This document shows positions 1 to 64,000 of a stretch of 64,000 bases of DNA, piece after piece. Source of the stretch: Isosphaera sp. (GTDB lineage Bacteria > Planctomycetota > Planctomycetia > Gemmatales > Gemmataceae); assembly GCA_013822345.1 (NCBI GenBank), contig PNKH01000018.1:21231-85230 (forward strand), in the 5' to 3' direction. The stretch's first letter is position 1. Each line of letters begins with the position of its first letter. The position numbers and the translations under genes were made by a program. The notes below the pieces were generated by a model, which was not told the origin of the DNA, did not search any database, and saw only the letters and a program-made list of their open reading frames with translations.

Positions 1-1
1 C

Positions 2-3000
2 GGGCTGGCGGATTGCCGGTCGGTGATCGAGGAGCCCGGCGGCCACCCGTGGCGCGGGTGCAAAGTGACGGCATACTCGCACGCCGCGGCCGACGAAGCC
101 CGGTTCCACCTGACCCGCCTCGCCGCCGCGGTCCCGGCCGCGGAAGCCGCCGGCCGGGCGCTCGCGGCGACCGGCGTTGTCGCAGGAGCGCTGACCGCCC
201 GGACGTGGCCGCTGGCCGAGGCGAACGCCCGGGCCGTGGTGGACGCGCCGCTGTTCCCGCCGGAGTGGTTCGCCGACGACCCGCGCCGGGCCGCGACCGG
301 GGCGGTCGAGCGGCACCGGCTGCTCGCCGAGATCGCCGACCTCACCGCCAAATTGCCCGAGTTCGACGCCGCCGCGGTCGAGCGGTTCGACGCCACCGCA
401 CCGGATCGTGAGCGCCTCCGCACTACACCGCCGACGGCGTGCGACCGCCTCGCCGCGCTCGGCCGCGCCGACGCCGCCCTCCGCGAACTCGTCACCGCGA
501 CCGGCAACCTGGCGATGTCTGCGGCGGGGTTGGGTCGGCTGCTCGGGATTGGCGTTCCCGCGACCGATCAGTGCCCGAAGGTGGCGGCCGCGGCCGGGTG
601 GTTCGGGCGACCGGGGCCGGTGCCCGGGTCGTGGTGGAACCCGGGTCGGCGTGCGGAACTGTCGGCTGCGGCGACCCGGGCGCGCGACGACGAGACGGCG
701 GCTCAGGCCGGTCGGATCGATCTGGTGAAGCGGTGGTCGCCGGCCGCGCTCGCGCCGGAGGCGACACGCCTGGTGCGGGACGCGGCGCACGCCGGGCGGT
801 CGTTCCTGACGCGGCTGCTCCCGCGGTGGCGGTCGCTCCGGCAGCAGGTCGCGGCGTGGCACGTCGGCCAGCTCCCCGCCGGCGCGGCGTTCCGCACCGA
901 ACTCGCGGCGCTCGCCGAGTACCACCGTAAGGCGGACGCGGTCCGGCAGGTGGCCGCCGCGTATTCCGGCGAGTGGTTCGACGTGGGCGGCGCCGTGGAC
1001 TGGACAGCGACCGTCGAAGGGTTGAACGCCGCAGGCGTTCTGGCCGCCGCGGGGGCGCGCGACGGGTCGTTCGACCGCACCGCGGTGGCGGCGGCCGCGG
1101 CGGATTTGACCCGCGCCGACGCGGCGTTCCGCGACCGGTGGGCCGCGGCCGCGCGCGAGGTGGTGCTCCCCTCCGAAGTCGGCGTCCGGCCGGCCGACCT
1201 CGCCGCGCGACTGGAGGAGGAGCGGGCGGCGGTCGGGCGCGAGTCGGCCGCGCTCGGGGTGCTGGTGTCGCTCCTGAAGCCCGGTGCAGACGTGCCGGCC
1301 GCGAACATCCGCGAGCGCGGCGAGACGTTGTCGAAGCTCGCCGCGGCGCGTCGACGGCTGTCGGCGTGTCGGGTGCCGTCGAGGTCTGCGGAGCAGACCG
1401 ACGACGCACCGGCGGCGGGTGGTGCGTCGTCGGTCTGCTCCGCAGACCTCGACGGCACCCGACAAGGCCCGCCCTTGGACGAGCCGACCGCCCGCGCCCA
1501 CGCCGACCTCGCGGCGCAGCTCCTCCCGCTGCTCGATCGGATGCCGGTGTCGCCGGCCCTCGCCGCGACGCTCAGTGAGTCCGCCGCCCGCGACCGGCTG
1601 CGAACCGCCCTCGCGGCGAGCCACACCGCCCGGCCGGACTTCGAAAAGGCGTGGGGCCGCGTCACCGCCGACCTGTTCGACCCCGACGCGCCGGCTTCGA
1701 CCAACCTCGTCCTCCGCGACACCCCGCTCTCCGACCTTGCGGCGTGGGCGACGGCCCGTGCCGCCGACGCGGACCGCCTCGCCGAGTGGGCAAGGTTCGC
1801 GCAGGTCAAGGCTGATGCCACCGCCTTCGGCCTCGCCCCGATCTTGGACGAGGTGTCGGCCGGGGAGTTTCCGCCGGCCGCGGCCGCCGACGCCTTCCGG
1901 GCCCGCTTCCTCCGGCTGTGGCTCGACGCCGTCCACCAGGAATCACCCGTCCTCGCCGGGTTCGCGACCGAGTCCCACGAGCGGCTCATCGCCCGGTTCG
2001 CACAACTCGACCGGCTGAGCATCACCGCGACCCCGCAGCGGGTGCGCGGGCGACTGCTCGCCGACCCGATCCGCCCGCGCGTCCGCGACGACGCCCCGGA
2101 CGGGTCGGAACTCGGCATCCTCCAGCGCGAGGTGAACAAGAAGCGGCGGCACCTGCCGCTCCGCGACCTGTTCCGGCAGATCCCGACCGTCCTCCGGCGG
2201 CTGAAGCCGTGCCTGATGACGAGCCCGCTCGCCGTCAGCACCTACCTCGACGCCCCGGACCTCATCTTCGACCTCGTCATCTTCGACGAGGCGTCGCAGG
2301 TCCGGCCGCACGACGCGGTCTGTGCGATCTACCGCGGCCGGCAACTGGTCGTCGGCGGCGACCCGAAGCAGCTGCCGCCGACCGACTTCTTCGCCCGCGC
2401 CGCCGGCGACGACGAGGAGGAACCGGCCGGCACCGCCGGGTTCGAGAGCCTCCTCGACGTGTGCCTCGCGCTTGGCTTGCCGCGGGCCCGGCTCCGGTGG
2501 CACTACCGCAGCCGCCGCGAGGGGCTGATCGCGTTCTCGAACCGGCACTTCTACGACGGCCGGCTCGTCACTTTCCCGAGCGCCGACGAGGCGACCGCCC
2601 GCGCCGTGACCTTCGTCCGGGTCGCGGACGGGCGGTTCCTCGACGGGGTGAACCCGGTCGAGGCAGGGCGCGTCGCCGACCTGGTCATGGAGCACGCCCG
2701 GACGCAGTCGGACCGGAGCCTCGGGGTGATCGCGTTCAGCCAGCGGCAGCAGGACCGGATCCTCGCCGAGATCGAGGTGCGGCGCCGCGAGTCGCCCGAC
2801 ACCGAAGGGTTCTTCGACGACGGCCGGCCGGACCCGTTCTTCGTGAAAAACCTGGAGAACGTGCAGGGCGACGAGCGGGACGTGATCCTGCTCGGGGTCG
2901 GGTACGGGCCGGACGAGAGCGGGACGGTGGCGATGCGGTTCGGGCCGCTGAACCGCGCCGGCGGCGAGCGGCGGCTGAACGTCGCGGTCACCCGCGCCCG

Positions 3001-3790
3001 GTGGGCGATGACCGTCGTCTCGTCGATGACCGCGGCCGACATCGACCTGTCGCGGACCGGGTCGGAGGGGGCGAAGTTGCTGAAGGCGTTCCTCGACTAC
3101 GCCGAGCGCGGGCCGGTCGCGCTGGCCGAATCGGGGGGCGAACCCGCCCGCGGCGGGTCGCCGTTCGAGGACGAGGTGGGCGACGAGTTGGCGCGGCGCG
3201 GGTTGACCGTCCACCGGCGGGTCGGGTGCGGCGGCTACCGGATCGACTTGGCCGTCAGCGACCCGGGGCAGGGGGGGCGGTACCTGCTCGGGGTCGAGTG
3301 CGACGGCGAGACGTACCGGTCCGCGGCGACGGCGCGGGACCGCGACCGGCTACGGCGCGAGGTGCTGGAAGGGCTCGGGTGGCGGCTCGTCCGGGTGTGG
3401 TCCGCCGACTGGGCGCGCGACCGCGAGAGGCAGGTCGGCCGCGTCCTCGCGGCACTGGACGCGGCGAAGCGGCCGCCCATCCCGGTCGCCCCGGACCTGC
3501 CGTTGACCCTGCTGCCGGCGGCGAAGCGTAAACCGGATGCCGAGGGCCCGGAGTATGCCGCGATCGACGACGTGCCGGCGGCCGCGGTCGCCGAGGCCGT
3601 GACCGGGGCGCTGGCCGCGTTCGGGTCGATGCCGGCGGACGAGCTGATCGCGGCCGTGGCCAGGCGGCTCGGGTTCAAGCGGACCGGGGCGCGCATCCGG
3701 GAGCGGGTGGCCGAGGCGATGAACGTCCTCGCGGCCGCCGGGAGGCTGGCGGTCGCCGACGACGGCCGGGTTCAGGGGATGAGCCCATGA
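2..3790 (+). CDS. Superfamily I DNA/RNA helicase fused to a PD-(D/E)xK nuclease domain (5' truncated)
   Basis: The reading frame is open to the window edge, so the N-terminus, including the Walker A motif, lies upstream. Seen, counting from codon 23: motif II FDEASQ (about residue 753), motif III GGDPKQLPP (about 778), motif IV HYRSRREGLIAFS (about 826), motif V VQGDERDVI (about 948) and motif VI NVAVTRARW (about 988). Residues 1046-1145 resemble the MTES_1575-type restriction-endonuclease fold (RIDLAV and VECDGE as candidate acidic residues). The C-terminus resembles a small DUF3320-like domain. The role is probably ATP-driven nucleic acid remodelling coupled to cleavage; relatives occur in defence and repair settings, but function here is inferred. 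A 98-bp perfect palindrome (1367-1464) is translated in frame, between the N-terminal part and the helicase core. The stop overlaps the next start (ATGA). Confidence 0.85.
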   Translation, partial: GLADCRSVIEEPGGHPWRGCKVTAYSHAAADEARFHLTRLAAAVPAAEAAGRALAATGVVAGALTARTWPLAEANARAVVDAPLFPPEWFADDPRRAATGAVERHRLLAEIADLTAKLPEFDAAAVERFDATAPDRERLRTTPPTACDRLAALGRADAALRELVTATGNLAMSAAGLGRLLGIGVPATDQCPKVAAAAGWFGRPGPVPGSWWNPGRRAELSAAATRARDDETAAQAGRIDLVKRWSPAALAPEATRLVRDAAHAGRSFLTRLLPRWRSLRQQVAAWHVGQLPAGAAFRTELAALAEYHRKADAVRQVAAAYSGEWFDVGGAVDWTATVEGLNAAGVLAAAGARDGSFDRTAVAAAAADLTRADAAFRDRWAAAAREVVLPSEVGVRPADLAARLEEERAAVGRESAALGVLVSLLKPGADVPAANIRERGETLSKLAAARRRLSACRVPSRSAEQTDDAPAAGGASSVCSADLDGTRQGPPLDEPTARAHADLAAQLLPLLDRMPVSPALAATLSESAARDRLRTALAASHTARPDFEKAWGRVTADLFDPDAPASTNLVLRDTPLSDLAAWATARAADADRLAEWARFAQVKADATAFGLAPILDEVSAGEFPPAAAADAFRARFLRLWLDAVHQESPVLAGFATESHERLIARFAQLDRLSITATPQRVRGRLLADPIRPRVRDDAPDGSELGILQREVNKKRRHLPLRDLFRQIPTVLRRLKPCLMTSPLAVSTYLDAPDLIFDLVIFDEASQVRPHDAVCAIYRGRQLVVGGDPKQLPPTDFFARAAGDDEEEPAGTAGFESLLDVCLALGLPRARLRWHYRSRREGLIAFSNRHFYDGRLVTFPSADEATARAVTFVRVADGRFLDGVNPVEAGRVADLVMEHARTQSDRSLGVIAFSQRQQDRILAEIEVRRRESPDTEGFFDDGRPDPFFVKNLENVQGDERDVILLGVGYGPDESGTVAMRFGPLNRAGGERRLNVAVTRARWAMTVVSSMTAADIDLSRTGSEGAKLLKAFLDYAERGPVALAESGGEPARGGSPFEDEVGDELARRGLTVHRRVGCGGYRIDLAVSDPGQGGRYLLGVECDGETYRSAATARDRDRLRREVLEGLGWRLVRVWSADWARDRERQVGRVLAALDAAKRPPIPVAPDLPLTLLPAAKRKPDAEGPEYAAIDDVPAAAVAEAVTGALAAFGSMPADELIAAVARRLGFKRTGARIRERVAEAMNVLAAAGRLAVADDGRVQGMSP
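1367..1464. repeat. Family A palindromic repeat inside the helicase gene
   Basis: Two perfect 44-nt inverted arms (1367-1410 and 1421-1464) flank a 10-nt loop. Each arm carries a smaller internal hairpin (GGTCTG/CAGACC), so the element can fold as a four-way junction. It keeps the helicase frame open and encodes about 33 residues rich in Ser, Asp and Ala. It shares the outer GTGCCGTCGA and inner CGACGACGCACC blocks with copies at 17878, 36391 and 45596. Confidence 0.9.
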
Positions 3791-4515
3791 CGACCCACGC
3801 CGAGCCGCTGCCGCCGCGGTGCCCGGTCGTGTACCTCCCCGGGGTCGACGGGACCGGCCGGCTGCTGCACCGCCAGGCCGGGCTGCACGACCGGTTCGCC
3901 CCGCGGTGCGTCGGCTACCCGCAGGACGACCGCCACACCTATGCCGACCTCGTCGCCCTCGCCGTCCGGCACCTCGACGAGACTGGCCCGGCGGTCGTCC
4001 TGGCCGAGTCGTTCGGCGGGGCGGTCGCGCTGATGACTGCGCTGGCCCGCCCGGACCTGGTCCGCCGGCTGGTGCTGGTGAACACCTTCGCCCGCTACCC
4101 GCGGCGGCTGTTCATCGAGCTGCTCGCCCTGGTCGGGCCGTGGCTCCCGAACCGCCCGAGCCACCCGGCGACGCGGCCGGTCCGGGCCCGGTTCTTCTTC
4201 CCGCGCGCCACCCCGCGGGCGGACCAGGACGCGTGGTGGGAGTTGACCAAGGACGTGCCGATGCGGGTGTACGGCCACCGCCTCCGGCTGCTGCGCGACC
4301 TCGACCTCCGGCCGCGGCTCGCCGAGATCGACATCCCGGCGCTGGTGTTCGCGTCCCCGAACGACTGGACGGTGCCGGTCGCGGCGGGGCGGGTGTTGGC
4401 CCGGCGGCTGCCGCGGGCGCGGCTGGTCGAGCTGCCGGCCGGGCACGCGGCGATGATCGACCCGCGGGTGGACGTGGCCGCCTGGCTGGACGACCCGCGG
4501 CACTGGCCGGGGTGA
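3787..4515 (+). CDS. Alpha/beta-hydrolase fold protein
   Basis: A 242-aa cytosolic alpha/beta hydrolase with a complete triad pattern. The nucleophile elbow is AESFGGAVA (Ser near residue 78), the acid lies in FASPNDWTVPV and the histidine in PAGHAAMID near the C-terminus. The oxyanion-side motif YLPGVDGTG near residue 17 fits the family. The start ATG overlaps the stop of the upstream helicase (ATGA), so the two are probably translationally coupled. The substrate cannot be read from the sequence; esterase or thioesterase activity is likely from the family. No signal peptide is seen. Confidence 0.8.
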   Translation: MTTHAEPLPPRCPVVYLPGVDGTGRLLHRQAGLHDRFAPRCVGYPQDDRHTYADLVALAVRHLDETGPAVVLAESFGGAVALMTALARPDLVRRLVLVNTFARYPRRLFIELLALVGPWLPNRPSHPATRPVRARFFFPRATPRADQDAWWELTKDVPMRVYGHRLRLLRDLDLRPRLAEIDIPALVFASPNDWTVPVAAGRVLARRLPRARLVELPAGHAAMIDPRVDVAAWLDDPRHWPG

Positions 4516-4574
4516 GTGTGGCTTGCCAACTGCCGCGGCGGCCGGCACAATCCGACCACCCGGCGAGGTGCGTC

Positions 4575-5357
4575 ATGAAGACGAAGGCGGAGATCGTGCG
4601 GGACTGGCTCCCGCGGTACACCGGCCGCCCGCTCGACGGGTTCGGCCGGTACGTCCTGCTCACCAACTTCACCCACTACGTCGAGCTGTTCGCGGAACGG
4701 TTCGGGGTCGAGATCCTCGGCCGGGACCGGCCGATGCAGTCGGCCACCGCCGAGGACATCACCGTCCTGAACTTCGGCATGGGCAGCGCGATGGCCGCGA
4801 CGGTCATGGACCTCCTGTCGGCGGTCGGGCCGAAGGCGGTGCTGTTCCTCGGGAAGTGCGGCGGGCTGAAGAAGACCACGGTCGGCGACTTCATCCTGCC
4901 GATCGCGGCGATCCGCGGGGAGGGGACGAGCAACGACTACCTGCCGCCGGAGATCCCGGCCCTGCCGTCGTTCCGGATGCAGGCGGCGCTGTCGGCGGCG
5001 ATCGCCCGGCACAACCTCGACTACTGGACCGGGACGGTGTACACGACGAACCGGCGGGTGTGGGAGCACGACGAGACGTTCAAGGACTACCTCCGCACCA
5101 TCCGGGCCAGCGCGATCGACATGGAGACGGCGACGGTGTTCGTGGTCGGGTTCGTGAACCACATCCCGAAGGGGGCGCTGCTGCTCGTGTCCGACAACCC
5201 CATGACCCCGGAGGGGGTGAAGACCTCGCGCTCGGACGCGGCCGTGACCGAGCGGTTCGTGCGCGCGCACCTGGAGGTCGGGATCGACGCGCTGGCCGAG
5301 CTGCGGGACAAGGGCGAGGCGGTCCGGCACCTGCGGTTCGAGGAGCGGCCGGGGTGA
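4575..5357 (+). CDS. amn: AMP nucleosidase (short form)
   Basis: A 260-aa protein of the nucleoside phosphorylase/hydrolase (COG0775) fold that should split AMP into adenine and ribose 5-phosphate. Seen: NFGMGSAMAATV near residue 65 (phosphate-site loop), GKCGGLKK near residue 95, IDMETATVF near residue 180 (ribose and base contacts) and LVSDNPMTPEG near residue 208 with the likely general-acid Asp. The length matches the short AMP nucleosidases rather than the long enterobacterial Amn. ATG 4575 is preceded by GAGGTG. It lies 59 bp downstream of the hydrolase and is followed by a palindrome that may end transcription. Confidence 0.85.
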   Translation: MKTKAEIVRDWLPRYTGRPLDGFGRYVLLTNFTHYVELFAERFGVEILGRDRPMQSATAEDITVLNFGMGSAMAATVMDLLSAVGPKAVLFLGKCGGLKKTTVGDFILPIAAIRGEGTSNDYLPPEIPALPSFRMQAALSAAIARHNLDYWTGTVYTTNRRVWEHDETFKDYLRTIRASAIDMETATVFVVGFVNHIPKGALLLVSDNPMTPEGVKTSRSDAAVTERFVRAHLEVGIDALAELRDKGEAVRHLRFEERPG

Positions 5358-5363
5358 CCCACC

Positions 5364-5427
5364 GTCCGAGCCGGAAGCGTGAGCGACGGAAAGCCAAAAA
5401 CCCGCCGCTCACGCTTCCGGCTCGGAC
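5364..5427. repeat. Inverted repeat between convergent genes (family C-like)
   Basis: Arms of 22 nt (5364-5385 and 5406-5427) with the core GAGCCGGAAGCGTGAGCG. It sits six bases after the amn stop and before the convergent DinB gene. It could act as a two-way terminator hairpin, though no T-tract follows. A close relative is at 20694. Confidence 0.85.
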
Positions 5428-5436
5428 CAACCACGG

Positions 5437-5922
5437 TCACTGCGGGCCGGCGAACCGGTAACCATCGCCGAGGATCGTCCGCGTCAGGTGGATGATCTCC
5501 TGGGTGTGGCCGCGGAAGTGGGCGACGCTCCGCACCACCGCCTGCAGCCCGGTGAAGTCGAACTTGGTCACCGGGATCGGCCCGCACAGCGCCTCGTCGC
5601 CCGCCGCCGACACCTCCTCCTTCGCCCGCTTCACCGCCAGCACCAACCGGCCGAGCAACTCGTCGCCCGACACCGCCCCGCGCGCCGCGAACTCGGCCGG
5701 CCGGTCGCGGTCGTCCGGCCGCCCGCCGACCCCGCTGCCGATCAACTGGTTCAGGTTGCCGACGAGGTGCAGCACCAGGTTGCCGACCGCGTTCAGGTCC
5801 GGCCGCGGCCGCCACCACACCTGCTCGTCGGTGAGTTGCGCCAGGCAGTGGCCGACCCGGCCGAGGGCGGCGTCCAGTTCGTCGTGGACGGCGTGAGTCA
5901 GGGCGGCTCGCAGGTCGGGCAC
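5437..5922 (-). CDS. DinB-like protein (DUF1572-type)
   Basis: A 161-aa four-helix-bundle protein of the DinB/YfiT superfamily. Candidate metal-ligand histidines lie in LVLHLVGN near residue 50 and in HFRGHTQEIIH near residue 135. Members are usually metal-dependent thiol transferases or remain uncharacterised. The GTG start at 5922 is supported by GGAGGTGACC just upstream. The gene converges on amn and is transcribed away from the sugar-isomerase unit. A second DinB protein lies at 31195. Confidence 0.75.
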   Translation of the reverse strand: MPDLRAALTHAVHDELDAALGRVGHCLAQLTDEQVWWRPRPDLNAVGNLVLHLVGNLNQLIGSGVGGRPDDRDRPAEFAARGAVSGDELLGRLVLAVKRAKEEVSAAGDEALCGPIPVTKFDFTGLQAVVRSVAHFRGHTQEIIHLTRTILGDGYRFAGPQ

Positions 5923-5953
5923 CGGTCACCTCCTCACGCGGCGAACGGCTTCC

Positions 5954-6010
5954 GTAGGGCACGCACCGCGTGCCGGCTTCGCAGCGCCGGCACGCGGTGC
6001 GTGCCCTACG
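5954..6010. repeat. Inverted repeat overlapping a stop codon
   Basis: Arms around GTAGGGCACGCACCGCGTGCC (5956 onward) and its complement ending near 6010. The right arm tip, read on the minus strand, contains the TAG stop codon (6006-6008) of the sugar-isomerase gene, so the last codon borders repeat DNA. Confidence 0.85.
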
Positions 6011-6929
6011 AAGCGAACGCCTTCCGCAGCAGGGCCAGGCTCTTCGGCACCGCCGTCTTCGGGTTCTCCTTCCCCTCGAACTCGAGCGACACGAACCCGG
6101 TGAACCGGTGCTTGCGGAGCATCCTCGCGATGCGGTCGTAGTCGAGGTCCAGGGTGTACCACAGCCCGCCGCCGTAGTACGTCTTCGCCTGCACCAGCAC
6201 CGTCTTCGGGGCCAGCTTCTCCAGCCGGTCGTAGGGGTCCTCCAGGAAGTTGCCGGTGTCCATCGTCACTCGCAGCCACGGCGAGTCGATCGCGTCGACG
6301 ACCTTCAGCACGCCCTCCGGCGTCCGGCCGAGGCCCCAGTGGTTCTCCAGCGCCAGCGTCACCCCGCACTTCTCCGCCGCCTTCAGGCACGCCGTCAGCC
6401 CGTCGATCACCCACTTGTACCCCTCCTCCTCGGTGTGCCCCGGGAGGACCGGCTCGACCCCGCGGTTCTTCATCAGCTCGTCGAAGCTCTTGCTCGTCCG
6501 CCAGGTCCCGGTGTTCACCCGCATCGTCGGCACGCCGAGGGCGTAGGCGAGTTCGATGCACTTGACCGTGTGGTCGACGTTCTTCTGCCGTTCTTCCCTG
6601 GCCGGGAACAGGAACCCCTGGTGGGTGCTGAACCCGTTCAGGCTCATCCCGTTCACGAACGCCCGCCGCTTCAGCCGCTGCAGGTGGCCGGGGGACTCGT
6701 CCTTCATCTGCCGGTGCAGGATCTCGACCGCGTCGAACCCCATCTCGCCGGCCAGGTCGATGCACGCCTCCGGGTCCCGGAGGTCCTCGTTCTTGAACTG
6801 CCAGAACGAGTACGTCGAGACGCCGATCCGGGTGGGCCGGGTCGGCTTCGGGTCGTCGGCCGCGGGTGCGGTGCCGACGGCGGCGAGGGCGGCGCCGGCG
6901 GCCAGGAAGCGGCGGCGGTCGGGCGGCAT
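6006..6929 (-). CDS. Secreted sugar phosphate isomerase/epimerase (xylose-isomerase-like TIM barrel)
   Basis: A 307-aa protein with an N-terminal Tat-type signal (PPDRRRFLAAGAAL followed by an Ala-rich core ending TAPA). The rest is an AP endonuclease 2/xylose isomerase TIM barrel: GVSTYSFWQF at the start, TLALENHWGLG with a candidate metal Glu, TMDTGNF, and VSLEFEGKE near the C-terminus. Such proteins are abundant in planctomycetes and probably act on sugars in the periplasm; the substrate is unknown. ATG 6929 is chosen because it begins right at the Tat signal; an upstream ATG at 6956 would add nine residues and overlap the preceding gene. The stop codon lies in an inverted repeat. Confidence 0.85.
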   Translation of the reverse strand: MPPDRRRFLAAGAALAAVGTAPAADDPKPTRPTRIGVSTYSFWQFKNEDLRDPEACIDLAGEMGFDAVEILHRQMKDESPGHLQRLKRRAFVNGMSLNGFSTHQGFLFPAREERQKNVDHTVKCIELAYALGVPTMRVNTGTWRTSKSFDELMKNRGVEPVLPGHTEEEGYKWVIDGLTACLKAAEKCGVTLALENHWGLGRTPEGVLKVVDAIDSPWLRVTMDTGNFLEDPYDRLEKLAPKTVLVQAKTYYGGGLWYTLDLDYDRIARMLRKHRFTGFVSLEFEGKENPKTAVPKSLALLRKAFAS

Positions 6930-6955
6930 GGCGGGTCTCCGCGGGTTGCCGGTCA

Positions 6956-7588
6956 TCATCCGTGAACCGCCCAGATCGTCCAGAGGGTGAGGCCGAACGC
7001 GAGCCGCAGCCCGGTCTGGGCGATCACCCACCAGAGCGACGACGACAGGGTGGTGTTCATCTCGGCCAGGCTCTTCCGCACCTCGTCGTCGACGATCCGC
7101 TTCGGGTTGACGATCCCGAGCGTCAGCACCCGGACCACCGGCCCCTTCCACCCGAGCCAGCCCTCGGCCTGGTCCAGGTACTTCACCGTCTCGCCGTGGT
7201 CGAACCGCCCGACCCGGACGACGAAGTAGATGTCGACCGCCAGCATCGGGACCATCGGCAGGAGGATGATCGGGACCAGCCACCACTCCTGCCGGAGCTG
7301 GTCGCCGGTGAGGACGGCGTACGGGAAGACGCCCCGGGACGCGACCAGTTGGAGGACGGTCACGACCAGGGCGAGGATCGCCGGGCGGAAGAACGACCAG
7401 TTCAAGAGCAGGCTCTTGTGCTCGGCCAGCCGGCCGATCAGCTTCGGCCACCGCCCGCGGACGGCGACCAGCAGGCGGATCGCGTTCCAGTACACGTCGT
7501 ACCGGCGGAGGAAGCTGATGAGGAACATCACGGTGACGTAGAAGTCGAAGACGCGGATCAGGTTCGCCGGCGGCGGGTCGGGCGGCAT
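6956..7588 (-). CDS. Polytopic membrane protein of unknown function
   Basis: About 210 aa with four probable membrane segments: [14 protein letters not shown] near the N-terminus, [35 protein letters not shown], and [13 protein letters not shown] near the C-terminus. A charged region of about 60 residues lies between the third and fourth. I recognise no family. ATG 7588 is the first plausible start after a proline-rich stretch; the upstream open frame has no convincing ribosome site. It ends 27 bp before the Tat-signal sugar isomerase and may be cotranscribed with it. Confidence 0.6.
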
Positions 7589-7814
7589 CGGGTCGGGCCC
7601 CGGGGGGTGGTGGCATGGTATCGGTTCCGGCCGGGGTGAGGCGGGACGGGAGATTCCCGGTCGGGGGAGCGGTGGCGGGAATCCGGTTGACACCACCGTT
7701 TCGTCGGGTACGTTATCCCTGCCCCGTCCATCCCGTCGGCCCGACGCGCCGCGCGGCCACGGTTGGTTGCGCCCTGGCTCCAGCCAACCCCCCGGCTGCG
7801 AGGCACCGCCACTG

Positions 7815-8219
7815 ATGACGAACCCCGACCCGACCCCGCCCCCGGCGGGCACGCCCACTCCCACCCCGAGCGGCGCGGCGGCCGGCGCGGACCGGCGGAA
7901 GCGGAACATCCCGGTCGCCCTGGACCGGCGGCGGGCCGAGAACGCGGCGGCGAAGCGGAAGACGAGCGAGCGCCGCCGGCTCATCGACCCGACCACCTGC
8001 GAGCGGGACTACAACGACACCGAGACCGAGTTCATGAAGGCGATGGACCGGTACAAGCGGGAGAACCGCCGGCCGTTCCCGACCTGGAGCGAGGTGCTCG
8101 AGGTGCTCCACTCGCTCGGGTACCGGCGGGTCGCGGAGGCGACCGAGTTGCCCGGCGGGAAGCGGAACTCGGGGGCCACCCCGCCGCCGGCCGCCCGCCC
8201 CGAGCCCGCGAAGACCTGA
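7815..8219 (+). CDS. Conserved hypothetical protein, charged
   Basis: A 134-aa soluble protein. The N-terminal 25 residues are Pro/Thr/Gly-rich and look disordered; a basic stretch ([20 protein letters not shown]) follows, then a more ordered acidic/basic segment (about 60-110) with [19 protein letters not shown]. It resembles small planctomycete proteins of unknown role. The stop is one base before a family B repeat, and lpxB follows on the same strand. Confidence 0.6.
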
Positions 8220-8330
8220 CCTGGACCGTGGTCGTCCCGGCCGCTGCGACCCCGGTCGGAATGCGATACGTTCGTCCCGGAAGCGACCCGGGTCGGATCG
8301 GTGGAGCGGCCGGGACGGCCGCGGTCCAGG
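8220..8330. repeat. Family B palindromic repeat upstream of lpxB
   Basis: The left arm begins CCTGGACCGTGGTCGTCCC and the right arm ends CCGCGGTCCAGG; the arms differ at a few positions. It fills most of the gap between the hypothetical gene and lpxB. Its right end is CCAGGAA, but a separate AAGGA at about 8341 is the better lpxB ribosome site. Confidence 0.85.
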
Positions 8331-8352
8331 AAACCTCGGCAAGGACGCCGTC

Positions 8353-9492
8353 ATGAACCTGTTCGTCAGCGCCGGGGAGCCGAGCGGCGACCTGCACGCC
8401 TCCAACCTCGTCCGGGCGCTGCTGGCCCGCGACCCGTCCACCCGCGTCACCGGGTTCGGCGGCCCGAAGACGGCCGCCGCCGGGGCCGACCTGCTGTACC
8501 CCCTGACCGACCTCGCGGTCATGGGGGTGCGGAACGTCGTCCGCCACCTCCCGACCTTCTTCCGCCTCGGCGACCTGGCCCGGCGGCACTTCCGCACCGC
8601 CCGCCCGGACGCGGTCGTCCTGGTCGACTACCCCGGGTTCAACTTCGCCCTCGCCGGCCGGGCGCACGCCGCCGGCATCCCGGTCTACTACTTCGTCCCG
8701 CCGCAGCTGTGGGCGTGGCGGCGCGGCCGGGTGCGGGCGGTCCGGCGGTGGTGCAGCGGGGTGCTGTCGGCGCTGCCGTTCGAGGACGCTTGGTACCGGT
8801 CCCGCGGGGTGCGGACGCACTACGTCGGCCACCCGTACTTCGACGAACTCGCGGCCCAGCGACCGGACCCGGAGTTCGTGGCGGAGGAGCGGGCGACGGG
8901 CCGGCCGGTGGTGGCGCTGCTGCCGGGGTCGCGGAACCAGGAGGTGGCGGCGAACTTCGGGATGATGCTGGCGGCGGCGGGGAAGGTGCGGGCGGTCCGG
9001 CCGGACGCCCGGTTCCTGGTGGCGGCGTTCAACGAGCGTCAGGCGGCGGCGGTGCGGGCGATGGTGTCGGCGGGCGGGCTGCCGGTGCGGGTGTACGTCG
9101 GGCGGACGCCGGAGGTGATCGAGGCGGCGGACGCGTGCGTGGCGGTGTCCGGGTCGGTGAGCCTGGAGCTGATGTACCGGGCGAAGCCGACGGTGATCGT
9201 GTACCGGATGGGGGTGGCGTCGCAGTGGCTGGCCCGCCGGCTGGTGAAGCTGTCGTCGATCACGCTCGTGAACATGCTGGCGGGTGAGGTCCTGTTCCCC
9301 GAGATCCTCACGTCGCGGGACGAGTCGGACTGGATCGCCGGGCACGTCCTGGGGTGGCTGAACGACGCGGCCGCCAGGCAGGCGGCGGTCGGTCGGATCG
9401 CGGCGCTGCGCGACCGGGTGGCGGTGCCCGGGGCGTGCGACCGGGCCGCGGACTTTCTGCTGAGCGCACTTCAGAGCCGCCGCGCGGCGTGA
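8353..9492 (+). CDS. lpxB: Lipid-A-disaccharide synthase
   Basis: A 379-aa GT19 glycosyltransferase that joins UDP-diacylglucosamine and lipid X to form the lipid A disaccharide at the inner membrane face. Seen: the family start NLFVSAGEPSGDLHASNL, VLVDYPGFNF near residue 93, YYFVPPQLWAW near residue 115, YVGHPYFDE near residue 157 and LLPGSRNQEV near residue 196, all LpxB hallmarks; SGSVSLELMY near residue 260 fits the UDP-sugar site. Length is normal. No other lpx gene is adjacent. Confidence 0.95.
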   Translation: MNLFVSAGEPSGDLHASNLVRALLARDPSTRVTGFGGPKTAAAGADLLYPLTDLAVMGVRNVVRHLPTFFRLGDLARRHFRTARPDAVVLVDYPGFNFALAGRAHAAGIPVYYFVPPQLWAWRRGRVRAVRRWCSGVLSALPFEDAWYRSRGVRTHYVGHPYFDELAAQRPDPEFVAEERATGRPVVALLPGSRNQEVAANFGMMLAAAGKVRAVRPDARFLVAAFNERQAAAVRAMVSAGGLPVRVYVGRTPEVIEAADACVAVSGSVSLELMYRAKPTVIVYRMGVASQWLARRLVKLSSITLVNMLAGEVLFPEILTSRDESDWIAGHVLGWLNDAAARQAAVGRIAALRDRVAVPGACDRAADFLLSALQSRRAA

Positions 9493-9748
9493 GCCGGGCC
9501 AGCGGGCGTGGGGGGGTCGGCCTGACGCGCCGCCGGTAGGTCTTCCTGCCCTTCGACGGGTTGGGAGCAGTTGGGGCACAGAAACTCGCGCCACGCCGTC
9601 GGGTCGGGTAGCCTGTGCCCGTTAGCCTGACCGGTGGATCAAGCCTGAGCGTGAGGCGTCTCACGGGCAGCGCCTGCCGAGCTCACGACAAGTTCGGCCA
9701 CCGGAGGCCGTCGGTCACATCCCCTCCCATGAGGCACGTCTGGCACCG

Positions 9749-10165
9749 CTGAGATGGCTGTTCATTCTCGGGGTCGGGTGCGCGGTCACCGCGGGCCTCG
9801 CCGCGGACGACAAGGCCGACGAGGCGAAGAAGCTGGAAGGGACGTGGGTGGTCGCGTCCGCGACCCTCGACGGGAAGGCGCTGGACGACATGAAGGACGG
9901 GCAGGTCGTCATCGCTGGCGGCAAGCTCACCCTGAAGCCGAAGGACGGGAAGGAGCAGAAGTTCATCTTCAAGGTGGACGGGTCCAGGAAGCCGAAGACG
10001 ATGGACCTGGCCTTCGTGGAGCAGGTGCCGAACGCCGCCCCGCCGCGAGTCATCTACGACCTGGACGGGGACGTCCTGAAGCTGGTGCTCGGGCCGCCGG
10101 ACAGGCGGCCCACGGAGTTCACGGACAAGGGGCAACCGCTCGTCACGCTCAAGCGGAAGAAGTAG
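9749..10165 (+). CDS. TIGR03067-family secreted protein, start codon uncertain
   Basis: The frame encodes a hydrophobic signal-like stretch (RWLFILGVGCAVTAGLAA) followed by KKLEGTWVVASATLDG and KLTLKPKDGKEQKF, the pattern of the planctomycete TIGR03067 domain, ending at 10165. No ATG, GTG or TTG opens the signal peptide in this frame. The frame-matched codon is CTG at 9749. ATG 9729 reads seven codons and then a stop in another frame, and ATG 9754 is also out of frame. The gene either uses CTG, has lost its start (ATG to CTG), or carries a small frameshift. GTG 9848 would remove the signal and the start of the domain. Function of the family is unknown. Confidence 0.6.
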   Translation: MRWLFILGVGCAVTAGLAADDKADEAKKLEGTWVVASATLDGKALDDMKDGQVVIAGGKLTLKPKDGKEQKFIFKVDGSRKPKTMDLAFVEQVPNAAPPRVIYDLDGDVLKLVLGPPDRRPTEFTDKGQPLVTLKRKK

Positions 10166-10308
10166 CCGGTCGGTCGTCACGACAGGCCGGGCCGGCGCCG
10201 CACCCGACCCGGCCACGCGGTCTGTTTCTCGTACCCCCGGCACGTCTCCGTCGGTGATGGGTGTGCCGGCCGGGCTGCGGTGCGGGGTCGTCCGGCGCCG
10301 CCGGGGGG

Positions 10309-12840
10309 TCACCCGGCGGCCCGGGCCGGGGTCCCGGCCAGCGCCCCCTGGACCGCCGCCAAGAGCTCGTGCGGGCGGTACGGCTTGCCCAGCAGCCCGA
10401 GCGCCCCGTTCAGCTCCGCGATCTCGTCCGCCGAGTACCCGGTCGAGAACAGCACCCGCGCCCCCGGGTCGATCTCCACCAGTCGCCGGAACGCGTCCCG
10501 CCCGGACAGCCGCGGCATCGTCACGTCCAGCACCACCAGGTCGATCCCGGCGTGCGCCCGCTCGAACACCTCCACCGCCTCCACCCCGTCCGCCGCCGTC
10601 AGCACCCCGTACCCGGCCGGCTCCAGCACCGCCCGGGCCACGTCCAGGATCATCTCCTCGTCGTCCACCACCAGCACCGTCCGCCGCCCGGCGGCGGGCT
10701 CGGGGACCTGCGGGCCCGGGAGCGGGATCGGGAACGGGGTCCGCGACCCCTCCGGCGGCGGGGGCGGCGCCGCCGGCCGGAACACCGACCGGCGGGCCGG
10801 GGCCGGGTCCGCCGGCGGCAGGTACAGGTCGAGCCGGGTGCCGGCCCCGGGGGCCGACTCGCACGTCACCCACCCGCGGTGCTGCTTCACGATCCCGTGG
10901 GCCATCGGCAGCCCCAGCCCGGTCCCCTTGCCCACCCCCTTGGTGGTGAAGAACGGCTCGAAGATCCGTGCCCGCACCTCGTCCGTCATCCCGCACCCGG
11001 TGTCCGCCACCCGGAGCCGGACGAACCGCCCCGCCCGCGCCTCCCCCGGCAACCCGGCCGCCTCCTCCTCCGTCACCTCGACCGCGTCCGCCGCCAGGGT
11101 CAGGGTGCCGCCGTCCGGCATCGCGTCCCGGGCGTTCAGGCACAGGTTCAGCAGCACCTGCGACAGGAGCGTCGGGTCGGCCCGGACCGGGCCGCAGTCG
11201 TCGGCCACCCGCACGTCCACCCGGACCCGCGGGCCCAGCGCGTGGCCGATCAGCCCGACCGCCTCGGCGAACGCGTCCCCCGGGTGGACCGGGGCCGACA
11301 CGAGCTGGTTCTTCCGGGCGTACCCGAGGAGCTTCCCGGTCAGGTCGGCGGCCCGGGCGGCGGCCTGCTCGACCGCCGCCAGGTGCGGCCGGTTCGGGTC
11401 GCCCGCCGGCAGGTCGATCAGGGCGAGCTTGCCCAGGATCGCGGTCAGGATGTTGTTGAAGTCGTGGGCCACGCCCCCGGCCATCTGCCCGACCGCCTCC
11501 AGCTTGTGCGACTGGAGCAGGTGCTCCTCCAGCCGCTTCCGGTCGGTCACGTCGACCGACACCCCGAGCCCGTACTCGTACTCCCCGCCCGGCCCGCGGA
11601 CGGCGGCGTACGACAGCTCCACCCACACCACCGACCCGTCCGGCCGGAAATACCGCTTGTGGATCCGGTGGCGGTCCCGGATGCCGGCCCGGGCCTCGTC
11701 GTACAGCGGCTCCTGGACCGCCCAGTCGTCCGGGTGGGTGAGGTCGGCCGGGGTGAGGGTCAGGACCTCGTCGATCGACCGCCCGACCAGGGCGGCGAAC
11801 GCCGGGTTGCAGGCGACGAACCGGCCGGACGGGTCGGTCAGGGTGACCCCGGCCGAGGTCCCCTCGAAGATCCCGCGGAACAGGGCCTCGCTCCGCCGCA
11901 GGGCGTCCTGGGCGGCCTTCAGGGCGCTCACGTCGGACGACACGCAGACCACCCCGGCCGCCCCGGTCTCCGGCCCGAGCGGGGCCTTGGTGGTGACCAG
12001 CGGGCGGCCACCCGGCCCCGGCGGGTACACCTCCTCGAACTGGACCGCCCTCCCGGCCGCCAGCACCTCCCGGTCCCGGGCCTCGGCCGCCTCCGCGTAC
12101 CCCGGCCCGAGGAAGTCCGCCGGGGTCTTCCCGACCGCCTCCTCCGGCGGCACCCCGAGCAGGTCCGCCTGGAACCGGTTCATCACCAGGTACCGGCCGG
12201 CCGCGTCCTTGGCGTTGATGATCCCGGGGAACGCGTCGATGATCGACCGGAGCAGCTGGTTGGCCGACCGGACGGCCGCCTCGGCCGCCTTCCGGTCGGT
12301 CACGTCCCGCTGGATGATGGCCCAGTACGACGGCCCGCCGGCCGGGTCCGGGATCGGGACCAGGTTCAGGTCGACCCAGAACTCGGTCCCGTCCTTCCGG
12401 TAGTTCCGCAGCTCGACCCGCAGCGACCGCTGCTCGTCCAGGGCGGCCCGGATCGCATCGAGTGTCTGCGGGTCCGACTCCGGGCCGCGGAGGAAGTGGA
12501 GGGACCGGCCGAGGACCTCGTCCCGTGAGTACCCGGTGAGCCGGCAGAACGCCTCGTTCGCGTACACCACCGCCCGCCCGCGGCCGGGCCGCGGGTGCGG
12601 CTCCAAGATGACAAGGGCGTCCCGGGCGTGGACGACGGCCGACTCGAGCAGCCGCAGCGGGGTGGGGGCGGGGGCCGGCGGGCGGGGGCGGAAGACGGCG
12701 ACCGCGACCGCGGCCAGCAGACCCGCCCCGGCCAGGTACAGGGCGGCCCCGGGGAGCACCGCCTGCAGCCCCACCCCGGCCAGGACGGCCGCGGCCGCGA
12801 GCGCCGCCGGGGAGGTCAGACGGGGGGGCGGGGTGGGCAT
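10309..12840 (-). CDS. Hybrid sensor histidine kinase with three PAS domains and a receiver
   Basis: An 843-aa membrane-anchored kinase. Order: a short hydrophobic N-terminus (about 10-50, probably two membrane segments); three PAS domains between about 60 and 440, with linkers RDVTDRKAAE and VDVTDRKRLEEH; the HisKA phosphoacceptor box GGVAHDFNNILTAI; a HATPase domain with N box LNLCLNARDAMPDGG, G1 VADTGCGM and F/G2 EPFFTTKGVGKGTGLGL; then a C-terminal receiver with VLVVDDEE, phosphoacceptor VVLDVTMP and FSTGYSA. It should sense a signal through PAS, autophosphorylate and pass phosphate to its own receiver. No partner regulator is adjacent. ATG 12840 was preferred over the longer open frame because it begins just before the membrane segments. 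Confidence 0.9.
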   Translation of the reverse strand: MPTPPPRLTSPAALAAAAVLAGVGLQAVLPGAALYLAGAGLLAAVAVAVFRPRPPAPAPTPLRLLESAVVHARDALVILEPHPRPGRGRAVVYANEAFCRLTGYSRDEVLGRSLHFLRGPESDPQTLDAIRAALDEQRSLRVELRNYRKDGTEFWVDLNLVPIPDPAGGPSYWAIIQRDVTDRKAAEAAVRSANQLLRSIIDAFPGIINAKDAAGRYLVMNRFQADLLGVPPEEAVGKTPADFLGPGYAEAAEARDREVLAAGRAVQFEEVYPPGPGGRPLVTTKAPLGPETGAAGVVCVSSDVSALKAAQDALRRSEALFRGIFEGTSAGVTLTDPSGRFVACNPAFAALVGRSIDEVLTLTPADLTHPDDWAVQEPLYDEARAGIRDRHRIHKRYFRPDGSVVWVELSYAAVRGPGGEYEYGLGVSVDVTDRKRLEEHLLQSHKLEAVGQMAGGVAHDFNNILTAILGKLALIDLPAGDPNRPHLAAVEQAAARAADLTGKLLGYARKNQLVSAPVHPGDAFAEAVGLIGHALGPRVRVDVRVADDCGPVRADPTLLSQVLLNLCLNARDAMPDGGTLTLAADAVEVTEEEAAGLPGEARAGRFVRLRVADTGCGMTDEVRARIFEPFFTTKGVGKGTGLGLPMAHGIVKQHRGWVTCESAPGAGTRLDLYLPPADPAPARRSVFRPAAPPPPPEGSRTPFPIPLPGPQVPEPAAGRRTVLVVDDEEMILDVARAVLEPAGYGVLTAADGVEAVEVFERAHAGIDLVVLDVTMPRLSGRDAFRRLVEIDPGARVLFSTGYSADEIAELNGALGLLGKPYRPHELLAAVQGALAGTPARAAG

Positions 12841-13065
12841 GGGCCGGAGCGGTCGGGTGACCCCGCGCGGGGCGCGGGCGGGGCACGGGTCCCCGTCCAG
12901 CTTAGGCCCGAAACGGCCCGTTCCTAACCACGTCCGGGAAAAACGGGACAGCCCCGACGGACCGGTGTACAAACTCTCGCCGGGGGCGGAATCGGCTCAG
13001 CCCGGGCCACGATTTTCTACCCCGACCGGCCGGTTGGGCGGTCGCCCTTCTCGCGGTTCACACGC

Positions 13066-14919
13066 ATGGGACACCGGAACCTCACCGAGTGCGTCGCCGA
13101 CCTCGACCGGGCGGGTCACCTCCGCCGCGTGCCCGGCGAGATCGACCCGCACCTGGAGGCGGCCGAGGTGCAGCGGCGGGTGTACCGGGCCGGCGGGCCG
13201 GCGGTGCTGTTCGAACGGGTCAGGGGCACGCCCTTCCCGATGGTCTCGAACCTGTTCGGCACCCGCGACCGGACGCACTTCCTGTTCCGGGACGCGCTCG
13301 CCGGGGTGCGCAAGTTGGTCGAGCTGAAGACCGACCCCGGGAACCTCGCCCGCCGGCCGTGGCGGTACTGGGACGTGCCGCTATTGGCCTGGCGGCTCCG
13401 CCCGAAGTGGGTCCGCCGGGCGCCGGTCCTCGCCCATCCGACGACGCTGTCGCGGCTCCCGCAACTGGTGTGTTGGCCGCGCGACGGCGGGGCGTTCGTC
13501 ACCCTGCCGCAGGTGTACACCGAGCACCCGGACCGGCCGGGTTGGCTGAAGTCGAACCTCGGCATGTACCGGGTGCAGTTGTCGGGGAACGGGTACGAGC
13601 CGGACCGCGAGTGCGGGCTGCACTACCAGATCCACCGCGGGATCGGGGTGCACCACGCGGCCGCCCGGCGGCGCGGCGAGGTGTTGCCGGTGAACGTGGT
13701 CGTCGGCGGGCCGCCGGCGCTGGCGGTGGCGGCGGTGATGCCGCTGCCGGAGGGGCTGCCGGAACTCGCGTTCGCCGGGGCGCTCGGCGGCAGAAGGTTA
13801 CGCCTGTGCGCCGCGGGGCCGCTGCCGGTGCCGGCGGACGCCGACTTCGTCATCTCCGGCCACATCGACCCGACCCGCACGAAGCCGGAGGGGCCGTTCG
13901 GCGACCACCTCGGGTACTACAGCCTGGCCCACGACTTCCCGGTGATGACGGTGACCCGCGTCACCCACCGGGCGGGGGCGATCTGGCCGTTCACCGTGGT
14001 CGGCCGGCCGCCGCAGGAGGACACGTCGTTCGGGGAGTTGATCCACGAGCTGACCGGGCCGGTCATCCCGACGGTGATCCCCGGGCTGCACGCGGTCCAC
14101 GCCGTGGACGCCGCCGGGGTCCACCCGCTCTTGCTGGCGCTGGGCAGCGAGCGGTACGTCCCGTACGCCGCGACCCGCCGGCCGCAGGAGCTGCTGACGC
14201 TGGCCAACGCGGTCCTCGGGCAGGGCCAGTTGTCGCTCGCCAAGTACCTGTTCGTGGCCGCGAAGGAGGACGCCCCGGACCTGGACATCCACGACATCCC
14301 GGCGTTCTTCCGGCACGTCCTGGAGCGGTTCGACCCGGAGGCCGACCTGCACTTCCAGACGCGGACGACGGTCGACACCCTCGACTACTCGGCCGGGATG
14401 GGGCTGAACGCCGGGAGCAAGGTGGTGGTGGCGGCGGCCGGGCCGAAGCGGCGCGACCTCGGGACGGAGGTGCCGGTGGGGCTGCGGCTGCCGGACGGCT
14501 TCGCCGACCCGCGGGTGGTGATGCCCGGCGTGTTGTCAGTCGCCGGTCGCCCGTTGCCTGTCGAGTGGCGGTCGGGTGGGGACTGCCCGCGAGACATCGA
14601 GAAGCTTCTTGAACAACTGGCAACTGGCAACGGGCGACCGGCAGGCTTCCCGCTGATCACCGTCGTGGACGACAGCGAGTTCGCGGCCCGGAGCCTGGCG
14701 AACTGGCTGTGGGTGACGTTCACCCGGAGCGACCCGGCGAACGACGTGCACGGGGTCGGGGCGGGGGTGGTGCGGAAGCACTGGGGCTGCACCGGGCCGG
14801 TGGTGGTCGACGCCCGGCTGAAGCCGCACATGCCGCCGCCGCTGGAGGAGGACCCGGTGGTGACCCGGCGGGTCGACGCGCTGTTCGCCCGCGGCGGGCC
14901 GCTATACGGGGTGGAATGA
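13066..14919 (+). CDS. UbiD-family prenylated-FMN decarboxylase
   Basis: A 617-aa UbiD-type protein, expected to decarboxylate an aromatic or unsaturated acid, possibly a quinone precursor, using prenylated FMN. Seen: NLGMYRVQLSGNGYEPDREC near residue 165, HYQIHRGIGVHH, and PEGPFGDHLGYYS near residue 270 with the conserved Glu and Asp; TVVDDSEFA and RSDPANDVHG lie in the C-terminal part. The segment around residues 493-526, encoded by a 101-bp inverted repeat (14542-14642), reads RPLPVEWRSGGDCPRDIEK and looks like a repeat-derived insertion. No ubiX (flavin prenyltransferase) is nearby; coaC at 49466 has a related flavoprotein fold but is a different enzyme. Confidence 0.85.
   Translation: MGHRNLTECVADLDRAGHLRRVPGEIDPHLEAAEVQRRVYRAGGPAVLFERVRGTPFPMVSNLFGTRDRTHFLFRDALAGVRKLVELKTDPGNLARRPWRYWDVPLLAWRLRPKWVRRAPVLAHPTTLSRLPQLVCWPRDGGAFVTLPQVYTEHPDRPGWLKSNLGMYRVQLSGNGYEPDRECGLHYQIHRGIGVHHAAARRRGEVLPVNVVVGGPPALAVAAVMPLPEGLPELAFAGALGGRRLRLCAAGPLPVPADADFVISGHIDPTRTKPEGPFGDHLGYYSLAHDFPVMTVTRVTHRAGAIWPFTVVGRPPQEDTSFGELIHELTGPVIPTVIPGLHAVHAVDAAGVHPLLLALGSERYVPYAATRRPQELLTLANAVLGQGQLSLAKYLFVAAKEDAPDLDIHDIPAFFRHVLERFDPEADLHFQTRTTVDTLDYSAGMGLNAGSKVVVAAAGPKRRDLGTEVPVGLRLPDGFADPRVVMPGVLSVAGRPLPVEWRSGGDCPRDIEKLLEQLATGNGRPAGFPLITVVDDSEFAARSLANWLWVTFTRSDPANDVHGVGAGVVRKHWGCTGPVVVDARLKPHMPPPLEEDPVVTRRVDALFARGGPLYGVE
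14542..14642. repeat. Inverted repeat embedded in the ubiD-type gene
   Basis: Perfect 17-nt arms (14542-14558 GCCGGTCGCCCGTTGCC; 14626-14642 its complement) are separated by 67 nt that include the repetitive CAACTGGCAACTGGCAAC. The element is translated through without a stop. Confidence 0.75.
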
Positions 14920-14926
14920 CGCGGCG

Positions 14927-15000
14927 CGGATCGTCCGAGCCCGGGCGCCAGCGAGGTTTCGGGCACGGGCCCTCGCTGGCGCCCGGGCTCGGACGATCCG
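14927..15000. repeat. Inverted repeat between convergent genes
   Basis: Perfect 30-nt arms (14927-14956 and 14971-15000) with the core CCGAGCCCGGGCGCCAGCG. It starts eight bases after the ubiD-type stop and ends one base before the stop of the convergent esterase-like gene, so it could terminate both. Confidence 0.9.
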
Positions 15001-15001
15001 T

Positions 15002-15703
15002 TTACCCGCCGAACGGCGGGTCCGCGTCCGGGTCGGGGCTGACCGCGTCCATCACCCACCGGTTCACGTCCCGGAGCATGTCGTCGTGCAGCCCCGCGGC
15101 CGGGTACGCCCGGAACCGCACGTCGGCGCCGGCCGCCGCCAGGCCGCGGGCCGCCGTCCGGGCGGCGCCCGCCGGGACCACCGGGTTGTGCGCCCCGTGG
15201 CCGACGAACACCCGCACGCCCGCGGCGGGGCGGCGGACGGCCGGCGGGCCGTTCAGCACCGCAACCCCGGCCGCGGCGGTCACTGCTGCGAGGCGGTGGG
15301 CGACGACCGCCCCGGCCCCGACGCCGACCAGGTACACCCGCCCGGGGTGGACGTGGTACGCCTGCCGGGCGTGGGCGACGAGGGCCGACACGTACCGGGC
15401 CTCGGCCGCCGGGTCGGCCCAGCCGTACCCGCGGCGGCCGGCCGCCGCCGGCGGGAGCGGGACCGACCCGCGCGGGCAGACGGCGACGTAGTTCCGCCGG
15501 CTCAGCCGCGGGGCGAGGCGGGCGGCCGACTCCTCGTCGGCCCCGGCGTCGTGGAGCACGACGACCAGCGGGTAGGCGTACTTCGACTGGTAGTCGGACG
15601 GGACGAACAGGCGGGCCGGGCGGCCCGGGTGGGCCGGGAGGCGGGCGGTGGTGAACCCCTCCGTGGGGCGACTCGGGCGTCGCTCGGTGGTGGAGTCCGG
15701 CAT
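15002..15703 (-). CDS. Carboxylesterase/PHB-depolymerase-like protein lacking catalytic residues
   Basis: A 233-aa alpha/beta-hydrolase-fold protein with the planctomycete pattern FVPSDYQSKYAYPLVVVLHD near residue 36. The nucleophile elbow, normally G-x-S-x-G, reads LVGVGAGAVVAH, so the serine position is glycine. The usual acid motif HG..D reads VGHGAHNPVVP, with Asn in the Asp position; a histidine remains in GLHDDM. As read, it cannot use the standard Ser-His-Asp mechanism and may be a binding protein or an inactive paralogue. ATG 15703 is chosen. It converges on the ubiD-type gene with a palindrome between them. Confidence 0.75.
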   Translation of the reverse strand: MPDSTTERRPSRPTEGFTTARLPAHPGRPARLFVPSDYQSKYAYPLVVVLHDAGADEESAARLAPRLSRRNYVAVCPRGSVPLPPAAAGRRGYGWADPAAEARYVSALVAHARQAYHVHPGRVYLVGVGAGAVVAHRLAAVTAAAGVAVLNGPPAVRRPAAGVRVFVGHGAHNPVVPAGAARTAARGLAAAGADVRFRAYPAAGLHDDMLRDVNRWVMDAVSPDPDADPPFGG

Positions 15704-15998
15704 GGGGGGTCCGTGATCCGGTGTGTCCCGGCGCGGGTGGCGGCCGGTTCGCGACAACTGTACGTTGGCCTTCCGGGACATTCAAGAACACCCGCCGCCG
15801 GACTTGAGCGGAAAACGTCGGATTCCGTCGGCCGGCGCGCGGTCGCTCCGTCTGGGTCACTTGCAGTGGACTGGCGAACTTGGGGACCGTCAACAGGCGG
15901 CGGGGGATCGGGAAGCGGTTCGGCCGCCGGGAGCCGTCACAACCGCGCCGCGGCCACCAACCGGCGTACCCGCGCCGACCCGCACAACCGGTCGGGTC
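15704..15998. other. Intergenic stretch without a recognised gene
   Basis: Between the esterase-like gene start and the repeat downstream of cysC. It must hold the promoter of the minus-strand esterase-like gene. I see no coding frame with recognisable domains, RNA gene or clear regulatory motif. Confidence 0.5.
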
Positions 15999-16058
15999 GG
16001 GAGGGCGAGGCTCCCGCCGAACCGTGTGTCGCCGGCTCGGCGGGAGCCTCGCCCTCCC
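15999..16058. repeat. Inverted repeat downstream of cysC
   Basis: Perfect 22-nt arms (15999-16020 and 16037-16058) with the core GGGAGGGCGAGGCTCCCGCC. It lies just past the cysC stop in cysC's direction of transcription, so it may act as a terminator-like hairpin. Confidence 0.85.
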
Positions 16059-16065
16059 AGAAGAA

Positions 16066-16746
16066 TCACCCGATCAACTTCTTCGCCGCCAGGTAGTCGA
16101 GCACCAGGCCGACGCCCTGCTCGACACTCTGGGCGGTGGCGTCGAACGTCAGCTCTGGGTTGAGCGGCGGCTCGTACGGATCGTCCACCCCGGTGAACCC
16201 CATCCCCTTGCCGGCCGCGACCGCCTCCCGCGCCTGCTTGTACAGCCCCTTCGGGTCGCGCTGCTCGCACGTCCCGATCGGGGTGCTCACGTACACCTCC
16301 ACGAACGGGATCGCCCCCCCCTTGTTCCCCTCGTGGATCTTCCGGGCCGCGTCCCTGTCCTTCCGGTACGGGCTGATGAAGCTGGTCAGGGTGACCAGCC
16401 CGGCGTCGGCGAACAGCCGGGCCACCTCGCCGATCCGGCGGATGTTCTCCTCCCGGTCGGCGGCGCTGAACCCGAGCCCGAACCGCTTCGCCTGGTCCTC
16501 CGGGTAGCCCCGCGTCTCCGCCAGGATCTTCGGCCCGGCGTTCAGCCCGAACCGGATGTTGTCCCCGTCCAGGACGTAGGCGGCGTGCCCCTTGCGGATC
16601 AGCGCCTGCTCGACGGCCACCGCCAGCGTGCTCTTCCCGGACCCCGAAAGCCCGGTGAACCAGAGCGTCGCCCCGGCCTGCTTCAGGACCGCCTTCCGGT
16701 CGTCCCGGGTGACCGCCCCGGCGTGGTAGAAGACCTTGTCGGACAT
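16066..16746 (-). CDS. cysC: Adenylyl-sulfate (APS) kinase
   Basis: A 226-aa cytosolic kinase that phosphorylates adenosine 5'-phosphosulfate to PAPS in sulfate activation. Walker A is GLSGSGKST near residue 32; LDGDNIRFGLN near residue 58 is the APS-binding signature; FISPYRKDRD near residue 120 and DPKGLYKQAR near residue 160 match CysC. Length is slightly above the typical 200 aa. ATG 16746 is preceded by GAGG. No cysN/cysD lies nearby, so the PAPS may serve sulfotransferases. The gene is followed by an inverted repeat. Confidence 0.95.
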   Translation of the reverse strand: MSDKVFYHAGAVTRDDRKAVLKQAGATLWFTGLSGSGKSTLAVAVEQALIRKGHAAYVLDGDNIRFGLNAGPKILAETRGYPEDQAKRFGLGFSAADREENIRRIGEVARLFADAGLVTLTSFISPYRKDRDAARKIHEGNKGGAIPFVEVYVSTPIGTCEQRDPKGLYKQAREAVAAGKGMGFTGVDDPYEPPLNPELTFDATAQSVEQGVGLVLDYLAAKKLIG

Positions 16747-16780
16747 GCCAACCTCGGTGCGGAGTGCCGAAAAGGGAATC

Positions 16781-17776
16781 CTACGGACCGGCTACGCGGA
16801 ATTCGACCGGCGGCGTCTGGGCGACCCGGCGGCCGTCCGGGTCGGCGACCTCGACGGTCACGGTGTAGACGCCGGGGGCGGGCGGGACCGGGAAGGCGTA
16901 CAGGACGTGGACATCGCGGACCGGGCCGCGGGTGTACAGTTTCTTGTCGAACCGCACCTCCCCGAGCGGGCGGCGGCGGTCGGCGGGGTCCGGCACCGGG
17001 ACCACCGTGCCCTTGGCGTCGAGCACCCGGGCGGCCACCCGGGCGTGGGTCAGGTGCGTCTCCCCGGCCGGCCCCTTGACCGGCAGCGGGGCGAGGTTCT
17101 GCACCTCCAGGTACAACTGGGCGTGGTCCCCCGGGCGGTACGGCTGCCCGGCCGGCCACGGGTCGTACCGGCCGAACCCGGCCACCCGCCGGCACAGGGT
17201 GACGTTCCCGACCCGCAGCGGGGCCCGGGCCTCGAGCCGGGCGGCGACGGCGTCGACCTCGGCGGCGAGGGCGGCGGCGGCGGCCGGGTCGGCGAGGTCG
17301 GCGGTCGCCCCGCGGGTCAGGACCGGGACAAGTTCCAGGACGAGTTCCTGGTTCGCCGGGTCGAGGGCCCGGAGGATCTCGATCGCCCGGTCCGGCTTCC
17401 CCTCCGCGAACGCCCGGACGGCGGCCAACAGCGGCGGCTCGGGCGGCGGGGGCGCGGCGGCCGGTGTGGGCGGGAACGGGCCGGGCGGGTCGCCGACGAC
17501 CTTGATCCCGCCCGGCGGTGCGGGCGGGACGGGCTCGATCGGCTTGCGGGCGGACGCGTCCTTCGGCGGCGGGGCGACGGCCCGCTTCGGGGTGGTCTCG
17601 CCGGGCCGGGACGGGAGTTCGGCGAACTGGTCCTTCTTGGCGAGCTCGACCGCCTTCTCGGCCGGCCGGTCGCGGAGGACCGGCGGGGCGAGGGTGGCCT
17701 CGAAGCTGAGGCAGGCCGGGAGCGTGAGGGCGGCGGCGGCGACGGGGAGGCCGAGTAGCCGGCGGGGGACGGTCAT
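16781..17776 (-). CDS. Putative lipoprotein with proline-rich linker
   Basis: About 331 aa. The N-terminus (MTVPRRLLGLPVAAAALT) ends in the lipobox LPAC, so it is probably a lipoprotein. A Pro/Ala-rich linker (about 65-125) is followed by a helical segment (AVRAFAEGKPDRAIEILRAL) that resembles a tetratricopeptide helix. The C-terminal beta domain contains YRPGDHAQLYLEVQNLAPLP and APGVYTVTVEVADPDGRR, suggesting an immunoglobulin-like fold. The function is not recognisable. It lies 34 bp upstream of cysC on the same strand. Confidence 0.65.
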   Translation of the reverse strand: MTVPRRLLGLPVAAAALTLPACLSFEATLAPPVLRDRPAEKAVELAKKDQFAELPSRPGETTPKRAVAPPPKDASARKPIEPVPPAPPGGIKVVGDPPGPFPPTPAAAPPPPEPPLLAAVRAFAEGKPDRAIEILRALDPANQELVLELVPVLTRGATADLADPAAAAALAAEVDAVAARLEARAPLRVGNVTLCRRVAGFGRYDPWPAGQPYRPGDHAQLYLEVQNLAPLPVKGPAGETHLTHARVAARVLDAKGTVVPVPDPADRRRPLGEVRFDKKLYTRGPVRDVHVLYAFPVPPAPGVYTVTVEVADPDGRRVAQTPPVEFRVAGP

Positions 17777-17877
17777 CCGTGACCCTCGGGCGGGGGCGAC
17801 CCGCGCGTGGGGCGCGGGCCGCGGCTCATACCCCGCGGGGAGGGCCGCGCCAAGACGCACCGGCGGGGTTTCCTCCA

Positions 17878-17988
17878 GTAGGGTGCCGTCGAGGGTCGCG
17901 CTTCGCGACCCGACGACGCACCGGGTCACCTCCCGAGGCCGGTGGTGCGTCGGCGCCCGGCGAAGCGCCGGGCTCGACCGCACCCTAC
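17878..17988. repeat. Family A palindromic repeat
   Basis: Outer arms GTAGGGTGCCGTCGA and TCGACCGCACCCTAC enclose two different internal hairpins (GGGTCGCGCTTCGCGACCC and GCCCGGCGAAGCGCCGGGC) and a shared stem CGACGCACC/GGTGCGTCG. The element can fold as a four-way junction. It lies in the gap between two minus-strand genes. Confidence 0.9.
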
Positions 17989-18010
17989 GAGTGCCGGATC
18001 TCGGCAGGCG

Positions 18011-19000
18011 TCACTTCCCGGCCGGCGGGCCGAGGAAGTACAGCCCGAACGCGGTCGCCAGGACCGGGGTGCCGTCGATCAACCTCCCGAACGCCCACGA
18101 CCCGTCCTCCTTCTGCTCCTTCACCAACTTCTCCACCCCCTCCCGATACCACGCCCGCGCCTTGGCTCCGGACTTGAACTCGGTCACCCCGAGCAGCCGG
18201 CCGAGTTCCGCCACGACCATCAGGTGGTGCGCGGTGCTCTTCGGTGCCTCGAACTGGAACATCGCCAGGTACGCTGCCATCCCCTTGTCGAACGCCGGGT
18301 CCGGCTTCCCCGTCTTCTCGTTCCTCGCGGCAAGGGTCAGCCCGACCAGCGCCGCCCCGGTCATGCTCACGCTCACCGGCATCCCTTCGCCGGCCCCGCC
18401 GCCGTAATACCTCCAGGTGCCCTCACGGATTTGGGTGCGGGAGTACAACTCGCGGACCTGCGCCCACACCTTCCCGTCGACCTTCGCCCCGGCCTGTGCG
18501 GCGGCGTGCAGCCCGAGAACCGCGAAGTGGGTGTTCGACCCGTCCGCGATGTCGTTCTGCGGGTAGCTCCACCCGCGGAGCTTCCCGTCCGGACTCCCGT
18601 CGTCACCCACGCGCCACCCGATGCCGTTCTTGACTAGCCAGTCGGCGTTCGCCTGGAGCTGGTTGGCGTGAGCCTTCGCGTCGACCCGGGCCAGCACCCG
18701 CGTCTGCAGGCTCACGACGTAGGTCTTCTTCGGCTCCAGCTTCACCAGGTACTCGACCGCCTTGGCGACGGCCGGGTCCTTCGGCGGGACGCCCGCTTCG
18801 AGCAGGGCGAGGGCGACCAGGCCGGTCGTCCCGCCCTCCAGGTCGGCCAGGGTGGCGATGACGACCCCCTCCCAGGTGCCGTCCGCCTTCTGCTGCTTCT
18901 TCAGGAAGTCGATCGCCTTGTCGCGGGCCGGTGCGGCCTTCTTCTCGAGTTCGACCACCGGGCTGGCGACCAGCGCCACGGACAGGACGAGTGGAGTCAT
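18011..19000 (-). CDS. Prenyltransferase/squalene-oxidase-repeat secreted protein
   Basis: A 329-aa protein with an N-terminal hydrophobic signal (TPLVLSVALVASPVV). The rest is an alpha/alpha-toroid of terpene-cyclase type: repeated FLKKQQKADGTWEG near residue 29 and LVKEQKEDGSWAFG near the C-terminus are the QW-like repeats. The acid DxDD motif of true squalene-hopene cyclases is not seen, so cyclase activity is unlikely; the fold is common in planctomycete secreted proteins of unknown role. ATG 19000 has a strong ribosome site (GGAGGAGAGG). It is divergent from the M28 peptidase gene. Confidence 0.75.
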   Translation of the reverse strand: MTPLVLSVALVASPVVELEKKAAPARDKAIDFLKKQQKADGTWEGVVIATLADLEGGTTGLVALALLEAGVPPKDPAVAKAVEYLVKLEPKKTYVVSLQTRVLARVDAKAHANQLQANADWLVKNGIGWRVGDDGSPDGKLRGWSYPQNDIADGSNTHFAVLGLHAAAQAGAKVDGKVWAQVRELYSRTQIREGTWRYYGGGAGEGMPVSVSMTGAALVGLTLAARNEKTGKPDPAFDKGMAAYLAMFQFEAPKSTAHHLMVVAELGRLLGVTEFKSGAKARAWYREGVEKLVKEQKEDGSWAFGRLIDGTPVLATAFGLYFLGPPAGK

Positions 19001-19158
19001 GGCCTCTCCTCCGGGGGACGGGCGATTCATTCTGACCGTTCGCCGGGCGGGGGGGAAGATTGGCCGTTTCTGAAAACTCGCCCCCGGCCCGTTGTGGCCC
19101 GACCCCGGCCGCGGCAGAATGGGTGATCCTCTCGGAACCTTCACGGAGCCAACCCCCG

Positions 19159-20688
19159 ATGTCGCTGCCCCTCGCGGCCGCCCGGCCGGCGCTGTTCGCC
19201 GCCGCCCTGTTCGTCCTCGTCCCGGCCCCGGCCGCGGACGTCGCCCCCGCCCCCCGGGTCGCCCCCGCCGACCTCGACCGCCTGGCCGTCGCCGAGGTCA
19301 AGGCCCGGTCCGAGCTGATGAAGAACCTGCAGTACCTGTCGGACGTGATCGGCGGCCGGCTGACCGGGTCGAAGAACCTGGAGCGGGCGAACAACTGGAC
19401 GGCCGACAAGATGAAGGCGTACGGGCTGGAGAACGTCCGGCTGGAGCCGTGGGAGATCCCGGTCGGGTGGGAGCGCGGGCGGGCGAGCATGCGGGTGGTC
19501 GAGCCGCAGACGAAGACCGAGCTCTTGATCGCCGCCGCCGGGTGGACGCCCGGGACCAAGGGGAAGGTGACCGGGGACGTGGTCGTCCTCAAGGCCCGGA
19601 CCAAGGCCGAGCTGCAGCAGTACAAGGGGAAGCTGAAGAACGCCGTGGTCCTGGTGTCCCCGCCGGCCAACGTGAAGCCGATCACCGACCTGAGCTACGG
19701 CCCGCCGACGGGGCCGCCGAAGAAGGAGGAGCCGAAGAAGGACGAGCCGAAGAAGATCGACGAGCAGCTGGTGCGGGCGGAGCTGCAGCCCGGCGGGATG
19801 GGGGCGGACCTGACCGAGTTCCTGAAGGCCGAGGGGGCGGCGTGCCTGTGCTCGGACGCCGGCAAGCCGCACGGGCTGCTGGTCACCACCGGCGGGTGGC
19901 CGGCCGACCGGGCGGCCGCCGAGGCCCGGATGCCGCGGGTGTACATGGCCCACGAGCACTACGCCATGCTGTACCGCCTCGCCGGCCGGGCGGACCAGGC
20001 CACCCGGGTCGAGGTCGAGATCGAGAACACGTTCGTCCCCGGTCCGATCACCGTCTTTAACACCGTCGGCGAGGTGGTCGGGGCGGAGAAGCCGGACGAG
20101 TTCGTGGTGGTCGGGGCGCACCTCGACTCGTGGGAGCTGGCCAGCGGCACCACCGACAACGGGACCGGCTCCTGCATCGTGCTGGAGACGGCCCGGGCGG
20201 TCGCCGCCCTGGCGAAGGCCGGCCACCGCCCGAAGCGGACGATCCGGTTCGCCCTGTACAGCGGCGAGGAGCAGGGGCTGCACGGGTCGCGGAAGTACGT
20301 CGAGCGGCACAAGGACGAGCTGCCGCGGCACTCGGCGGCGCTGGTCCACGACACCGGGACCGGCAAGGTGACCGGGTTCGGGGTGCTCGGGCGGGAGAGC
20401 TGCAAGAAGATCCTCGACGTGGAGCTGGCCGGGCTGAAGGCGGTGGAGGGTTGGCAGGGGCTGACCCTGGGCGGGATCCGCGGCGGGACGGACCACTGGT
20501 CGTACCACACCGCCGGGGTGCCCGGGTTCGCGTGCAACCAGGAGATCGACGAGTACCGGCTGACGCACCACACCCAGAGCGACACGTTCGACAAGGCGAA
20601 GGAGCCGAACCTGGTGCAGGGGGCGCAGGTGATGACGGTGACCGCCCTGCGGATCGCCAACCTGCCGGAGTTGCTCCCGCGGCGGTGA
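19159..20688 (+). CDS. M28-family metallopeptidase (secreted)
   Basis: A 509-aa di-zinc aminopeptidase. It has an N-terminal signal (LPLAAARPALFAAALFVLV). A PA-like insert lies at about 110-260, including a lysine/glutamate repeat PKKEEPKKDEPKKID. The M28 core shows VVGAHLDSWELASGTTDNGT near residue 318 (zinc His and Asp), YSGEEQGLHGSRKY near residue 369 (catalytic Glu pair), ALVHDTGTG and LTHHTQSDTFDK near the C-terminus (zinc His). It should release N-terminal residues from peptides outside the cytoplasm. ATG 19159 opens the signal peptide. A palindrome follows the stop. Confidence 0.9.
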   Translation: MSLPLAAARPALFAAALFVLVPAPAADVAPAPRVAPADLDRLAVAEVKARSELMKNLQYLSDVIGGRLTGSKNLERANNWTADKMKAYGLENVRLEPWEIPVGWERGRASMRVVEPQTKTELLIAAAGWTPGTKGKVTGDVVVLKARTKAELQQYKGKLKNAVVLVSPPANVKPITDLSYGPPTGPPKKEEPKKDEPKKIDEQLVRAELQPGGMGADLTEFLKAEGAACLCSDAGKPHGLLVTTGGWPADRAAAEARMPRVYMAHEHYAMLYRLAGRADQATRVEVEIENTFVPGPITVFNTVGEVVGAEKPDEFVVVGAHLDSWELASGTTDNGTGSCIVLETARAVAALAKAGHRPKRTIRFALYSGEEQGLHGSRKYVERHKDELPRHSAALVHDTGTGKVTGFGVLGRESCKKILDVELAGLKAVEGWQGLTLGGIRGGTDHWSYHTAGVPGFACNQEIDEYRLTHHTQSDTFDKAKEPNLVQGAQVMTVTALRIANLPELLPRR

Positions 20689-20693
20689 CCGGA

Positions 20694-20760
20694 CCGTCCG
20701 AGCCGGACGCGTGAGCGACGGTCTTGCTTCTTCCGTCGCTCACGCGTCCGGCTCGGGCGG
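20694..20760. repeat. Inverted repeat after the M28 gene (family C-like)
   Basis: Arms 20694-20721 and 20733-20760 with the core GAGCCGGACGCGTGAGCGACGG, closely related to the element at 5364. It lies five bases after a stop codon and upstream of the YHS gene, where it may act as a terminator or processing hairpin. Confidence 0.85.
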
Positions 20761-20872
20761 CACTGGCCCGCCCCGGGTTCGTGGCTTACGCTTGGTGCGG
20801 AACGGGGAACCGCCGCAGCGGCGGCGGCGTCCAATTCCTGCCCGCCCACAGAAATCCCCAGCGGAGTCGCCC

Positions 20873-21592
20873 ATGTTGTCGCGGTTCATCGCCCTCACCG
20901 GGCTGACGGTCGGCATCTTCTCGGTCATGGGGGCGGCGCTCGTCCCCGTGAAGGCCAGGCCGGACGACAAGAAGCCGGCGGACCCGGCGGCGGAGAAGAA
21001 GGCGCTGGCCGAGGTGCAGGACTTCATCGGGCTGTGGAAGTTGGAGGGGACGCAGAAGTCCGGGGCGGTGACCAAGGCGTGGAAGGAGGACGTGAGCTGG
21101 GGGTGGAGGTTCAAGGACGGGGCCGCCTGGGTGGTGGCCGACTTCGGCGGCGGGAAGGGGAAGCACTTCGGGGCCGGGGAGCTGCGGTACGACGCGGCGA
21201 AGAAGAAGTACCGGCTCACCCTGGCGGCCCCGGACAAGACCGAGCAGGTGTTCGAGGGCGACCTGGCCAAGGGCGGTGGGCTGAAGCTGGAGCGGACGGA
21301 CGCGAAGACGAAGGACGTGTACCGGCTGACGCTGAACACCCTGGCCGAGGGCGACCGGTTCCAGGTGAAGCTGGAGAAGCAGGACGGCGGGAAGGGGCTG
21401 TTCGACACCCAGTTCGCGATGAACGGGAACCGGGACGGGACGTCGTTCGCCGGCGGGGCGAAGAAGCCGGAGTGCGTGGTCAGCGGCGGGGCCGCGACCA
21501 TCGCCGTGAACTTCGGCGGGAAGACGTACTACGTCTGCTGCTCCGGCTGCCGGGACGAGTTCAACGCCAGCCCGCAGAAGTACGCGAAGTGA
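20873..21592 (+). CDS. Secreted protein with C-terminal YHS/TRASH-like metal-binding domain
   Basis: A 239-aa protein with an N-terminal signal (SRFIALTGLTVGIFSVMG). The middle (about 45-185) is a lipocalin-like beta domain of unknown role, with LWKLEGTQKSG and DKTEQVFEGDLAKGG. The C-terminal 45 residues form a YHS-type domain: KPECVVSGG then TYYVCCSGCRDEF, with cysteines spaced to bind a metal ion. Related architectures occur in planctomycete secreted proteins; the metal and partner are unknown. ATG 20873 has GCGGAG upstream. No downstream gene is close enough to suggest an operon. Confidence 0.7.
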   Translation: MLSRFIALTGLTVGIFSVMGAALVPVKARPDDKKPADPAAEKKALAEVQDFIGLWKLEGTQKSGAVTKAWKEDVSWGWRFKDGAAWVVADFGGGKGKHFGAGELRYDAAKKKYRLTLAAPDKTEQVFEGDLAKGGGLKLERTDAKTKDVYRLTLNTLAEGDRFQVKLEKQDGGKGLFDTQFAMNGNRDGTSFAGGAKKPECVVSGGAATIAVNFGGKTYYVCCSGCRDEFNASPQKYAK

Positions 21593-21934
21593 CGGCCGGG
21601 GCGGCCGGGCGGCCGGGGGCGTGCCGTGCTCGCGGGGCCCGGGCCGCTCAACCGATCCGGCCCGGGCCGTACACCTGGCCACCCCTTCGTACTCCCGCGT
21701 CGCCGTCACCGCCCAGGCGTCCGGCCACCGGCGGTTTCCCCATCCGGCGTGTGGCTTGTACCCCTTCCCAAGCGGCCCGCGCCGCTGTTCGGGTGTCCGC
21801 CCGCAAGATATTCCGGCGCGTCCGCTCCACCACCCCGCCCGGGGTACGTGTGCAACCGGTCGGACGCACCGGGGTCGTGTAGTCACCCCCGCGGAATCGG
21901 GTATGTTGTTGTCGTCGGAACCCCGAGAGGTACC
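21593..21934. other. Intergenic stretch without a recognised gene
   Basis: A 342-bp stretch between the YHS gene and the 66-aa gene. No recognisable domain, RNA gene or inverted repeat family member was seen. Open frames on the minus strand are long only because of GC richness and antisense coding. Promoter elements for the downstream pair are presumably here. Confidence 0.5.
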
Positions 21935-22135
21935 ATGACCGCCGCCGGACCCGAGCCGACGGTCGACCGGGTCCGCCGGTTCCGGACCCAACTGGCCCTC
22001 CCCCGGCGGGTCGAGACGAACCCGGTGAACGACCGGCCGCCGACGGCCGGGTTCCTCGCCGAGACCGACCGGGTGCGACCGGAGGTCCGCGAGTGCCGGT
22101 CGCGGCTCCCGGCCGCACCCGCCCCCGCGGGTTGA
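21935..22135 (+). CDS. Small hypothetical protein
   Basis: A 66-aa charged, Pro/Arg-rich protein beginning TAAGPEPTVDRVRRFRTQ, without signal or membrane segment. ATG 21935 follows GAGAGG. It ends 40 bp before the cyclopropane synthase gene on the same strand and may be translated with it. I recognise no family; support is limited to the ribosome site, the position and the absence of a competing gene. Confidence 0.4.
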   Translation: MTAAGPEPTVDRVRRFRTQLALPRRVETNPVNDRPPTAGFLAETDRVRPEVRECRSRLPAAPAPAG

Positions 22136-22175
22136 GCGCGCCGCACGCCCCTCTCGCCACCGCACGAGACGGCAC

Positions 22176-23456
22176 ATGGCCCCCGCCGACCCCGCCGCCG
22201 CCACGACCGTCGGCGTGCTCGCCGCCCTGACCGACGGCTACCCCGCGAACTTCGCCGCCCGGCTGTGGAACGGCGGGACCTGGCAGCCGAGCACCGGGCC
22301 GACGCCGTTCACCGTCGTGCTCAAGCACCCCGGGGCGGTGCGGGCGATGTTCTGGCCGTTCGACCGGGTCGGCCTCGGCGAGGCGTACATCTTCGATGAC
22401 TTCGACATCGACGGCGACATCTTCGCCTTCACCGGGTGGCTCCGGCACATCGTCCGCATGGCCGAGGGGCGGTCATTGTGGGCGAAGCTGCGGCTCCTCC
22501 GCGCCCTCCGCCGGCTGCCGAACCGGAAGAACCCGCGCGACGCCTCGAAGGCCGGCCGGCCGACCGAGGGCGACCACAGCACCGCCAAGGACCGCGAGGC
22601 GATCTCGTACACCTACGACCTCCCCGGCGAGTTCTACCGCCTGTTCCTCGACAAGAACCTGCAGTACACCTGCGGGTACTTCGCGTCCGCCGACGAGCAC
22701 CAGGACATCGCCCAGGAGCGGAAGCTCGACTACGTCTGCCGGAAGCTGCGGCTGAAGCCCGGCGAGAAGTACGTCGACTTCGGGTGCGGGTGGGGCGGGC
22801 TGGTGATCCACGCGGCGAAGCACTACGGCGTCCACGCGACCGGGGTGACGCTGGCGGGCGAGCAGGCGAAGTGGTGCGAGCGGGCGGTGGACGAGGCGGG
22901 CGTCCGCGACCGGGTCAAGATCGTGTACGCCGACTACCGCGACTTCCGCGCACCCGGCGAGTACGACAAGGCGTCGAGCGTCGGGATGGGCGAGCACATC
23001 GGGGTGAAGAACCTGCCGGTGTTCTTCGCCAAGGTGTTCGAGTGCCTCCGGCCGGGCGGGGCGTACCTGCACCACAGCATCACCCTCCGGCCGCTCACCC
23101 CGTACCCGCGGTGGACCGCGTTCGCCCGGAAGTACGTGTTCCCGAACGGCGAGCTGCAGACGGTCCTGCGGGTGCAGGAGAGCGCCGCCCTCGCCGGGTT
23201 CGAGATCCGCGATGTCGAGAACCTGCGCGAGCACTACGTGCTGACGCTGGAGAACTGGGTGCGGAAGCTGGAGGCGAACCGGGAGGCGGTGCTAAAGGTG
23301 GTCGGCGAGGTGACGTACCGGATCTTCCGCATCTACATGGCCGGGGCGACGCTCGGGTTCAGGTACGGGACGTACGGGCTGAACCAGGTGCTGGCGTCGA
23401 AGCCGGCCGACGGGGCCGCGGGGATGCCGCTGACGCGGGCGGACTGGTACAACTGA
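22176..23456 (+). CDS. cfa: Cyclopropane-fatty-acyl-phospholipid synthase family methyltransferase
   Basis: A 426-aa SAM-dependent enzyme that adds a methylene across cis double bonds of membrane phospholipid acyl chains. Seen: a 100-residue N-terminal lipid-binding part, ISYTYDLPGEFYRLFLDKN, LQYTCGYF near residue 166 with the conserved Cys, SAM motif VDFGCGWGGL near residue 201, GMGEHIGVKN near residue 270 with the conserved Glu, and HHSITLRPL near residue 307. The length fits the family. A desaturase gene nearby (26018) could make the unsaturated substrate, but they are not in one operon. Confidence 0.9.
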   Translation: MAPADPAAATTVGVLAALTDGYPANFAARLWNGGTWQPSTGPTPFTVVLKHPGAVRAMFWPFDRVGLGEAYIFDDFDIDGDIFAFTGWLRHIVRMAEGRSLWAKLRLLRALRRLPNRKNPRDASKAGRPTEGDHSTAKDREAISYTYDLPGEFYRLFLDKNLQYTCGYFASADEHQDIAQERKLDYVCRKLRLKPGEKYVDFGCGWGGLVIHAAKHYGVHATGVTLAGEQAKWCERAVDEAGVRDRVKIVYADYRDFRAPGEYDKASSVGMGEHIGVKNLPVFFAKVFECLRPGGAYLHHSITLRPLTPYPRWTAFARKYVFPNGELQTVLRVQESAALAGFEIRDVENLREHYVLTLENWVRKLEANREAVLKVVGEVTYRIFRIYMAGATLGFRYGTYGLNQVLASKPADGAAGMPLTRADWYN

Positions 23457-23523
23457 CCCCCGACCCGCGGCGCCGGAGCGGGCCCCCGTCTACAATGGGG
23501 TTCGTACCGACGCGGGGGACCCG

Positions 23524-25233
23524 ATGAGCGAGCAGGAACGTGAGACGCCCGGCGGCCTCGTCCACACCTACCAGAAGTACGACCCGGTGAACTTCCCCAG
23601 CCCGACGGCCCCGCCGCCGGACCTGGTGTCCCCGATGATGGACCACCTTCTCGAGTACGGCGACACCGACGACTTCACCGAGGAGCAGCTGCGGAACGCC
23701 ATCCGCCTCGACGCGTCCCAGATCGCCGGCCTCGGGCCGAGCCTGAACGCGATCAAGGAGATGCTCCTGGAGCGGAAGCGGAAGATCCTCGCCACGTACG
23801 AGACCAGGCACGTCACGAAGCTCGCCGCCGACGCCTTCCGGAACGCCGCGAAGAAGGCGGCCCCGCCGGCCAAGCTCGCCGGGCCGTACCAGAAGGCGGT
23901 CAAGGACGAGCAGCTCGCCGACCTGGAGAACCTGTACTTCCGCGTCGGCAAGGACACCGACCCGTTCGCCCGCGACCTGGTCCTGGTCGCCGGACTGCTC
24001 GGCGAGAAGTACCAGGTGGACGAGCTGGCCGCCAAGTACGAGTTCACCGGCCGGGAGAAGATGGATGTCCCGAAGGCGCTGGAGGTGAAGGAGGAGTTGG
24101 AGGAGATCGACAAGCTCCTCAAGCAGATCGAGCAGGCGAAGAAGACGGCCCAGCTCGCGATCATCGACCTGGAGGAGCTGTCGAAGTATGCCGAGCCGGG
24201 GGACATGGACCGGCTCGCGGCGCTCCAGCAGCAGATCGAGGACTACATGCGGGAGCAGGCCGAGCGGCAGGGGTTGGAGGACGACGGCCGGGGCAAGTTC
24301 CGGCTCACCCCGAAGGCGCTGCGGCTGTTCCAGTCGAAGGTGCTGACCAAGATCTTCGCCGACCTGCAGGCGTCGCGCACCGGCCGGCACCCGGACGCGG
24401 TCATGGGCGAGGGGGCGGTCGAGTCGCCGAAGACGAAGCCGTACGAGTTCGGCGACAGCGTGTCGCAGATGGACATCCCGGCGAGCATGACGAACGCGCT
24501 GCTGCGGGCCGGGCCGGGGCTGCCGGTGCGGATGACCCCGGACGACATCGTCATCCACCGCACCCGGGTGACGCCGAAGGCGGCGACCTGCGTCCTGCTC
24601 GACATGAGCGGGTCGATGCGGCACGGGCTGTACGTGAACGTGAAGAAGATGGGGCTGGCGCTCGACGGGCTGATCCGGACCGAGTACCCGGGCGACTACC
24701 TGCAGTTCGTCGAGATGTACACGTTCGCCAAGCCGCGGCACGTGTCCGAGGTTGCCGGGCTGATGCCGAAGCCGGTCAGCATCTTCGACAGCGTGGTCCG
24801 GCTGCGGGCGGACATGAGCAACCCGGACGTGAGCGAGCTCCGCGTCCCGCACCACTTCACGAACATCCAGCACGCCCTGCAGACGGCCCGCCGGCTGCTG
24901 GCGAACCAGGACACCCCGAACAAGCAGGCGGTGCTCATTACCGACGGGCTGCCGACCGCCCACTTCGAGGGGAGCATGCTGTACATGCTCTACCCGCCGG
25001 ACCCGCGGACGGAAGAGGCGACGCTCCGCGAGGCGATGCTCTGCGCCCGGGAGGGGATCACGATCAACATCTTCCTCCTGTCGAACTGGAACCAGTCGGA
25101 GGAGGACGTGCGGTTCGCGTACAAGATCGCCGAGCAGACCAAGGGGCGGGTGGTGTTCACCGCCGGCCGGGACCTCGACCGGTACGTGATCTGGGACTAC
25201 ATCAAGCGGCGCAAGCAGATCGTCTCCGGATAA
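23524..25233 (+). CDS. VWA-domain (Mg-chelatase-subunit-like) protein
   Basis: A 569-aa cytosolic protein. The N-terminal 300 residues are helical and charged, with a coiled-coil-like stretch (about 175-250: KEELEEIDKLLKQIEQAKK, LEELSKYAEPGDMDRLAALQ). The C-terminal von Willebrand A domain shows MIDAS LLDMSGSM near residue 360 and VLITDGLPTA near residue 479. Such proteins usually pair with a MoxR-type AAA ATPase; none is adjacent here. Its role is likely a metal-dependent adaptor in a chaperone-like complex, by family analogy only. Confidence 0.8.
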   Translation: MSEQERETPGGLVHTYQKYDPVNFPSPTAPPPDLVSPMMDHLLEYGDTDDFTEEQLRNAIRLDASQIAGLGPSLNAIKEMLLERKRKILATYETRHVTKLAADAFRNAAKKAAPPAKLAGPYQKAVKDEQLADLENLYFRVGKDTDPFARDLVLVAGLLGEKYQVDELAAKYEFTGREKMDVPKALEVKEELEEIDKLLKQIEQAKKTAQLAIIDLEELSKYAEPGDMDRLAALQQQIEDYMREQAERQGLEDDGRGKFRLTPKALRLFQSKVLTKIFADLQASRTGRHPDAVMGEGAVESPKTKPYEFGDSVSQMDIPASMTNALLRAGPGLPVRMTPDDIVIHRTRVTPKAATCVLLDMSGSMRHGLYVNVKKMGLALDGLIRTEYPGDYLQFVEMYTFAKPRHVSEVAGLMPKPVSIFDSVVRLRADMSNPDVSELRVPHHFTNIQHALQTARRLLANQDTPNKQAVLITDGLPTAHFEGSMLYMLYPPDPRTEEATLREAMLCAREGITINIFLLSNWNQSEEDVRFAYKIAEQTKGRVVFTAGRDLDRYVIWDYIKRRKQIVSG

Positions 25234-25342
25234 CCGCCCCGACCGGCCCCGGCGGGCCGCGCCCCCGGTCGCCGGCCGCCCTCGCGGTGAAGGGGGCGCC
25301 CGGCCGTGCCGATACCTGTCGGGGTGCGCCGGAGGAGCGGTG

Positions 25343-26011
25343 ATGAAGCGGATCGCGGCCGTGCTGGCCCTCGCGGCCGTCGCCCCTGCCGGGGCGCGGG
25401 CGGACGACTACTTCGTGACCGTGTTCTCGGCCCAGTCGGTCCCGTTCCGGGGGGAGAACACCCACGCGTTCGTCGCCGCGGTCCGGGTCCCGGCCGACGG
25501 CCCGGCCGAGGTGGTGTCGATCAGCTGGATCTCGACCACCCTCGTCGTCCGGTTCACCCTCCGCCCCGAAGATGGGGTTAACTTGCCGCTCCGGGCGACC
25601 GCCGACCTGATGCGGGCGAACCGGTGGCGGGTGTCGGCCTGGGGGCCATACCGGACGACCGAGGACCTGTTCCTCCGGATCAAGGGGCAGGCCGCCCGGC
25701 TCGACGCCGGGCTGGTCCGGTACAAGTCCACCGACAGCCTGTTCAACGCCGACCGGGTGATCAACTGCTACCACGTGCTGTGGCAGCCCGTCTCCCCGCG
25801 CGCGGCCCGCGGGTTCGCCGGGGCGTTCACCCCGGGGGACCATGCCGGCGGACGGACGGTCGAGCTGTACGTCCCGTACCTCGTCGACCCGTGCCGGACG
25901 CACGACGCGGTCCTCGACCTGCTCGACCTCGGCGGCGTGCCGCTGTGCCGGCGGGCGTTCGACGACCGCCCGTCCCGGCTCGACGCCGTCCGCTCCTACC
26001 TGGACCGGTAG
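25343..26011 (+). CDS. Secreted hypothetical protein
   Basis: A 222-aa protein with a signal peptide (KRIAAVLALAAVAPAGARA, cut before DDYFV). The mature part contains SISWISTTLVVRFTLRP and YKSTDSLFNADRVINCYHVL and is otherwise unrecognised. The start is ATG 25343, with GGAGGAG upstream; a GTG one codon earlier also lies in frame. The gene converges on the desaturase with a six-base gap between stop codons. Confidence 0.7.
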   Translation: MKRIAAVLALAAVAPAGARADDYFVTVFSAQSVPFRGENTHAFVAAVRVPADGPAEVVSISWISTTLVVRFTLRPEDGVNLPLRATADLMRANRWRVSAWGPYRTTEDLFLRIKGQAARLDAGLVRYKSTDSLFNADRVINCYHVLWQPVSPRAARGFAGAFTPGDHAGGRTVELYVPYLVDPCRTHDAVLDLLDLGGVPLCRRAFDDRPSRLDAVRSYLDR

Positions 26012-26017
26012 TCCAAC

Positions 26018-27373
26018 TCACCGGGCGGCTGCGGCGGCCCGCGACGCCTCGCCCTCCGCCTCGATCGCCTCCCGGTCGCGGAACACCCCGTCCGCCATCA
26101 CCTCGTTGTCGATGTGCACGTCCCCGCCGGCCGGCGCGTACCCCGGGCCGACCACGTCCGCCACGGTCGGGTGGACCTGCGGCCGCTCCGGCGACGCGAA
26201 GTACCCGACCACCACGACCGCCTCGTCCCGGTACTCCGGGTACCCCATCAGCAGGTCGTGCAGCTCCCGCAGCCGGTAATGCGGGACGGTGCAGAACAGG
26301 TGGTGCGGGAGGTGGTAGTCCTGGCCGAGCGGGAAGACGGCGAACCGGACGGCCGGGGCGACCAGGAACGTCCGAGTGTTGTTCACCCGCCCGCGGCCGC
26401 CATTCCCGTGCTGCACCAGTTGCCGGAGGATCATGAAGAACGCGAACGACGTGAACAGCGGGACCACCCACAGCAGGAGGAAGTACCCGACGTAGGGGCT
26501 GCCCGTCGCCCGGGTGGCCGCCGCCGCGCCCGCCAGCACCGCCGTGATGAACCCCACCCGCAGCATCGACGTGTACCGCGGGTGGACCACCGGGTTCAGC
26601 CGGCTGCGGTGGAACCGGTCGTCCGGCAGCCGGAGGAACGCGACGCACACCGCAGCCCACAAGCCGAGCGGCACCGCCAGCAGCGGCCACCACTCGTCGG
26701 TAATGTAGAACAGGGCGGCGAGGGCCGCGGCCGTCGCCAGCAGGTACGCGACGCCGACCCGCACCGCCCCCTTCGACGGCTTCTGCCCGGCGGCGAGGTA
26801 CGGGGTGCGGTCGGTCCCGGTCGCGTTGTACCGCGCCCGGACGCGCATGAACCGGACCAGGCGCGGCGGCCAGAGCTGCCGGACGAGGGCGGCCGCGAAC
26901 GCCCGCCGCGGGAGCGGGAACCCGAGCCAGTGGCCGCTGGCCCGGAGCTGGGACACGTCCGGGTCGCGGTCCGGGTCGTTGACGAACTGGTGGTGGGCGA
27001 GGTGCTGGAGGCGGTAGTGGTAGACGCTGGCGAACAGCGGGAACATGCACAGCAGGTCAGACGCCAGGTCGTTCAGCAGGCGGGTGCGGAACAGGACGTA
27101 GTGCGACCCCTCGTGCGCCAGCCCGCTGAGCTGGTGCTGCCCGGCCCCGACCAAGACGACGGCGGCCAACGCCACCGGCAGGTTCCACCACCACGACAGG
27201 CCCCACCCGGCGCGCGCCTCGAAGAACCACACCGCCCCGCCGAGGACGAGGGCGAGGTACAGGTAGGTCCGGGCGACGTAGTACCAGTTGGTGAGGTTGT
27301 CGGTCCGGCGGAGGTCCCGGAGGCGGGCCTTGAACGCGGCGTCGGCCAGGGACGGGGCGGGGTCACCGGCCAT
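26018..27373 (-). CDS. Membrane fatty acid desaturase family protein
   Basis: A 451-aa integral membrane di-iron enzyme. The three histidine boxes are present: GLAHEGSHYVLF near residue 86, HLAHHQFVND near residue 123 and YHLPHHLFCT near residue 350. Several hydrophobic segments lie between them (for example WWNLPVALAAVVLVGA and LLWVVPLFTSFAFFMIL). It should insert a double bond or hydroxyl into a lipid acyl chain or a carotenoid-type substrate. The start overlaps the SDR gene's end by 11 bases, so the SDR is translated first and the two form a coupled unit. The C-terminal 60 residues are unusually long and acidic. Confidence 0.85.
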   Translation of the reverse strand: MAGDPAPSLADAAFKARLRDLRRTDNLTNWYYVARTYLYLALVLGGAVWFFEARAGWGLSWWWNLPVALAAVVLVGAGQHQLSGLAHEGSHYVLFRTRLLNDLASDLLCMFPLFASVYHYRLQHLAHHQFVNDPDRDPDVSQLRASGHWLGFPLPRRAFAAALVRQLWPPRLVRFMRVRARYNATGTDRTPYLAAGQKPSKGAVRVGVAYLLATAAALAALFYITDEWWPLLAVPLGLWAAVCVAFLRLPDDRFHRSRLNPVVHPRYTSMLRVGFITAVLAGAAAATRATGSPYVGYFLLLWVVPLFTSFAFFMILRQLVQHGNGGRGRVNNTRTFLVAPAVRFAVFPLGQDYHLPHHLFCTVPHYRLRELHDLLMGYPEYRDEAVVVVGYFASPERPQVHPTVADVVGPGYAPAGGDVHIDNEVMADGVFRDREAIEAEGEASRAAAAAR

Positions 27374-28163
27374 AAAGTTTCCTCACCTTTCGCGCGATCA
27401 GCCAGTTCGTGAGCCGGGGGAAGAAGCGGTTGAACCGCAGGAGCCGCTTCGCCTCCCGGCCGAGCACCACCTCGCGGCGGTTCGACTTCAGGGCAGCGAC
27501 GATCCCGGCCGCGACGTCCGCCGGCGTCATCCCGTCCTCGAACTTCAGGTCGGCCTTCCCCTCGGCCCGCAGCCAGTTCTCGCGGAACCCGCTGTCGGTC
27601 ATGCCGGGGACGACGGTGACCACATCCACGTCGAACCGGGCGAACTCGCCCCGCCACGCCTCGGCCATCCCGACCAGCGCGAACTTGCTGGCCGAGTACT
27701 CGGGCCACGCCGGCATCCCCTTCCGCCCGCACATCGAGGTGACGTTCACCACCGCCGGCTCGTTCCCCCGCGTCAGGTGCGGCATGGCGACGCGGGTCAG
27801 CTCGACCGGGCCGAAGAAGTTCACCTCCATCACCCGCCGCAGGATCTCGGGCGTCGAGGTGGAGAAGTGGCCCCAGCTCCCGACCCCGGCGTTGTTCACC
27901 AGCACGTCCAGCCCGCCGAACCGGTCCGCGGCCGTCTCGACCAGCCGCAGCCTGTCGGCGGGGTTCGTCACGTCGGTGGGGACAACGAGCACGTCCCCGC
28001 CCGCTGCCCGGAGGGTGTCGGCGAGCGCGTTCAGGGCTTCGGCGTTCCGCGACGCGAGCGCGAGCCGCGCGCCGGCCTTCACGAGGGCTTCGGCGGTCGC
28101 CCGACCGATGCCGCCGCTCGCCCCGGTCAGGATCGCCCGCTTGCCGGTCAGGTCGCGACTCAT
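27363..28163 (-). CDS. Short-chain dehydrogenase/reductase
   Basis: A 266-aa classical SDR. Seen: NAD(P)-binding TGASGGIGRA near residue 13, LVNNAGVGSWG near residue 89, catalytic Ser in VTSMCGRKG near residue 140 and the YSASK motif near residue 153. It resembles DltE/YqjQ-type oxidoreductases. ATG 28163 is the first methionine before the Rossmann motif. It overlaps the desaturase by 11 bases, so the two probably act on the same lipid or isoprenoid substrate; this is inference from context. Confidence 0.9.
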   Translation of the reverse strand: MSRDLTGKRAILTGASGGIGRATAEALVKAGARLALASRNAEALNALADTLRAAGGDVLVVPTDVTNPADRLRLVETAADRFGGLDVLVNNAGVGSWGHFSTSTPEILRRVMEVNFFGPVELTRVAMPHLTRGNEPAVVNVTSMCGRKGMPAWPEYSASKFALVGMAEAWRGEFARFDVDVVTVVPGMTDSGFRENWLRAEGKADLKFEDGMTPADVAAGIVAALKSNRREVVLGREAKRLLRFNRFFPRLTNWLIARKVRKLYGR

Positions 28164-28402
28164 GGTGACGCTCCCGACGCCTCTCCGAAGCGTCGCTAAC
28201 CGCGGGTGGTTGTGAGTGCTTATGGTAACCGCGCGGGGCGCCGCCGCGGCAGGGTTCACGGCCCCGGAGGCAGCCCCGGCGGCGGCTCCGCCCGCCCATC
28301 TTGCGCAGCCGGCACGACCGGACCCGGATTGGCCTTCCGGCCCGGCCGGGCGACCGGTTAGCATGTCGCCCCGACCACCCACACACCACGGACGGTGCCG
28401 CG

Positions 28403-29677
28403 ATGCGGTGGCTCCTGATCGGCTACATGTTCCTGTTCGTCCACCGCCCGTTCGAGGTCTGGCCGTGGCTCGGCGACCTCCGCGTCGAGCGGGTGTACAT
28501 GCTGTTCACGCTCGCCGTGTGGGCTGTGTATCCCGGGAAGCGGTGGCTGCCGAACGCCCAGCACGGGGCGTACGCGGCGTTCGCCCTCGCCGTGCTCATG
28601 TGCTGGGCGATGAGCCCGTGGGCCGACAAGGGCCAGCCGGTCGTCGAGGACTGGTTCAAGATCGTCGTCTTCTACGTCCTGCTCGTCACCACCGTCCACG
28701 ACGAGAAGGGGTTGCGGGACGTCGCCGTCGGGTTCCTGGCGGTGATGGCGCTGTACCTGCTCCACTCGTTCCGCGAGTACACGAACGGCCGGCACACGTT
28801 CCGGATGGGGATCGCCCGGATGATCGGGGTGGACGACACCCTCGGCGACCCGAACAGCTTCGGGGCGAGCATCGTGTTCGCACTGCCGATCGTCATCGCC
28901 GTGTGGCGGGCCGGCCTCGGCGGGCGGTACGGGCGGTTGGCGCTGCTCGGGTACGTCGGCCTGTCCGGGCTGTGCATCCTGCTCACCGGGTCGCGGTCGT
29001 CGCTGCTCGGGCTGCTGGTGTGGTGCGCGGTCGTTGTCTGGGGGACGCGGTACCGGAAGACGGCGTTCGTCGGGTTCGCGTGCCTGGCCCCGGTCGCGTT
29101 CGTCGCCCTGCCGGAGTCGCTGCAGACGCGGTTCGAGACGATCGTCAACCCGGAGGTCGGGCCGGAGAACGCCCGGCAGTCCGGGGACGGGCGGCTCGAA
29201 GGGTTGACGCGCGGGTTCCAGTTGTGGGCGGCCAGCCCGGTGAGCGGGGTCGGGCCCGGGGCGTGGCGGCCGGCGACCCGGAGCAAGATCGAGTCGCACA
29301 ACCTGTACGGCCAACTGGTCGGCGAACTCGGGACGCTCGGGCTGCTGTCGTTCGGGGCGGTGCTGGTGTGCTTCTGGGTGAACCTGCGGGCGGTGAAGCG
29401 GCTCCGGGACGGCTACCCCGAGTGGCGGAACGACCTGCTGTTCACGCTGCCGTCGGCGGTCGGGCTGGCGGTGTTCCTGCTCCTGTTCATGGGGAACTTC
29501 GGCCACAACCTGTTCCGGTTCACCTGGCTGTGGTACGGCGGGTTCCTGGTGATCGCCCGACACTGCTGCGAGGTGCGGGCGGCGAACTGGGAGCCGGAAC
29601 CCGAGCCGGAGGCGGACGCGGAGACGGAGGAGTGGGAGTTGCCGCCGGGGTGGGTGCTGCACCCGCCGCACGGGTGA
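28403..29677 (+). CDS. O-antigen ligase-like polytopic membrane protein
   Basis: A 424-aa protein with about ten membrane segments and the Wzy/WaaL-type pattern: DPNSFGASIVFALPIVIAVW near residue 154 and LCILLTGSRSSLLGLLVW near residue 192, then a periplasmic loop with SPVSGVGPGAW and SHNLYGQLVGELG near residue 300. It probably transfers or polymerises sugar chains on a lipid carrier. The C-terminal tail is acidic (EPEPEPEADAETEE). No other polysaccharide gene is adjacent. Confidence 0.8.
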   Translation: MRWLLIGYMFLFVHRPFEVWPWLGDLRVERVYMLFTLAVWAVYPGKRWLPNAQHGAYAAFALAVLMCWAMSPWADKGQPVVEDWFKIVVFYVLLVTTVHDEKGLRDVAVGFLAVMALYLLHSFREYTNGRHTFRMGIARMIGVDDTLGDPNSFGASIVFALPIVIAVWRAGLGGRYGRLALLGYVGLSGLCILLTGSRSSLLGLLVWCAVVVWGTRYRKTAFVGFACLAPVAFVALPESLQTRFETIVNPEVGPENARQSGDGRLEGLTRGFQLWAASPVSGVGPGAWRPATRSKIESHNLYGQLVGELGTLGLLSFGAVLVCFWVNLRAVKRLRDGYPEWRNDLLFTLPSAVGLAVFLLLFMGNFGHNLFRFTWLWYGGFLVIARHCCEVRAANWEPEPEPEADAETEEWELPPGWVLHPPHG

Positions 29678-29686
29678 CAAAGACGA

Positions 29687-29804
29687 AGCGATCGCACACG
29701 GATGAAGAGGATTTAAGACGGGATGCAGAGGATTTGAGAAGAACTGGGTTACGTCCGATCCTCTTGATCCTGCCTGTAATCTTCTTGATCCGTGTGCGAT
29801 CGCT
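29687..29804. repeat. Long imperfect inverted repeat, AT-richer than its surroundings
   Basis: Perfect outer arms AGCGATCGCACACGGAT (29687-29703) and its complement (29788-29804) enclose imperfect arms such as GAAGAGGATTT and AATCTTCTTGATC. The stretch is visibly less GC-rich than the flanking genes. It sits between the convergent O-antigen-ligase and serS genes. Confidence 0.85.
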
Positions 29805-29813
29805 TCTGACCAC

Positions 29814-31112
29814 CTACCCCTTCCGGGCCGCGATCACGTCCTTCCCGACCCACGGCCGCAGTGCCTCGGGAATGTTCACACTCCCGTCGGCCCGCTGGCC
29901 GTTCTCCAGGATCGCCACCAGCGCCCGGGTGCAGGCGACCGCCGTCCCGTTTAGGGTGTGGACGAACCGCGTCCCCTTGAACCCCTTGCCCTTGTACCGC
30001 ACCCCGAGCCGGCGGGCCTGGAAGTCGGTGCAGTTCGACGTGCTCGTGATCTCGCCGTAGTCCCCGCCATTCCCGCGGCCCGGCATCCACGCCTCGAGGT
30101 CGTACTTCCGGTACGCCGGCCCGCCGAGGTCGCCGGTGGCCGTGTCGATGACGTGGAAGCACAGCCCGAGGCCGGCGAAGATCTCCTCCTCGATCGCCCG
30201 GATCTCCTGGTGGATCGCCTCGCTCTGCTCCGGGGTGCAGAACGCGAACATCTCGACCTTGGTGAACTGGTGGACGCGGTACAGCCCGCGGGTGTCCCGC
30301 CCGGCGGCCCCGGCCTCCGTCCGGAAGCAGTGCGACAGCCCGACGTACCGCCGCGGCAGCTCCGCCTCGTCGAAGATGTGGTCCCGGTGCATCCCGCCGA
30401 GGGTGATCTCGGCGGTCGCGATCAGGCACAGGTCGGTGTCGGCGACGGTGTACACCTGGCGGGTGTCCGGGTTCGGGTCGCGCGGCATGAACCCGATCCC
30501 CTCCAGCACGTCCACCTTCGCCAGGTCCGGGGTGATGACCGGGGTGAACCCCTTCGCCACCACCTTCTGCATCGCGTACTGGACGAGGGCGATCTCGAGC
30601 AGCGCCGCCTCGTTCTTCAGGAAGTAGAACTTCTGGCCGGACACCTTCGTCCCGGCCTCGAAGTCGGCGAGGTCGAGGGCCTCGCACAGGGCGACGTGGT
30701 CCTTCGGGGCGAAGTCGAACGCCGGCTTCTGCCCGAACTGTGCCACCACCTTGTTCGCCCCTGCGTCCGCCCCGACCGGGGCGTCGGGGTGGGTCATGTT
30801 CGGGATCTGGAGCTGATCCGCGAGCAGGTCGGCCTCGACCCGCTTGATCTCGACGTCGAGCGCGGCGACCTCCTTGTCCAGCGCGGCCGCCTGCTCGCGG
30901 ACGGCCTGCTTCTCGGCGTCCGTCTTCGCGTTCTTGAAGCCGGCGGAAGCCTGGTTCTTCTTGGCCGCCGTGTCGCTCCGCCGCTGGACCAACTCCCTCC
31001 GCCGGGCGTCGGCCGCCACCACCCGTTCGACCGGCGCCTCGGACACCCCGCGGTTCCGGCAGTTCAGTTTCACCGCGTCGGCGTTCTCGCGGATGAAGTC
31101 GGCGGCGAGCAT
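29814..31112 (-). CDS. serS: Seryl-tRNA synthetase
   Basis: A 432-aa class II synthetase that charges tRNA-Ser. The N-terminal coiled-coil arm spans about residues 30-100 (charged, with AALDKEVAALDVEIKRVEAD). The catalytic core has motif 2 (HCFRTEAGAAGRDTRGLYRV near residue 255) and motif 3 (TRALVAILENGQ near residue 400), plus EITSTSNCTDFQ near residue 340. Length is normal. The ribosome site AGGAAA, five bases before the start, is formed by the end of a family B repeat. Confidence 0.95.
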   Translation of the reverse strand: MLAADFIRENADAVKLNCRNRGVSEAPVERVVAADARRRELVQRRSDTAAKKNQASAGFKNAKTDAEKQAVREQAAALDKEVAALDVEIKRVEADLLADQLQIPNMTHPDAPVGADAGANKVVAQFGQKPAFDFAPKDHVALCEALDLADFEAGTKVSGQKFYFLKNEAALLEIALVQYAMQKVVAKGFTPVITPDLAKVDVLEGIGFMPRDPNPDTRQVYTVADTDLCLIATAEITLGGMHRDHIFDEAELPRRYVGLSHCFRTEAGAAGRDTRGLYRVHQFTKVEMFAFCTPEQSEAIHQEIRAIEEEIFAGLGLCFHVIDTATGDLGGPAYRKYDLEAWMPGRGNGGDYGEITSTSNCTDFQARRLGVRYKGKGFKGTRFVHTLNGTAVACTRALVAILENGQRADGSVNIPEALRPWVGKDVIAARKG

Positions 31113-31120
31113 GGGGCTTT

Positions 31121-31189
31121 CCTGGAGCGCGGCCGTCTCGGCCGCTGGTATGCGCGTCGGTGGAGCGGCCGAGACGGCCGCGGTCCAGG
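31121..31189. repeat. Family B palindromic repeat; supplies the serS ribosome site
   Basis: Arms CCTGGAGCGCGGCCGTCTCG (from 31121) and the complement ending CCGCGGTCCAGG (31189). Read on the minus strand, its left end is CTCCAGGAAAGCCCC followed by ATG of serS, so repeat DNA forms the Shine-Dalgarno sequence. This is the shortest complete family B copy (69 bp). Confidence 0.9.
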
Positions 31190-31194
31190 AAGAC

Positions 31195-31698
31195 TCACCA
31201 GATCGGGTTCCGCCCGAGCATCCGGCGGAGCAGGCCGATCTGCCCGCAGTGGATCATCTCGTGCAGCGGGGCGTACCGCAGCCCGCCGAGCCGCGTCGAG
31301 AACCACGGGTGCGACATCCCGAGCGGGGGCAGGTCGAGGTCGGCGTCCGGGTAGGTGGGCAGCTCGTCCATCACCCGCTCGTGGACGCGGTCGAACACCG
31401 CCCGGATCTGGCCCGCGTCGAACCCCGCCCCCGCGACGGACTCCGGGGTCGAGTCCCGCCCGAACGCCTTGATGAACCCGCCCGGGATCAGCGCCTCGTC
31501 GGCCGGGGTGCGGGGGCGGAGCCGCTCCAGGCACAGCCGGTACTCGGCGAACGCGACGTGCCCGACCTGCCAGGCGACGTGGGACACGCCACCCGGCGGG
31601 GTGACGAACCACTCGGCGGCAGGGACGGAGTCGACCCGCTCCCGGTTGTACCGCCGGGCCATGTCGATCTGGTCGAGGGCGTCGCGGAGGCGGGACAT
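31195..31698 (-). CDS. DinB-like protein
   Basis: A 167-aa four-helix protein of the DinB superfamily. Candidate metal histidines lie in VSHVAWQVGHVAFAEYRL near residue 39 and in LHEMIHCGQIGLLRRMLG near residue 145. The latter is the usual C-terminal helix of DinB_2 proteins. It follows citrate synthase by 14 bases on the same strand and ends next to a family B repeat. The biochemical role is unknown; thiol transfer is the family precedent. Confidence 0.75.
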   Translation of the reverse strand: MSRLRDALDQIDMARRYNRERVDSVPAAEWFVTPPGGVSHVAWQVGHVAFAEYRLCLERLRPRTPADEALIPGGFIKAFGRDSTPESVAGAGFDAGQIRAVFDRVHERVMDELPTYPDADLDLPPLGMSHPWFSTRLGGLRYAPLHEMIHCGQIGLLRRMLGRNPIW

Positions 31699-31712
31699 CG
31701 GGGGCGTCACCG

Positions 31713-32861
31713 TCAGGGGCGCTCGGCGAGCGGGACGTACCTCACGTCGGTCGTGCCGGTGAACACCTGCTCGGGGCGGAAGATCCGGTTCCCGACCAGC
31801 TGCTCGTGCCAGTGGGCCAGCCACCCGGCGGTGCGGGCGATGGCGAAGATCGGGGTGAACACGTCCGTCGGGATGCCGATCGCCGAGTACACCACGCCGG
31901 AGTAGAAGTCGACGTTCGGGTAAATCCCCTTCGGGCCGTAGATGCCGGCGCAGACCCGCTCCAGTTCCAGCGCCGTCTCGTACGCCTTCGGCCGGCTCGA
32001 CTCGGCGAACATGTGCTCGGCGATCTCCTGCAGGACCGTCGCCCGGGCGTCCTTCACCTTGTACACCCGGTGCCCGATCCCCATCACCTTGTACTTCGGG
32101 TCGGCGGTACGCTTGGCGTCGAGCCACGGCTTCACGTTCCCCGGGCCGCCGATCTCGTCGAACTGCCGCAGGGCCTCCTCGTTCGCCCCGCCGTGCAGCG
32201 GGCCGGACAGCGCCCCCACCGCCGACGCGATCGTCTGGTACGGGGTGGCGAGGGTCGACCCGGTGACCCGGGCGGCAAAGGTGCTGGCGTTCATCGTGTG
32301 CTCGGCGTGCAGGATCAGGCACGCGTCGAGCACCCGCCGGACGGCCGGGGTCGGCTCCTTCCCGAACAGCAGGTAGTAGAAGTTCCCGGCGTGGTCGAGG
32401 TCGGCCCGCGGCTCCGGGATCTCCTCCCCGCGGCGGGACCGGGCGAACGCCGCCACCACCGTCGGCAGGGCGGCGAGGAGCCGGCAGGTGGCGTCCCAGT
32501 TCTTCGCCGGGTCGGCGACGGTCGGGCACGGGTAGAACATGCCGAGGGCGGCGACGGACGCGTGGAGGGCGTCCATCGGGTGGCCGTCGGCCGGCATGCA
32601 CCGGATCAGGTCCTTGAGCCGGTAGTGGATCGCCCGCCGCTGCCGCAGCTCGGCGTCGAAGTCGGCCAGCTCCTTCTGCGTCGGCAGGCTCCCCTTGATG
32701 AGCAGCCAGGACACCTCTTCGAAGCTGCTCTCCCGGGCGAGTACCTCGACCGGGATGCCGCGGTACTCGAGGACGGCCTTCTTGCCGTCGAGAAAGCTGA
32801 CGGCGGATTTGGCGGCCGGCACGTCCTCCAGGCCCGGCTTGTAGTCGGCGTCGGCGGTCAT
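31713..32861 (-). CDS. gltA: Citrate synthase
   Basis: A 382-aa enzyme that condenses acetyl-CoA and oxaloacetate, the entry step of the citric acid cycle. Seen: LHAEHTMNASTFAARV near residue 192 with the catalytic His, SGPLHGGANEEAL near residue 218, GIGHRVYKVKDAR near residue 260 with the second catalytic His, and the Asp-region IPTDVFTPIFAIARTAGW near residue 330. It is of the shorter 370-390 aa class and could also be a 2-methylcitrate synthase, but no prp genes are present. A DinB gene follows by 14 bases. Confidence 0.92.
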   Translation of the reverse strand: MTADADYKPGLEDVPAAKSAVSFLDGKKAVLEYRGIPVEVLARESSFEEVSWLLIKGSLPTQKELADFDAELRQRRAIHYRLKDLIRCMPADGHPMDALHASVAALGMFYPCPTVADPAKNWDATCRLLAALPTVVAAFARSRRGEEIPEPRADLDHAGNFYYLLFGKEPTPAVRRVLDACLILHAEHTMNASTFAARVTGSTLATPYQTIASAVGALSGPLHGGANEEALRQFDEIGGPGNVKPWLDAKRTADPKYKVMGIGHRVYKVKDARATVLQEIAEHMFAESSRPKAYETALELERVCAGIYGPKGIYPNVDFYSGVVYSAIGIPTDVFTPIFAIARTAGWLAHWHEQLVGNRIFRPEQVFTGTTDVRYVPLAERP

Positions 32862-32967
32862 GGGGGGAGCGGCTCCGGGCGGCGTGCGTGAGGGCGGGCC
32901 TAACGGAAATGTAGGTCGGGCGGCGGGCGGTGGGCAGTGGGCAGTCGGAAGACGCCGCCCGGCCCGG

Positions 32968-33672
32968 CTACTTCTTCACCTCGACCGGCAGGACCTTGAT
33001 GTTCCGGAACGCGACCGGGCCGTGGTCCCCCTGGAACATGAGCGGGCCGGTCGGGGCCTCCTTCCCGGTCAGCCCGCCGGGCGTCGGCCCCTTCATCTCG
33101 ACATCCTTGTGCAGCTCCACGCCGTTCAGGGACACGCTGAGGAACCGGGCGTTCGCGGTCTTCTTCCCGCCGTCGAACCTCGGGGCCTGGAAGATGATCT
33201 GGAACGTCTGCCACTCGCCCGGCTTCTTCGACGCGTTCTTCTTCGGGGCGGCCGCCGAGTACAGCGCCCCGAGGTCGCCCTGCCCGAGTTTGTCGTCCGG
33301 CTTGCCGAAGCTGTCGAGGATCTGCACCTCGTACTCGCCCATTACGTAGATGCCCGAGTTCGACCCCTTCGGCACCATGAACTCCAGGTCCAAGATCATG
33401 TCACCGAACTTCTGCTCGGTGGAGATGTCGGTGCCGCCGCCGGTCAGGTTCGTCAGGTACGCCTTGCCGGTCGTCAGCGGGGCCTCCTGCAGTTCCTTGT
33501 CCTTGTCCGGGTTCATCACCGCCCCGCACGCCTTCCACTTGCTCTTCTTCTCGTCCTTCAGCTTCCAGCCGGAGAGGTCCTTGCCGTTGAACGGCTGGAC
33601 CGGGGTGGGGTCGGCGGCGGGGGCGAGCGAGACGGCGAGGGCGAACGCGGCGGGCAGAACCAGGCGGCGCAT
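32968..33672 (-). CDS. DUF1080 (3-keto-disaccharide hydrolase-like) secreted protein
   Basis: A 234-aa protein with signal RRLVLPAAFALAVSLAPAA. The mature part is the DUF1080 concanavalin-like beta sandwich typical of planctomycetes: QPFNGKDLSGWKL near residue 27, FGDMILDLEFMVPKGSNSG near residue 89, and IMGEY-like YVMGEYEVQILDSFG. It is expected to bind or cleave sugars outside the cytoplasm; recent family assignments as 3-keto-glycoside hydrolases are known, but the substrate here is unknown. It lies 70 bp downstream of the quinone-reductase-like gene. Confidence 0.85.
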   Translation of the reverse strand: MRRLVLPAAFALAVSLAPAADPTPVQPFNGKDLSGWKLKDEKKSKWKACGAVMNPDKDKELQEAPLTTGKAYLTNLTGGGTDISTEQKFGDMILDLEFMVPKGSNSGIYVMGEYEVQILDSFGKPDDKLGQGDLGALYSAAAPKKNASKKPGEWQTFQIIFQAPRFDGGKKTANARFLSVSLNGVELHKDVEMKGPTPGGLTGKEAPTGPLMFQGDHGPVAFRNIKVLPVEVKK

Positions 33673-33742
33673 GGCGGAGCCTCGGCGGGGAAGGGACGAC
33701 GGGAGATGGTAGCACGGCCGTCGGCCGGCGGCGAGCACCAAC

Positions 33743-34738
33743 TCACCGCACGCCGATCCGCAGCAGCACCTTCCCGCCCTTGCCCGCGGCCGCGGCGTGC
33801 TCGACCGCCTTCCGCACCTCTTCGAGCGGGTACGTCGCGGAGAAGTCGGACCGCAGCACGCCCTCCCGCATCAGCCCCAGCACCCGGCGGAACAGCCGCA
33901 GCATCGCCAGCGGCCGCTGCCGCCGGGCCCAGGTCGCCAGCCAGTACCCCTCCACCCGCACCCCGTTCCCGATCGCGTGCCGCGGGTGGAACGACACCGG
34001 CTCGTCCGTCAGCGACCCGTACAAGAGGCACCGCCCGCCCGGGGCCAGCGCCGCGATCACCTCGGTCCCGGTCCTCCCGCCGACCGGGTCGAGCGCGTAC
34101 CGCACCCCCGCCGGCACCGCCTTCCCCACCTGCTCGGGCAGCGGGCCGTCGCCCTCGACCAGCACGGCGTCGGCCCCGAGCTGCTTCAGCTCGTCGACCT
34201 GCTCGCGGCGGCGGACGACGTTCGCCGTCCGGAACCCGAACTTCCTCCCGAGGCGGATCACCATCTTCCCGAGTTCGCCGCCGGCCGCGGACTGCAACAG
34301 CCACTGCCCGGACGGCACCGCCAGCACGTCGCGGGTCATGATGTACGCGGTCGCCGGGTTGACGAAGAACGTCGCGGCCTGGTCGTCCGGGAGGTCGTCC
34401 GGGACCGGCACGACCTGGCGGGCCTTCGCGACCGTGTACTCGGCCCAGTTCCCGTGCCGGTCGTTCAGGACCGCGACCCGCTTCCCCTTCCGCAGCCACC
34501 CGAGCAGCCCGCCGCCGCTCGCCTCGACCACCCCGACGCCCTCGAACCCGGGCGTCGCCGGGAGCCGCGGGGCCAGCCCGTACCGGCCGGCGACGTACAT
34601 CAAGTCGGACGGGTTGATCGGGCTGGCGAGCATCCGCACCAGCACCTCGCCGCGGCCGGGCTGCGGGGCCGGGACGTCGTCCTCGACCCGCAGGACCTCG
34701 GCCGGCGGCCCGACCCGGTCGAACACGGCGCGCTTCAC
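33743..34738 (-). CDS. Zinc-independent medium-chain dehydrogenase (quinone/enoyl reductase-like)
   Basis: A 331-aa MDR-superfamily protein. Seen: INPSDLMYVAGRYG near residue 41, TPGFEGVGVVEASG near residue 62, the nucleotide-binding AAGGELGKMVIRLG near residue 150 and YALDPVGGRTG. No zinc-ligand cysteines are present, which fits NADPH-dependent enoyl-thioester or quinone reductases such as the MECR type. It precedes the DUF1080 gene on the same strand. The substrate is unknown. Confidence 0.85.
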   Translation of the reverse strand: MKRAVFDRVGPPAEVLRVEDDVPAPQPGRGEVLVRMLASPINPSDLMYVAGRYGLAPRLPATPGFEGVGVVEASGGGLLGWLRKGKRVAVLNDRHGNWAEYTVAKARQVVPVPDDLPDDQAATFFVNPATAYIMTRDVLAVPSGQWLLQSAAGGELGKMVIRLGRKFGFRTANVVRRREQVDELKQLGADAVLVEGDGPLPEQVGKAVPAGVRYALDPVGGRTGTEVIAALAPGGRCLLYGSLTDEPVSFHPRHAIGNGVRVEGYWLATWARRQRPLAMLRLFRRVLGLMREGVLRSDFSATYPLEEVRKAVEHAAAAGKGGKVLLRIGVR

Positions 34739-34806
34739 GGGGGAACCTCGGCGGGGCGGTTGCGTTCGGGGGCGCGGGGGTTGATTATGGGAACGGGCGG
34801 AGGCTG

Positions 34807-34920
34807 TCCTGGACCGCGGCCGTCCCGGCCGCTCCCGCTCCGGAGCGCGGGCGCGTCGTCCGTCCGACAGGATACGCCTCCGACCCGCGAAGCAGCGGCC
34901 GGGACGGCCGCGGTCCAGGA
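34807..34920. repeat. Family B palindromic repeat; supplies the cls ribosome site
   Basis: The left arm begins TCCTGGACCGCGGCCGTCCC and the right arm ends CCGCGGTCCAGGA. Its end plus the next base forms AGGAG (34917-34921), five bases before the cls ATG at 34927. The loop carries the degenerate sequence also seen in the 41975 copy (GGATACGCCTCCGA). Confidence 0.9.
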
Positions 34921-34926
34921 GAACCC

Positions 34927-36375
34927 ATGCCCTTCGCCGACGCCGACGCCCGCTTGTGGACCCACCTCGCCGGGTGGCTCGTCCTGCTCGAGGTCGTGCT
35001 CGTCGTCGGCACCCTGTGCTGGGTGTTCCAGACGAAGCGGGACACCATGTCGGCCATCGCCTGGAGCCTGACCGTCCTGTTCCTCCCGTTCCTCGGGGTG
35101 TTCCTGTTCTTCGTGTTCGGGGTCCAGTCGATCACCCGCCCGGTCACCCGGAAGCGGCGGCGGAACACCGCGTACAAGCGGCACGCCGACGCCCCGGGTG
35201 CCCCCCCGGCCGACATCCCGGCCCGGTGGGACACCCTCGTCCGGCTCGGCCACCACGAGAACGGGTTCCCGGTCACCGGCGGGAACGCCGTCACCCTGTA
35301 CCACGACGGCGCCCCGGCGTTCGAGGCGATGCTGGCGGCGGTCGCGGCCGCCCGGCACCACGTCCACTTCCAGTTCTTCATCTTCCGCAACGACGCCACC
35401 GGCCGGCGGTTCGTCGACGCGCTCTGCGCCGCCGCCAAGCGGGGAGTCGAGGTGCGGTTCCTGTACGACTCGGTCGGGTGCTACAACCTGTCGCGGCGGC
35501 TGCTCCGGCAGCTGCGGGACGCCGGCGGGAGGGCGGCGTCGTTCCTGCCGATCTTCAACCCGCTGTACCGGCTGCGGGTGAACCTGCGGAACCACCGGAA
35601 GATCGTCGTCGCGGACGGGCGGGTGGCGTTCACCGGCGGGCTCAACGTCGGCGACGAGTACCTCGGGCTCGACCCGCGGTTCGGGCGGTGGCGCGACACC
35701 CACCTGCGGGTCGAGGGGCCGGCGGCCGGCGGGCTGCAGCGCGTCTTCCTGGAGGACTGGCACTTCGCCACCGGGGAGGCGGTCCACGGCGCGGCGTACT
35801 TCCCGACGTTCCCCGACCCGCCGGGCACGTCGCTGGTGCAGGTCGTCCACTCCGGCCCGGACTCGGACTACAAGGCGATCCGCGAGACGTACTTCGCCGG
35901 CATCCTGAACGCCCGGAAGCGGGCGTGGGTGGCGACCCCGTACTTCGTCCCGGACGCCGGCCTGCGCGACGCCCTGTGCCTGGCGGCCCGGTCCGGGGTG
36001 GACGTGCGGCTGCTCGGGCTGTTCCGCCCGGACAAGTGGGTGCCGTACCTGGCCGGCCGGTTCTACTGGGCGGACGTGCTCGCCGCCGGGGTGAAGGTGT
36101 ACCAGTACGCCGGCGGGATGATGCACGCGAAGTACGTGCTGGTGGACGGGGAGTGGGCGTCGGTCGGCAGCGCGAACGCCGACAACCGGAGCCTGCACCT
36201 GAACTTCGAGGCGAACTGCCAGTTGTTCGACCCGGTCCTCGTCGCCGAACTGGAGTGCGAGTACCTACGCGACCTGGAACTGTCCGTCCGGATCGACCCG
36301 GAGGTGTACGCCGCCCGCCCGTTGGTGTCGCGGCTGGCGGAGAACGCGGCCCGGTTGTTCTCGCCGATCTTGTGA
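34927..36375 (+). CDS. cls: Cardiolipin synthase (phospholipase D family)
   Basis: A 482-aa membrane enzyme joining two phosphatidylglycerol molecules to make cardiolipin. Two N-terminal membrane segments (about 15-35 and 45-65, VLLEVVLVVGTLCWVFQ and LTVLFLPFLGVFLFFVFGV) precede two PLD domains. The HKD motifs are intact: NHRKIVVADG near residue 221 and MHAKYVLVDG near residue 398. Length matches ClsA-type synthases. The ribosome site is part of the upstream family B repeat. A family A repeat follows the stop. Confidence 0.92.
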   Translation: MPFADADARLWTHLAGWLVLLEVVLVVGTLCWVFQTKRDTMSAIAWSLTVLFLPFLGVFLFFVFGVQSITRPVTRKRRRNTAYKRHADAPGAPPADIPARWDTLVRLGHHENGFPVTGGNAVTLYHDGAPAFEAMLAAVAAARHHVHFQFFIFRNDATGRRFVDALCAAAKRGVEVRFLYDSVGCYNLSRRLLRQLRDAGGRAASFLPIFNPLYRLRVNLRNHRKIVVADGRVAFTGGLNVGDEYLGLDPRFGRWRDTHLRVEGPAAGGLQRVFLEDWHFATGEAVHGAAYFPTFPDPPGTSLVQVVHSGPDSDYKAIRETYFAGILNARKRAWVATPYFVPDAGLRDALCLAARSGVDVRLLGLFRPDKWVPYLAGRFYWADVLAAGVKVYQYAGGMMHAKYVLVDGEWASVGSANADNRSLHLNFEANCQLFDPVLVAELECEYLRDLELSVRIDPEVYAARPLVSRLAENAARLFSPIL

Positions 36376-36390
36376 GGCGACCGGGTCTTC

Positions 36391-36500
36391 CGTAGGGTGC
36401 GGTCGAGGGTCGCGCTTCGCGACCCGACGACGCACCGCCCTCACGTCCGCGCGACGGGTGGTGCGTCGTCGCTCGAAGACTCGCTCGACGGCACCCTACG
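36391..36500. repeat. Family A palindromic repeat between convergent genes
   Basis: Outer arms CGTAGGGTGCGGTCGAG and CTCGACGGCACCCTACG, an inner hairpin GGGTCGCGCTTCGCGACCC and a distal stem with GACGACGCACC and GGTGCGTCGTC. It lies between cls and the convergent FHA-GGDEF gene, and its right tip contains that gene's TAG stop codon (36496-36498). Confidence 0.9.
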
Positions 36501-37386
36501 ACACCACTCTGTTGCGGCCCGCCCGCTTCGCCTCGTACAGGTTCTCGTCGGCCGCCTTGAGGAGGGCGGCGGGGGTCATGGTCAGGTCGCCGGAGGTGGT
36601 GGCGACGCCGACGCTGATGGTCAGGTTCAGCGGGGTCGACTCGAACCGGAACTGGTGGTCGGCGACCGCCTCCCGCATCCGCTCGCCGACCCCGGCCGCC
36701 TCCACCCGCGGGGTCTCGACCAGCACCAGCGCGAACTCCTCCCCGCCGTACCGGGCGAACAGGTCCTCCTTCCGCACCCCGACCTTGACGGTGTCGGCCA
36801 GCTCGCGGAGGACGAAGTCCCCGCACAGGTGGCCGAACGTGTCGTTCACCGCCTTGAACCGGTCGATGTCGATCATGAGGACGGAGAGCGGGCGGTCGTG
36901 CCGCTGGGACCGCACCACCTCCCGGTCCAGGAACTCGGTCAGGTACCGCCGGTTGTGGACCAGGGTCAGGCCGTCCAGGATCGTCAGCCGGTAGATCTCC
37001 TCGTGGTACTCGGCCTCGACGTTCCCGCCGGCCAGGTACCGGTAGATGCAGTTCCCGACGCGCAGGTAGTCGCCGTCCTGCAGCAGCCACGCGGTGTCGA
37101 GCTGGCGGTCGTTGACGAACGTCCCGTTGGTGCTCTGCTGGTCGTGGACGTAGAACCCCTCGGGCGTCGGCTCGATCCGGGCGTGGCGGCGGGAGACGGA
37201 GTGGTCCTGGAGCCGGATGTGGCAGTCCTCGCCGCGGCCGAGGAGGAGCGACCGGTCGGCCAGCGGATACCGGCAGCCCATCGTCGGGCCGGTCGGGTAG
37301 ATGTGGACCAGGCACGCGTCCCGGACGACCGCGGGGAGCGGCCGCTTCGGCGAGGTGATCCAGGTCTCGGCGACTTTCTCGGACAT
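36496..37386 (-). CDS. FHA-domain diguanylate cyclase
   Basis: A 296-aa cytosolic signalling protein. Residues 25-118 form an FHA phosphothreonine-binding domain (LLGRGEDCHIRL, SVSRRHARIEP, STNGTFVND). Residues 135-296 form a GGDEF domain (DGLTLVHNRRYL, DIDRFKAVNDTFGHLCGD, active motif RYGGEEFALVL near residue 215). The signature is GGEEF, which is catalytically competent, so it should make cyclic di-GMP in response to phosphorylated partners. I see no RxxD inhibitory site five residues upstream. ATG 37386 is chosen over an in-frame TTG two codons earlier. The stop codon lies in a repeat. Confidence 0.9.
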   Translation of the reverse strand: MSEKVAETWITSPKRPLPAVVRDACLVHIYPTGPTMGCRYPLADRSLLLGRGEDCHIRLQDHSVSRRHARIEPTPEGFYVHDQQSTNGTFVNDRQLDTAWLLQDGDYLRVGNCIYRYLAGGNVEAEYHEEIYRLTILDGLTLVHNRRYLTEFLDREVVRSQRHDRPLSVLMIDIDRFKAVNDTFGHLCGDFVLRELADTVKVGVRKEDLFARYGGEEFALVLVETPRVEAAGVGERMREAVADHQFRFESTPLNLTISVGVATTSGDLTMTPAALLKAADENLYEAKRAGRNRVVS

Positions 37387-37599
37387 GCCCAATCCGGCCG
37401 GGTGCGAGTGCGGGCCGACTCCGCAGTGTTACCCTACCCCAAAAATCCGGCACCCGGTATCAAGGCAGCGAAAGTCTCACAGGTTTCGCATTAAACCGAC
37501 AACCTGCGACGGACGGTCGAAACGACGGTTCACGCCCGGGCGGTGAATTGCGGACCGGGCATCAACGGTATCGTCTCGGCGGCACGGTTGGTCAAAGTC

Positions 37600-37627
37600 G
37601 GCCGTCGCTGACGCTTCCGGCTCGGAC
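37600..37627. repeat. Single arm of a family C-like repeat
   Basis: GCCGTCGCTGACGCTTCCGG and following bases match one arm of the 5364 and 20694 elements, without a complementary arm nearby. It lies just downstream of the secreted beta-domain gene end and is probably a decayed copy. Confidence 0.6.
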
Positions 37628-37637
37628 AGCCCCGGCG

Positions 37638-39230
37638 CTACGGCCGGGCCGCCCCGACCGGGGTGATGATCCCGTTGATCTTCGCCCGCGGCTTCACCAG
37701 GTCGACCAGGATCGGGTCGCGGGTCACCACCTGCTGCTCGTTCCCGGCGGCGTCCCGGGCGGTCACCCGGAGGTAGACGCGCGGCGGCAGCCCGGCCGGC
37801 ACCCGCCACGCGAATTGGCCGGTGTTCGGCAGCCGGCGGGCGACCGGCGGCGCCCCGGCCCCGGCCTGCACCACGTCCCCGCCGACCGCCGCCGGCTGCC
37901 ACGGGCCGGTCGGCCGGTCGGCCCACTCGACGGTGATCGGGTCGTCCCCGAAGTTCTTGTCGGTCGCCCGCCACTGGATCACGAGGGTGTCCGGGCTGGT
38001 CGGGTCGCCGGTCGGGGGGAACAGGTCGAGGGTCGGCCGGGTCACGTCGACCACCACCCGGAAGTCGGGGGCGTCGCCGCCGGCCGGCTCCCGGTCGCTC
38101 AGCCCGGCCCCGCTCACCGGCACCACCCGGAACCCGTACGGCCCCTCCGGCTGGGGGTTGCCGGGGACGTTCAGGTTCACCCGCACGGTCGCCGCCTTGC
38201 CGTCGTGCTGGCTCCACTTCAGCCACGTCCGGCCGTCGTCCCGGGTGACCCACAGGTCGAGCCGGCCGAACCCGGACGTGCCGCGGGCCTCCACGTCGTA
38301 CCCCATCTCGAACGCCAGGAAGTTGACCACCTGGGCCCGAGGCGCGTCCGGCGCCGCCGCGGCCGGTCCGGCCGTCGGGCTCCCGGTCCAGACCGGGACC
38401 GGCTGCCCGGCTCCGCCGGCGGCCGGCGGGCGCGGCTCGACCGTGGCGAGCGGCGGTGTGGCGGCGGGGGCCGGGGGCGGCGCGGCCGGGGGAGCGGTCG
38501 GCGGCGCGACCGGACCGAAGTCCGGGGCCGGCACCGGCGACCCGGTCCCGGCCGTCGTAGCCGGCGGTGGCGGCGGGGCGGGGGGCGCGGCCGGGGACAT
38601 GCTGGTCGAGGCCTGGCCGGCGGCGGGGATCTCCCGCGGCGGCGTCTCCGTCTTGTTCCCGGCCACGTCGTAGGCGGTCACCCGGACGACCACCGCCCCG
38701 GGGGTGCCGGGGGCGAACCGGACCCCGTTCCGCGACCCGGCCGGGAGCGTCACCTGCTGCCACACCCCGTCCCCGGCGGCCGGGCGGAAGTGGACCTCGG
38801 TCTTGGCGTCGTCCGGGTTCTTGTCCTCGACCGCCCACTCGACCACCACCTCGTCCCCGGCCCGGCGGGCGGCGGTGAACTGGACCCGCGGCTGGACGGT
38901 GTCGAGGAGCACCTTCATGTCCGGCGGGGTGGTGGTCAGGTTGGCCGGGAGGCGCCGCCCCTGGAGGTCGACCTCGACCATCGTGAACCAGTACAGCCCG
39001 TCGTCCTTGGCGTGGTAGGTGAAGGAGGTCTGGGTGGGCGGGGCGGACAGCTCCGGGGCCCACGTCGCCCCCTGGTCCCGGGACGCCCACAGCTCCACCT
39101 GGCGGATCGTCTTCGGGTCCTTGTCGTACCCGATCGGGAACTTGATCGCCCGGTCCTTGAACGGGTAGAAGTTCGGGGCCGCGGGCTGGCCGAGGGCGAG
39201 GCCGGCGAGGGCGACGGCGGCGAGGTTCAT
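37638..39230 (-). CDS. Secreted protein with fibronectin/Ig-like domains
   Basis: A 530-aa protein with signal NLAAVALAGLALGQPA. At least three beta-sandwich domains are visible: one near residues 25-110 (VELWASRDQGATWAPEL), one near 110-195, and a C-terminal pair (LDLWVTRDDGRTWLKWSQHD and YLRVTARDAAGNEQQVVTRD). A Pro/Ala-rich linker (about 205-295) separates the halves. The recurring sequence with GxTW and DxAGN resembles Ig-like or Fn3 modules in planctomycete extracellular proteins. Binding partner unknown. Confidence 0.7.
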   Translation of the reverse strand: MNLAAVALAGLALGQPAAPNFYPFKDRAIKFPIGYDKDPKTIRQVELWASRDQGATWAPELSAPPTQTSFTYHAKDDGLYWFTMVEVDLQGRRLPANLTTTPPDMKVLLDTVQPRVQFTAARRAGDEVVVEWAVEDKNPDDAKTEVHFRPAAGDGVWQQVTLPAGSRNGVRFAPGTPGAVVVRVTAYDVAGNKTETPPREIPAAGQASTSMSPAAPPAPPPPPATTAGTGSPVPAPDFGPVAPPTAPPAAPPPAPAATPPLATVEPRPPAAGGAGQPVPVWTGSPTAGPAAAAPDAPRAQVVNFLAFEMGYDVEARGTSGFGRLDLWVTRDDGRTWLKWSQHDGKAATVRVNLNVPGNPQPEGPYGFRVVPVSGAGLSDREPAGGDAPDFRVVVDVTRPTLDLFPPTGDPTSPDTLVIQWRATDKNFGDDPITVEWADRPTGPWQPAAVGGDVVQAGAGAPPVARRLPNTGQFAWRVPAGLPPRVYLRVTARDAAGNEQQVVTRDPILVDLVKPRAKINGIITPVGAARP

Positions 39231-39317
39231 ACCCGGTCTCCGAGGGGCGCGGCCTGTAACGGGTGTATCGGCCGCCGCGGCGGGTAAGATTCAGTCGGCC
39301 GGGTAAAATCGCTCAAG

Positions 39318-39347
39318 TCCGGGCGAGCCGGGAGCGTCAGCGACCGG
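39318..39347. repeat. Single arm of a family C repeat upstream of larB
   Basis: TCCGGGCGAGCCGGGAGCGT and the bases after it match one arm of the family C elements at 51578 and 54811, with no partner arm. It ends just before the larB ribosome site (GGAGGAGGGG). Confidence 0.6.
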
Positions 39348-39358
39348 AGGAGGGGCGG

Positions 39359-40126
39359 ATGACGGCGGACGAGGTGCGGGCGCTGCTCGAGCGGGTGCGC
39401 GGCGGGGCGGTCACGGTCGACGCGGCGGCGGCGGCCCTCGGCGGGGTCGCGGACCTCGGGTTCGCCACCCTCGACCTCGACCGCAAGGCCCGGTGCGGGT
39501 TCCCGGAGGTGGTGCTCGCCGAGGGGAAGACGGCGGAGTGGGTCGAGGGGGCGGTGCGGCGGCTCGCGGCGGCCGGGCAGGACTGCTTCGCCACCCGGGT
39601 GAGCCCGGCCCAGGCTGAGCACCTGGCGAAGCACTTCCCCGCGGCCGAGCAGGACCGACTGGCCCGGACGTTCTGGCTCCCGACGCCCGGCGACCGGCCG
39701 GCGCCGGCGGGGCGGGTGTGTGTCGTGACCGCCGGGACCGGTGACCTCCCGGTCGCGCAGGAGGCGGTGGTGACGGCCCGGGTAATGGGGGCGAGCGCCG
39801 ACCTGGTCGCCGACGTGGGGGTGGCCGGGATTCACCGCGTCCTGCGGCGGCGGGACGAGCTGGCGGCGGCGGACGTGGTCATCGTGGTCGCCGGGATGGA
39901 CGGGGCGCTGCCGAGCGTGGTCGGCGGGCTGGTCGACGGGCCGGTGATCGCCGTCCCGACGAGCATCGGGTACGGGGCGGCGTTCGGCGGGGTGGCGGCC
40001 CTGTTGACGATGCTCAACAGCTGCTCGGCCGGGGTGACGGTGGTGAACATCGACGCCGGGTTCAAGGCCGGGTACGCGGCGGCCCTGATCGTCCGGCGGC
40101 TGGGACGGGCGAAGGCCCGGGGCTGA
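39359..40126 (+). CDS. larB: Nickel-pincer cofactor biosynthesis protein LarB
   Basis: A 255-aa protein that carboxylates and hydrolyses nicotinate adenine dinucleotide in building the nickel-pincer nucleotide of lactate racemase-type enzymes. The PurE-like C-terminal half shows VVTAGTGDLPVAQEA near residue 123, VVIVVAGMDGALPSVVGGLV near residue 178 and SIGYGAAFGGVAALL near residue 207, all LarB features. The N-terminal part has TLDLDRKARCGFPEVV. ATG 39359 has GGAGGAGGGG upstream. LarC, LarE and a LarA racemase are not in the window. Confidence 0.93.
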   Translation: MTADEVRALLERVRGGAVTVDAAAAALGGVADLGFATLDLDRKARCGFPEVVLAEGKTAEWVEGAVRRLAAAGQDCFATRVSPAQAEHLAKHFPAAEQDRLARTFWLPTPGDRPAPAGRVCVVTAGTGDLPVAQEAVVTARVMGASADLVADVGVAGIHRVLRRRDELAAADVVIVVAGMDGALPSVVGGLVDGPVIAVPTSIGYGAAFGGVAALLTMLNSCSAGVTVVNIDAGFKAGYAAALIVRRLGRAKARG

Positions 40127-40141
40127 CCCCGGGCCTCGTCG

Positions 40142-40744
40142 TCAACCGCCGGGACCGCCGAACAACCCGGGGCTGACACTCATCCCCGGCTTCGGCGGGG
40201 CGACCGGCATGGCCGGGGCGTCTGGCCGGGCCGGTGGGACGAAGCCGGGGTCGGTAAGCGGCGGCGGGGTGAACGTGTGCCCGGTCCCGCCGGCCGTCGT
40301 GTGGGGCGCCGCGTGTGGCCCGGACATGTTCGGCGGCGTCATCGGCCCGTACCCGCCGGTCAGGGCGCTGCTCTGGCCGCCCGGCCTGACATCCGGGATG
40401 AGCGTGCCGCCGGCCCCGGTCGCCGGCCCCGGCTGGTTGACCCGCCCGGCCGGCTGGCCGAACCCGCCCGACGGCTGGACGCCGGTGATGAACCCGCCCG
40501 GCTGACTCGGCCCGCCGATCCCCGAGCCGGACGGGGCCCGGTTGATCTGCCCCACGCCCTGCGACCCGGGGAGGGTCGGGGTGCCGGGGAGGCCCGGCCC
40601 GACCTGCTTCCCGGTCTGCGGCCCGCCGAGCTTCGGCGGGGCGTCCTTGTCGACGGTGTTGCACCCGACCGCCCCGGCGCACAGCACCGCCCCCAGCCCG
40701 GCGCACGCGGCCCGCACCCACCCCCGTCGCGGTCCCTGCGACAT
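40142..40744 (-). CDS. Gly/Pro-rich putative lipoprotein
   Basis: A 200-aa protein with a signal and lipobox (GLGAVLCAGAVGC). The mature part is a low-complexity Gly/Pro/Gln sequence without recognisable domains, for example GPGLPGTPTLPGSQG. It lies after a second small lipoprotein on the same strand. It is probably an envelope-associated, disordered protein; the function is unknown. Confidence 0.6.
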   Translation of the reverse strand: MSQGPRRGWVRAACAGLGAVLCAGAVGCNTVDKDAPPKLGGPQTGKQVGPGLPGTPTLPGSQGVGQINRAPSGSGIGGPSQPGGFITGVQPSGGFGQPAGRVNQPGPATGAGGTLIPDVRPGGQSSALTGGYGPMTPPNMSGPHAAPHTTAGGTGHTFTPPPLTDPGFVPPARPDAPAMPVAPPKPGMSVSPGLFGGPGG

Positions 40745-40857
40745 GGCCTTTCCTCCCCCGTGTCCCCGCGGCAGCCGACCGGCGTCCGTGCCGGCCGGGT
40801 CTTTGTCGCTCCGGTCCCGGGGGCCATAACCCGCCCGCGGGGCGGAATCAACCCGGG

Positions 40858-41163
40858 TCAGCGGCCGCCCATCCCCGGGCCGCCCGCGCCGCCCGGCCCC
40901 GCCGGGACCGGCGGGGCCGGGGCGACCGGGGCCGGGACGATCCCGCCGACCCCGCCGGCCCGGACCGCCGCCCCCTCGGGGTCCTCGAGGCTGGCCAGCT
41001 CCCGCGGCAGCGGGAAGTCGGGGTCGGGGGAGAAGTACTGCGGGTAGTGCCGGTCGAGGTACCGGCCGCTCGGCAGGGTGAGGCCGCCGAACCAGGTCTG
41101 GCACCCGGCCAGCCCGCAGGCGGCGAGGGCCGCCCCCGCCAGGAAGATCCGCTTCGTCCGCAT
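40858..41163 (-). CDS. Small putative lipoprotein
   Basis: A 101-aa protein with signal and lipobox (RTKRIFLAGAALAACGLAGC) followed by QTWFGGLTLPSGRYLDRHYP, a motif seen in several planctomycete lipoproteins, then a Pro/Gly-rich tail. It is followed by the Gly/Pro-rich lipoprotein at 40142 in the same direction, suggesting a two-gene unit. ATG 41163 opens the signal; the longer upstream frame overlaps a repeat and lacks such a start. Confidence 0.65.
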   Translation of the reverse strand: MRTKRIFLAGAALAACGLAGCQTWFGGLTLPSGRYLDRHYPQYFSPDPDFPLPRELASLEDPEGAAVRAGGVGGIVPAPVAPAPPVPAGPGGAGGPGMGGR

Positions 41164-41278
41164 GTCGGGCCTCCGCGCCGGGTCGTGCCCCCGCGACGGC
41201 GGGCGGACGACGGTGCCGGACGTATCGGCCGGGCCGGGCGTGCGGCTTGAAGGGAATCCGCGGGTCGGGCGCGTCCCA

Positions 41279-41334
41279 GTTTCGCCGCTCGCGGCGTTGC
41301 CCGTGTCGGCCGGCAACGCCGCAAGCGGCGAAAC
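41279..41334. repeat. Family D inverted repeat
   Basis: Arms GTTTCGCCGCTCGCGGCGTT (from 41279) and the complement ending 41334; the element at 48943 has the same core CGCCGC-GCGGCGTTGC. It lies between divergently placed small genes. Confidence 0.85.
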
Positions 41335-41421
41335 TCTCACCCCCGCCTCAGACCCGCCTCAGCGGCCCCTCACCGGCGGCCGGGTAGGGTGGTGTCCGTC
41401 CCACCGCCCGGAGGCCCGCCG

Positions 41422-41622
41422 ATGCTCCCGCTCCTCGCCACCGTCTGCCCGCCGCTCGCCGTCCTGGCCGCCGAGTCGCCGACCCGGGCGGCCGGGAACC
41501 TCGCCCTCACCCTGCTGCTGTTCGTCCCGGGCGTCGTCCACGCCCACGCCGTCGTCCGCCGCCGCAGCTTCCGCCGGCGGTACGAGGCGGTGCTGCGGGC
41601 GCTCGACGCCCGGGCGGACTGA
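41422..41622 (+). CDS. Pmp3/YqaE-type small membrane protein
   Basis: A 66-aa protein with two hydrophobic helices. LATVCPPLAVLAA near residue 4 and NLALTLLLFVPGVVHAHAV near residue 27 match the Pmp3 pattern (CPPLAV, and the PGviHA signature). Members are tiny plasma membrane proteins linked to stress and ion balance. The basic tail (VRRRSFRRRYEA) is longer than usual. ATG 41422 has GGAGG upstream. It is followed by the DUF2171 gene. Confidence 0.8.
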   Translation: MLPLLATVCPPLAVLAAESPTRAAGNLALTLLLFVPGVVHAHAVVRRRSFRRRYEAVLRALDARAD

Positions 41623-41689
41623 CCCCGCCCGGGCACATGAGTTGCAACCCTCCGGGTGGCGGTCGCCCGCCACTTCAACGGAGGCTGAG

Positions 41690-41935
41690 ATGCACACGTC
41701 GAACATCCGCGAGCACATGGAGGTGTACGGGTCGGACGGGAGCAAGGTGGGGACCGTGGACACGGTCGAGGGGGACGCCATCAAGCTGACCCGGAACGAC
41801 CCGGAGGCGAACGGCCAGCACCACTGGGTGCCGATGGACTGGGTCGCGAACGTCGACGACGCCGTCCGGCTCAACAAGAACAGCGAGATGGCCCGCCGCG
41901 AGTGGCGGTCGGCCCCGACCGGCACCACCGCCTGA
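41690..41935 (+). CDS. DUF2171-domain protein
   Basis: An 81-aa soluble protein with the DUF2171/PRC-barrel-like pattern: REHMEVYGSDGSKVGTVDTV, then GDAIKLTRND and HHWVPMDWVANVDD. Related proteins are small stress-associated proteins of unknown mechanism. ATG 41690 is preceded by CGGAGG. It is close behind the Pmp3 gene and could be cotranscribed with it. Confidence 0.8.
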   Translation: MHTSNIREHMEVYGSDGSKVGTVDTVEGDAIKLTRNDPEANGQHHWVPMDWVANVDDAVRLNKNSEMARREWRSAPTGTTA

Positions 41936-41974
41936 CGCCGAGCGCCGCCGGGCGGTCGCCGTGGAGCGGTGAGG

Positions 41975-42086
41975 GAGCGCGGCCGGGACGGCCGCTCCTG
42001 CTTCGGCGCGGGCACGTCGCCCGTCGGTCGGATACCATAACCCTCCGATACGCCCCGGCAGCGGCCGGGACGGCCGCGCTCCAGGA
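41975..42086. repeat. Family B palindromic repeat; supplies the PQQ-propeller gene's ribosome site
   Basis: Arms AGCGCGGCCGGGACGGCCGC (left) and AGCGGCCGGGACGGCCGCGC (right); the left arm also shows an inverted orientation of the core. The right end CTCCAGGAG gives AGGAG eight bases before the ATG at 42096. Confidence 0.85.
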
Positions 42087-42095
42087 GACACCCCG

Positions 42096-43433
42096 ATGAC
42101 CCGCGCCCCGTTCGGCCTGGCCCTCCTCCTCGCCTGCGGCGCCGCCACGGCCGCCGACCTCGACGCCGACACGCTGGCCAACTGGCACCACTGGCGCGGC
42201 CCGCTCGCCGACGGCTCCGCCCCGAAAGCCGACCCGCCGGTGAAATGGGACGCGACCACCAACGTCCGGTGGAAGGCGGCCATCCCGGGGAAGGGGAGCT
42301 CCACCCCGGTCGTCTGGGGCGACCGGGTGTTCGTCCTCACCGCCGTGAAGACCGACCGGCGGGCGAAGCCGGACGAGCTGCCGAAGCCGGACCCGCGGTT
42401 CCCGACCAAGACCGAGCCGCCGGCCCACTTCTACCGGTTCGTCGTCCTGTGCCTGGACCGGAACACCGGCAAGACGGTGTGGGAGAGGGTGGCGGCCGAG
42501 CGGGTGCCGCACGAGGGGGCGCACGAGACCCACTCGTACGCGGCCGGGTCGCCGACCACCGACGGCAAGTTCCTGTACGCCTCGTTCGGGTCGTTCGGCA
42601 CCTACTGCTACGACCTGGACGGGAACCCGAAGTGGGCGCGCGACCTCGGCCCGCTCCACACCCGGCTCGGGTGGGGCGAGGCGGTCACCCCGGTGGTCCA
42701 CGGCACCTCCCTCTTGGTCAACTACGACCAGGAGGCGGACGCCGCCCTGTACTGCCTCGACGCCGCCACCGGGAAGACCCGGTGGGTGGCGAGGCGGGAC
42801 GAGAAGACCACCTGGAGCACCCCACTGGTCGTCGAACACGGCGGCAAGACGCAGGTGGTGGCCAACGGCACCACCCGTGTCCGCAGCTACGACCTGGAGA
42901 CCGGGGCGCTGGTGTGGGAGTGCGGCGGGATGACGGTCAACCCGATCCCGTCGCCGTTGAAGGTGGGGGACGCGGTGGTGTGCGTCAGCGGGTACAAGGG
43001 GGCGGCCGCGGTGTCGGTGCCGCTGGCGTCGACGGGCGACCTGGGGCTGAAGGGGAAGGTGAACTGGCGGGCGGCCAGCGGCACCCCGTACGTCCCGTCC
43101 CCGGCCCTGGTCGGGGACCGGCTGTACTTCACCGAGCGGAACGAGAACCTCCTGACCGTCCTGAACGCGAAGACCGGCAAGGCGGTGGTCGACCGGGAGC
43201 GGCTGCCGGGGGTGAAGAGCTTCTACGGGTCGCCGGCGGCGGCCGCCGGCCGGGTGTACCTGACCGACCGGACCGGGACGACGGTGGTGCTGAAGGCCGG
43301 GGACGCGGTCGAGGTGCTGGCGACGAACCGGCTGGGCGAGCCGGTCGACGCGTCGCCGGTGCCGGTCGGCCGGCAGTTGTTCCTGCGCGGCGAGAAGCAC
43401 CTGTACTGTATCGAGGAGCCGACGGGGCGCTAA
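42096..43433 (+). CDS. PQQ-binding-like beta-propeller secreted protein
   Basis: A 445-aa protein with signal TRAPFGLALLLACGAATA. It contains successive blades with the PQQ-like pattern: SSTPVVWGDRVFVLTAVK near residue 68, CLDRNTGKTVWERV near residue 123, YCLDAATGKTRWVA near residue 219, YDLETGALVWECGG near residue 268 and LTVLNAKTGKAVV near residue 352. Such planctomycete proteins are probably quinoprotein-like or scaffold propellers; the residues for true PQQ catalysis are not demonstrable here. The ribosome site derives from a family B repeat. Confidence 0.85.
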   Translation: MTRAPFGLALLLACGAATAADLDADTLANWHHWRGPLADGSAPKADPPVKWDATTNVRWKAAIPGKGSSTPVVWGDRVFVLTAVKTDRRAKPDELPKPDPRFPTKTEPPAHFYRFVVLCLDRNTGKTVWERVAAERVPHEGAHETHSYAAGSPTTDGKFLYASFGSFGTYCYDLDGNPKWARDLGPLHTRLGWGEAVTPVVHGTSLLVNYDQEADAALYCLDAATGKTRWVARRDEKTTWSTPLVVEHGGKTQVVANGTTRVRSYDLETGALVWECGGMTVNPIPSPLKVGDAVVCVSGYKGAAAVSVPLASTGDLGLKGKVNWRAASGTPYVPSPALVGDRLYFTERNENLLTVLNAKTGKAVVDRERLPGVKSFYGSPAAAAGRVYLTDRTGTTVVLKAGDAVEVLATNRLGEPVDASPVPVGRQLFLRGEKHLYCIEEPTGR

Positions 43434-44034
43434 CGCACGGGAGCACCGGGACGGCCGTCCGGTCGGTCAGGGCGTGGACGTGGCCCGGTGGTGCGCGGCG
43501 GGTGCTAGGGTTGAAGGACCGTCGGCGTTCGAGGGGACGAGGCGGGGGGTTTGTGATGGTGTCGCACAAGGGCGGAGAGAGTTCCGGAATTTTTCCGAGT
43601 TCCTTCTTGCCTGAGCATGACGGGGCGGGTTACAGTATCCGTACCCAGTTAGGATACTGGTGTTCGAGCCTCCCATCCATCCACACGACCCTCGCATCGT
43701 GCCTGGTACTCATCGTGAGGCTCGACGGATCTACCGCTCCGTTCATCGCCGGCGCAGTGATGCCGTGCCGGCGCCACGTACTGTCTGTCCTCGTCGACAC
43801 TGTTCACAACGCATCGATCCGTTCGTTGTGAGATGGCGGTAACAGGTCCGGGGGCATCGTGATCCCCGTACCACTCCCTACGGACTGATGGGCGGGTGCC
43901 CGGCCGGTCGGAACCCGGCGAGCCGGGTCGCACGCGCCGCCGTGATGTCCGTGCCGGTTTGCAAACCATCCTCCCGGCTCGTTGCCGGGGGGCTAACGGT
44001 TTGGGCGTTTTACCATCTCTGTCGGAGGACTCGG
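43434..44034. other. Long intergenic region upstream of a DUF1559 gene, AT-richer
   Basis: A 600-bp stretch less GC-rich than its neighbours between about 43550 and 43870. It contains a dyad CAGTATCC/GGATACTG (43633-43640 and 43652-43659), a run of T (43589-43593), and a hairpin-rich region after 43890. No open frame has recognisable domains. It could hold the promoter, a leader RNA or a degraded gene. Confidence 0.5.
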
Positions 44035-44955
44035 ATGAAGTCGCAGATGGCCCGCACGCGGGTCGGGTTCACGCTGATCGAGCTGCTGGTGGTGATCGCG
44101 ATCATCGCGATCCTGATCGGGCTGCTCCTCCCGGCGGTGCAGAAGGTCCGCGAGGCCGCCGCCCGGACGAAGAGCCTGAACAACCTCAAGCAGATCGGTC
44201 TCGCGGCCCACAACTACCACGACCGGTTCATGCGGTTCCCGGTGAACGCGCAAGTGGTGCCGATGGGCTCGAACATCGAAGTCGGCAGCGTGTTCAACAA
44301 GATCCTGCCGGACATCGAGCAGGAGAACGTGTTCCGGAACCGGATGGCCGCCCCGCTGGCCGACCCGGGCACCAACCAGAACCTCGGCGGCATCCCGATC
44401 CAACCGCTGCTCGACCCGACCGACACCACCACCGGGACCGGCGAGGGCTTCACCAGCTACGCGTTCAACCCGCTGGTGGCGAACGTCGGCGTGACGTTCA
44501 CCATGCTGCACACGATCCAGGACGGGAACAGCAACACGATCATGATCACCCAGCGGCCGGCCGTCTGCACCCAGAGCGGCACGACCTCCAACAACCGGTG
44601 GTGGCTGGCCGGGACCGGGACCGCGATGCCCGGGCCGCAGGGGTACAACCTGGTGGGTACCGCCGCCGCCCCGCGCGGGGTCGACGGCGTTCCCGCCGGC
44701 CAAACTACCGCCGTGTTCACGGCGTTCGTGAACACCGCCTCCCCGCCGGTGCCGACCTCGACCTTCGCCACCGGCATCCGCCCGAACGGCACCCCGGGCT
44801 GCGTCCGCGGCCGGGCCGAGTCGCAGACCGCCGGGGTCATCCTGGTCGGGCTGATGGACGCCACCGGCCGGACCGTGAGCACCGGCGTGACCCCCCTGAC
44901 CTGGGCCCGGGCCACCACCCCGGCCAACGGCGACGTGCTCGGGAACGACTGGTGA
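44035..44955 (+). CDS. DUF1559 pseudopilin-like protein
   Basis: A 306-aa protein with a type IV prepilin leader: a basic start ([11 protein letters not shown]) then [20 protein letters not shown], cut expected after the Gly. This is followed by [20 protein letters not shown] and a beta-rich C-terminal DUF1559 domain with the IMITQRP and W-R-T-like segments. DUF1559 proteins are expanded in planctomycetes and are thought to form surface fibres or to be secreted by a type II-like system; the exact role is unknown. ATG 44035 follows CGGAGG. It is the first of two in the window. Confidence 0.9.
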
Positions 44956-45155
44956 TCGACCCGCCGACGGGCACCTGACAACCCGCGCCGCCCGGCCCCT
45001 CGGCCGGGCGGTTCTCGTTCCCGCGGCCCGTCTCGCCGCGGGCGGGTGATCGGACACCTGGGTGCGCCCGCGGCTCACCGGTGTCCCGCCCGCGACGGTC
45101 GCTCCGGCGGCACGCCCGTATCCTATCGGCGCCCCACCCCGAGCCGGTCCCGCAC

Positions 45156-45506
45156 GTGCCAACGTACCTCCCGCGGTTCGCCATTCTCGCCGCCCTGATC
45201 GCCGCCGCCGGGTGCGGCCCCACGCCCCCGCCGGCCGGGGCCGGGCCGGAGGCGTTGTACCGGCACCACTGCGCCCGCTGCCACGCCCGGGCCGGGGAGC
45301 CCGGCGGGCCCGGCCTCGGCGGGTCGAAGGGGCCGGACCTGTCCAGGGTCGGGGCCGCCCCCGGGATGACCGCCGACTGGCTCGCCGACTACATCCGCGA
45401 CCCGAAGAGCCGCCGCCCGGACGCCCGCCTGATGCCGGCGTTCGGCGACGAGATGTCGGCCGACGAGATCCGGTCGCTGGCCGAGTGGCTGGCCGCGAAG
45501 AAGTAA
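45156..45506 (+). CDS. Cytochrome c lipoprotein
   Basis: A 116-aa protein beginning with a hydrophobic signal and lipobox (AILAALIAAAGC). The heme motif HHCARCH (C-x-x-C-H) is near residue 37, followed by GPDLSRVGAAPGMTADWL and the axial Met in DARLMPAFGDEMS near residue 93. It is a class I monoheme carrier, anchored to a membrane by lipid. GTG 45156 fits the signal; the upstream ATG at 45081 would add a long Arg/Pro-rich extension. A family A repeat follows. Confidence 0.85.
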   Translation: MPTYLPRFAILAALIAAAGCGPTPPPAGAGPEALYRHHCARCHARAGEPGGPGLGGSKGPDLSRVGAAPGMTADWLADYIRDPKSRRPDARLMPAFGDEMSADEIRSLAEWLAAKK

Positions 45507-45595
45507 CCGCCGGGTAACGGCCGCCGCTTCTCCTTTCCGCCTCACGGCCGCCGGGTTACACTGCCGGGGGTTTGTTCCGCGAGTCCGTTTCCCCG

Positions 45596-45700
45596 TAGCC
45601 GTCGAGGGTCGCGCTTCGCGACCCGACGACGCACCGCCCCACGCGGACGAACACCCGGTGCGTCGTCGCCGGGCGAAGCGCCCGGCTCGACCGCACCCGA
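45596..45700. repeat. Family A palindromic repeat
   Basis: Outer arms GCCGTCGAG and CTCGACCGC, a first inner hairpin GGGTCGCGCTTCGCGACCC, a distal stem GACGACGCACC/GGTGCGTCGTC and a second hairpin GCCGGGCGAAGCGCCCGGC. It lies 41 bp upstream of the intradiol dioxygenase start. Confidence 0.9.
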
Positions 45701-45740
45701 CACAGGTGAAGACCCTTCACGTCCCCAGGAGTCGATCCCG

Positions 45741-46412
45741 ATGACCCCGCCGCTCCACGACCCGACCCGCCGGCTGTTCCTCCGGTCGGCCGCGGCCGCC
45801 GCGATCGTCCCGTTCTGGGCCGTCCGCGGGGCGTACGCCGAGGAACTCGCCCGCACCCCGAGCCAGACCGAGGGGCCGTTCTACCCGACCAAGCTGCCGC
45901 TCGACACCGACAACGACCTGATCGTCATCAACGACGGCATCACCCCCGGGGTCGGGGAGATCACCCACCTGACCGGGAAGGTGCTGGACGCCAAGGGGAA
46001 CCCGCTGAAGAACGCGGTGGTCGAGATCTGGCAGTGCGACGCGAACGGGGCGTACCTCCACCCCGGGAGCGACAACGGGGACAAGCGGGACAAGAACTTC
46101 CAGGGGTTCGGCCGGTTCGTGACCGGGAAGACCGGGGAGTACTACTTCCGGACCATCAAGCCGGTCCCGTACACCGTCCGCACCGCCCCGCACATCCACG
46201 TCATGGTCAAGCAGGGCGCGAAGAAGCTGCTGACCACCCAGTTGTACATCAAGGACCACCCGGGGAACGCGAAGGACTTCGTCTACCTGTCGACGAAGGA
46301 CGAGAAGCAGCGGGCGCTGATCACCGTCCCGTTCGAGAAGGTGAAGGAGTCGAAGACCGGGGAGCTGGCCGCGAACTTCGTGATCGTCCTCGGGGTCACC
46401 CCGTCGGAGTGA
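45741..46412 (+). CDS. Intradiol ring-cleavage dioxygenase family protein (Tat-secreted)
   Basis: A 223-aa protein with a twin-arginine signal (DPTRRLFLRSAAAAAIV). The mature part is a dioxygenase beta sandwich: SQTEGPFYPTKLPLDTDNDL near residue 41, VVEIWQCDANGAYLHPG near residue 92 with a candidate iron Tyr, and YTVRTAPHIHVMVKQG near residue 144 with Tyr, His and His ligands. It should split a catechol-type ring at a ferric site. Family members with Tat signals act outside the cytoplasm; the substrate is not known. A palindrome follows its stop. Confidence 0.88.
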   Translation: MTPPLHDPTRRLFLRSAAAAAIVPFWAVRGAYAEELARTPSQTEGPFYPTKLPLDTDNDLIVINDGITPGVGEITHLTGKVLDAKGNPLKNAVVEIWQCDANGAYLHPGSDNGDKRDKNFQGFGRFVTGKTGEYYFRTIKPVPYTVRTAPHIHVMVKQGAKKLLTTQLYIKDHPGNAKDFVYLSTKDEKQRALITVPFEKVKESKTGELAANFVIVLGVTPSE

Positions 46413-46420
46413 CGGTCTGC

Positions 46421-46481
46421 GGCGAGCGTCGGGGCGTCAGCCCGACGTGCATCGACGACCCACGTCGGGCTGACGCTCGCC
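46421..46481. repeat. Inverted repeat after the dioxygenase gene
   Basis: Arms GCGTCAGCCCGACGTG (46435-46450) and its complement (46461-46476), with outer bases GGCGAGCGTC and GCTCGCC. It starts nine bases after the stop codon and may act as a terminator hairpin. Confidence 0.8.
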
Positions 46482-46568
46482 CGTGTAACGCCGGGGGCGC
46501 GGACGCAATCCGTGCCCCCGTTCACGTCGTCGGTACACTGTCACCCTCACCTCCCCCGGAGCCGAGCC

Positions 46569-48932
46569 ATGACCAGGTTCCTGTTCGCCGCCGCGGTCGG
46601 GGCCGCCGCCGGCCTGCTCGCCGTCCCGACGGCCCGGGCCGCCGACCCGAGGAAGCCCGACCCGGTCAAGCCGCTCGAGGCCCAACTGTTCGCCCGGCTC
46701 CTCGCCCAGCACCAGGACCTGACCTACGACCAGTTCCGGGCGAGGGCGGTCAAGCCCCGCGACTACCGCGACGGGCTGTCGTTCGACCCGACCCAGGCCA
46801 GGCACTTCGACACCCTGAACAAGAAGTTCCAACTCACCGCCGACGAGCTCGCCCTGTTCAAGAAGCAGGGGCTCGTCTCCCTCGACCTCGGCCGCCGGTA
46901 CTCGTTCGCCGCCGCCTACTACCAGATCTACGCCGACGACCTGCCGGTGCTCGTCACCACCGACAGCATCATGCACGCCCTGCACAAGTCTTACGACGAG
47001 ATCCTGATGGACCTGGAGATGGGGGTGTTCGCCCCCACGATCACCCAACTGCTGGCGAAGATGCACGACGAACTCGGCCGCCGGCCGGCGGACAAGGCCG
47101 AGGCCGAGGCCCGCGACGTCGACCTGTACCTGACGGTCGCCCGCAACCTGCTGGCCGGGGCCGGCAGCCCGACCGAGGACAAGGACTACCAGAACAAGCC
47201 GGTGTGGGACGGCACCCTGAAGGTCGCCTCGAAGCTCGGCCAGGACGCGGCCGCGCTCGAACTGCTCAAGGAGGTGCAGGCGCTGCGGCTGAAGGACCCG
47301 TACGCGTCCGACCCCCGGGACCGGGAGCCGGTCCGCGTCTACGGCGGGGAGCGGTACCCGGACTTCTCCCAGTTCAAGCCGCGCGGGCACTACACCAAGA
47401 GCCAGGTGCTGAAGAACTACTTTCGCGCGATGATGTGGCTCGGCCGGGTCGACTGCGGGTGGCACGTCCTGCCGCCGGTGGACACCAAGGCGGTCAAGGC
47501 CGACAGCGACCGCGAGCTGCGCGACGCGATCCTGTTCTGCGAGCTGCTCGCCGCCACCGACGGGACGAAGGCGCTAAAGTCGATGGACGATGTCATCGGG
47601 TTCATGGTCGGCCGGAGCGACAACCTCTCGGTGTTCATGCTGCGGGACGTGGCGGCCGCGGCCGGGGTGAAGACCCTCGACGACGCCCGGGACGCGGCGA
47701 AGTTCAAGAAGGTGAAGGACGAGTTGGAGTCGGGCAAGCACGCGGCCCAGATGATCCGCTCGCAGCTCGTCATCTCGAACCCGAACGACACGTTCAAGGT
47801 GCCGCCGCCGTCCGTCTTCCAGGTGTTCGGCCAGCGGTTCATCCTCGACTCGTTCGTCCTCTCGCAGGTGGTGTTCGACAGCATCATCTACCAGAACCAG
47901 AAGCAGCGGCGGATGATGCCGGCCGGGCTGGACGTGATGGCCGCGCTGGGGAACGACGAGGCCCTCGGGCTGCTGGAGCCGGAACTCAAGAAGTGGAACT
48001 ACTCGGCCAACCTGATGGCGTCGCGGCAGTTCGTCGACCTCCACCCGCCGGCGTACTGGAAGGCGAACCTGTACACCCTGTGGCTCGACTGCCTGCGGAC
48101 CCTCGACGACGCCATGGCGAAGGAGAAGCGGTTCCCGGAGGCGATGCGGACGAAGGCGTGGCAGATGAAGCAGCTGCAGACGCAGCTCGGGTCGTGGGCC
48201 GAGCTGCGGCACGACACCATCCTGTACGCCAAGCAGTCGTACACCGCCCGCCCGTCGTGCGAGTACCCGGCCGGGTACGTCGAGCCGTACCCCGAGTTCT
48301 ACGCGAAGGTGAAGTTCTTCGCGGCCGAGGCCGGCCGGCTGTTCGCCGCCGCCGAGTTCCCGCTGCCGGCGGCGCCGGAGGGGTGGCAGCCGGCGCAGTG
48401 GGCGAAGCAGCACGCGGACCGGCAGGCGCGGTACGTGACGTTCTTCAGGCAGATGGCGGACACGGTCGGTCAGCTGGAGGGCCTGGCGAAGAAGGAGCTG
48501 GCCGGGGAGGCGTTCACCGACGCCGAGAAGGGGTTCATCAAGAAGACGGTGGACGCCCGCGGCGGGGGGAGCGGCCCGCCGCGGTACGACGGGTGGTATC
48601 CGAACCTGTTCTTCCACCGGAGCGAGTGCAGCGAGTGGGCCCCGGTGGTGGCGGACGTGCACACCGACCCGGAGTCGCAGACGTGCCTGGAGGTGGCGGT
48701 CGGGGACGCGATGCTCGGCCTGGTCGCGGTCGACAATGACGGGGACCGGATGGTGTACGTCGGCCCGCTGTACTCGTACTACGAGTTCCGCCAGCCGGTC
48801 GGGCAGCGGCTGACCGACCCGGAGTGGGCCCAGATGATCTCCGGCGGGAAGACCCCGCCGCGGCCGGAGTGGACCAAGGCGTTCGCCGCCCCGCCGCGGA
48901 AGGACCCGAACCCCGGCCCGCGGCCGCGGTGA
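46569..48932 (+). CDS. DUF3160 secreted protein
   Basis: A 787-aa protein with signal TRFLFAAAVGAAAGLLAVPTA. The rest is a large helical DUF3160 domain: YYQIYADDLPVLVTTDSIMH near residue 118, LHKSYDEILMDLEMGV, FKPRGHYTKSQVLKNYFRAM near residue 272, and LASRQFVDLHPPAYWKANL-like sequence near residue 485. DUF3160 proteins occur in extracellular settings in many phyla with unknown activity. ATG 46569 opens the signal. The gene converges on the TIGR03066 gene with a family D repeat between. Confidence 0.85.
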   Translation: MTRFLFAAAVGAAAGLLAVPTARAADPRKPDPVKPLEAQLFARLLAQHQDLTYDQFRARAVKPRDYRDGLSFDPTQARHFDTLNKKFQLTADELALFKKQGLVSLDLGRRYSFAAAYYQIYADDLPVLVTTDSIMHALHKSYDEILMDLEMGVFAPTITQLLAKMHDELGRRPADKAEAEARDVDLYLTVARNLLAGAGSPTEDKDYQNKPVWDGTLKVASKLGQDAAALELLKEVQALRLKDPYASDPRDREPVRVYGGERYPDFSQFKPRGHYTKSQVLKNYFRAMMWLGRVDCGWHVLPPVDTKAVKADSDRELRDAILFCELLAATDGTKALKSMDDVIGFMVGRSDNLSVFMLRDVAAAAGVKTLDDARDAAKFKKVKDELESGKHAAQMIRSQLVISNPNDTFKVPPPSVFQVFGQRFILDSFVLSQVVFDSIIYQNQKQRRMMPAGLDVMAALGNDEALGLLEPELKKWNYSANLMASRQFVDLHPPAYWKANLYTLWLDCLRTLDDAMAKEKRFPEAMRTKAWQMKQLQTQLGSWAELRHDTILYAKQSYTARPSCEYPAGYVEPYPEFYAKVKFFAAEAGRLFAAAEFPLPAAPEGWQPAQWAKQHADRQARYVTFFRQMADTVGQLEGLAKKELAGEAFTDAEKGFIKKTVDARGGGSGPPRYDGWYPNLFFHRSECSEWAPVVADVHTDPESQTCLEVAVGDAMLGLVAVDNDGDRMVYVGPLYSYYEFRQPVGQRLTDPEWAQMISGGKTPPRPEWTKAFAAPPRKDPNPGPRPR

Positions 48933-48942
48933 CATGAAGCCC

Positions 48943-48999
48943 CGGTTCGCCGCTTGCGGCGTTGCGGGTGGTGCCCGCAACGCCGCAAGCGGCGAACCG
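48943..48999. repeat. Family D inverted repeat between convergent genes
   Basis: Perfect 26-nt arms (48943-48968 and 48974-48999) beginning CGGTTCGCCGCTTGCGGCGT. It lies between the DUF3160 stop and the TIGR03066 stop and could terminate both transcripts. Confidence 0.9.
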
Positions 49000-49005
49000 A
49001 CGCCG

Positions 49006-49368
49006 TCACTTCTTCTTCTTGAACACGTCGATCTTCTTGTCCTTGTCCTCGATCTCGAGGGCGTCGTCGGTCAGCTTCTTGACCGTCGCCGTCTCCTCGA
49101 TGCTCGTGTCCCCGACCTTCAGCTTCACCGTCAGCTTGTCGTCCTTCAGGGTGTAGGTGCCGTCGAACTTCATCTCCTGCCCGTCCGCCTTGACGGCCAC
49201 GTTCAGCTTCCCGTCCTTGGTGAACTCGACCGTCGCCCCGACCGGCAGGTCGCCGCCGGACTTGGTCAGCTCCCACACCCCGACCAGCTTCTTCGCGTCC
49301 TCCGGGGCCGCCGTGCCGGCGGCCGCGGCGACCAGCACGGCCAGGGCCGCGGCGCTCAGGGTCTTCAT
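49006..49368 (-). CDS. TIGR03066-family secreted protein
   Basis: A 120-aa protein with signal KTLSAAALAVLVAAAAGTAA. The mature beta-rich part has EDAKKLVGVWELTKSGGDLP near residue 23 and FDGTYTLKDDKLTVKLKVGD near residue 69, the pattern of the small planctomycete TIGR03066 family, whose function is unknown. ATG 49368 is preceded by GAGGAGA. It ends with a lysine-rich tail. Confidence 0.85.
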   Translation of the reverse strand: MKTLSAAALAVLVAAAAGTAAPEDAKKLVGVWELTKSGGDLPVGATVEFTKDGKLNVAVKADGQEMKFDGTYTLKDDKLTVKLKVGDTSIEETATVKKLTDDALEIEDKDKKIDVFKKKK

Positions 49369-49465
49369 GCGAGTCTCCTCCTGGCCCGCGGGAAGCCGGG
49401 TGTCGGCCGCGGCGGGCCGGGGGATGGTACGGACGCGGGGCGGCGGCGCGGAAGTGGGCGGGCGT

Positions 49466-50083
49466 TCAGAGGGCGAGGACGGCGGCCACCGCCGCGACCA
49501 CGTCCCCGACATCGGCCAGGCCGCCGACCCCCACGTCCCCGCACGCCAGCGCCTTGGCCACCGGCGCGACGACCCGCAGCAGGCGGCTCCGGTCGTTGAT
49601 CTGGGCGATCAGGTCGTCGTCGCCGAGGTGCGCCGGGAGGTGGCCGGCCCCGAAGTCGGCGGCGACCGCCCGGAGGTGGCGGCGGGTGAACGGGTGCTGC
49701 CACATCAGGGTGTTCATCGCCGGGGCGAGGACCACCGGCCGGGCCGGGTCCCACGCCCGCCAGACGCACGTCAGGCAGTTGTCGCACAGCCCGACCGCGA
49801 GCTTCGCCAGGGTGTTGGCGTCGAGCGGGGCGATCGCGAACACGTCCGCCCACTTCCGCAGCTCGACGTGCAGCACCGGGTCGCCGCGCGCGTACCGGTC
49901 GCCCGGCCACTCGTCGGCGTCGCGGACCACGGGGCCGCCGACGGCGGCCGGGTCGAAGAAGTAGGCGGCGGCGTCGGTGGCGACGACCTTGACCGCGTGC
50001 CCGGCGGCGGTGAGGGCGTCGAACAGGGCCGGGACGCGGACCGCCGCGACGCTCCCGGTCGCCCCGAGCAGGACGTTCGCCAT
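49466..50083 (-). CDS. coaC: CoaC-like flavoprotein (phosphopantothenoylcysteine decarboxylase family)
   Basis: A 205-aa HFCD-fold flavoprotein. Seen: LLGATGSVAAVRVPAL near the N-terminus (flavin-binding loop), LRKWADVFAIAPLDANTLAK near residue 75, and APAMNTLMWQHPFTRRHL near residue 118, the substrate-clamp signature of CoaC. It is a stand-alone decarboxylase domain, without the CoaB half that follows in bifunctional Dfp proteins, and it may serve coenzyme A synthesis or a paralogous peptide decarboxylation. ATG 50083 opens the Rossmann motif. Confidence 0.8.
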   Translation of the reverse strand: MANVLLGATGSVAAVRVPALFDALTAAGHAVKVVATDAAAYFFDPAAVGGPVVRDADEWPGDRYARGDPVLHVELRKWADVFAIAPLDANTLAKLAVGLCDNCLTCVWRAWDPARPVVLAPAMNTLMWQHPFTRRHLRAVAADFGAGHLPAHLGDDDLIAQINDRSRLLRVVAPVAKALACGDVGVGGLADVGDVVAAVAAVLAL

Positions 50084-50227
50084 GCCGTGGCCCTCCGCGT
50101 GAAAAATGGTGTCAAGCCTACCGCCCGGCGCCGCCCGCGGAAGGTCGGTTGCGGCCGGGTGGGCTGGACACGACCGCCCGGGTTGCGGGAGAATCGCCCC
50201 GAACCGCTCCCGGCAAGGAGGCCGACC

Positions 50228-51568
50228 GTGGGACTGCCGCTCTGGCTCACGAAGCTGCTCGTCCGCACCGGGGCCGCCCGGTTCACGCCACGGGCCCGCC
50301 GCCTCGCCGGCGACGGTACCGCCTTCCTCCGGTATTATTCGGACCGCGTCCTCGCCGCCCCAATCGACGACCTCCTCGACCCGGCGTTCGTCCCCGACCC
50401 GCCCGGCCCGGACGTGATCGACCTCAACCCGCCGGCCCCGACCTCGTCCGGCGTCAGCCTCGGCCGGCTGACCGGCGGCCGCGACGGCAACCCGCCGCCA
50501 CACGGCCTGGCCGAACTCCGGGCCGCGGTCGCCCGCCGCTACGGCCAACTCGACAACCGCACGCTCAACCCGGACACCGATGTTCTCGTGACGCACGGGG
50601 CGACCGGCGCCCTGGCCGCCGCCCTCGACGCGTTCGTCAATCCGGGTGACCGGGTGGTGCTGTTCGACCCGTGTTCGCCGCTGTTCGCGCTCGGGGCGAG
50701 GAGCCGGCGGGCGGCCGTCCGGTGGGTGCCGGCGTGGACCGAGGACGGGCGGGCGCGCTACCCGGCGGCGGCGTTCGAGAAGGCGATGCGCGGGGCGAAG
50801 GTGCTGCTCCTGTCCGACCCCGGGAACCCGGCCGGCGGGTGCCTGGCGGACGACGACCTCGACCACGTCGCGTGGATCGCCGCCGCCTACGACGTGCTCG
50901 TGTTCGCCGACGAGTCGTTCGCCCGGTTCCGGTACGGACCGCGGGGCAAGGCGGTCGGCACCCTCGCCGGCGCCGACAAGCGGGTCCTGACCGCCGGGTC
51001 GGTGACGCACGAGTTCGGCCTCGGGGCGCTGCGGGTCGGGTGGCTGGCCGGGCCGCGGCACCTGGTCCGGGCGTGCGGGCTGACGCAGAACCTCGCCGCC
51101 CCGTTCGTCCCGGCGGTGTGCCAGCAGGCGGCGGCCCGCGCCCTGTCCGACCCCGACGCCGACTTCGCCCCGACCCTCGACCGCCTCCGCGAGCGGCGCG
51201 ACTACGCCCACGACCGGCTGCAGGCGGCGGGGCTGGAGCCGGACCGGCCAGGCGGCGGGCTGTTCCTGTGGGTGCCGGTCGCCGGCCTCGGCCTCGACGG
51301 CCGGGCGTTCGCCGAGCAACTGTACCGCGAGGAGCGGGTGCGGGTCGGGCCGGGGTGCGCGTTCGGGCCGGGCGGGGCGGGTCACGTCCGGGTCGGGTTC
51401 GCGGGCGACGACGGGCGACTGCGCGAGGGCTTGGCCCGGCTGGCCGCGTTCGTCGACCGAGTGAAGAACGGCTCGGCCTCACCTGCGGCGCCGGTCGAGG
51501 AGCCCGCGCCGGCGGAGCAGGGCGAGGCGGTCGCGGAGGGGCCGAAGCCGGCGTTCAGCCGGGTGTGA
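50228..51568 (+). CDS. Aminotransferase class I/II fold protein with His at the PLP-lysine position
   Basis: A 446-aa fold-type I protein. Typical motifs are present: THGATGALAAALDAFVNPGD near residue 119, SDPGNPAGGCLADDDL near residue 197, VFADESFARFRYG near residue 229, GLGALRVGWLAGP near residue 263 and HVRVGFAGDDG near the C-terminus (carboxylate Arg). The Schiff-base lysine, expected in the sequence before the LRVGW segment, is replaced: the segment reads AGSVTHEFGLG, with His in the Lys position. It may therefore be an inactive paralogue or a binding protein. GTG 50228 follows AAGGAGG. Confidence 0.8.
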   Translation: MGLPLWLTKLLVRTGAARFTPRARRLAGDGTAFLRYYSDRVLAAPIDDLLDPAFVPDPPGPDVIDLNPPAPTSSGVSLGRLTGGRDGNPPPHGLAELRAAVARRYGQLDNRTLNPDTDVLVTHGATGALAAALDAFVNPGDRVVLFDPCSPLFALGARSRRAAVRWVPAWTEDGRARYPAAAFEKAMRGAKVLLLSDPGNPAGGCLADDDLDHVAWIAAAYDVLVFADESFARFRYGPRGKAVGTLAGADKRVLTAGSVTHEFGLGALRVGWLAGPRHLVRACGLTQNLAAPFVPAVCQQAAARALSDPDADFAPTLDRLRERRDYAHDRLQAAGLEPDRPGGGLFLWVPVAGLGLDGRAFAEQLYREERVRVGPGCAFGPGGAGHVRVGFAGDDGRLREGLARLAAFVDRVKNGSASPAAPVEEPAPAEQGEAVAEGPKPAFSRV

Positions 51569-51577
51569 CGGTTTCCG

Positions 51578-51659
51578 GGCGAACCCGGAGCGTCAGCGAC
51601 GGGGTGGGTACGCGGCAGAATGCGTGTACCCACCCCGTCGCTGACGCTCCGGGTTCGCC
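51578..51659. repeat. Family C palindromic repeat
   Basis: Perfect 34-nt arms (51578-51611 and 51626-51659) beginning GGCGAACCCGGAGCGTCAGC. It is nearly identical to the element at 54811. It separates the convergent aminotransferase-fold and STN-domain genes. Confidence 0.9.
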
Positions 51660-51665
51660 CCACAG

Positions 51666-52964
51666 TCACCGCCCGCCGAGCTTCGACCCGAGCGACGCGT
51701 GCACCTCGGTCGACGCCCGGACGATCAGCGACATGCTCGGGACGTGGAACGTGATCGAGTTCGGCCCGCCCTTGTCCTTCCAGCTCAGCGGGTCGATCGA
51801 CGAGGTGATGGCCTTGATGATGGTGTCGACGTTCGCCGCCGTCTGCTGGAAGTCGAGGAACGGCCCCCAGGTGAGGCTGCCGGCGAACGGGCCGACCCCG
51901 GTCACGAGGTCGCCGAGGTAGTACACCCGGGTGGTGAGCATGTTCCGGGCCTTCTCCACGTCCACCACCTGCAGCACCTGGTCCTTCACCACGAACGTCA
52001 GCCCGTTGGCCGCGAGCACCTGCCGGAGCACGGTCCGCGCCGCCACCCCGTTCGCCTGCACCGTCACCCCCTTCCGCAAGTCCGTCCCGAGGGCGTCGAG
52101 CGACTGCTTGTCGAGGAACAGCTTCTGGTCCAGGACGTTCGACAGCTCCTGCAGCGCCTCGTCCAGCGGCCGGTTGTTCCAGTCGACCGTCACCGGCTTG
52201 TTCAGGGCCTCGACGAGCTTCTTCTCGGCGTCGGTCAGCTCGACCCCCTTCAGCCGCCGCTTCGTCTTCTCCTTCCAGTCCGCCGGGAACTCGATGTCGC
52301 CCTTGGCCGGGAGCGACGACCGCATCACGTCGTTCAGGGCGAGGGTGATCCGCTCGTTCTGCTGGCGGGCGAACTCGACCGAGTCCTCGACCCGGTTGGC
52401 GAACGCGTCCTGCTCCCCGAGGCGGATCACCGCCGGGTTGTTCGGGTACGCCTTGGCCAACAGGGCGATCTCCCGGTCGGCGTCCTTGTTCAGCCCGGCC
52501 GCCTTGAACCGGGCGACCCGGTCGACGCCCTCCTTCACCGCCTTCGCCTCGGCGACGTACGCCTCGTAGGCCGCCTTCCTGTCCGGCTTCGCCCCGACGA
52601 CGACCGGCTCCGGGTTCGGCAGCGGCCGGCCCTCGAGGGCGGCGATCCGGCGGGCGAGGAGGTCGGTGAGGGTCTTGCGGGTTTCGGCGCTCAGGGCTGG
52701 GGACAGGTCGACGATGTTGACCTGGGCGGACTTGAGGGCCTGGGCGGCCTTGACCGGGTTCGTCTTCGCCTGGCGGTCGGCATCCCGGAGGGCGGTCAGC
52801 ACGTCGGCCTCGGCCCGCTGGTCGGCGACCTGCTGGCGGGCCCGGGCCTCGGCGACCGGGTCGAGCGGCGGGCGGCGCGGCGGGTCCTGGGCGGCGGTCG
52901 CGGCCGCGACCGCCCCGACGGCGAGCACGGCGGCCCAGAGGCGGCGGACGGTCGGACGGCTCAT
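51666..52964 (-). CDS. Secreted protein with secretin N0/STN-like domain
   Basis: A 432-aa protein with a signal (VRRLWAAVLAVGAVAAATAA). A charged helical stretch (about 30-200) precedes a C-terminal part containing DQKLFLDKQSLDALGTDLRK, VQANGVAARTVLRQVLAANG and LTFVVKDQVLQVVDVEKAR, which resembles a secretin N0/STN domain, followed by ARNMLTTRVYYLGDLVTGVG and FHVPSMSLIVRASTEVHASL. No beta-barrel secretin domain is present, so it may be a periplasmic adaptor of a secretion or pilus system. It ends against the family C repeat. Confidence 0.65.
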   Translation of the reverse strand: MSRPTVRRLWAAVLAVGAVAAATAAQDPPRRPPLDPVAEARARQQVADQRAEADVLTALRDADRQAKTNPVKAAQALKSAQVNIVDLSPALSAETRKTLTDLLARRIAALEGRPLPNPEPVVVGAKPDRKAAYEAYVAEAKAVKEGVDRVARFKAAGLNKDADREIALLAKAYPNNPAVIRLGEQDAFANRVEDSVEFARQQNERITLALNDVMRSSLPAKGDIEFPADWKEKTKRRLKGVELTDAEKKLVEALNKPVTVDWNNRPLDEALQELSNVLDQKLFLDKQSLDALGTDLRKGVTVQANGVAARTVLRQVLAANGLTFVVKDQVLQVVDVEKARNMLTTRVYYLGDLVTGVGPFAGSLTWGPFLDFQQTAANVDTIIKAITSSIDPLSWKDKGGPNSITFHVPSMSLIVRASTEVHASLGSKLGGR

Positions 52965-53093
52965 GACCAGCTCCCGGTCCGGTGCGGACGCGATTCCCCC
53001 AGTATCCAACGTACCCCCCGGCGGCGCCGTTTGCCACGCCCCGGCCGCCGGTCGGGCCGGGCGGCCGCCGGCGGCGGCGGAACAACCGCCATC

Positions 53094-53161
53094 GGCGGGT
53101 GGGGCAGGCATTCCTGCCTGCCGCAAAGGCGTGGCAGGCAGGAATGCCTGCCCCACCCGCC
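53094..53161. repeat. Inverted repeat
   Basis: Perfect 29-nt arms (53094-53122 and 53133-53161), each containing the nested palindrome GGCAGGCATTCCTGCCTGCC or its complement. It lies in the divergent gap between the STN-domain protein and the transmembrane hypothetical gene. Confidence 0.9.
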
Positions 53162-53227
53162 AAGCCCGGGTTGACCGCGCCGGCGGGTCGGGGTATCGGG
53201 CCGGGTGACCTCGCCCCGGAGCGCCGC

Positions 53228-53908
53228 ATGTTCCGCCGCCGCCCGCTCCTCGTCGCCTCCGCCGTGCTCCTGCTGCTGGCCGCGGCCGCCGTCGGCACGG
53301 TCGGGTTCCTCTTGAAGTGCGAGCCGGAGTTCTACGCCGCGGCCGGGTGCCCGGCGGACTACGACACCCGGGTGAAGGCGTCCCACGTCCTGACCCGGGT
53401 GCAGGAGCTGAAGCACGACATCCGGACGAAGGCGGAGTGGGGCGAGGCGTTCGCCGCGGACGAGCTGAACTGTTTCTTTGCCGAGATGATGGCCGGGCAG
53501 GGCGGGTTCGCGTCGCTCCTGCCGGCCGGATTCCACTCCCCGCGGGTGGCGGTCGACGGGGACCGGGTGCGGCTCGGGATGCGGTACGGGACCGGGCTGT
53601 GGAGCACCGTGGTGTGGGTCGAGTTCCGGGCGTGGCGGGTGGCGGACGAGACGAACCTGGTGGCGGTCGAGGTGTGCGACCTGCGGGCCGGGCGGCTGGC
53701 GGTCGGGGCGCAGACGGTGCTGGACGCGGTCGCCGAGGCGGCCCGGGCGTCGAACGTCGAGGTGACGTGGTACCGGCACGGCGGGAACCCGGTCGGGCTG
53801 TTCCGGTTCTTCCCGGACCAGCCGCGGCCGGCGTCGCACGTCCTGACCCTGGAGGTCCGCGACGGCGGGGTCACGGTCGCCGGGCGGACGCTCACCGCGG
53901 CCCCGTGA
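53228..53908 (+). CDS. Single-span membrane hypothetical protein
   Basis: A 226-aa protein with one N-terminal membrane anchor (RPLLVASAVLLLLAAAAVG). The extracytoplasmic part contains CEPEFYAAAGCPADYDTRVK near residue 30 and DELNCFFAEMMAGQGGFASL near residue 77, a pattern seen in uncharacterised planctomycete proteins; two cysteines could form a disulfide. ATG 53228 has CGGAG upstream. The 3' end overlaps the convergent LigD-like gene by 17 bases. Confidence 0.7.
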   Translation: MFRRRPLLVASAVLLLLAAAAVGTVGFLLKCEPEFYAAAGCPADYDTRVKASHVLTRVQELKHDIRTKAEWGEAFAADELNCFFAEMMAGQGGFASLLPAGFHSPRVAVDGDRVRLGMRYGTGLWSTVVWVEFRAWRVADETNLVAVEVCDLRAGRLAVGAQTVLDAVAEAARASNVEVTWYRHGGNPVGLFRFFPDQPRPASHVLTLEVRDGGVTVAGRTLTAAP

Positions 53909-54230
53909 CCGGGGCGAACACCCCGTCCGCGATTACGAACAGCCCCAGCAGCCTCGCCCCGCCGAGGTCGACCGTCACCCCGTCCGGCCCGTCGCGGACC
54001 CAGTCGAACGTCCCCGCATCCCACCGGCGGACCACGCCCCGGCCGCCGGACACCGGCCCCTCGTACTCCAAGTAGAGGGGCCGGTGGTCGGCGTTCGGCT
54101 CCGCCGGCACCGCCCGGGCGGCGCCGGGTTCGGAGAGCAGCCGCCAGGCCCGCAGCACCGGCCCCGATTCGAGGAGCAGGTCCCAGTGCGGGGTCGGCCA
54201 GTCGTGTTCGAGCACCACGAACCGCGGCAT
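53892..54230 (-). CDS. DNA polymerase ligase (LigD 3'-phosphoesterase-like) domain protein
   Basis: A 112-aa protein beginning PRFVVLEHDWPTPHWDLLLE, then GPVLRAWRLLSEPG, the start of the LigD phosphoesterase domain (H-D, HWDLLLE, aWrL). The domain normally trims 3' phosphate ends during non-homologous end joining; here it is a short stand-alone version, as in several planctomycetes. The tail RRWDAGTFDWVRDGPDG matches the small-family form. It converges on the upstream membrane protein with a 17-base overlap and is divergent from smpB. Confidence 0.75.
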   Translation of the reverse strand: MPRFVVLEHDWPTPHWDLLLESGPVLRAWRLLSEPGAARAVPAEPNADHRPLYLEYEGPVSGGRGVVRRWDAGTFDWVRDGPDGVTVDLGGARLLGLFVIADGVFAPVTGPR

Positions 54231-54306
54231 CGGAATGGCCTTCGGGCGGTCGGGCGGCGGTGGTAGAATGCCCCGACCCGTGAGGAACACCCGGGACGGC
54301 AGCATC

Positions 54307-54804
54307 ATGGCCAAGGGCGACAAGAAAGACAAGAAGGCGGCCGGCGACGGGACGGTGAACATCTGCCGGAACCGCCGGGCCACCCACGACTACGAGGTCC
54401 TGGACCGGGTCGAGTGCGGGCTCGTGCTCGTCGGGACGGAGGTGAAGAGCCTACGCGCGGGGTACGGTAACCTGGAGGACGCCTACGCCCGGGTGGACGG
54501 CGGGGAGGTGTGGTTGATCGGGGCGGAGATCCCGGAGTACGAGCACGGGAACCGGCTGAACCACAAGCCGAAGCGGGAGCGGAAGCTGCTCCTGCACCGC
54601 CGGGAGATCGACAAGTTCGCCGGGAAGGCGTCCGAGAAGGGGCTGACGCTGGTGCCGCTGCGGATGTACTTCAAGGAGGGGCGGGCGAAGGTCGAGCTGG
54701 CGGTCGCGAAGGGGAAGCAGACGCACGACAAGCGCGAGAGCCTGAAGAAGTCGGACGCGAAGCGGCAGATCGACCGGGCGCTCGCGGCCCGGCGGAAGCG
54801 GTGA
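54307..54804 (+). CDS. smpB: SsrA-binding protein
   Basis: A 165-aa protein that carries tmRNA to stalled ribosomes for trans-translation. Seen: an N-terminal lysine-rich extension (AKGDKKDKKAAGDG), then ICRNRRATHDYEVLDRVECG, VGTEVKSLRAGYGNLEDAYA near residue 42, and the basic C-terminal KGKQTHDKRESLKKSDAKRQ that folds in the decoding centre. The N-terminal extension is longer than in many SmpB. ATG 54307 is chosen. The ssrA gene is not in the window. A family C repeat follows. Confidence 0.95.
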   Translation: MAKGDKKDKKAAGDGTVNICRNRRATHDYEVLDRVECGLVLVGTEVKSLRAGYGNLEDAYARVDGGEVWLIGAEIPEYEHGNRLNHKPKRERKLLLHRREIDKFAGKASEKGLTLVPLRMYFKEGRAKVELAVAKGKQTHDKRESLKKSDAKRQIDRALAARRKR

Positions 54805-54810
54805 AGTCCG

Positions 54811-54892
54811 GGCGAACCCGGAGCGTCAGCGACGGGGTGGGTACGCAGCGGGGTCCGCGTACCCACCCCGTCGCTGACGCTCCGGGTTCGCC
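54811..54892. repeat. Family C palindromic repeat
   Basis: Perfect 34-nt arms (54811-54844 and 54859-54892) with the same sequence as the 51578 copy; the loops differ. It begins six bases after the smpB stop and ends 22 bp upstream of the glycosyltransferase start. Confidence 0.9.
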
Positions 54893-54914
54893 ACCTGACG
54901 CCACGGAGGGTGCG

Positions 54915-55928
54915 GTGCGGGTCGTCGCCCTGGTCGAAGCCGTCGATCACGTCTGCTGCCGCTACCGGGTGGCGGCGTTCCGCGCCGCGTTCGCCGCCGC
55001 CGGCCACCTCCTCGACATCCGCCCGCTCCCCACCTCACTATTCGGCCGACTCGCGATCGGCCGCGACCTCACCGATGCCGATGTCGTCGTCGTCCAGCGG
55101 AAGCTGCTGCCGGAGTGGGTCGTCGCCCGGCTCCGCCGCCGGGTCCGCCGGCTCGTGTTCGACTTCGACGACGCCGTCTGGCTCCGCGACTCGTACTCCG
55201 CGAAGGGGTTCGACGACCCGCAACGGGCGCGGCGGTTCCGGGCGGTCGTGTCCGCGTCCGACCTCGTCGTCGCGGGGAACGACTACCTGGCCGCGGCGGC
55301 GGGGCGGTTCGCCCCGGGCCGGGTGCGGGTCGTCCCGACGTGCGTGGAACCGGCGGCTTACCCGGTCGCGGCTGGTGTGGGGCGTCCCGGGTTGCAACTG
55401 GTATGGGTCGGGTCCGGCAGCACCCTCCGCGGGCTGGAGCGGTTCACCCCGACGCTGTCCGCGGTCGGGCGGGCGGTGCCGGGCGTGCGGCTGAAGCTGA
55501 TCTGCGACCGGTTCGTGAAGATTCCGGACCTACTGGTCGATGAGTGCGTCTGGGGCGAGGACACCGAAGCGGCCGAGATTGCCGCCGCGGACATCGGCGT
55601 CTCGTGGGTGCCGGACGACCCGTGGAGCCGCGGGAAGTGCGGGCTGAAGGTACTCCAGTACCAGGCCGCCGGGCTGCCGGTCGTGGCCAACCCGGTCGGC
55701 GTTCACCCGGAGTTGGTCCGCGACGGCGAAACCGGGTTTCTCGCCACTTCCGCCGCGGAGTGGGTGTCGGCGGTGGCCCGGCACGCGGCGGACATCGGGT
55801 TGCGGCGGCGGCTCGGGGCGGCCGGGCGGCGGCAGGTCGGGGAGCGGTATAGCGTCGCGGCCGGGGCCGCGGCGTGGCTCGCGGCGCTCGACGAGTTGGC
55901 GTCGCCGCGGCTGCGGAAGTCGGGTTAG
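54915..55928 (+). CDS. Glycosyltransferase family 4-like protein
   Basis: A 337-aa GT-B glycosyltransferase. Seen: an N-terminal domain (VVALVEAVDHVCCRYRVAAF), FDFDDAVWLRD near residue 79, LQLVWVGSGSTLRGLERFTP near residue 159, and the nucleotide-sugar motif KCGLKVLQYQAAGLPVVANP near residue 240 followed by GVHPELVRDGETGFL. It should transfer a sugar from an activated donor in polysaccharide or LPS synthesis. GTG 54915 follows CGGAGGG. The LPS-kinase-like gene is directly downstream, and the two probably work on the same cell-surface glycan. Confidence 0.88.
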   Translation: MRVVALVEAVDHVCCRYRVAAFRAAFAAAGHLLDIRPLPTSLFGRLAIGRDLTDADVVVVQRKLLPEWVVARLRRRVRRLVFDFDDAVWLRDSYSAKGFDDPQRARRFRAVVSASDLVVAGNDYLAAAAGRFAPGRVRVVPTCVEPAAYPVAAGVGRPGLQLVWVGSGSTLRGLERFTPTLSAVGRAVPGVRLKLICDRFVKIPDLLVDECVWGEDTEAAEIAAADIGVSWVPDDPWSRGKCGLKVLQYQAAGLPVVANPVGVHPELVRDGETGFLATSAAEWVSAVARHAADIGLRRRLGAAGRRQVGERYSVAAGAAAWLAALDELASPRLRKSG

Positions 55929-55942
55929 GATGTCGCCCCGAA

Positions 55943-55970
55943 GAGCGGCCGGGACGGCCGCGCTCCAGGC
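55943..55970. repeat. Half copy of a family B repeat
   Basis: The sequence AGAGCGGCCGGGACGGCCGC followed by GCTCCAGG is a single family B right arm, lying 16 bp upstream of the LPS-kinase-like ATG. It has no matching left arm. Confidence 0.75.
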
Positions 55971-55986
55971 GGGAGCACGGACGCCC

Positions 55987-57666
55987 ATGATCGCCGACCT
56001 GCTCGCCAAGTTCGCCAACCTCGCCCGCCCGGCCCTGCCGGCGGCGCACGCGGACGGGCGGGTATGGCACCTTACCCCGGCCTGGCTCGACGCGTTCGGC
56101 CCGGCCGCCCCGCGGCCGGAGCGGTGGGCGGCGGACGGGTCGGCGGTGGTGGTCAAGGCGAACCCGGCCCGCACCGTGTACCGGGTCGTGCTGCCGGCCG
56201 GGACGGTGTTCGTCAAGCACTGCCGGGTGACCGGGCCGCGGGCCTGGGGGCGGGAGGTGATCCGCCCGCCGAAGGCCCGGATGGAGTTCGACAACGCGTT
56301 CGCCTTGCGCCGCCGCGGGGTGCCGGCGGTCGAGCCGCTGGCCTGGGGCGCCCCCGACTCGGTCTGGCCCGGGGAGAGCTTCCTGGTCACCCGCGGGCTG
56401 CCGGCGGTCCCCCTCGTCGAGTACCTGGAGCACGACTTCCCCGGCCTCGCCGCGGCCGACCGGCGGGCCGCCGGGCGGCGGCTGTCGGCCGCCCTGGGCC
56501 GGTTCTTCGCCTGCCTTCACGACGCCGGGGTCGCCCACCCGGACCCGCACCCCGGGAACCTGCTGGTCGAGTCCCCGCCCGGCCCGGACTTCCGGTTCGC
56601 CCTGATCGACCTGCACGACGTGGTCCTCGGCCGGCCGCTCCCGTGGGCGGCGACCCGGGACAACCTCGCCCTGTTCAACCGCTGGTTCTGCATGCGGACG
56701 CCCCGGCCGGACCGGGTGCGGTTCTGGCGCGCCTACCTCCGCGCCCGGGCGACGCTCCCGCCGGGGTCGGCCGACGAGCGGGCGAAGGAGCTGGAGCGCG
56801 AGACGGACGCGTCGAACCTCCGGCTGTGGGCGAAGCGCGAACTGCGGTGGCTCGGGACGAGCCGGTCGATCCGCCGGGTGCGGCGCGGCCTGGTCCGCGG
56901 GCTGGCCGTCCGCGACCTGCCGGCCGACTACGTGGCCGGGCTGCTCGCCGACCCGGACGCGGCGTTCGCCGGGCCCGGGGTGCGGGTGCTGAAGCACTCC
57001 AGGAGCTCGACCGTCGCGGTGGTCGCCGTCCCGGGGCCGGGCGGCCCGGTCCCGGCGGTGCTGAAGCGGCTCCCGCCGCGGTCCTGGGTCGACCCGGTGA
57101 AGAACCTGTTCCGCCGGTCCCCGGCGCTGCGGTCGTGGGTGAACGGGCACACCCTCCGCGACCGGTCGATCCCGACCCCGCGGCCGCTCGCCGTGTTCCA
57201 CCGGTATCGCGGTCGCCTTCCCGGGACCGGGTACATCCTGACCGAACTGGTGCCCGGCGCGGTCCAGTTCGACGCGGCGGTGCGGGCCGGGGCGGGCGGG
57301 GCGGCGGGGCTCGGCCTGGCCCGGGTGTTGCGGCAGATGCACGACCGCGGCGTCTCCCACCGGGACCTGAAGGCGGCGAACGTGGTCCTGGCGGGCGGCA
57401 CCGCCCCGGTGCTGATCGACCTCGTCGGGGTGAGCACCGGGGCGCCGCTGGGGGTGGCCCGGCGGGCGCGGGAGTTGGCCCGGCTGAACGCCAGCTTCCT
57501 GGCGGACCCGGCGGTCACCCGGGCGGCCCGGCTGCGGTTCCTGCGGGCGTACCTCGCGGCCGGGGTGGGGTCCGGGGTGGGCTGGAAAACCTGGTGGGCC
57601 CTGGTATCCCGGGCGACGGCCGCGAAGGCGGCGCGGAACCGCCGCCGCGGCCGGGTGCTGGGGTGA
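55987..57666 (+). CDS. Tandem lipopolysaccharide-kinase-like protein
   Basis: A 559-aa cytosolic protein with two kinase-like halves related to the LPS kinase (WaaP/KdkA) family. First half: FVKHC near residue 76 (Lys), HPDPHPGNLLVE near residue 184 and LIDLHDV near residue 207, the equivalents of the catalytic and metal loops. Second half: VLKRLP near residue 358, SHRDLKAANVVLAGG near residue 458 and LIDLVGVS near residue 477, in which the last Asp-Leu differs from DFG. The duplication suggests a fusion; each half may phosphorylate a lipid-linked sugar. The second lobe lacks the second acidic motif residue and could be regulatory. It lies 58 bp after the glycosyltransferase. Confidence 0.75.
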   Translation: MIADLLAKFANLARPALPAAHADGRVWHLTPAWLDAFGPAAPRPERWAADGSAVVVKANPARTVYRVVLPAGTVFVKHCRVTGPRAWGREVIRPPKARMEFDNAFALRRRGVPAVEPLAWGAPDSVWPGESFLVTRGLPAVPLVEYLEHDFPGLAAADRRAAGRRLSAALGRFFACLHDAGVAHPDPHPGNLLVESPPGPDFRFALIDLHDVVLGRPLPWAATRDNLALFNRWFCMRTPRPDRVRFWRAYLRARATLPPGSADERAKELERETDASNLRLWAKRELRWLGTSRSIRRVRRGLVRGLAVRDLPADYVAGLLADPDAAFAGPGVRVLKHSRSSTVAVVAVPGPGGPVPAVLKRLPPRSWVDPVKNLFRRSPALRSWVNGHTLRDRSIPTPRPLAVFHRYRGRLPGTGYILTELVPGAVQFDAAVRAGAGGAAGLGLARVLRQMHDRGVSHRDLKAANVVLAGGTAPVLIDLVGVSTGAPLGVARRARELARLNASFLADPAVTRAARLRFLRAYLAAGVGSGVGWKTWWALVSRATAAKAARNRRRGRVLG

Positions 57667-57772
57667 CCGGCGCCGTAAACCCGCCACAACCGTGAAGACC
57701 CGTCCGCCCGCCGGCCGAAGTAACACCGTCCCGCCCGCAGTCGGGCGGCCCTCCGGACCCGGGGCGACGCGC

Positions 57773-58672
57773 ATGCCGTTCCCGCCGCACCGCCCCCGCG
57801 CCGCCGTCGCCGCCCTGGCCCTCGGGGTGTGCGCCCTGTTTGGCGGGTGCGAGACGGTCCGCCCCGCCGCCTCACCCGAGCCGGTCGCCCGGTCCGCCGA
57901 GCCGGCCCCGCCGCCCGCCCCGCCGCCGTCCGCCGCCCCCGGCCGGCACGCCACCCGCCTCGGGCCGTACGTCTTCTACCACGACTTCGAGCTCGACCGC
58001 GACGACCCGCTGTTCACCGCCCTGGAGGCCCTGCCGGACCAGGTGTACCGGGAGCTGCGGCTGCCCCCGGCGAACGCCGTCATCCAGGTGTTCCTGTTCG
58101 ACACCCAGGAGCGGTACGAGCGGTACATGTTCGCCGAGAAGACCGGGCGATACCGGCACCTGCCGAGCCGGCGGGCGTACTTCATCACCGAGCCGCGGGG
58201 CGGCGGGGCGGACGAGCTGAAGGTGTTCACCTGGATGGGCGATCACCTCCGGACCGACCTGCGGCACGAGCTGACCCACGCCCTCCTGAACGGGGTGCTG
58301 AAGAACGTCCCGTTGTGGCTGGACGAGGGGCTGGCCGGGTACTTCGAGCTGCCGCCGGCGCACGACGGGGTGAACGGGCCGCACCTTGACACCCTGCGGC
58401 GCGGGCCGTTCCACCCGGACCTCGCCCGGCTGGAGCGGTTCGACCAGGTGGCCCAGATGCAGAAGCCGGAGTACCGGGAGGCGTGGGCGTGGGTGCACTA
58501 CATGCTCCGCGGCGACCCGGCGGCCCGGGCGGTGCTGCTCGACTACCTGCAGGCGCTGCGGGCGAAGCCGAACCCCGGGCCGCTCCTGCCGCGGCTGCGG
58601 GACGCGGTCGGCGACCCGGACGCGGCCCTGGCCGACCACCTCTCCCGGCTCGACTTCCCCCGCCGGAAGTGA
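57773..58672 (+). CDS. DUF1570 lipoprotein (MA-like zinc peptidase)
   Basis: A 299-aa protein with signal and lipobox (RAAVAALALGVCALFGGC), then a Pro/Ala linker. The catalytic part holds the zinc motif RHELTHALLNG near residue 164 (HELTH, of the HExxH type), followed by LWLDEGLAGYFEL with the conserved Glu, typical of DUF1570 and peptidase MA-like proteins. It should be a membrane-anchored protease in the periplasm. The family is planctomycete-enriched. ATG 57773 opens the signal. A palindrome follows and the cobalamin riboswitch lies beyond. Confidence 0.8.
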   Translation: MPFPPHRPRAAVAALALGVCALFGGCETVRPAASPEPVARSAEPAPPPAPPPSAAPGRHATRLGPYVFYHDFELDRDDPLFTALEALPDQVYRELRLPPANAVIQVFLFDTQERYERYMFAEKTGRYRHLPSRRAYFITEPRGGGADELKVFTWMGDHLRTDLRHELTHALLNGVLKNVPLWLDEGLAGYFELPPAHDGVNGPHLDTLRRGPFHPDLARLERFDQVAQMQKPEYREAWAWVHYMLRGDPAARAVLLDYLQALRAKPNPGPLLPRLRDAVGDPDAALADHLSRLDFPRRK

Positions 58673-58677
58673 CGACC

Positions 58678-58743
58678 CGGACAAGCCCGCGGCGCGAGCA
58701 AGGGCGGGGGCCGAAGCCCTTGCTCGCGCCGCGGGCTTGTCCG
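58678..58743. repeat. Inverted repeat between DUF1570 gene and riboswitch
   Basis: Perfect 28-nt arms (58678-58705 and 58716-58743) with the core ACAAGCCCGCGGCGCGAGCA. It lies five bases past the DUF1570 stop and may prevent read-through into the riboswitch. Confidence 0.9.
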
Positions 58744-58771
58744 ACGCACACGGGCCCGCTACGTTATCCGC

Positions 58772-58948
58772 ACCGACAGGTTCGCGCCGCCGCGGCGGCG
58801 CGACGAAGAGGGAAGCCGGTGCGATTCCGGCGCAGGGCCGCTGCTGTGTTCGGCCAGAGCCTCGGGCACTCCTCGCCACTGTGACCCGGTCACGGGAAGG
58901 CCGCCCGAGACTCGTTACGAGCCGAGAGCCAGAAGACCTGCCTGTCGG
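58772..58948 (+). promoter_or_regulatory. Cobalamin (B12) riboswitch aptamer
   Basis: The aptamer consensus is present in order: P1 5' strand CCGACAGG (58773-58780), GAAGAGGGAAGCCGGTGCGA then TTCCGGCGC (58805-58833), CGCCACTGTGACC (58874-58886), CGGGAAGGCC (58893-58902), GAGAGCCAGAAGACCTGCC (58924-58942) and the P1 3' strand CCTGTCGG (58941-58948). These match the B12-box and core of the cobalamin family. It lies on the same strand 128 bp upstream of the DUF1559 start at 59077 and probably controls that gene and the following DUF4465 gene. Known members bind adenosylcobalamin or related corrinoids; the ligand form here is not known. Confidence 0.95.
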
Positions 58949-58995
58949 GCTGTTCGGTGCCTCGGACCCAGGCGACCGGCCGACAGGCTCTTTCC
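58940..58995 (+). promoter_or_regulatory. Candidate riboswitch expression platform (competing hairpin)
   Basis: The P1 3' strand (GCCTGTCGG, 58940-58948) can pair with a second copy of the P1 5' strand, CCGACAGGC (58980-58988), giving a nine-pair hairpin with an inner GCCT/AGGC stem, followed by TCTTTCC. The same 3' strand cannot pair with both copies, so ligand-dependent P1 formation and this hairpin exclude each other. Whether the hairpin is a terminator is inference; the T-tract is weak. Confidence 0.6.
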
Positions 58996-59041
58996 GCGCA
59001 CGCGCGCACCCTGTCCGTCCGCCCCCGGCCCCCCGCAGGCA

Positions 59042-59067
59042 CCCTTCCGCCCGTCCCGGCGGAAAGG
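59042..59067 (+). promoter_or_regulatory. Shine-Dalgarno sequestering hairpin
   Basis: CCTTCCGCC (59043-59051) is complementary, with one bulge, to GGCGGAAAGG (59058-59067), which overlaps the ribosome site GGAAAGGAG (59061-59069) of the GTG start at 59077. Pairing would hide the site. This is consistent with translational control downstream of the riboswitch. Confidence 0.55.
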
Positions 59068-59076
59068 AGCCGACCC

Positions 59077-60141
59077 GTGCGCCTCTGCCTGGACCGCGGC
59101 CGTCCCGGCCGCTCCACCGACCCAACTCCGGTCGCCTTCGGGTGGGTCGTGTTGCGTCCCGACCGGGGTAGCGGCGGCCGGGACGGCCGCGGTCCAGGAG
59201 CCTTCACCCTGGTCGAGCTGCTGGTCGTCGTCGCGATCATCGCGGTGCTGGTCGGCCTGCTGCTGCCGGCCGTCCAGAAGGTCCGCGAGTCCGCCGCCCG
59301 GGCGAAGTGCCAGAACAACCTGAAGCAGATCGGCCTCGCCCTGCAGAACTACCACGGCGTGTACCAGCGGTTCCCGGTCGGGACGGCGCTGGTCGGCTAC
59401 CCCGAGGGGACGCCGCCGGACGCGATCCCGCTCGCCGCCCTGAACGCCGGCCCGTACCGCCCCGGGCTGTTCGCCGCGATCCTGCCGTACCTCGAACAGG
59501 AACCCCTGTTCCGCACGCTGGCGATGGACGCGGCGATCGACGACGGGCCGAACCGGACCGCCGGCCAGACCCCCGTCGCCGCCTACCTCTGCCCGTCGGC
59601 GAAGCACGCCTACGGGCTGAAGAAGGCCCCGCACTCGCTCCCGCTCGCCGACCCGACCCTGGAACTCGCGGTGACCGATTACAACGGGCTGAACGGGGCG
59701 ATGCGGCTGTACCCGGCGGCCCCGCCGGGGGCGCAGCTCCAGGACCGCGGCGGGTTCGCCGAGCGGCAGCCGCTCCGCGTCACCGACTTCACCGACGGCA
59801 CCTCGCAGACGATCGACGTGGTCGAGACGGTGAACTTCGGCCGCGGGGTGTGGGTCCACGGCCGGCCGCACTACAACCAGGCGGCGTACGCGGTCAACTC
59901 CGCGAACGGGTTCGACAACACCCCCGGCACCGTCTTCCCGGACGGCTCGAACCTGCCGGTCGCGAACCGCGGCCCGGGCCGCGGGGCGGCCGGGACGTGG
60001 GGGATGTCGAGCGACCACCCGGGCGGGGCGAACGCCCTGTTCGTCGACGGGTCGGTCCGGTTCCTGCCGAACAGCCTGCCGCCGCAAACCCTGACCGCCT
60101 TCGCCACCCGCGACGGCGGCGAGGTCGCCCCCGGTGAATGA
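59077..60141 (+). CDS. DUF1559 pseudopilin-like protein with repeat-extended leader
   Basis: A 354-aa protein. The prepilin-like segment AFTLVELLVVVAIIAVLVGL begins at residue 42, followed by [20 protein letters not shown], then a DUF1559 beta domain (LPYLEQEPLF, HPGGANALFVDGSVRFLPN near the C-terminus). The leader is unusual: 37 of its first 41 codons come from a 111-bp family B repeat (59088-59198), in frame, placed between the GTG start and the FTLVE motif. GTG 59077 follows GGAAAGGAG and is the only well-placed start. The gene sits under the cobalamin riboswitch and precedes the DUF4465 gene. Confidence 0.85.
   Translation: MRLCLDRGRPGRSTDPTPVAFGWVVLRPDRGSGGRDGRGPGAFTLVELLVVVAIIAVLVGLLLPAVQKVRESAARAKCQNNLKQIGLALQNYHGVYQRFPVGTALVGYPEGTPPDAIPLAALNAGPYRPGLFAAILPYLEQEPLFRTLAMDAAIDDGPNRTAGQTPVAAYLCPSAKHAYGLKKAPHSLPLADPTLELAVTDYNGLNGAMRLYPAAPPGAQLQDRGGFAERQPLRVTDFTDGTSQTIDVVETVNFGRGVWVHGRPHYNQAAYAVNSANGFDNTPGTVFPDGSNLPVANRGPGRGAAGTWGMSSDHPGGANALFVDGSVRFLPNSLPPQTLTAFATRDGGEVAPGE
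59088..59198. repeat. Family B palindromic repeat inside the DUF1559 leader
   Basis: Arms begin CCTGGACCGCGGCCGTCCCG (from 59088) and end CGCGGTCCAGG (59198). The length is 111 bp, exactly 37 codons, so the insertion preserves the frame. Six family B elements are now seen: 8220, 31121, 34807, 41975, 55943 (half) and this one. Confidence 0.9.
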
Positions 60142-60170
60142 TCCGTAGCCGGGGGTCTCCGGAGGTGGCG

Positions 60171-60344
60171 CCCCTCACCCGGCCGGCGAAGCGCCGGCCG
60201 ACCTCTCCCCAGCGGGGAGAGGTGGGGCCGATGCGACCCCTCTTTTTCGCACCCGGCTCGGATAGCGACCGAGACGACCAGCGGCCCCCACCTCTCCCCG
60301 CTGGGGAGAGGTCGGCCCGGCGCTTCGCCGGGCCGGGTGAGGGG
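60171..60344. repeat. Large 174-bp inverted repeat between DUF1559 and DUF4465 genes
   Basis: Nearly complementary arms of about 57 nt: the left begins CCCCTCACCCGGCCGGCGAA, the right ends GCCGGGCCGGGTGAGGGG. Each arm includes CGGCGCTTCGCCG-type and CCTCTCCCC-GGGGAGAGG sub-hairpins. It contains TCTTTTTCG in its loop (60241-60249). It is the longest inverted repeat in the window. Confidence 0.9.
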
Positions 60345-60410
60345 GAACCACCGACCGGGACACCCGACCGCCAACACCACCCGAACAACCCCTACCCCGT
60401 GAGGTCCCCG

Positions 60411-61271
60411 ATGACCGCCATCCGCCTGGTCTCCGCCGCCCTCCTCCTGTCGGCCGCCCCGGCGGCGGCCGCCCCGATCGTCGTCACGTTCGAGAACCCG
60501 ACCGTGCCCGTCCCGATCCCCGCCCCCGACCCGTTCAACCCCGCCGGCACCCGCCCGTTCGAGAACGGGGCGAACCTCGTCCCGGGCGGGTCGTTCACCT
60601 CCAACGGCGTGACCTTCAACAACCTCTACGACCCGGGGTTCGACATCAACTCCGGCTGGTCGTACTCCCGGGTCACGGACGTGACGACGGCCGGGTTCCT
60701 GAACCAGTACGCGGCGTACAACCTGCCCGGCGGCGGGGCCGGCGACGGCTCCGCGAACTACGGGATCGCGTTCTCGTTCAGCCCGGGGGACGCCGTCATC
60801 GACCTGCCGGCCGGGTTCCGCCCGGACTCGGTCCGGCTGACCAACACCACATTCGCGGCCCTGTCGATCCTGAACGGCGACCAGTTCGCCCGGGCGTTCG
60901 GCCCGGGCGACTTCTTCCTGCTGACGATCAGCGGCACGGACGCCGCGGGCGGGGCGACGGGATCGGTCGACTTCTTCCTGGCGGACTTCCGGGACGGCCG
61001 CAGCACCGTCGTGTCGGGGTGGACGACGGTCGACCTGTCCGGGCTCGGGGCGGACACCGCCCGGCTGGCGCTCGGGTTCACGTCGTCGGACGTCGGGCGG
61101 TTCGGGATCAACACCCCGACCTACGTGGCGGTGGACAACCTGGTGCTGGTGCCGGTCGGGGGGGCGGTCGGGGCGGCGGTGCCGGAGCCGTTGTCGCTGG
61201 CGCTGGCGGCGGCCGCGGCCGCCGGGTGGCGACGGGTGCGCCGGGCGGGGGTCCGCTCGTCCAGTGGGTGA
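60411..61271 (+). CDS. DUF4465 protein with PEP-CTERM anchor
   Basis: A 286-aa secreted protein with signal TAIRLVSAALLLSAAPAAA. The DUF4465 pattern is clear: VTFENPT near the start, GGSFTSNGVTFNNLYDPGFD, WSYSRVTDVTTAGFLNQYAA, NTTFAALSILNGDQFARAFG near residue 145, FFLADFRDGRS near residue 187 and GFTSSDVGRFGINTPTYVAV near residue 224. The C-terminus has a PEP-CTERM sorting signal: VPEPLSLAL, an Ala-rich membrane stretch and an Arg cluster (RRVRRAGVR). It should be exported and anchored or released at the cell surface. The ligand is unknown; the upstream cobalamin riboswitch makes a corrinoid-binding role plausible, as inference. No classical ribosome site is seen before ATG 60411 (GAGG at 60401-60404). 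Confidence 0.8.
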   Translation: MTAIRLVSAALLLSAAPAAAAPIVVTFENPTVPVPIPAPDPFNPAGTRPFENGANLVPGGSFTSNGVTFNNLYDPGFDINSGWSYSRVTDVTTAGFLNQYAAYNLPGGGAGDGSANYGIAFSFSPGDAVIDLPAGFRPDSVRLTNTTFAALSILNGDQFARAFGPGDFFLLTISGTDAAGGATGSVDFFLADFRDGRSTVVSGWTTVDLSGLGADTARLALGFTSSDVGRFGINTPTYVAVDNLVLVPVGGAVGAAVPEPLSLALAAAAAAGWRRVRRAGVRSSSG

Positions 61272-61293
61272 ACCGGGCGCTCACCCGCTCGAG

Positions 61294-61821
61294 CTACCCG
61301 ACGGCGAGCCGGTAGCAGTGGTCGAACAACAACTGCCACTCCAGGAGTTGGACCCGCCGGGCGAGGTCCTCGCCGGGGGCGCCCGTCCCGCGCACCCGCT
61401 CGCAGAAGTCGACGAACGCCTCGGGGGAGGTGTAGTCGTACCCCGCCGCCGGGGCGTGCTCGCGGAGCCGGTCCAGAACCGGGTGCGGCCCGACCCGCCG
61501 CCACCAGTACTTGGAGTTCCAGGCGTCCGGCTCGCGGCGGTGCATCACCGCGTGCCAGAAACTCCCCTCCGGCGTCGCCAGGTCCTGGCTGACCCGGTGC
61601 GACTCGTCCAGGAAGTCGAAGTACAGCCACAGCCCGGCCCGGCAGGCGGCCGCCGCGTCCGGGTCGGTCACCGGCCGGCCGAGGTCGGGCCGCCGCAGGG
61701 CGGGTTCGGCCGCCGGGTCCGGCGCCCCCGGTCCGAGGGCCGCGAGCCGCGGGGCGGCCAGCAGGGCGGCGACCGTCGGGCCGTAGGCGGTCGGGTCGAA
61801 GTGGAACGCCGGCCGGGTCAC
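61294..61821 (-). CDS. Conserved planctomycete hypothetical protein
   Basis: A 175-aa soluble protein. FHFDPTAYGPTVAALL opens it; LWLYFDFLDESHRVSQDLAT near residue 72 and GSFWHAVMHRREPDAWNSKY near residue 94 are strongly patterned, with several His and Asp residues that could bind metal, and WWRRVGPHPV follows. I recognise it as a conserved family in planctomycetes and relatives but know no function. GTG 61821 has GGAGGG upstream; no ATG is better placed. It is divergent from the zinc-ribbon gene and convergent with the DUF4465 gene. Confidence 0.7.
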   Translation of the reverse strand: MTRPAFHFDPTAYGPTVAALLAAPRLAALGPGAPDPAAEPALRRPDLGRPVTDPDAAAACRAGLWLYFDFLDESHRVSQDLATPEGSFWHAVMHRREPDAWNSKYWWRRVGPHPVLDRLREHAPAAGYDYTSPEAFVDFCERVRGTGAPGEDLARRVQLLEWQLLFDHCYRLAVG

Positions 61822-61938
61822 CGCACGCCCTCCCAGGTCCGGGGTCGGGGTGAGTGTACCGGCCGCCCGGTCGATTGCCACCGCCCCGGTCGTGACGGAT
61901 AATGGGGGGGCCCCTCGCGCCGCGCACCGGGACCCGAC

Positions 61939-63885
61939 ATGGCGATCAAGTTCAACTGCCCGCACTGCCAGCACCCGTACCGACTGAAGGACGAGCTGGC
62001 CGGGCGGCGGGCCCAGTGCAAGAACCCGGACTGCCGCCAGCACATCACCATCCCGGCCCCGGCCACCGTCCCGCCCACCACCCCGGACCCGGCCGCCCCG
62101 GCCCGGGACGCCGCCACCATCGAGGCGGACGCCCTGTCCGCCCTGTCCGACGACGCCCCGACGGCCGAGGCCCCGGCCACCGAGCGGGTCATCCCGGTCA
62201 CCTGCCGGTACTGCGACCACCGGTGGACGGTGGCGTGGGCGATGGGCGGGAAGAACGTCCTGTGCCCGAACCCGGAGTGCCGGCAGCGGGTCAAGGTGCC
62301 CGAGCCGAAGGAGGACGTGCCGCTCGACTGGCGGCAGCAGAAGACCAAGCTCCCGACCCTGGCGAAGGAGAACTTCGAGAAGCTGGAGGGGGTGCAGGAC
62401 GCGGCCGATGTCGGGATCGTCAAGCGGAAGTCGCTGGAGGAGGCCGGGGCCCTCGACGAGGAGGTCGAGCCGCGGCCGCTGAAGGACAAGGTGAAGATCG
62501 TGCTGGCCACGGCCGGGCTGCTGGCGGCGGTCGCGGCCGGGGTCTGGTACTGGCGGTCGTCGTCGGTCGAGAAGGGCGAGGACCGGTTCATGGCCGACGC
62601 CCGGACCGAGTTCGATCGGCCGAAGACGGCGGAGGAGCAGCTGACCCCGGCGGACGCCGGGCTGGCGGCCGTCCTGCTCCACATGGCCGAGGCCGAGCAC
62701 CTGCTGTTGCACAACACCCCGAAGCACCTGCCGAAGGCGCTGGAGGCGTACGGGAGGGCCCGGGCGGAGCTACAGCGGCAGCCCCCGGGGCCGGCCCGGA
62801 ACGCGGTCGCCGCCGAGCTCGCCCAGGCCGCCCTGCGGTTCGGCGGGACGGACGAGCAGGTCCGGGACGGGGTCCGGTGCCGGTGGGTGCCGGACGCGGC
62901 GGGGGTCCGGTCCGGGCGGCTGACCGAGCGGGTCCACACCGTCCACGAGGAGCTGCAGCAGACCCTGGCCCTGCTCGGCGGGGCGGAGTTCGAGTGCAAG
63001 GCGATGGCGGCCCGCCGGCTGACCCGGGACCTGGCCCGGAAGGGGCACCCGGGGTTCGCCGCCGAGACCGTCGCCCTCGCCCTGTTCGGGGGCGCCGAGC
63101 GGGACGAGGGGCGGGCGGTGGTCGCCCTGGAGGTGCTGCCGGTCGACCGGGAGCTGGCCCGGCGGACGGCCGACGACCTGAAGGCGGCGTTCGGCCCGGC
63201 GGTGAAGGGGATCCCGTACGCGGTGTCGGCCCCGGCCCTGTTCACCGCCGTCCGGACGGACAAGCCGCCGGCGTGGCCGGCCGAGCCCGCCCCCGGGAGC
63301 ACCGTCCTGTCCGAGCCGACGCTGCTGGTCCACGTCGGGCTGCGGCTGCAGGACGGGAAGTGGGACGCGGCCCTCGACCTGGTCCGGCAGGGGGCCCGGC
63401 CGGAGTCGCGGGTGAAGGCCCTGGCCCTGTGCGCCGAGCTGATGCCGCCGGCGGACCGCGGGAAGGCCCTGGACGCGGCCGTCCAGCAGGTGGCCGGGAT
63501 GAAGGGGCGGACGGACGTGTTCCCGCCGGGGTACCACCTGCTGCGGCTGGCGCAGGTGGCGGCCGAGGCGGGGCGGCCGGACGCGGCGAGGGCGCTGGCG
63601 GACGGGATCGCGGACGACGGGCTGCGGGCGTGGGCGGTCGGGGACGCGGCCCGGGTGCGGGCCCTGGCCGACCCGAAGGGGCGGGCGGACGAGGCGTGGG
63701 CGGAGGTGCCGAACGACCCGAAGAAGGTGCGGGCCGGGCACCTGTGGGGGGTGACGTGGGTGTACCGGCAGAACACCCGGGAGTCGGGCGACAAGGGGAA
63801 GGAGAAGAAGGCGGCGCAGGCGGCTGCGGCGGCGGTCCGGCCGTTCGCCCTGGCCGGCATCGCCCTGGGGCTGAAGGACCGGTGA
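61939..63885 (+). CDS. Zinc-ribbon membrane protein of unknown function
   Basis: A 648-aa protein. Two zinc-ribbon-like knots: FNCPHCQHPYRLKDELAG then CKNPDCRQH (residues 5-34), and VTCRYCDHRWTV with VLCPNPECRQRV (about 90-116), cysteines spaced to bind zinc. A membrane segment follows (VKIVLATAGLLAAVAAGVW, about residues 187-206). The remaining 430 residues are an alpha-helical, repeat-rich region outside or inside the membrane, with weak TPR-like features (PKALEAYGRARAELQRQPPG). The architecture (zinc ribbon plus single membrane span) is frequent in planctomycetes; function is unknown. Confidence 0.7.
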   Translation: MAIKFNCPHCQHPYRLKDELAGRRAQCKNPDCRQHITIPAPATVPPTTPDPAAPARDAATIEADALSALSDDAPTAEAPATERVIPVTCRYCDHRWTVAWAMGGKNVLCPNPECRQRVKVPEPKEDVPLDWRQQKTKLPTLAKENFEKLEGVQDAADVGIVKRKSLEEAGALDEEVEPRPLKDKVKIVLATAGLLAAVAAGVWYWRSSSVEKGEDRFMADARTEFDRPKTAEEQLTPADAGLAAVLLHMAEAEHLLLHNTPKHLPKALEAYGRARAELQRQPPGPARNAVAAELAQAALRFGGTDEQVRDGVRCRWVPDAAGVRSGRLTERVHTVHEELQQTLALLGGAEFECKAMAARRLTRDLARKGHPGFAAETVALALFGGAERDEGRAVVALEVLPVDRELARRTADDLKAAFGPAVKGIPYAVSAPALFTAVRTDKPPAWPAEPAPGSTVLSEPTLLVHVGLRLQDGKWDAALDLVRQGARPESRVKALALCAELMPPADRGKALDAAVQQVAGMKGRTDVFPPGYHLLRLAQVAAEAGRPDAARALADGIADDGLRAWAVGDAARVRALADPKGRADEAWAEVPNDPKKVRAGHLWGVTWVYRQNTRESGDKGKEKKAAQAAAAAVRPFALAGIALGLKDR

Positions 63886-64000
63886 CGGAGGTGGGGCCGC
63901 GGAGGTCGCCGTCATCGTCCGGCGGCACGACGGGGGCGACCGCAGGAAGCGGATCGGCGGGGGAGCGGGCCGAGCCCCCGGCCGTCCCCCGTGAGGGCGG

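Follow-up and report, generated by a model that had tools for sequence, protein, structure and literature searches.

The window, a 64-kb stretch of contig C18 (C18:21231-85230) from the Gemmataceae genome G000, carries on its forward strand a cobalamin riboswitch, a gene for a prepilin-like protein of the DUF1559 family and a gene for a DUF4465 protein. The riboswitch aptamer (58761..58959) was detected with cmscan as a match to RF00174 (100.9 bits versus a gathering score of 31.5, E 4.5e-24) that extends over positions 1-189 of the 189 of the model; the complete cobalamin aptamer that the initial annotation had placed upstream of the DUF1559 gene is thus borne out by the covariance model. It is the sole Rfam match within the window, and a search of the whole genome revealed no other copy of RF00174 in G000. 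Neither folding of the window sequence nor an anti-Shine-Dalgarno test revealed a clear expression platform. Likewise, over 69 loci, alternative pairing of the P1 3' strand was weak (mean z -0.98, with 30% below -1.5), and an anti-Shine-Dalgarno helix was not clearly above shuffled sequences (mean z -0.58); since this test was negative, no on or off direction can be inferred for the riboswitch.

The gene that follows the aptamer is indeed the DUF1559 gene (59077..60141, forward strand, 354 residues), as had been annotated; however, the distance between them is 117 nt and not the 128 bp given before, because the best start is the GTG at 59077, which is preceded at 7 nt by the Shine-Dalgarno-like AAAGGAG (59063..59069, forward strand, by direct reading of the sequence). 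The DUF1559 domain (PF07596, 157 bits), the N-terminal methylation motif (PF07963, 24.1 bits) and the H-X9-DG motif (TIGR04294, 38.4 bits) all scored over the cut-off, and TIGR02532 gave 18.4 bits. A palindromic repeat of 111 bp with perfect inverted ends of 25 nt (59088..59198) lies in frame in the predicted prepilin leader; at least 40 near-full-length copies of it are present in G000, and it occupies the equivalent site in two further DUF1559 leaders. Cleavage of the prepilin is predicted at the FTLVELLV motif, and the putative mature part (59203..60138, forward strand) would run from F43 of this motif, where the alignment of 45 sequences (A2) also starts. A structure model of the DUF1559 protein was poor (pLDDT 52) and was dropped. 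The gap between this gene and the DUF4465 gene contains a large palindrome (60178..60336) formed by the inverted repeats I1 and I4.

The DUF4465 gene (60411..61271, forward strand, ATG start at 60411) encodes a protein of 286 residues that matches PF14717 with 144.5 bits (cut-off 25). It shows an N-terminal signal-like stretch, judged by eye, and a C-terminal PEP-CTERM motif (PF07589) that is marginal, with 20.8 bits versus a cut-off of 20.7; the earlier description of a secreted DUF4465/PEP-CTERM protein encoded downstream of DUF1559 on the same strand therefore holds, with the PEP-CTERM part barely so. Its relatives in the PDB are 9hmu, 9qpm, 9fct and 9i2l, the closest being 9hmu (83 bits), a B12 complex of D5EK51 from Coraliomargarita akajimensis. 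B12 binding has been demonstrated for eight members of the DUF4465 family (PMC13398666), and the link of DUF4465 to B12-uptake loci that the initial annotation had given was correct. By analogy with the proteins in that work, the window DUF4465 probably binds cobalamin. Of the two tyrosines in the B12 pocket, that of the HI loop is retained (Y238 in NTPTY), and F148 takes the place of that in the DE helix, as read by hand from the alignment to the PDB relatives. The DE-helix tyrosine is present in all four other aligned Gemmataceae DUF4465 domains, and the one from G006 has a phenylalanine in the HI loop instead.

Recurrence of the gene set in the family and the class

The order riboswitch, DUF1559, DUF4465 is common to G000, G031, G094 and G006, and in G051 the two genes adjoin, each with its own riboswitch. 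Throughout the class, at least 92 of 105 DUF4465 domains (at least 74 of 80 genomes) are preceded on their own strand by RF00174 at a distance of no more than 6 kb, a lower bound obtained on 80 of the 93 genomes outside the family that have DUF4465. The analysis of 80 of the 85 linked class regions (omitting four with gaps of 348-360 nt and one with 1,520 nt) placed a DUF1559 gene between the riboswitch and DUF4465 in 54 loci, and in 47 of these the gap to the first possible DUF4465 start was 150 nt or less. In another 25 loci the riboswitch lies directly upstream of DUF4465 with no prepilin between, three of them with DUF1559 behind DUF4465. The pairing of this riboswitch with DUF1559 and DUF4465 thus recurs in both family and class. 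Of the conditions that the initial annotation named as grounds for rejection, the two open to computation, a negative covariance score and a lack of conserved pairing, therefore did not apply. A DUF4465 gene next to a TonB receptor in G053 was left out of the carriers of the gene set, since its 3,182-base contig looks like a contaminant.

G000 contains at least 166 DUF1559 matches, an abundance that could by itself bring one of these genes next to a riboswitch. From the DUF1559 densities of six genomes, which are lower bounds, a same-strand start within 1.5 kb would be expected by accident at approx. 0.7-1.7% of positions; nevertheless, it was observed at 74 of 132 family riboswitches, a set in which two matches score below the gathering threshold and to which G059 and G091 contribute neighbouring matches. 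Moreover, each of the three closest carriers has more than 120 paralogues, and the one most closely related to the window gene is the copy at the locus. Riboswitch-linked copies from these three sister genera are 74% (G094), 74% (G006) and 68% (G051) identical to the window protein; other paralogues among the matches listed (at least 122-175 per genome) reach at most 46% over the full length, and 60% over short stretches. G031 differs in this respect: its linked DUF1559 matches the window gene with 44% and 108 bits and is outscored by other G031 copies (up to 141 bits). Taken together with the 54 of 80 class loci, these data leave accidental adjacency with hardly any credit, and it was excluded. 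A tree built with a quick method took in 52 of the 54 class sequences together with 14 paralogues from the loci of the identity comparison. One of these 14 is in fact the G263 member of the gene set, and a class-wide clade of linked DUF1559 proteins was tested solely against these paralogues; one further riboswitch-linked DUF1559 from G051 was placed among the paralogues.

Around the same 132 riboswitches, DUF1559 was found downstream on the opposite strand in no case, upstream on the same strand in one and upstream in divergent orientation in 13, with 1 kb of upstream sequence present for 88 of the 132. The 13 divergent genes exceed the chance expectation.

Cobalamin genes and outer-membrane receptors

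At 79 of the 132 family riboswitches the first labelled gene is a DUF1559-like prepilin, and eight of these then carry BtuF-, BtuC-, CbiB- or DUF6580-type genes on the same strand. Downstream genes were named by similarity to chosen queries, with MetE, NrdA, NrdB, CbiM, CobN, BtuF, DUF6580 and CbiB checked and the MetE, NrdA, NrdB, CbiM, CobN and BtuF queries verified by Pfam. The prepilin rows of G006 (Peripla_BP_2, FecCD with 278 bits and ABC_tran) and of G051 (CobD_Cbib with 285 bits and Peripla_BP_2) were also verified by Pfam; in the one small Gemmataceae prepilin that was checked, the Pfam DUF1559 match covers the first 25 positions only. In G006, riboswitches of the same class precede the genes for cobalamin-independent MetE and class I NrdA/NrdB (Pfam), which are expected to be necessary under B12 shortage; this counts in favour of a role of the window locus in B12 scavenging. 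CbiJ (PF02571) was absent from all 25 genomes searched; nevertheless, this is no proof of auxotrophy, given that G051 has CbiM, CobN and CbiB genes behind riboswitches.

The initial annotation reported no B12 genes in the window, which stands for the four families checked (PF02310, PF07715, PF01032 and PF02571), none of which has a match anywhere on C18. The TonB plug domain (PF07715) gave no match in G000 as a whole (95.2% complete), so that a BtuB-type receptor was not recognised there. Of 80 genomes, 61 yielded no Plug domain, G000 among them, and none was detectable in 48 of the 64 tested genomes with a riboswitch-linked prepilin. Within the class, however, the plug domain is missing from 24 of 34 tested genomes with a prepilin at the locus versus 12 of 14 whose locus has only the riboswitch and DUF4465; its absence is not associated with the presence of the prepilin, and this slightly reduces our confidence in the scavenging operon and in the broader proposal discussed below. 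G000 has no strong BtuC-type FecCD permease (matches of 32 and 20 bits versus approx. 260-310 bits for the strong ones of relatives). Its DUF6580 gene is not linked to a riboswitch, and MetH is present.

A set of 80 named DUF4465 loci was also compared. A prepilin is present in 51 and a TonB receptor in 14, where the receptors were found with one query protein and two matches are weak (21 and 26 bits); no locus has both. Prepilin and TonB receptor are therefore mutually exclusive as neighbours of DUF4465 in this set, a point that goes beyond the initial annotation. This exclusivity largely tracks phylum lines, and the gene order varies, with the prepilin upstream of DUF4465 in the class and downstream of it elsewhere, so the prepilin does not occupy one fixed slot. 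In the Phycisphaerae, the Verrucomicrobiota and one Armatimonadota contig it is another prepilin family that adjoins DUF4465. The order in the Sedimentisphaerales locus L186 is riboswitch, DUF4465, a companion protein, prepilin, BtuF-like, ATPase and FecCD (281 bits). No riboswitch was seen at four Verrucomicrobiota prepilin loci (L177, L182, L195 and L201), two of which have little upstream DNA. The L186 companion was modelled at pLDDT 80, and its best PDB match had an E of 0.034, with none at E <= 0.001; chain searches found no significant hit for the companion, for a protein of G030 or for the secreted protein of L041.

These neighbourhoods bear on two other roles for the prepilin. It might be an export or mounting device, i.e., a cargo-dedicated pseudopilin that exports or anchors DUF4465 and related PEP-CTERM proteins, with B12 entering by a porin or an unknown channel. 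The PEP-CTERM motif of the window protein fits with this, as do the adjacency of prepilin, companion and DUF4465 genes in 37 of the 80 named loci, the fusion of companion and DUF4465 in 23 of the 120 companion homologues listed, and two database proteins, possibly read-through products, in which a companion PEP-CTERM protein is fused to a window-type DUF1559. A huge paralogous family is also what would be expected of cargo-specific devices, and the passage on DUF1559 in PMC10632474 gives 68 paralogues in P. limnophila, the largest paralogue group there, with function unknown. Nevertheless, at 67 of the 132 family riboswitches the sequence examined shows a DUF1559-like prepilin under the riboswitch but no DUF4465 and no recognised gene for B12 import, so that no known cargo need accompany the prepilin, and the prepilin of F. 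ruber precedes BtuF, BtuC and an ABC ATPase; we regard such a device as rather unlikely. Still less probable is an adhesion or biofilm pilin, made when B12 is scarce and attaching the cell to B12 producers while DUF4465 captures B12 independently: in L186, G006 and G051 the prepilin belongs to a single row of genes that also includes B12-import or cobalamin genes, and prepilin and DUF4465 stay together across several phyla.

A proposed B12-scavenging operon and its comparison with known systems

The reading that we prefer, with a probability of roughly one half, is that riboswitch, DUF1559 prepilin and DUF4465 make up a single operon for B12 scavenging, where the prepilin would replace the TonB-dependent receptor BtuB at the cell surface. 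The operon would be switched on by B12 scarcity, and the prepilin, once processed, would be assembled alone or with other pilins into a fibre that spans the periplasm or lies at the surface. DUF4465, anchored by its PEP-CTERM signal, would capture B12 and pass it to the fibre or to the fibre's outer-membrane pore; an inner-membrane system would then import it to the cytoplasm for MetH, a part that BtuFCD or DUF6580-BtuF, encoded behind the same riboswitch class, may play in some relatives. Points that weigh against this reading are F148 at the DE-helix position, the class loci with no intervening prepilin, the plug-domain counts within the class, the phylum pattern and variable gene order behind the exclusivity, the less similar linked copy of G031, the four Verrucomicrobiota loci, the short DUF1559 match of the small prepilin, the lack of a strong FecCD match or a riboswitch-linked DUF6580 gene in G000, the negative expression-platform test and the poor DUF1559 model. 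The corresponding proposal of the initial annotation, a corrinoid-responsive surface system with a pseudopilin-like fibre and an anchored DUF4465, is thus supported in part, with capture by the fibre as its putative element. To our knowledge, the import of a vitamin across the outer membrane by a prepilin in place of BtuB would be unlike any known route, and no report linking prepilins to B12 was found in the literature searched. The B12 riboswitch and a partner whose family is known for B12 binding connect a single subfamily of DUF1559 with a specific small molecule, which makes the function of this subfamily testable with labelled cobalamin. A broader proposal is put forward tentatively and is considerably less likely: that in planctomycetes and some other bacteria of the same superphylum a pseudopilin fibre loaded by DUF4465, and not a TonB receptor, carries cobalamin into the periplasm, separate pilin families having been recruited at least three times. 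If true, each genome would use its many DUF1559 paralogues as the substrate-specific components of a general system for nutrient uptake by fibres.

Among the closest known systems are the BtuJ1/BtuJ2 loci of Bacteroides thetaiotaomicron, described in PMC13398666 and PMC12751083 as riboswitch-controlled and encoding DUF4465 proteins with BtuB, BtuCD and BtuF. A cobalamin riboswitch, a secreted DUF4465 (with B12 binding shown for the BtuJ side) and the HI-loop tyrosine are common to both. In contrast, the BtuJ loci have a TonB-dependent transporter and their DUF4465 proteins are lipoproteins, whereas in the window DUF4465 has a DUF1559 prepilin as its partner and PEP-CTERM as its anchor signal, no TonB plug domain was found in the genome, and F148 stands where BtuJ1 has the DE-helix tyrosine. 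The DUF4465 locus of another Coraliomargarita (L208) also differs, with two TonB receptors and no prepilin.

With type II secretion pseudopilins and type IV pilins, the window DUF1559 protein has in common the prepilin N-terminal motif (PF07963, TIGR02532) and the H-X9-DG domain; however, its scores for GspG, ComGC and others lie far under the respective equivalog cut-offs and, unlike these proteins, it is encoded downstream of a B12 riboswitch.

How planctomycetes move large nutrients across the outer membrane is an open question according to PMC5394234, where pili-like fibres of Planctopirus limnophila and Gemmata obscuriglobus are reported to bind dextran and the uptake system is called uncharacterised. 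These are nutrient-binding planctomycete fibres with a proposed role in uptake, as the window fibre would be; their ligand is a polysaccharide and the fibre proteins are not named in the passages on these fibres, whereas the ligand proposed for the window system is B12.

The cobalamin riboswitch and the genes behind it

A complete cobalamin aptamer had been proposed in the initial annotation, and a search with RF00174 bears this out: the match at 58761-58959 of the forward strand covers the full model, from 1 to 189 (100.9 bits, E 4.5e-24), and it is the only one found in a search of the whole 7.47-Mb genome. It is followed on the same strand by a DUF1559 gene, whose best start as read from the sequence is the GTG at 59077, 3' of AAAGGAG, and by a downstream DUF4465 gene from the ATG at 60411 (domain 144.5 bits). 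The proposed gene order stands, but the spacing between the aptamer and DUF1559 is 117 nt and not 128 bp. The DUF1559 product matches PF07596 (157 bits), the N-methylation motif (24.1 bits) and H-X9-DG (38.4 bits); the PEP-CTERM signal attributed to the DUF4465 protein was found, though marginally, with 20.8 bits against a cut-off of 20.7.

A palindromic repeat of 111 bp (59088-59198) is located in frame in the prepilin leader, directly before the FTL[VI]ELLV motif. At least 40 near-full-length copies are present in this genome (40 candidates scored), and in three DUF1559 genes, that of the window and those at C1:163344 and C48:7239 (contig and position), the repeat lies in frame in the leader just 5' of this motif, preceded by residues that differ among the three; for a fourth copy, at C51:7141, the overlap with a DUF1559 match was read from the coordinates alone. 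Because the prepilin leader would be cut off, the repeat may be tolerated there. Two more large palindromes, at 58678-58743 (5' of the riboswitch) and 60178-60336 (between DUF1559 and DUF4465), have no second copy within the window.

According to PMC13398666, eight DUF4465 proteins bind B12, one of them from the planctomycete Mucisphaera calidilacus; the paper names a DE-helix tyrosine and an HI-loop tyrosine, the latter 97% conserved. Among the solved relatives of the window protein are a B12 complex, 9hmu (83 bits), and 9qpm, 9fct and 9i2l, whose chains were deposited as DUF4465 proteins. When aligned with solved relatives, the HI-loop tyrosine corresponds to Y238 (NTPTY) and the DE-helix position to F148; the latter is a tyrosine in four other aligned Gemmataceae domains, 48-63% identical to that of the window. 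From the B12-binding relatives and the solved structures, it is likely that the window protein binds B12. In Fimbriiglobus ruber, Limnoglobus roseus and Zavarzinella formosa, the domain lies within proteins of 1,280-1,950 residues with Ig-type repeats.

Riboswitch-linked prepilins in Gemmataceae

Among 95 Gemmataceae genomes, RF00174 was found in 83 and DUF4465 in six. The order riboswitch, DUF1559, DUF4465 is present in the window's genome, Gemmataceae bacterium SSF1, Z. formosa and F. ruber, and in L. roseus a riboswitch-DUF4465 unit and a riboswitch-DUF1559 unit face each other. The sixth genome, G053, was left out of the carriers, its DUF4465 gene being on a contig of 3,182 bases (C78) that also encodes a PEP-CTERM protein and a TonB receptor and is probably a contaminant. 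The window DUF1559 protein is 74%, 74% and 68% identical to the riboswitch-linked copies of Z. formosa, F. ruber and L. roseus, genomes with at least 122-175 DUF1559 matches each; among the matches listed, no other paralogue exceeds 46% identity along its full length or 60% in short stretches. The linked copy of SSF1 is 44% identical to the window gene and is not the best match in its genome.

The riboswitch-prepilin link extends beyond DUF4465 loci. Reading of the DNA downstream of all 132 family riboswitch matches revealed, in a first set of loci, that 74 (in 67 of 83 genomes) have a same-strand DUF1559-like ORF no more than 1.5 kb away, against about 0.7-1.7% expected from DUF1559 density, a lower bound. 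The control counts for the same riboswitches were 0 downstream on the opposite strand, 1 upstream on the same strand and 13 upstream in divergent orientation, with 1 kb of upstream DNA for 88 of the 132; these 13 opposite-strand ORFs are also above the density expectation and are perhaps divergent units. In longer loci, with genes labelled by similarity to query proteins whose names were verified by Pfam, a DUF1559-like prepilin is the first labelled gene at 79 of 132; elsewhere the first label is DUF6580 (17), NrdA (8), MetE (3), CbiM (2) or another, with 11 unlabelled.

At 8 of these 79 riboswitches, a BtuF-, BtuC-, CbiB- or DUF6580-type gene lies downstream on the same strand. The F. ruber row comprises the prepilin, a secreted protein, a DUF6580-like protein, a BtuF-like protein, FecCD (278 bits), an ATPase and a second BtuF-like protein; that of L. 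roseus, the prepilin, CobD/CbiB (285 bits), an aminotransferase and a BtuF-like protein; in genome G093, a DUF6580-like ORF stands alone behind the prepilin. Where DUF6580 (PF20221) comes first, a BtuF-like gene is often next (L047, L065, L130, L373 and other loci), and DUF6580 is a candidate inner-membrane component of B12 transport. Gemmataceae cobalamin riboswitches are also followed by genes for a short secreted protein that carries a GTGSNRAAFVVDW-like motif (L046:6398-7141, L373:1488-2213); one such protein has a PEP-CTERM match slightly below the cut-off.

The gene set in Planctomycetia and beyond

DUF4465 was found in 99 of 397 genomes of the class. In 80 of the 93 carriers outside the family, 92 of 105 domains have a same-strand RF00174 match no more than 6 kb upstream, in 74 of the 80 genomes. 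From 80 fetched regions (of 85 riboswitch-linked), 54 have DUF1559 between riboswitch and DUF4465, 25 have a gap of 311-720 nt without it (with DUF1559 downstream of DUF4465 in three) and one has another arrangement. Pfam confirmed DUF1559 in all 10 intervening genes tested (155-182 bits), and in 47 of the 54 no more than 150 nt separate the DUF1559 stop from the first possible start of DUF4465. A prepilin tree of 135 rows, including 14 sampled paralogues of which one, from G263, is a gene of the set, placed 52 class genes with that of SSF1 (support 98), those of the window's genome, F. ruber, L. roseus and Z. formosa together (support 100), and 63 small prepilins apart from true DUF1559 (support 100). 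Most small riboswitch-linked prepilins of Gemmataceae belong to this last clade; in that of F. ruber, the PF07596 match is limited to positions 1-25.

In other classes and phyla, the best 80 of 486 named DUF4465 loci, with same-strand neighbours counted up to 4.5 kb away, have a prepilin in 51, a TonB receptor in 14 (two weak), both in none and neither in 15, several of these at contig ends; this exclusivity of prepilin and TonB receptor largely follows taxonomy. A Sedimentisphaerales locus (L186) reads riboswitch, DUF4465, companion (a secreted protein without Pfam family), prepilin, BtuF-like protein, ABC ATPase and FecCD; loci of Puniceicoccaceae (L182) and Opitutaceae (L177) read DUF4465, companion, prepilin; in Opitutales (L163), DUF4465 is followed by a TonB receptor, and a prepilin was not found. 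The companion is present in 56 of the same best 80, 37 with a prepilin, 12 with a TonB receptor and seven with neither. It has 4535 homologues (examples at L186:7696-8820, L038, L105 and L109, at prepilin and TonB loci alike). Of 120 homologues listed, 23 are fusions with DUF4465, and two proteins join the companion to a window-type DUF1559, possibly by read-through. A scan of 23 named loci detected RF00174 in 15 and AdoCbl-II in one, with none at L182, L177, L195, L201, L163, L208 and L158, among which L177, L195 and L158 have scant upstream DNA.

Homology of the named-locus prepilins extends past the N-terminal helix in 17 of 18 loci (distantly for L154, L210 and L212), and 10 of 18 have GWFG close to the C-terminus. 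Since N_methyl is the sole Pfam match of the three examined (L186, L214, L182), these prepilins are, judged by sequence, a family different from DUF1559, and a large one (6434 proteins at E <= 1e-5); therefore, three prepilin groups are located behind B12 riboswitches.

Receptor absence and the proposed route of B12

The TonB receptor domain Plug had no match in 61 of 80 genomes searched, including that of the window, nor in 48 of 64 with a riboswitch-linked prepilin. Speaking against a simple replacement of the receptor by the prepilin, a Plug match is likewise missing from 12 of the 14 class genomes whose locus has riboswitch and DUF4465 without a prepilin. The window's genome encodes MetH (Met_synt_B12 146 bits, B12-binding 62 bits); a strong FecCD match was not found in it, and CbiJ, a single marker, was found in none of 25 genomes searched. 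On its contig C49 (L329:136-1950), the C-terminal part of an AI-2E family transporter (159 bits) matches a B12-binding domain weakly, below the cut-off.

We give about even odds to the window genes being an operon for B12 scavenging: DUF4465 would capture cobalamin on the cell surface, and the prepilin would act in the outer-membrane role of the TonB-dependent receptor BtuB. The sequence, the gene order, its recurrence and the receptor absence in our searches are observed; the other steps are inferred. The riboswitch would repress the operon when B12 is present; in F. ruber, riboswitches of this class also precede the cobalamin-independent MetE and class I NrdA/NrdB, which suggests repression in response to B12. 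The DUF4465 protein would bind cobalamin at the cell surface, and the prepilin would be processed, form a fibre and take over BtuB's part in transport. A link between prepilins and B12 riboswitches was not found in the open-licence literature, judged by titles and abstract openings, and the word 'pilin' is absent from the main text of PMC13398666 and PMC12751083. According to PMC5394234, Planctopirus limnophila and Gemmata obscuriglobus have pili-like fibres that bind dextran, with an uptake system that is uncharacterised; these fibres support the proposed route by analogy.
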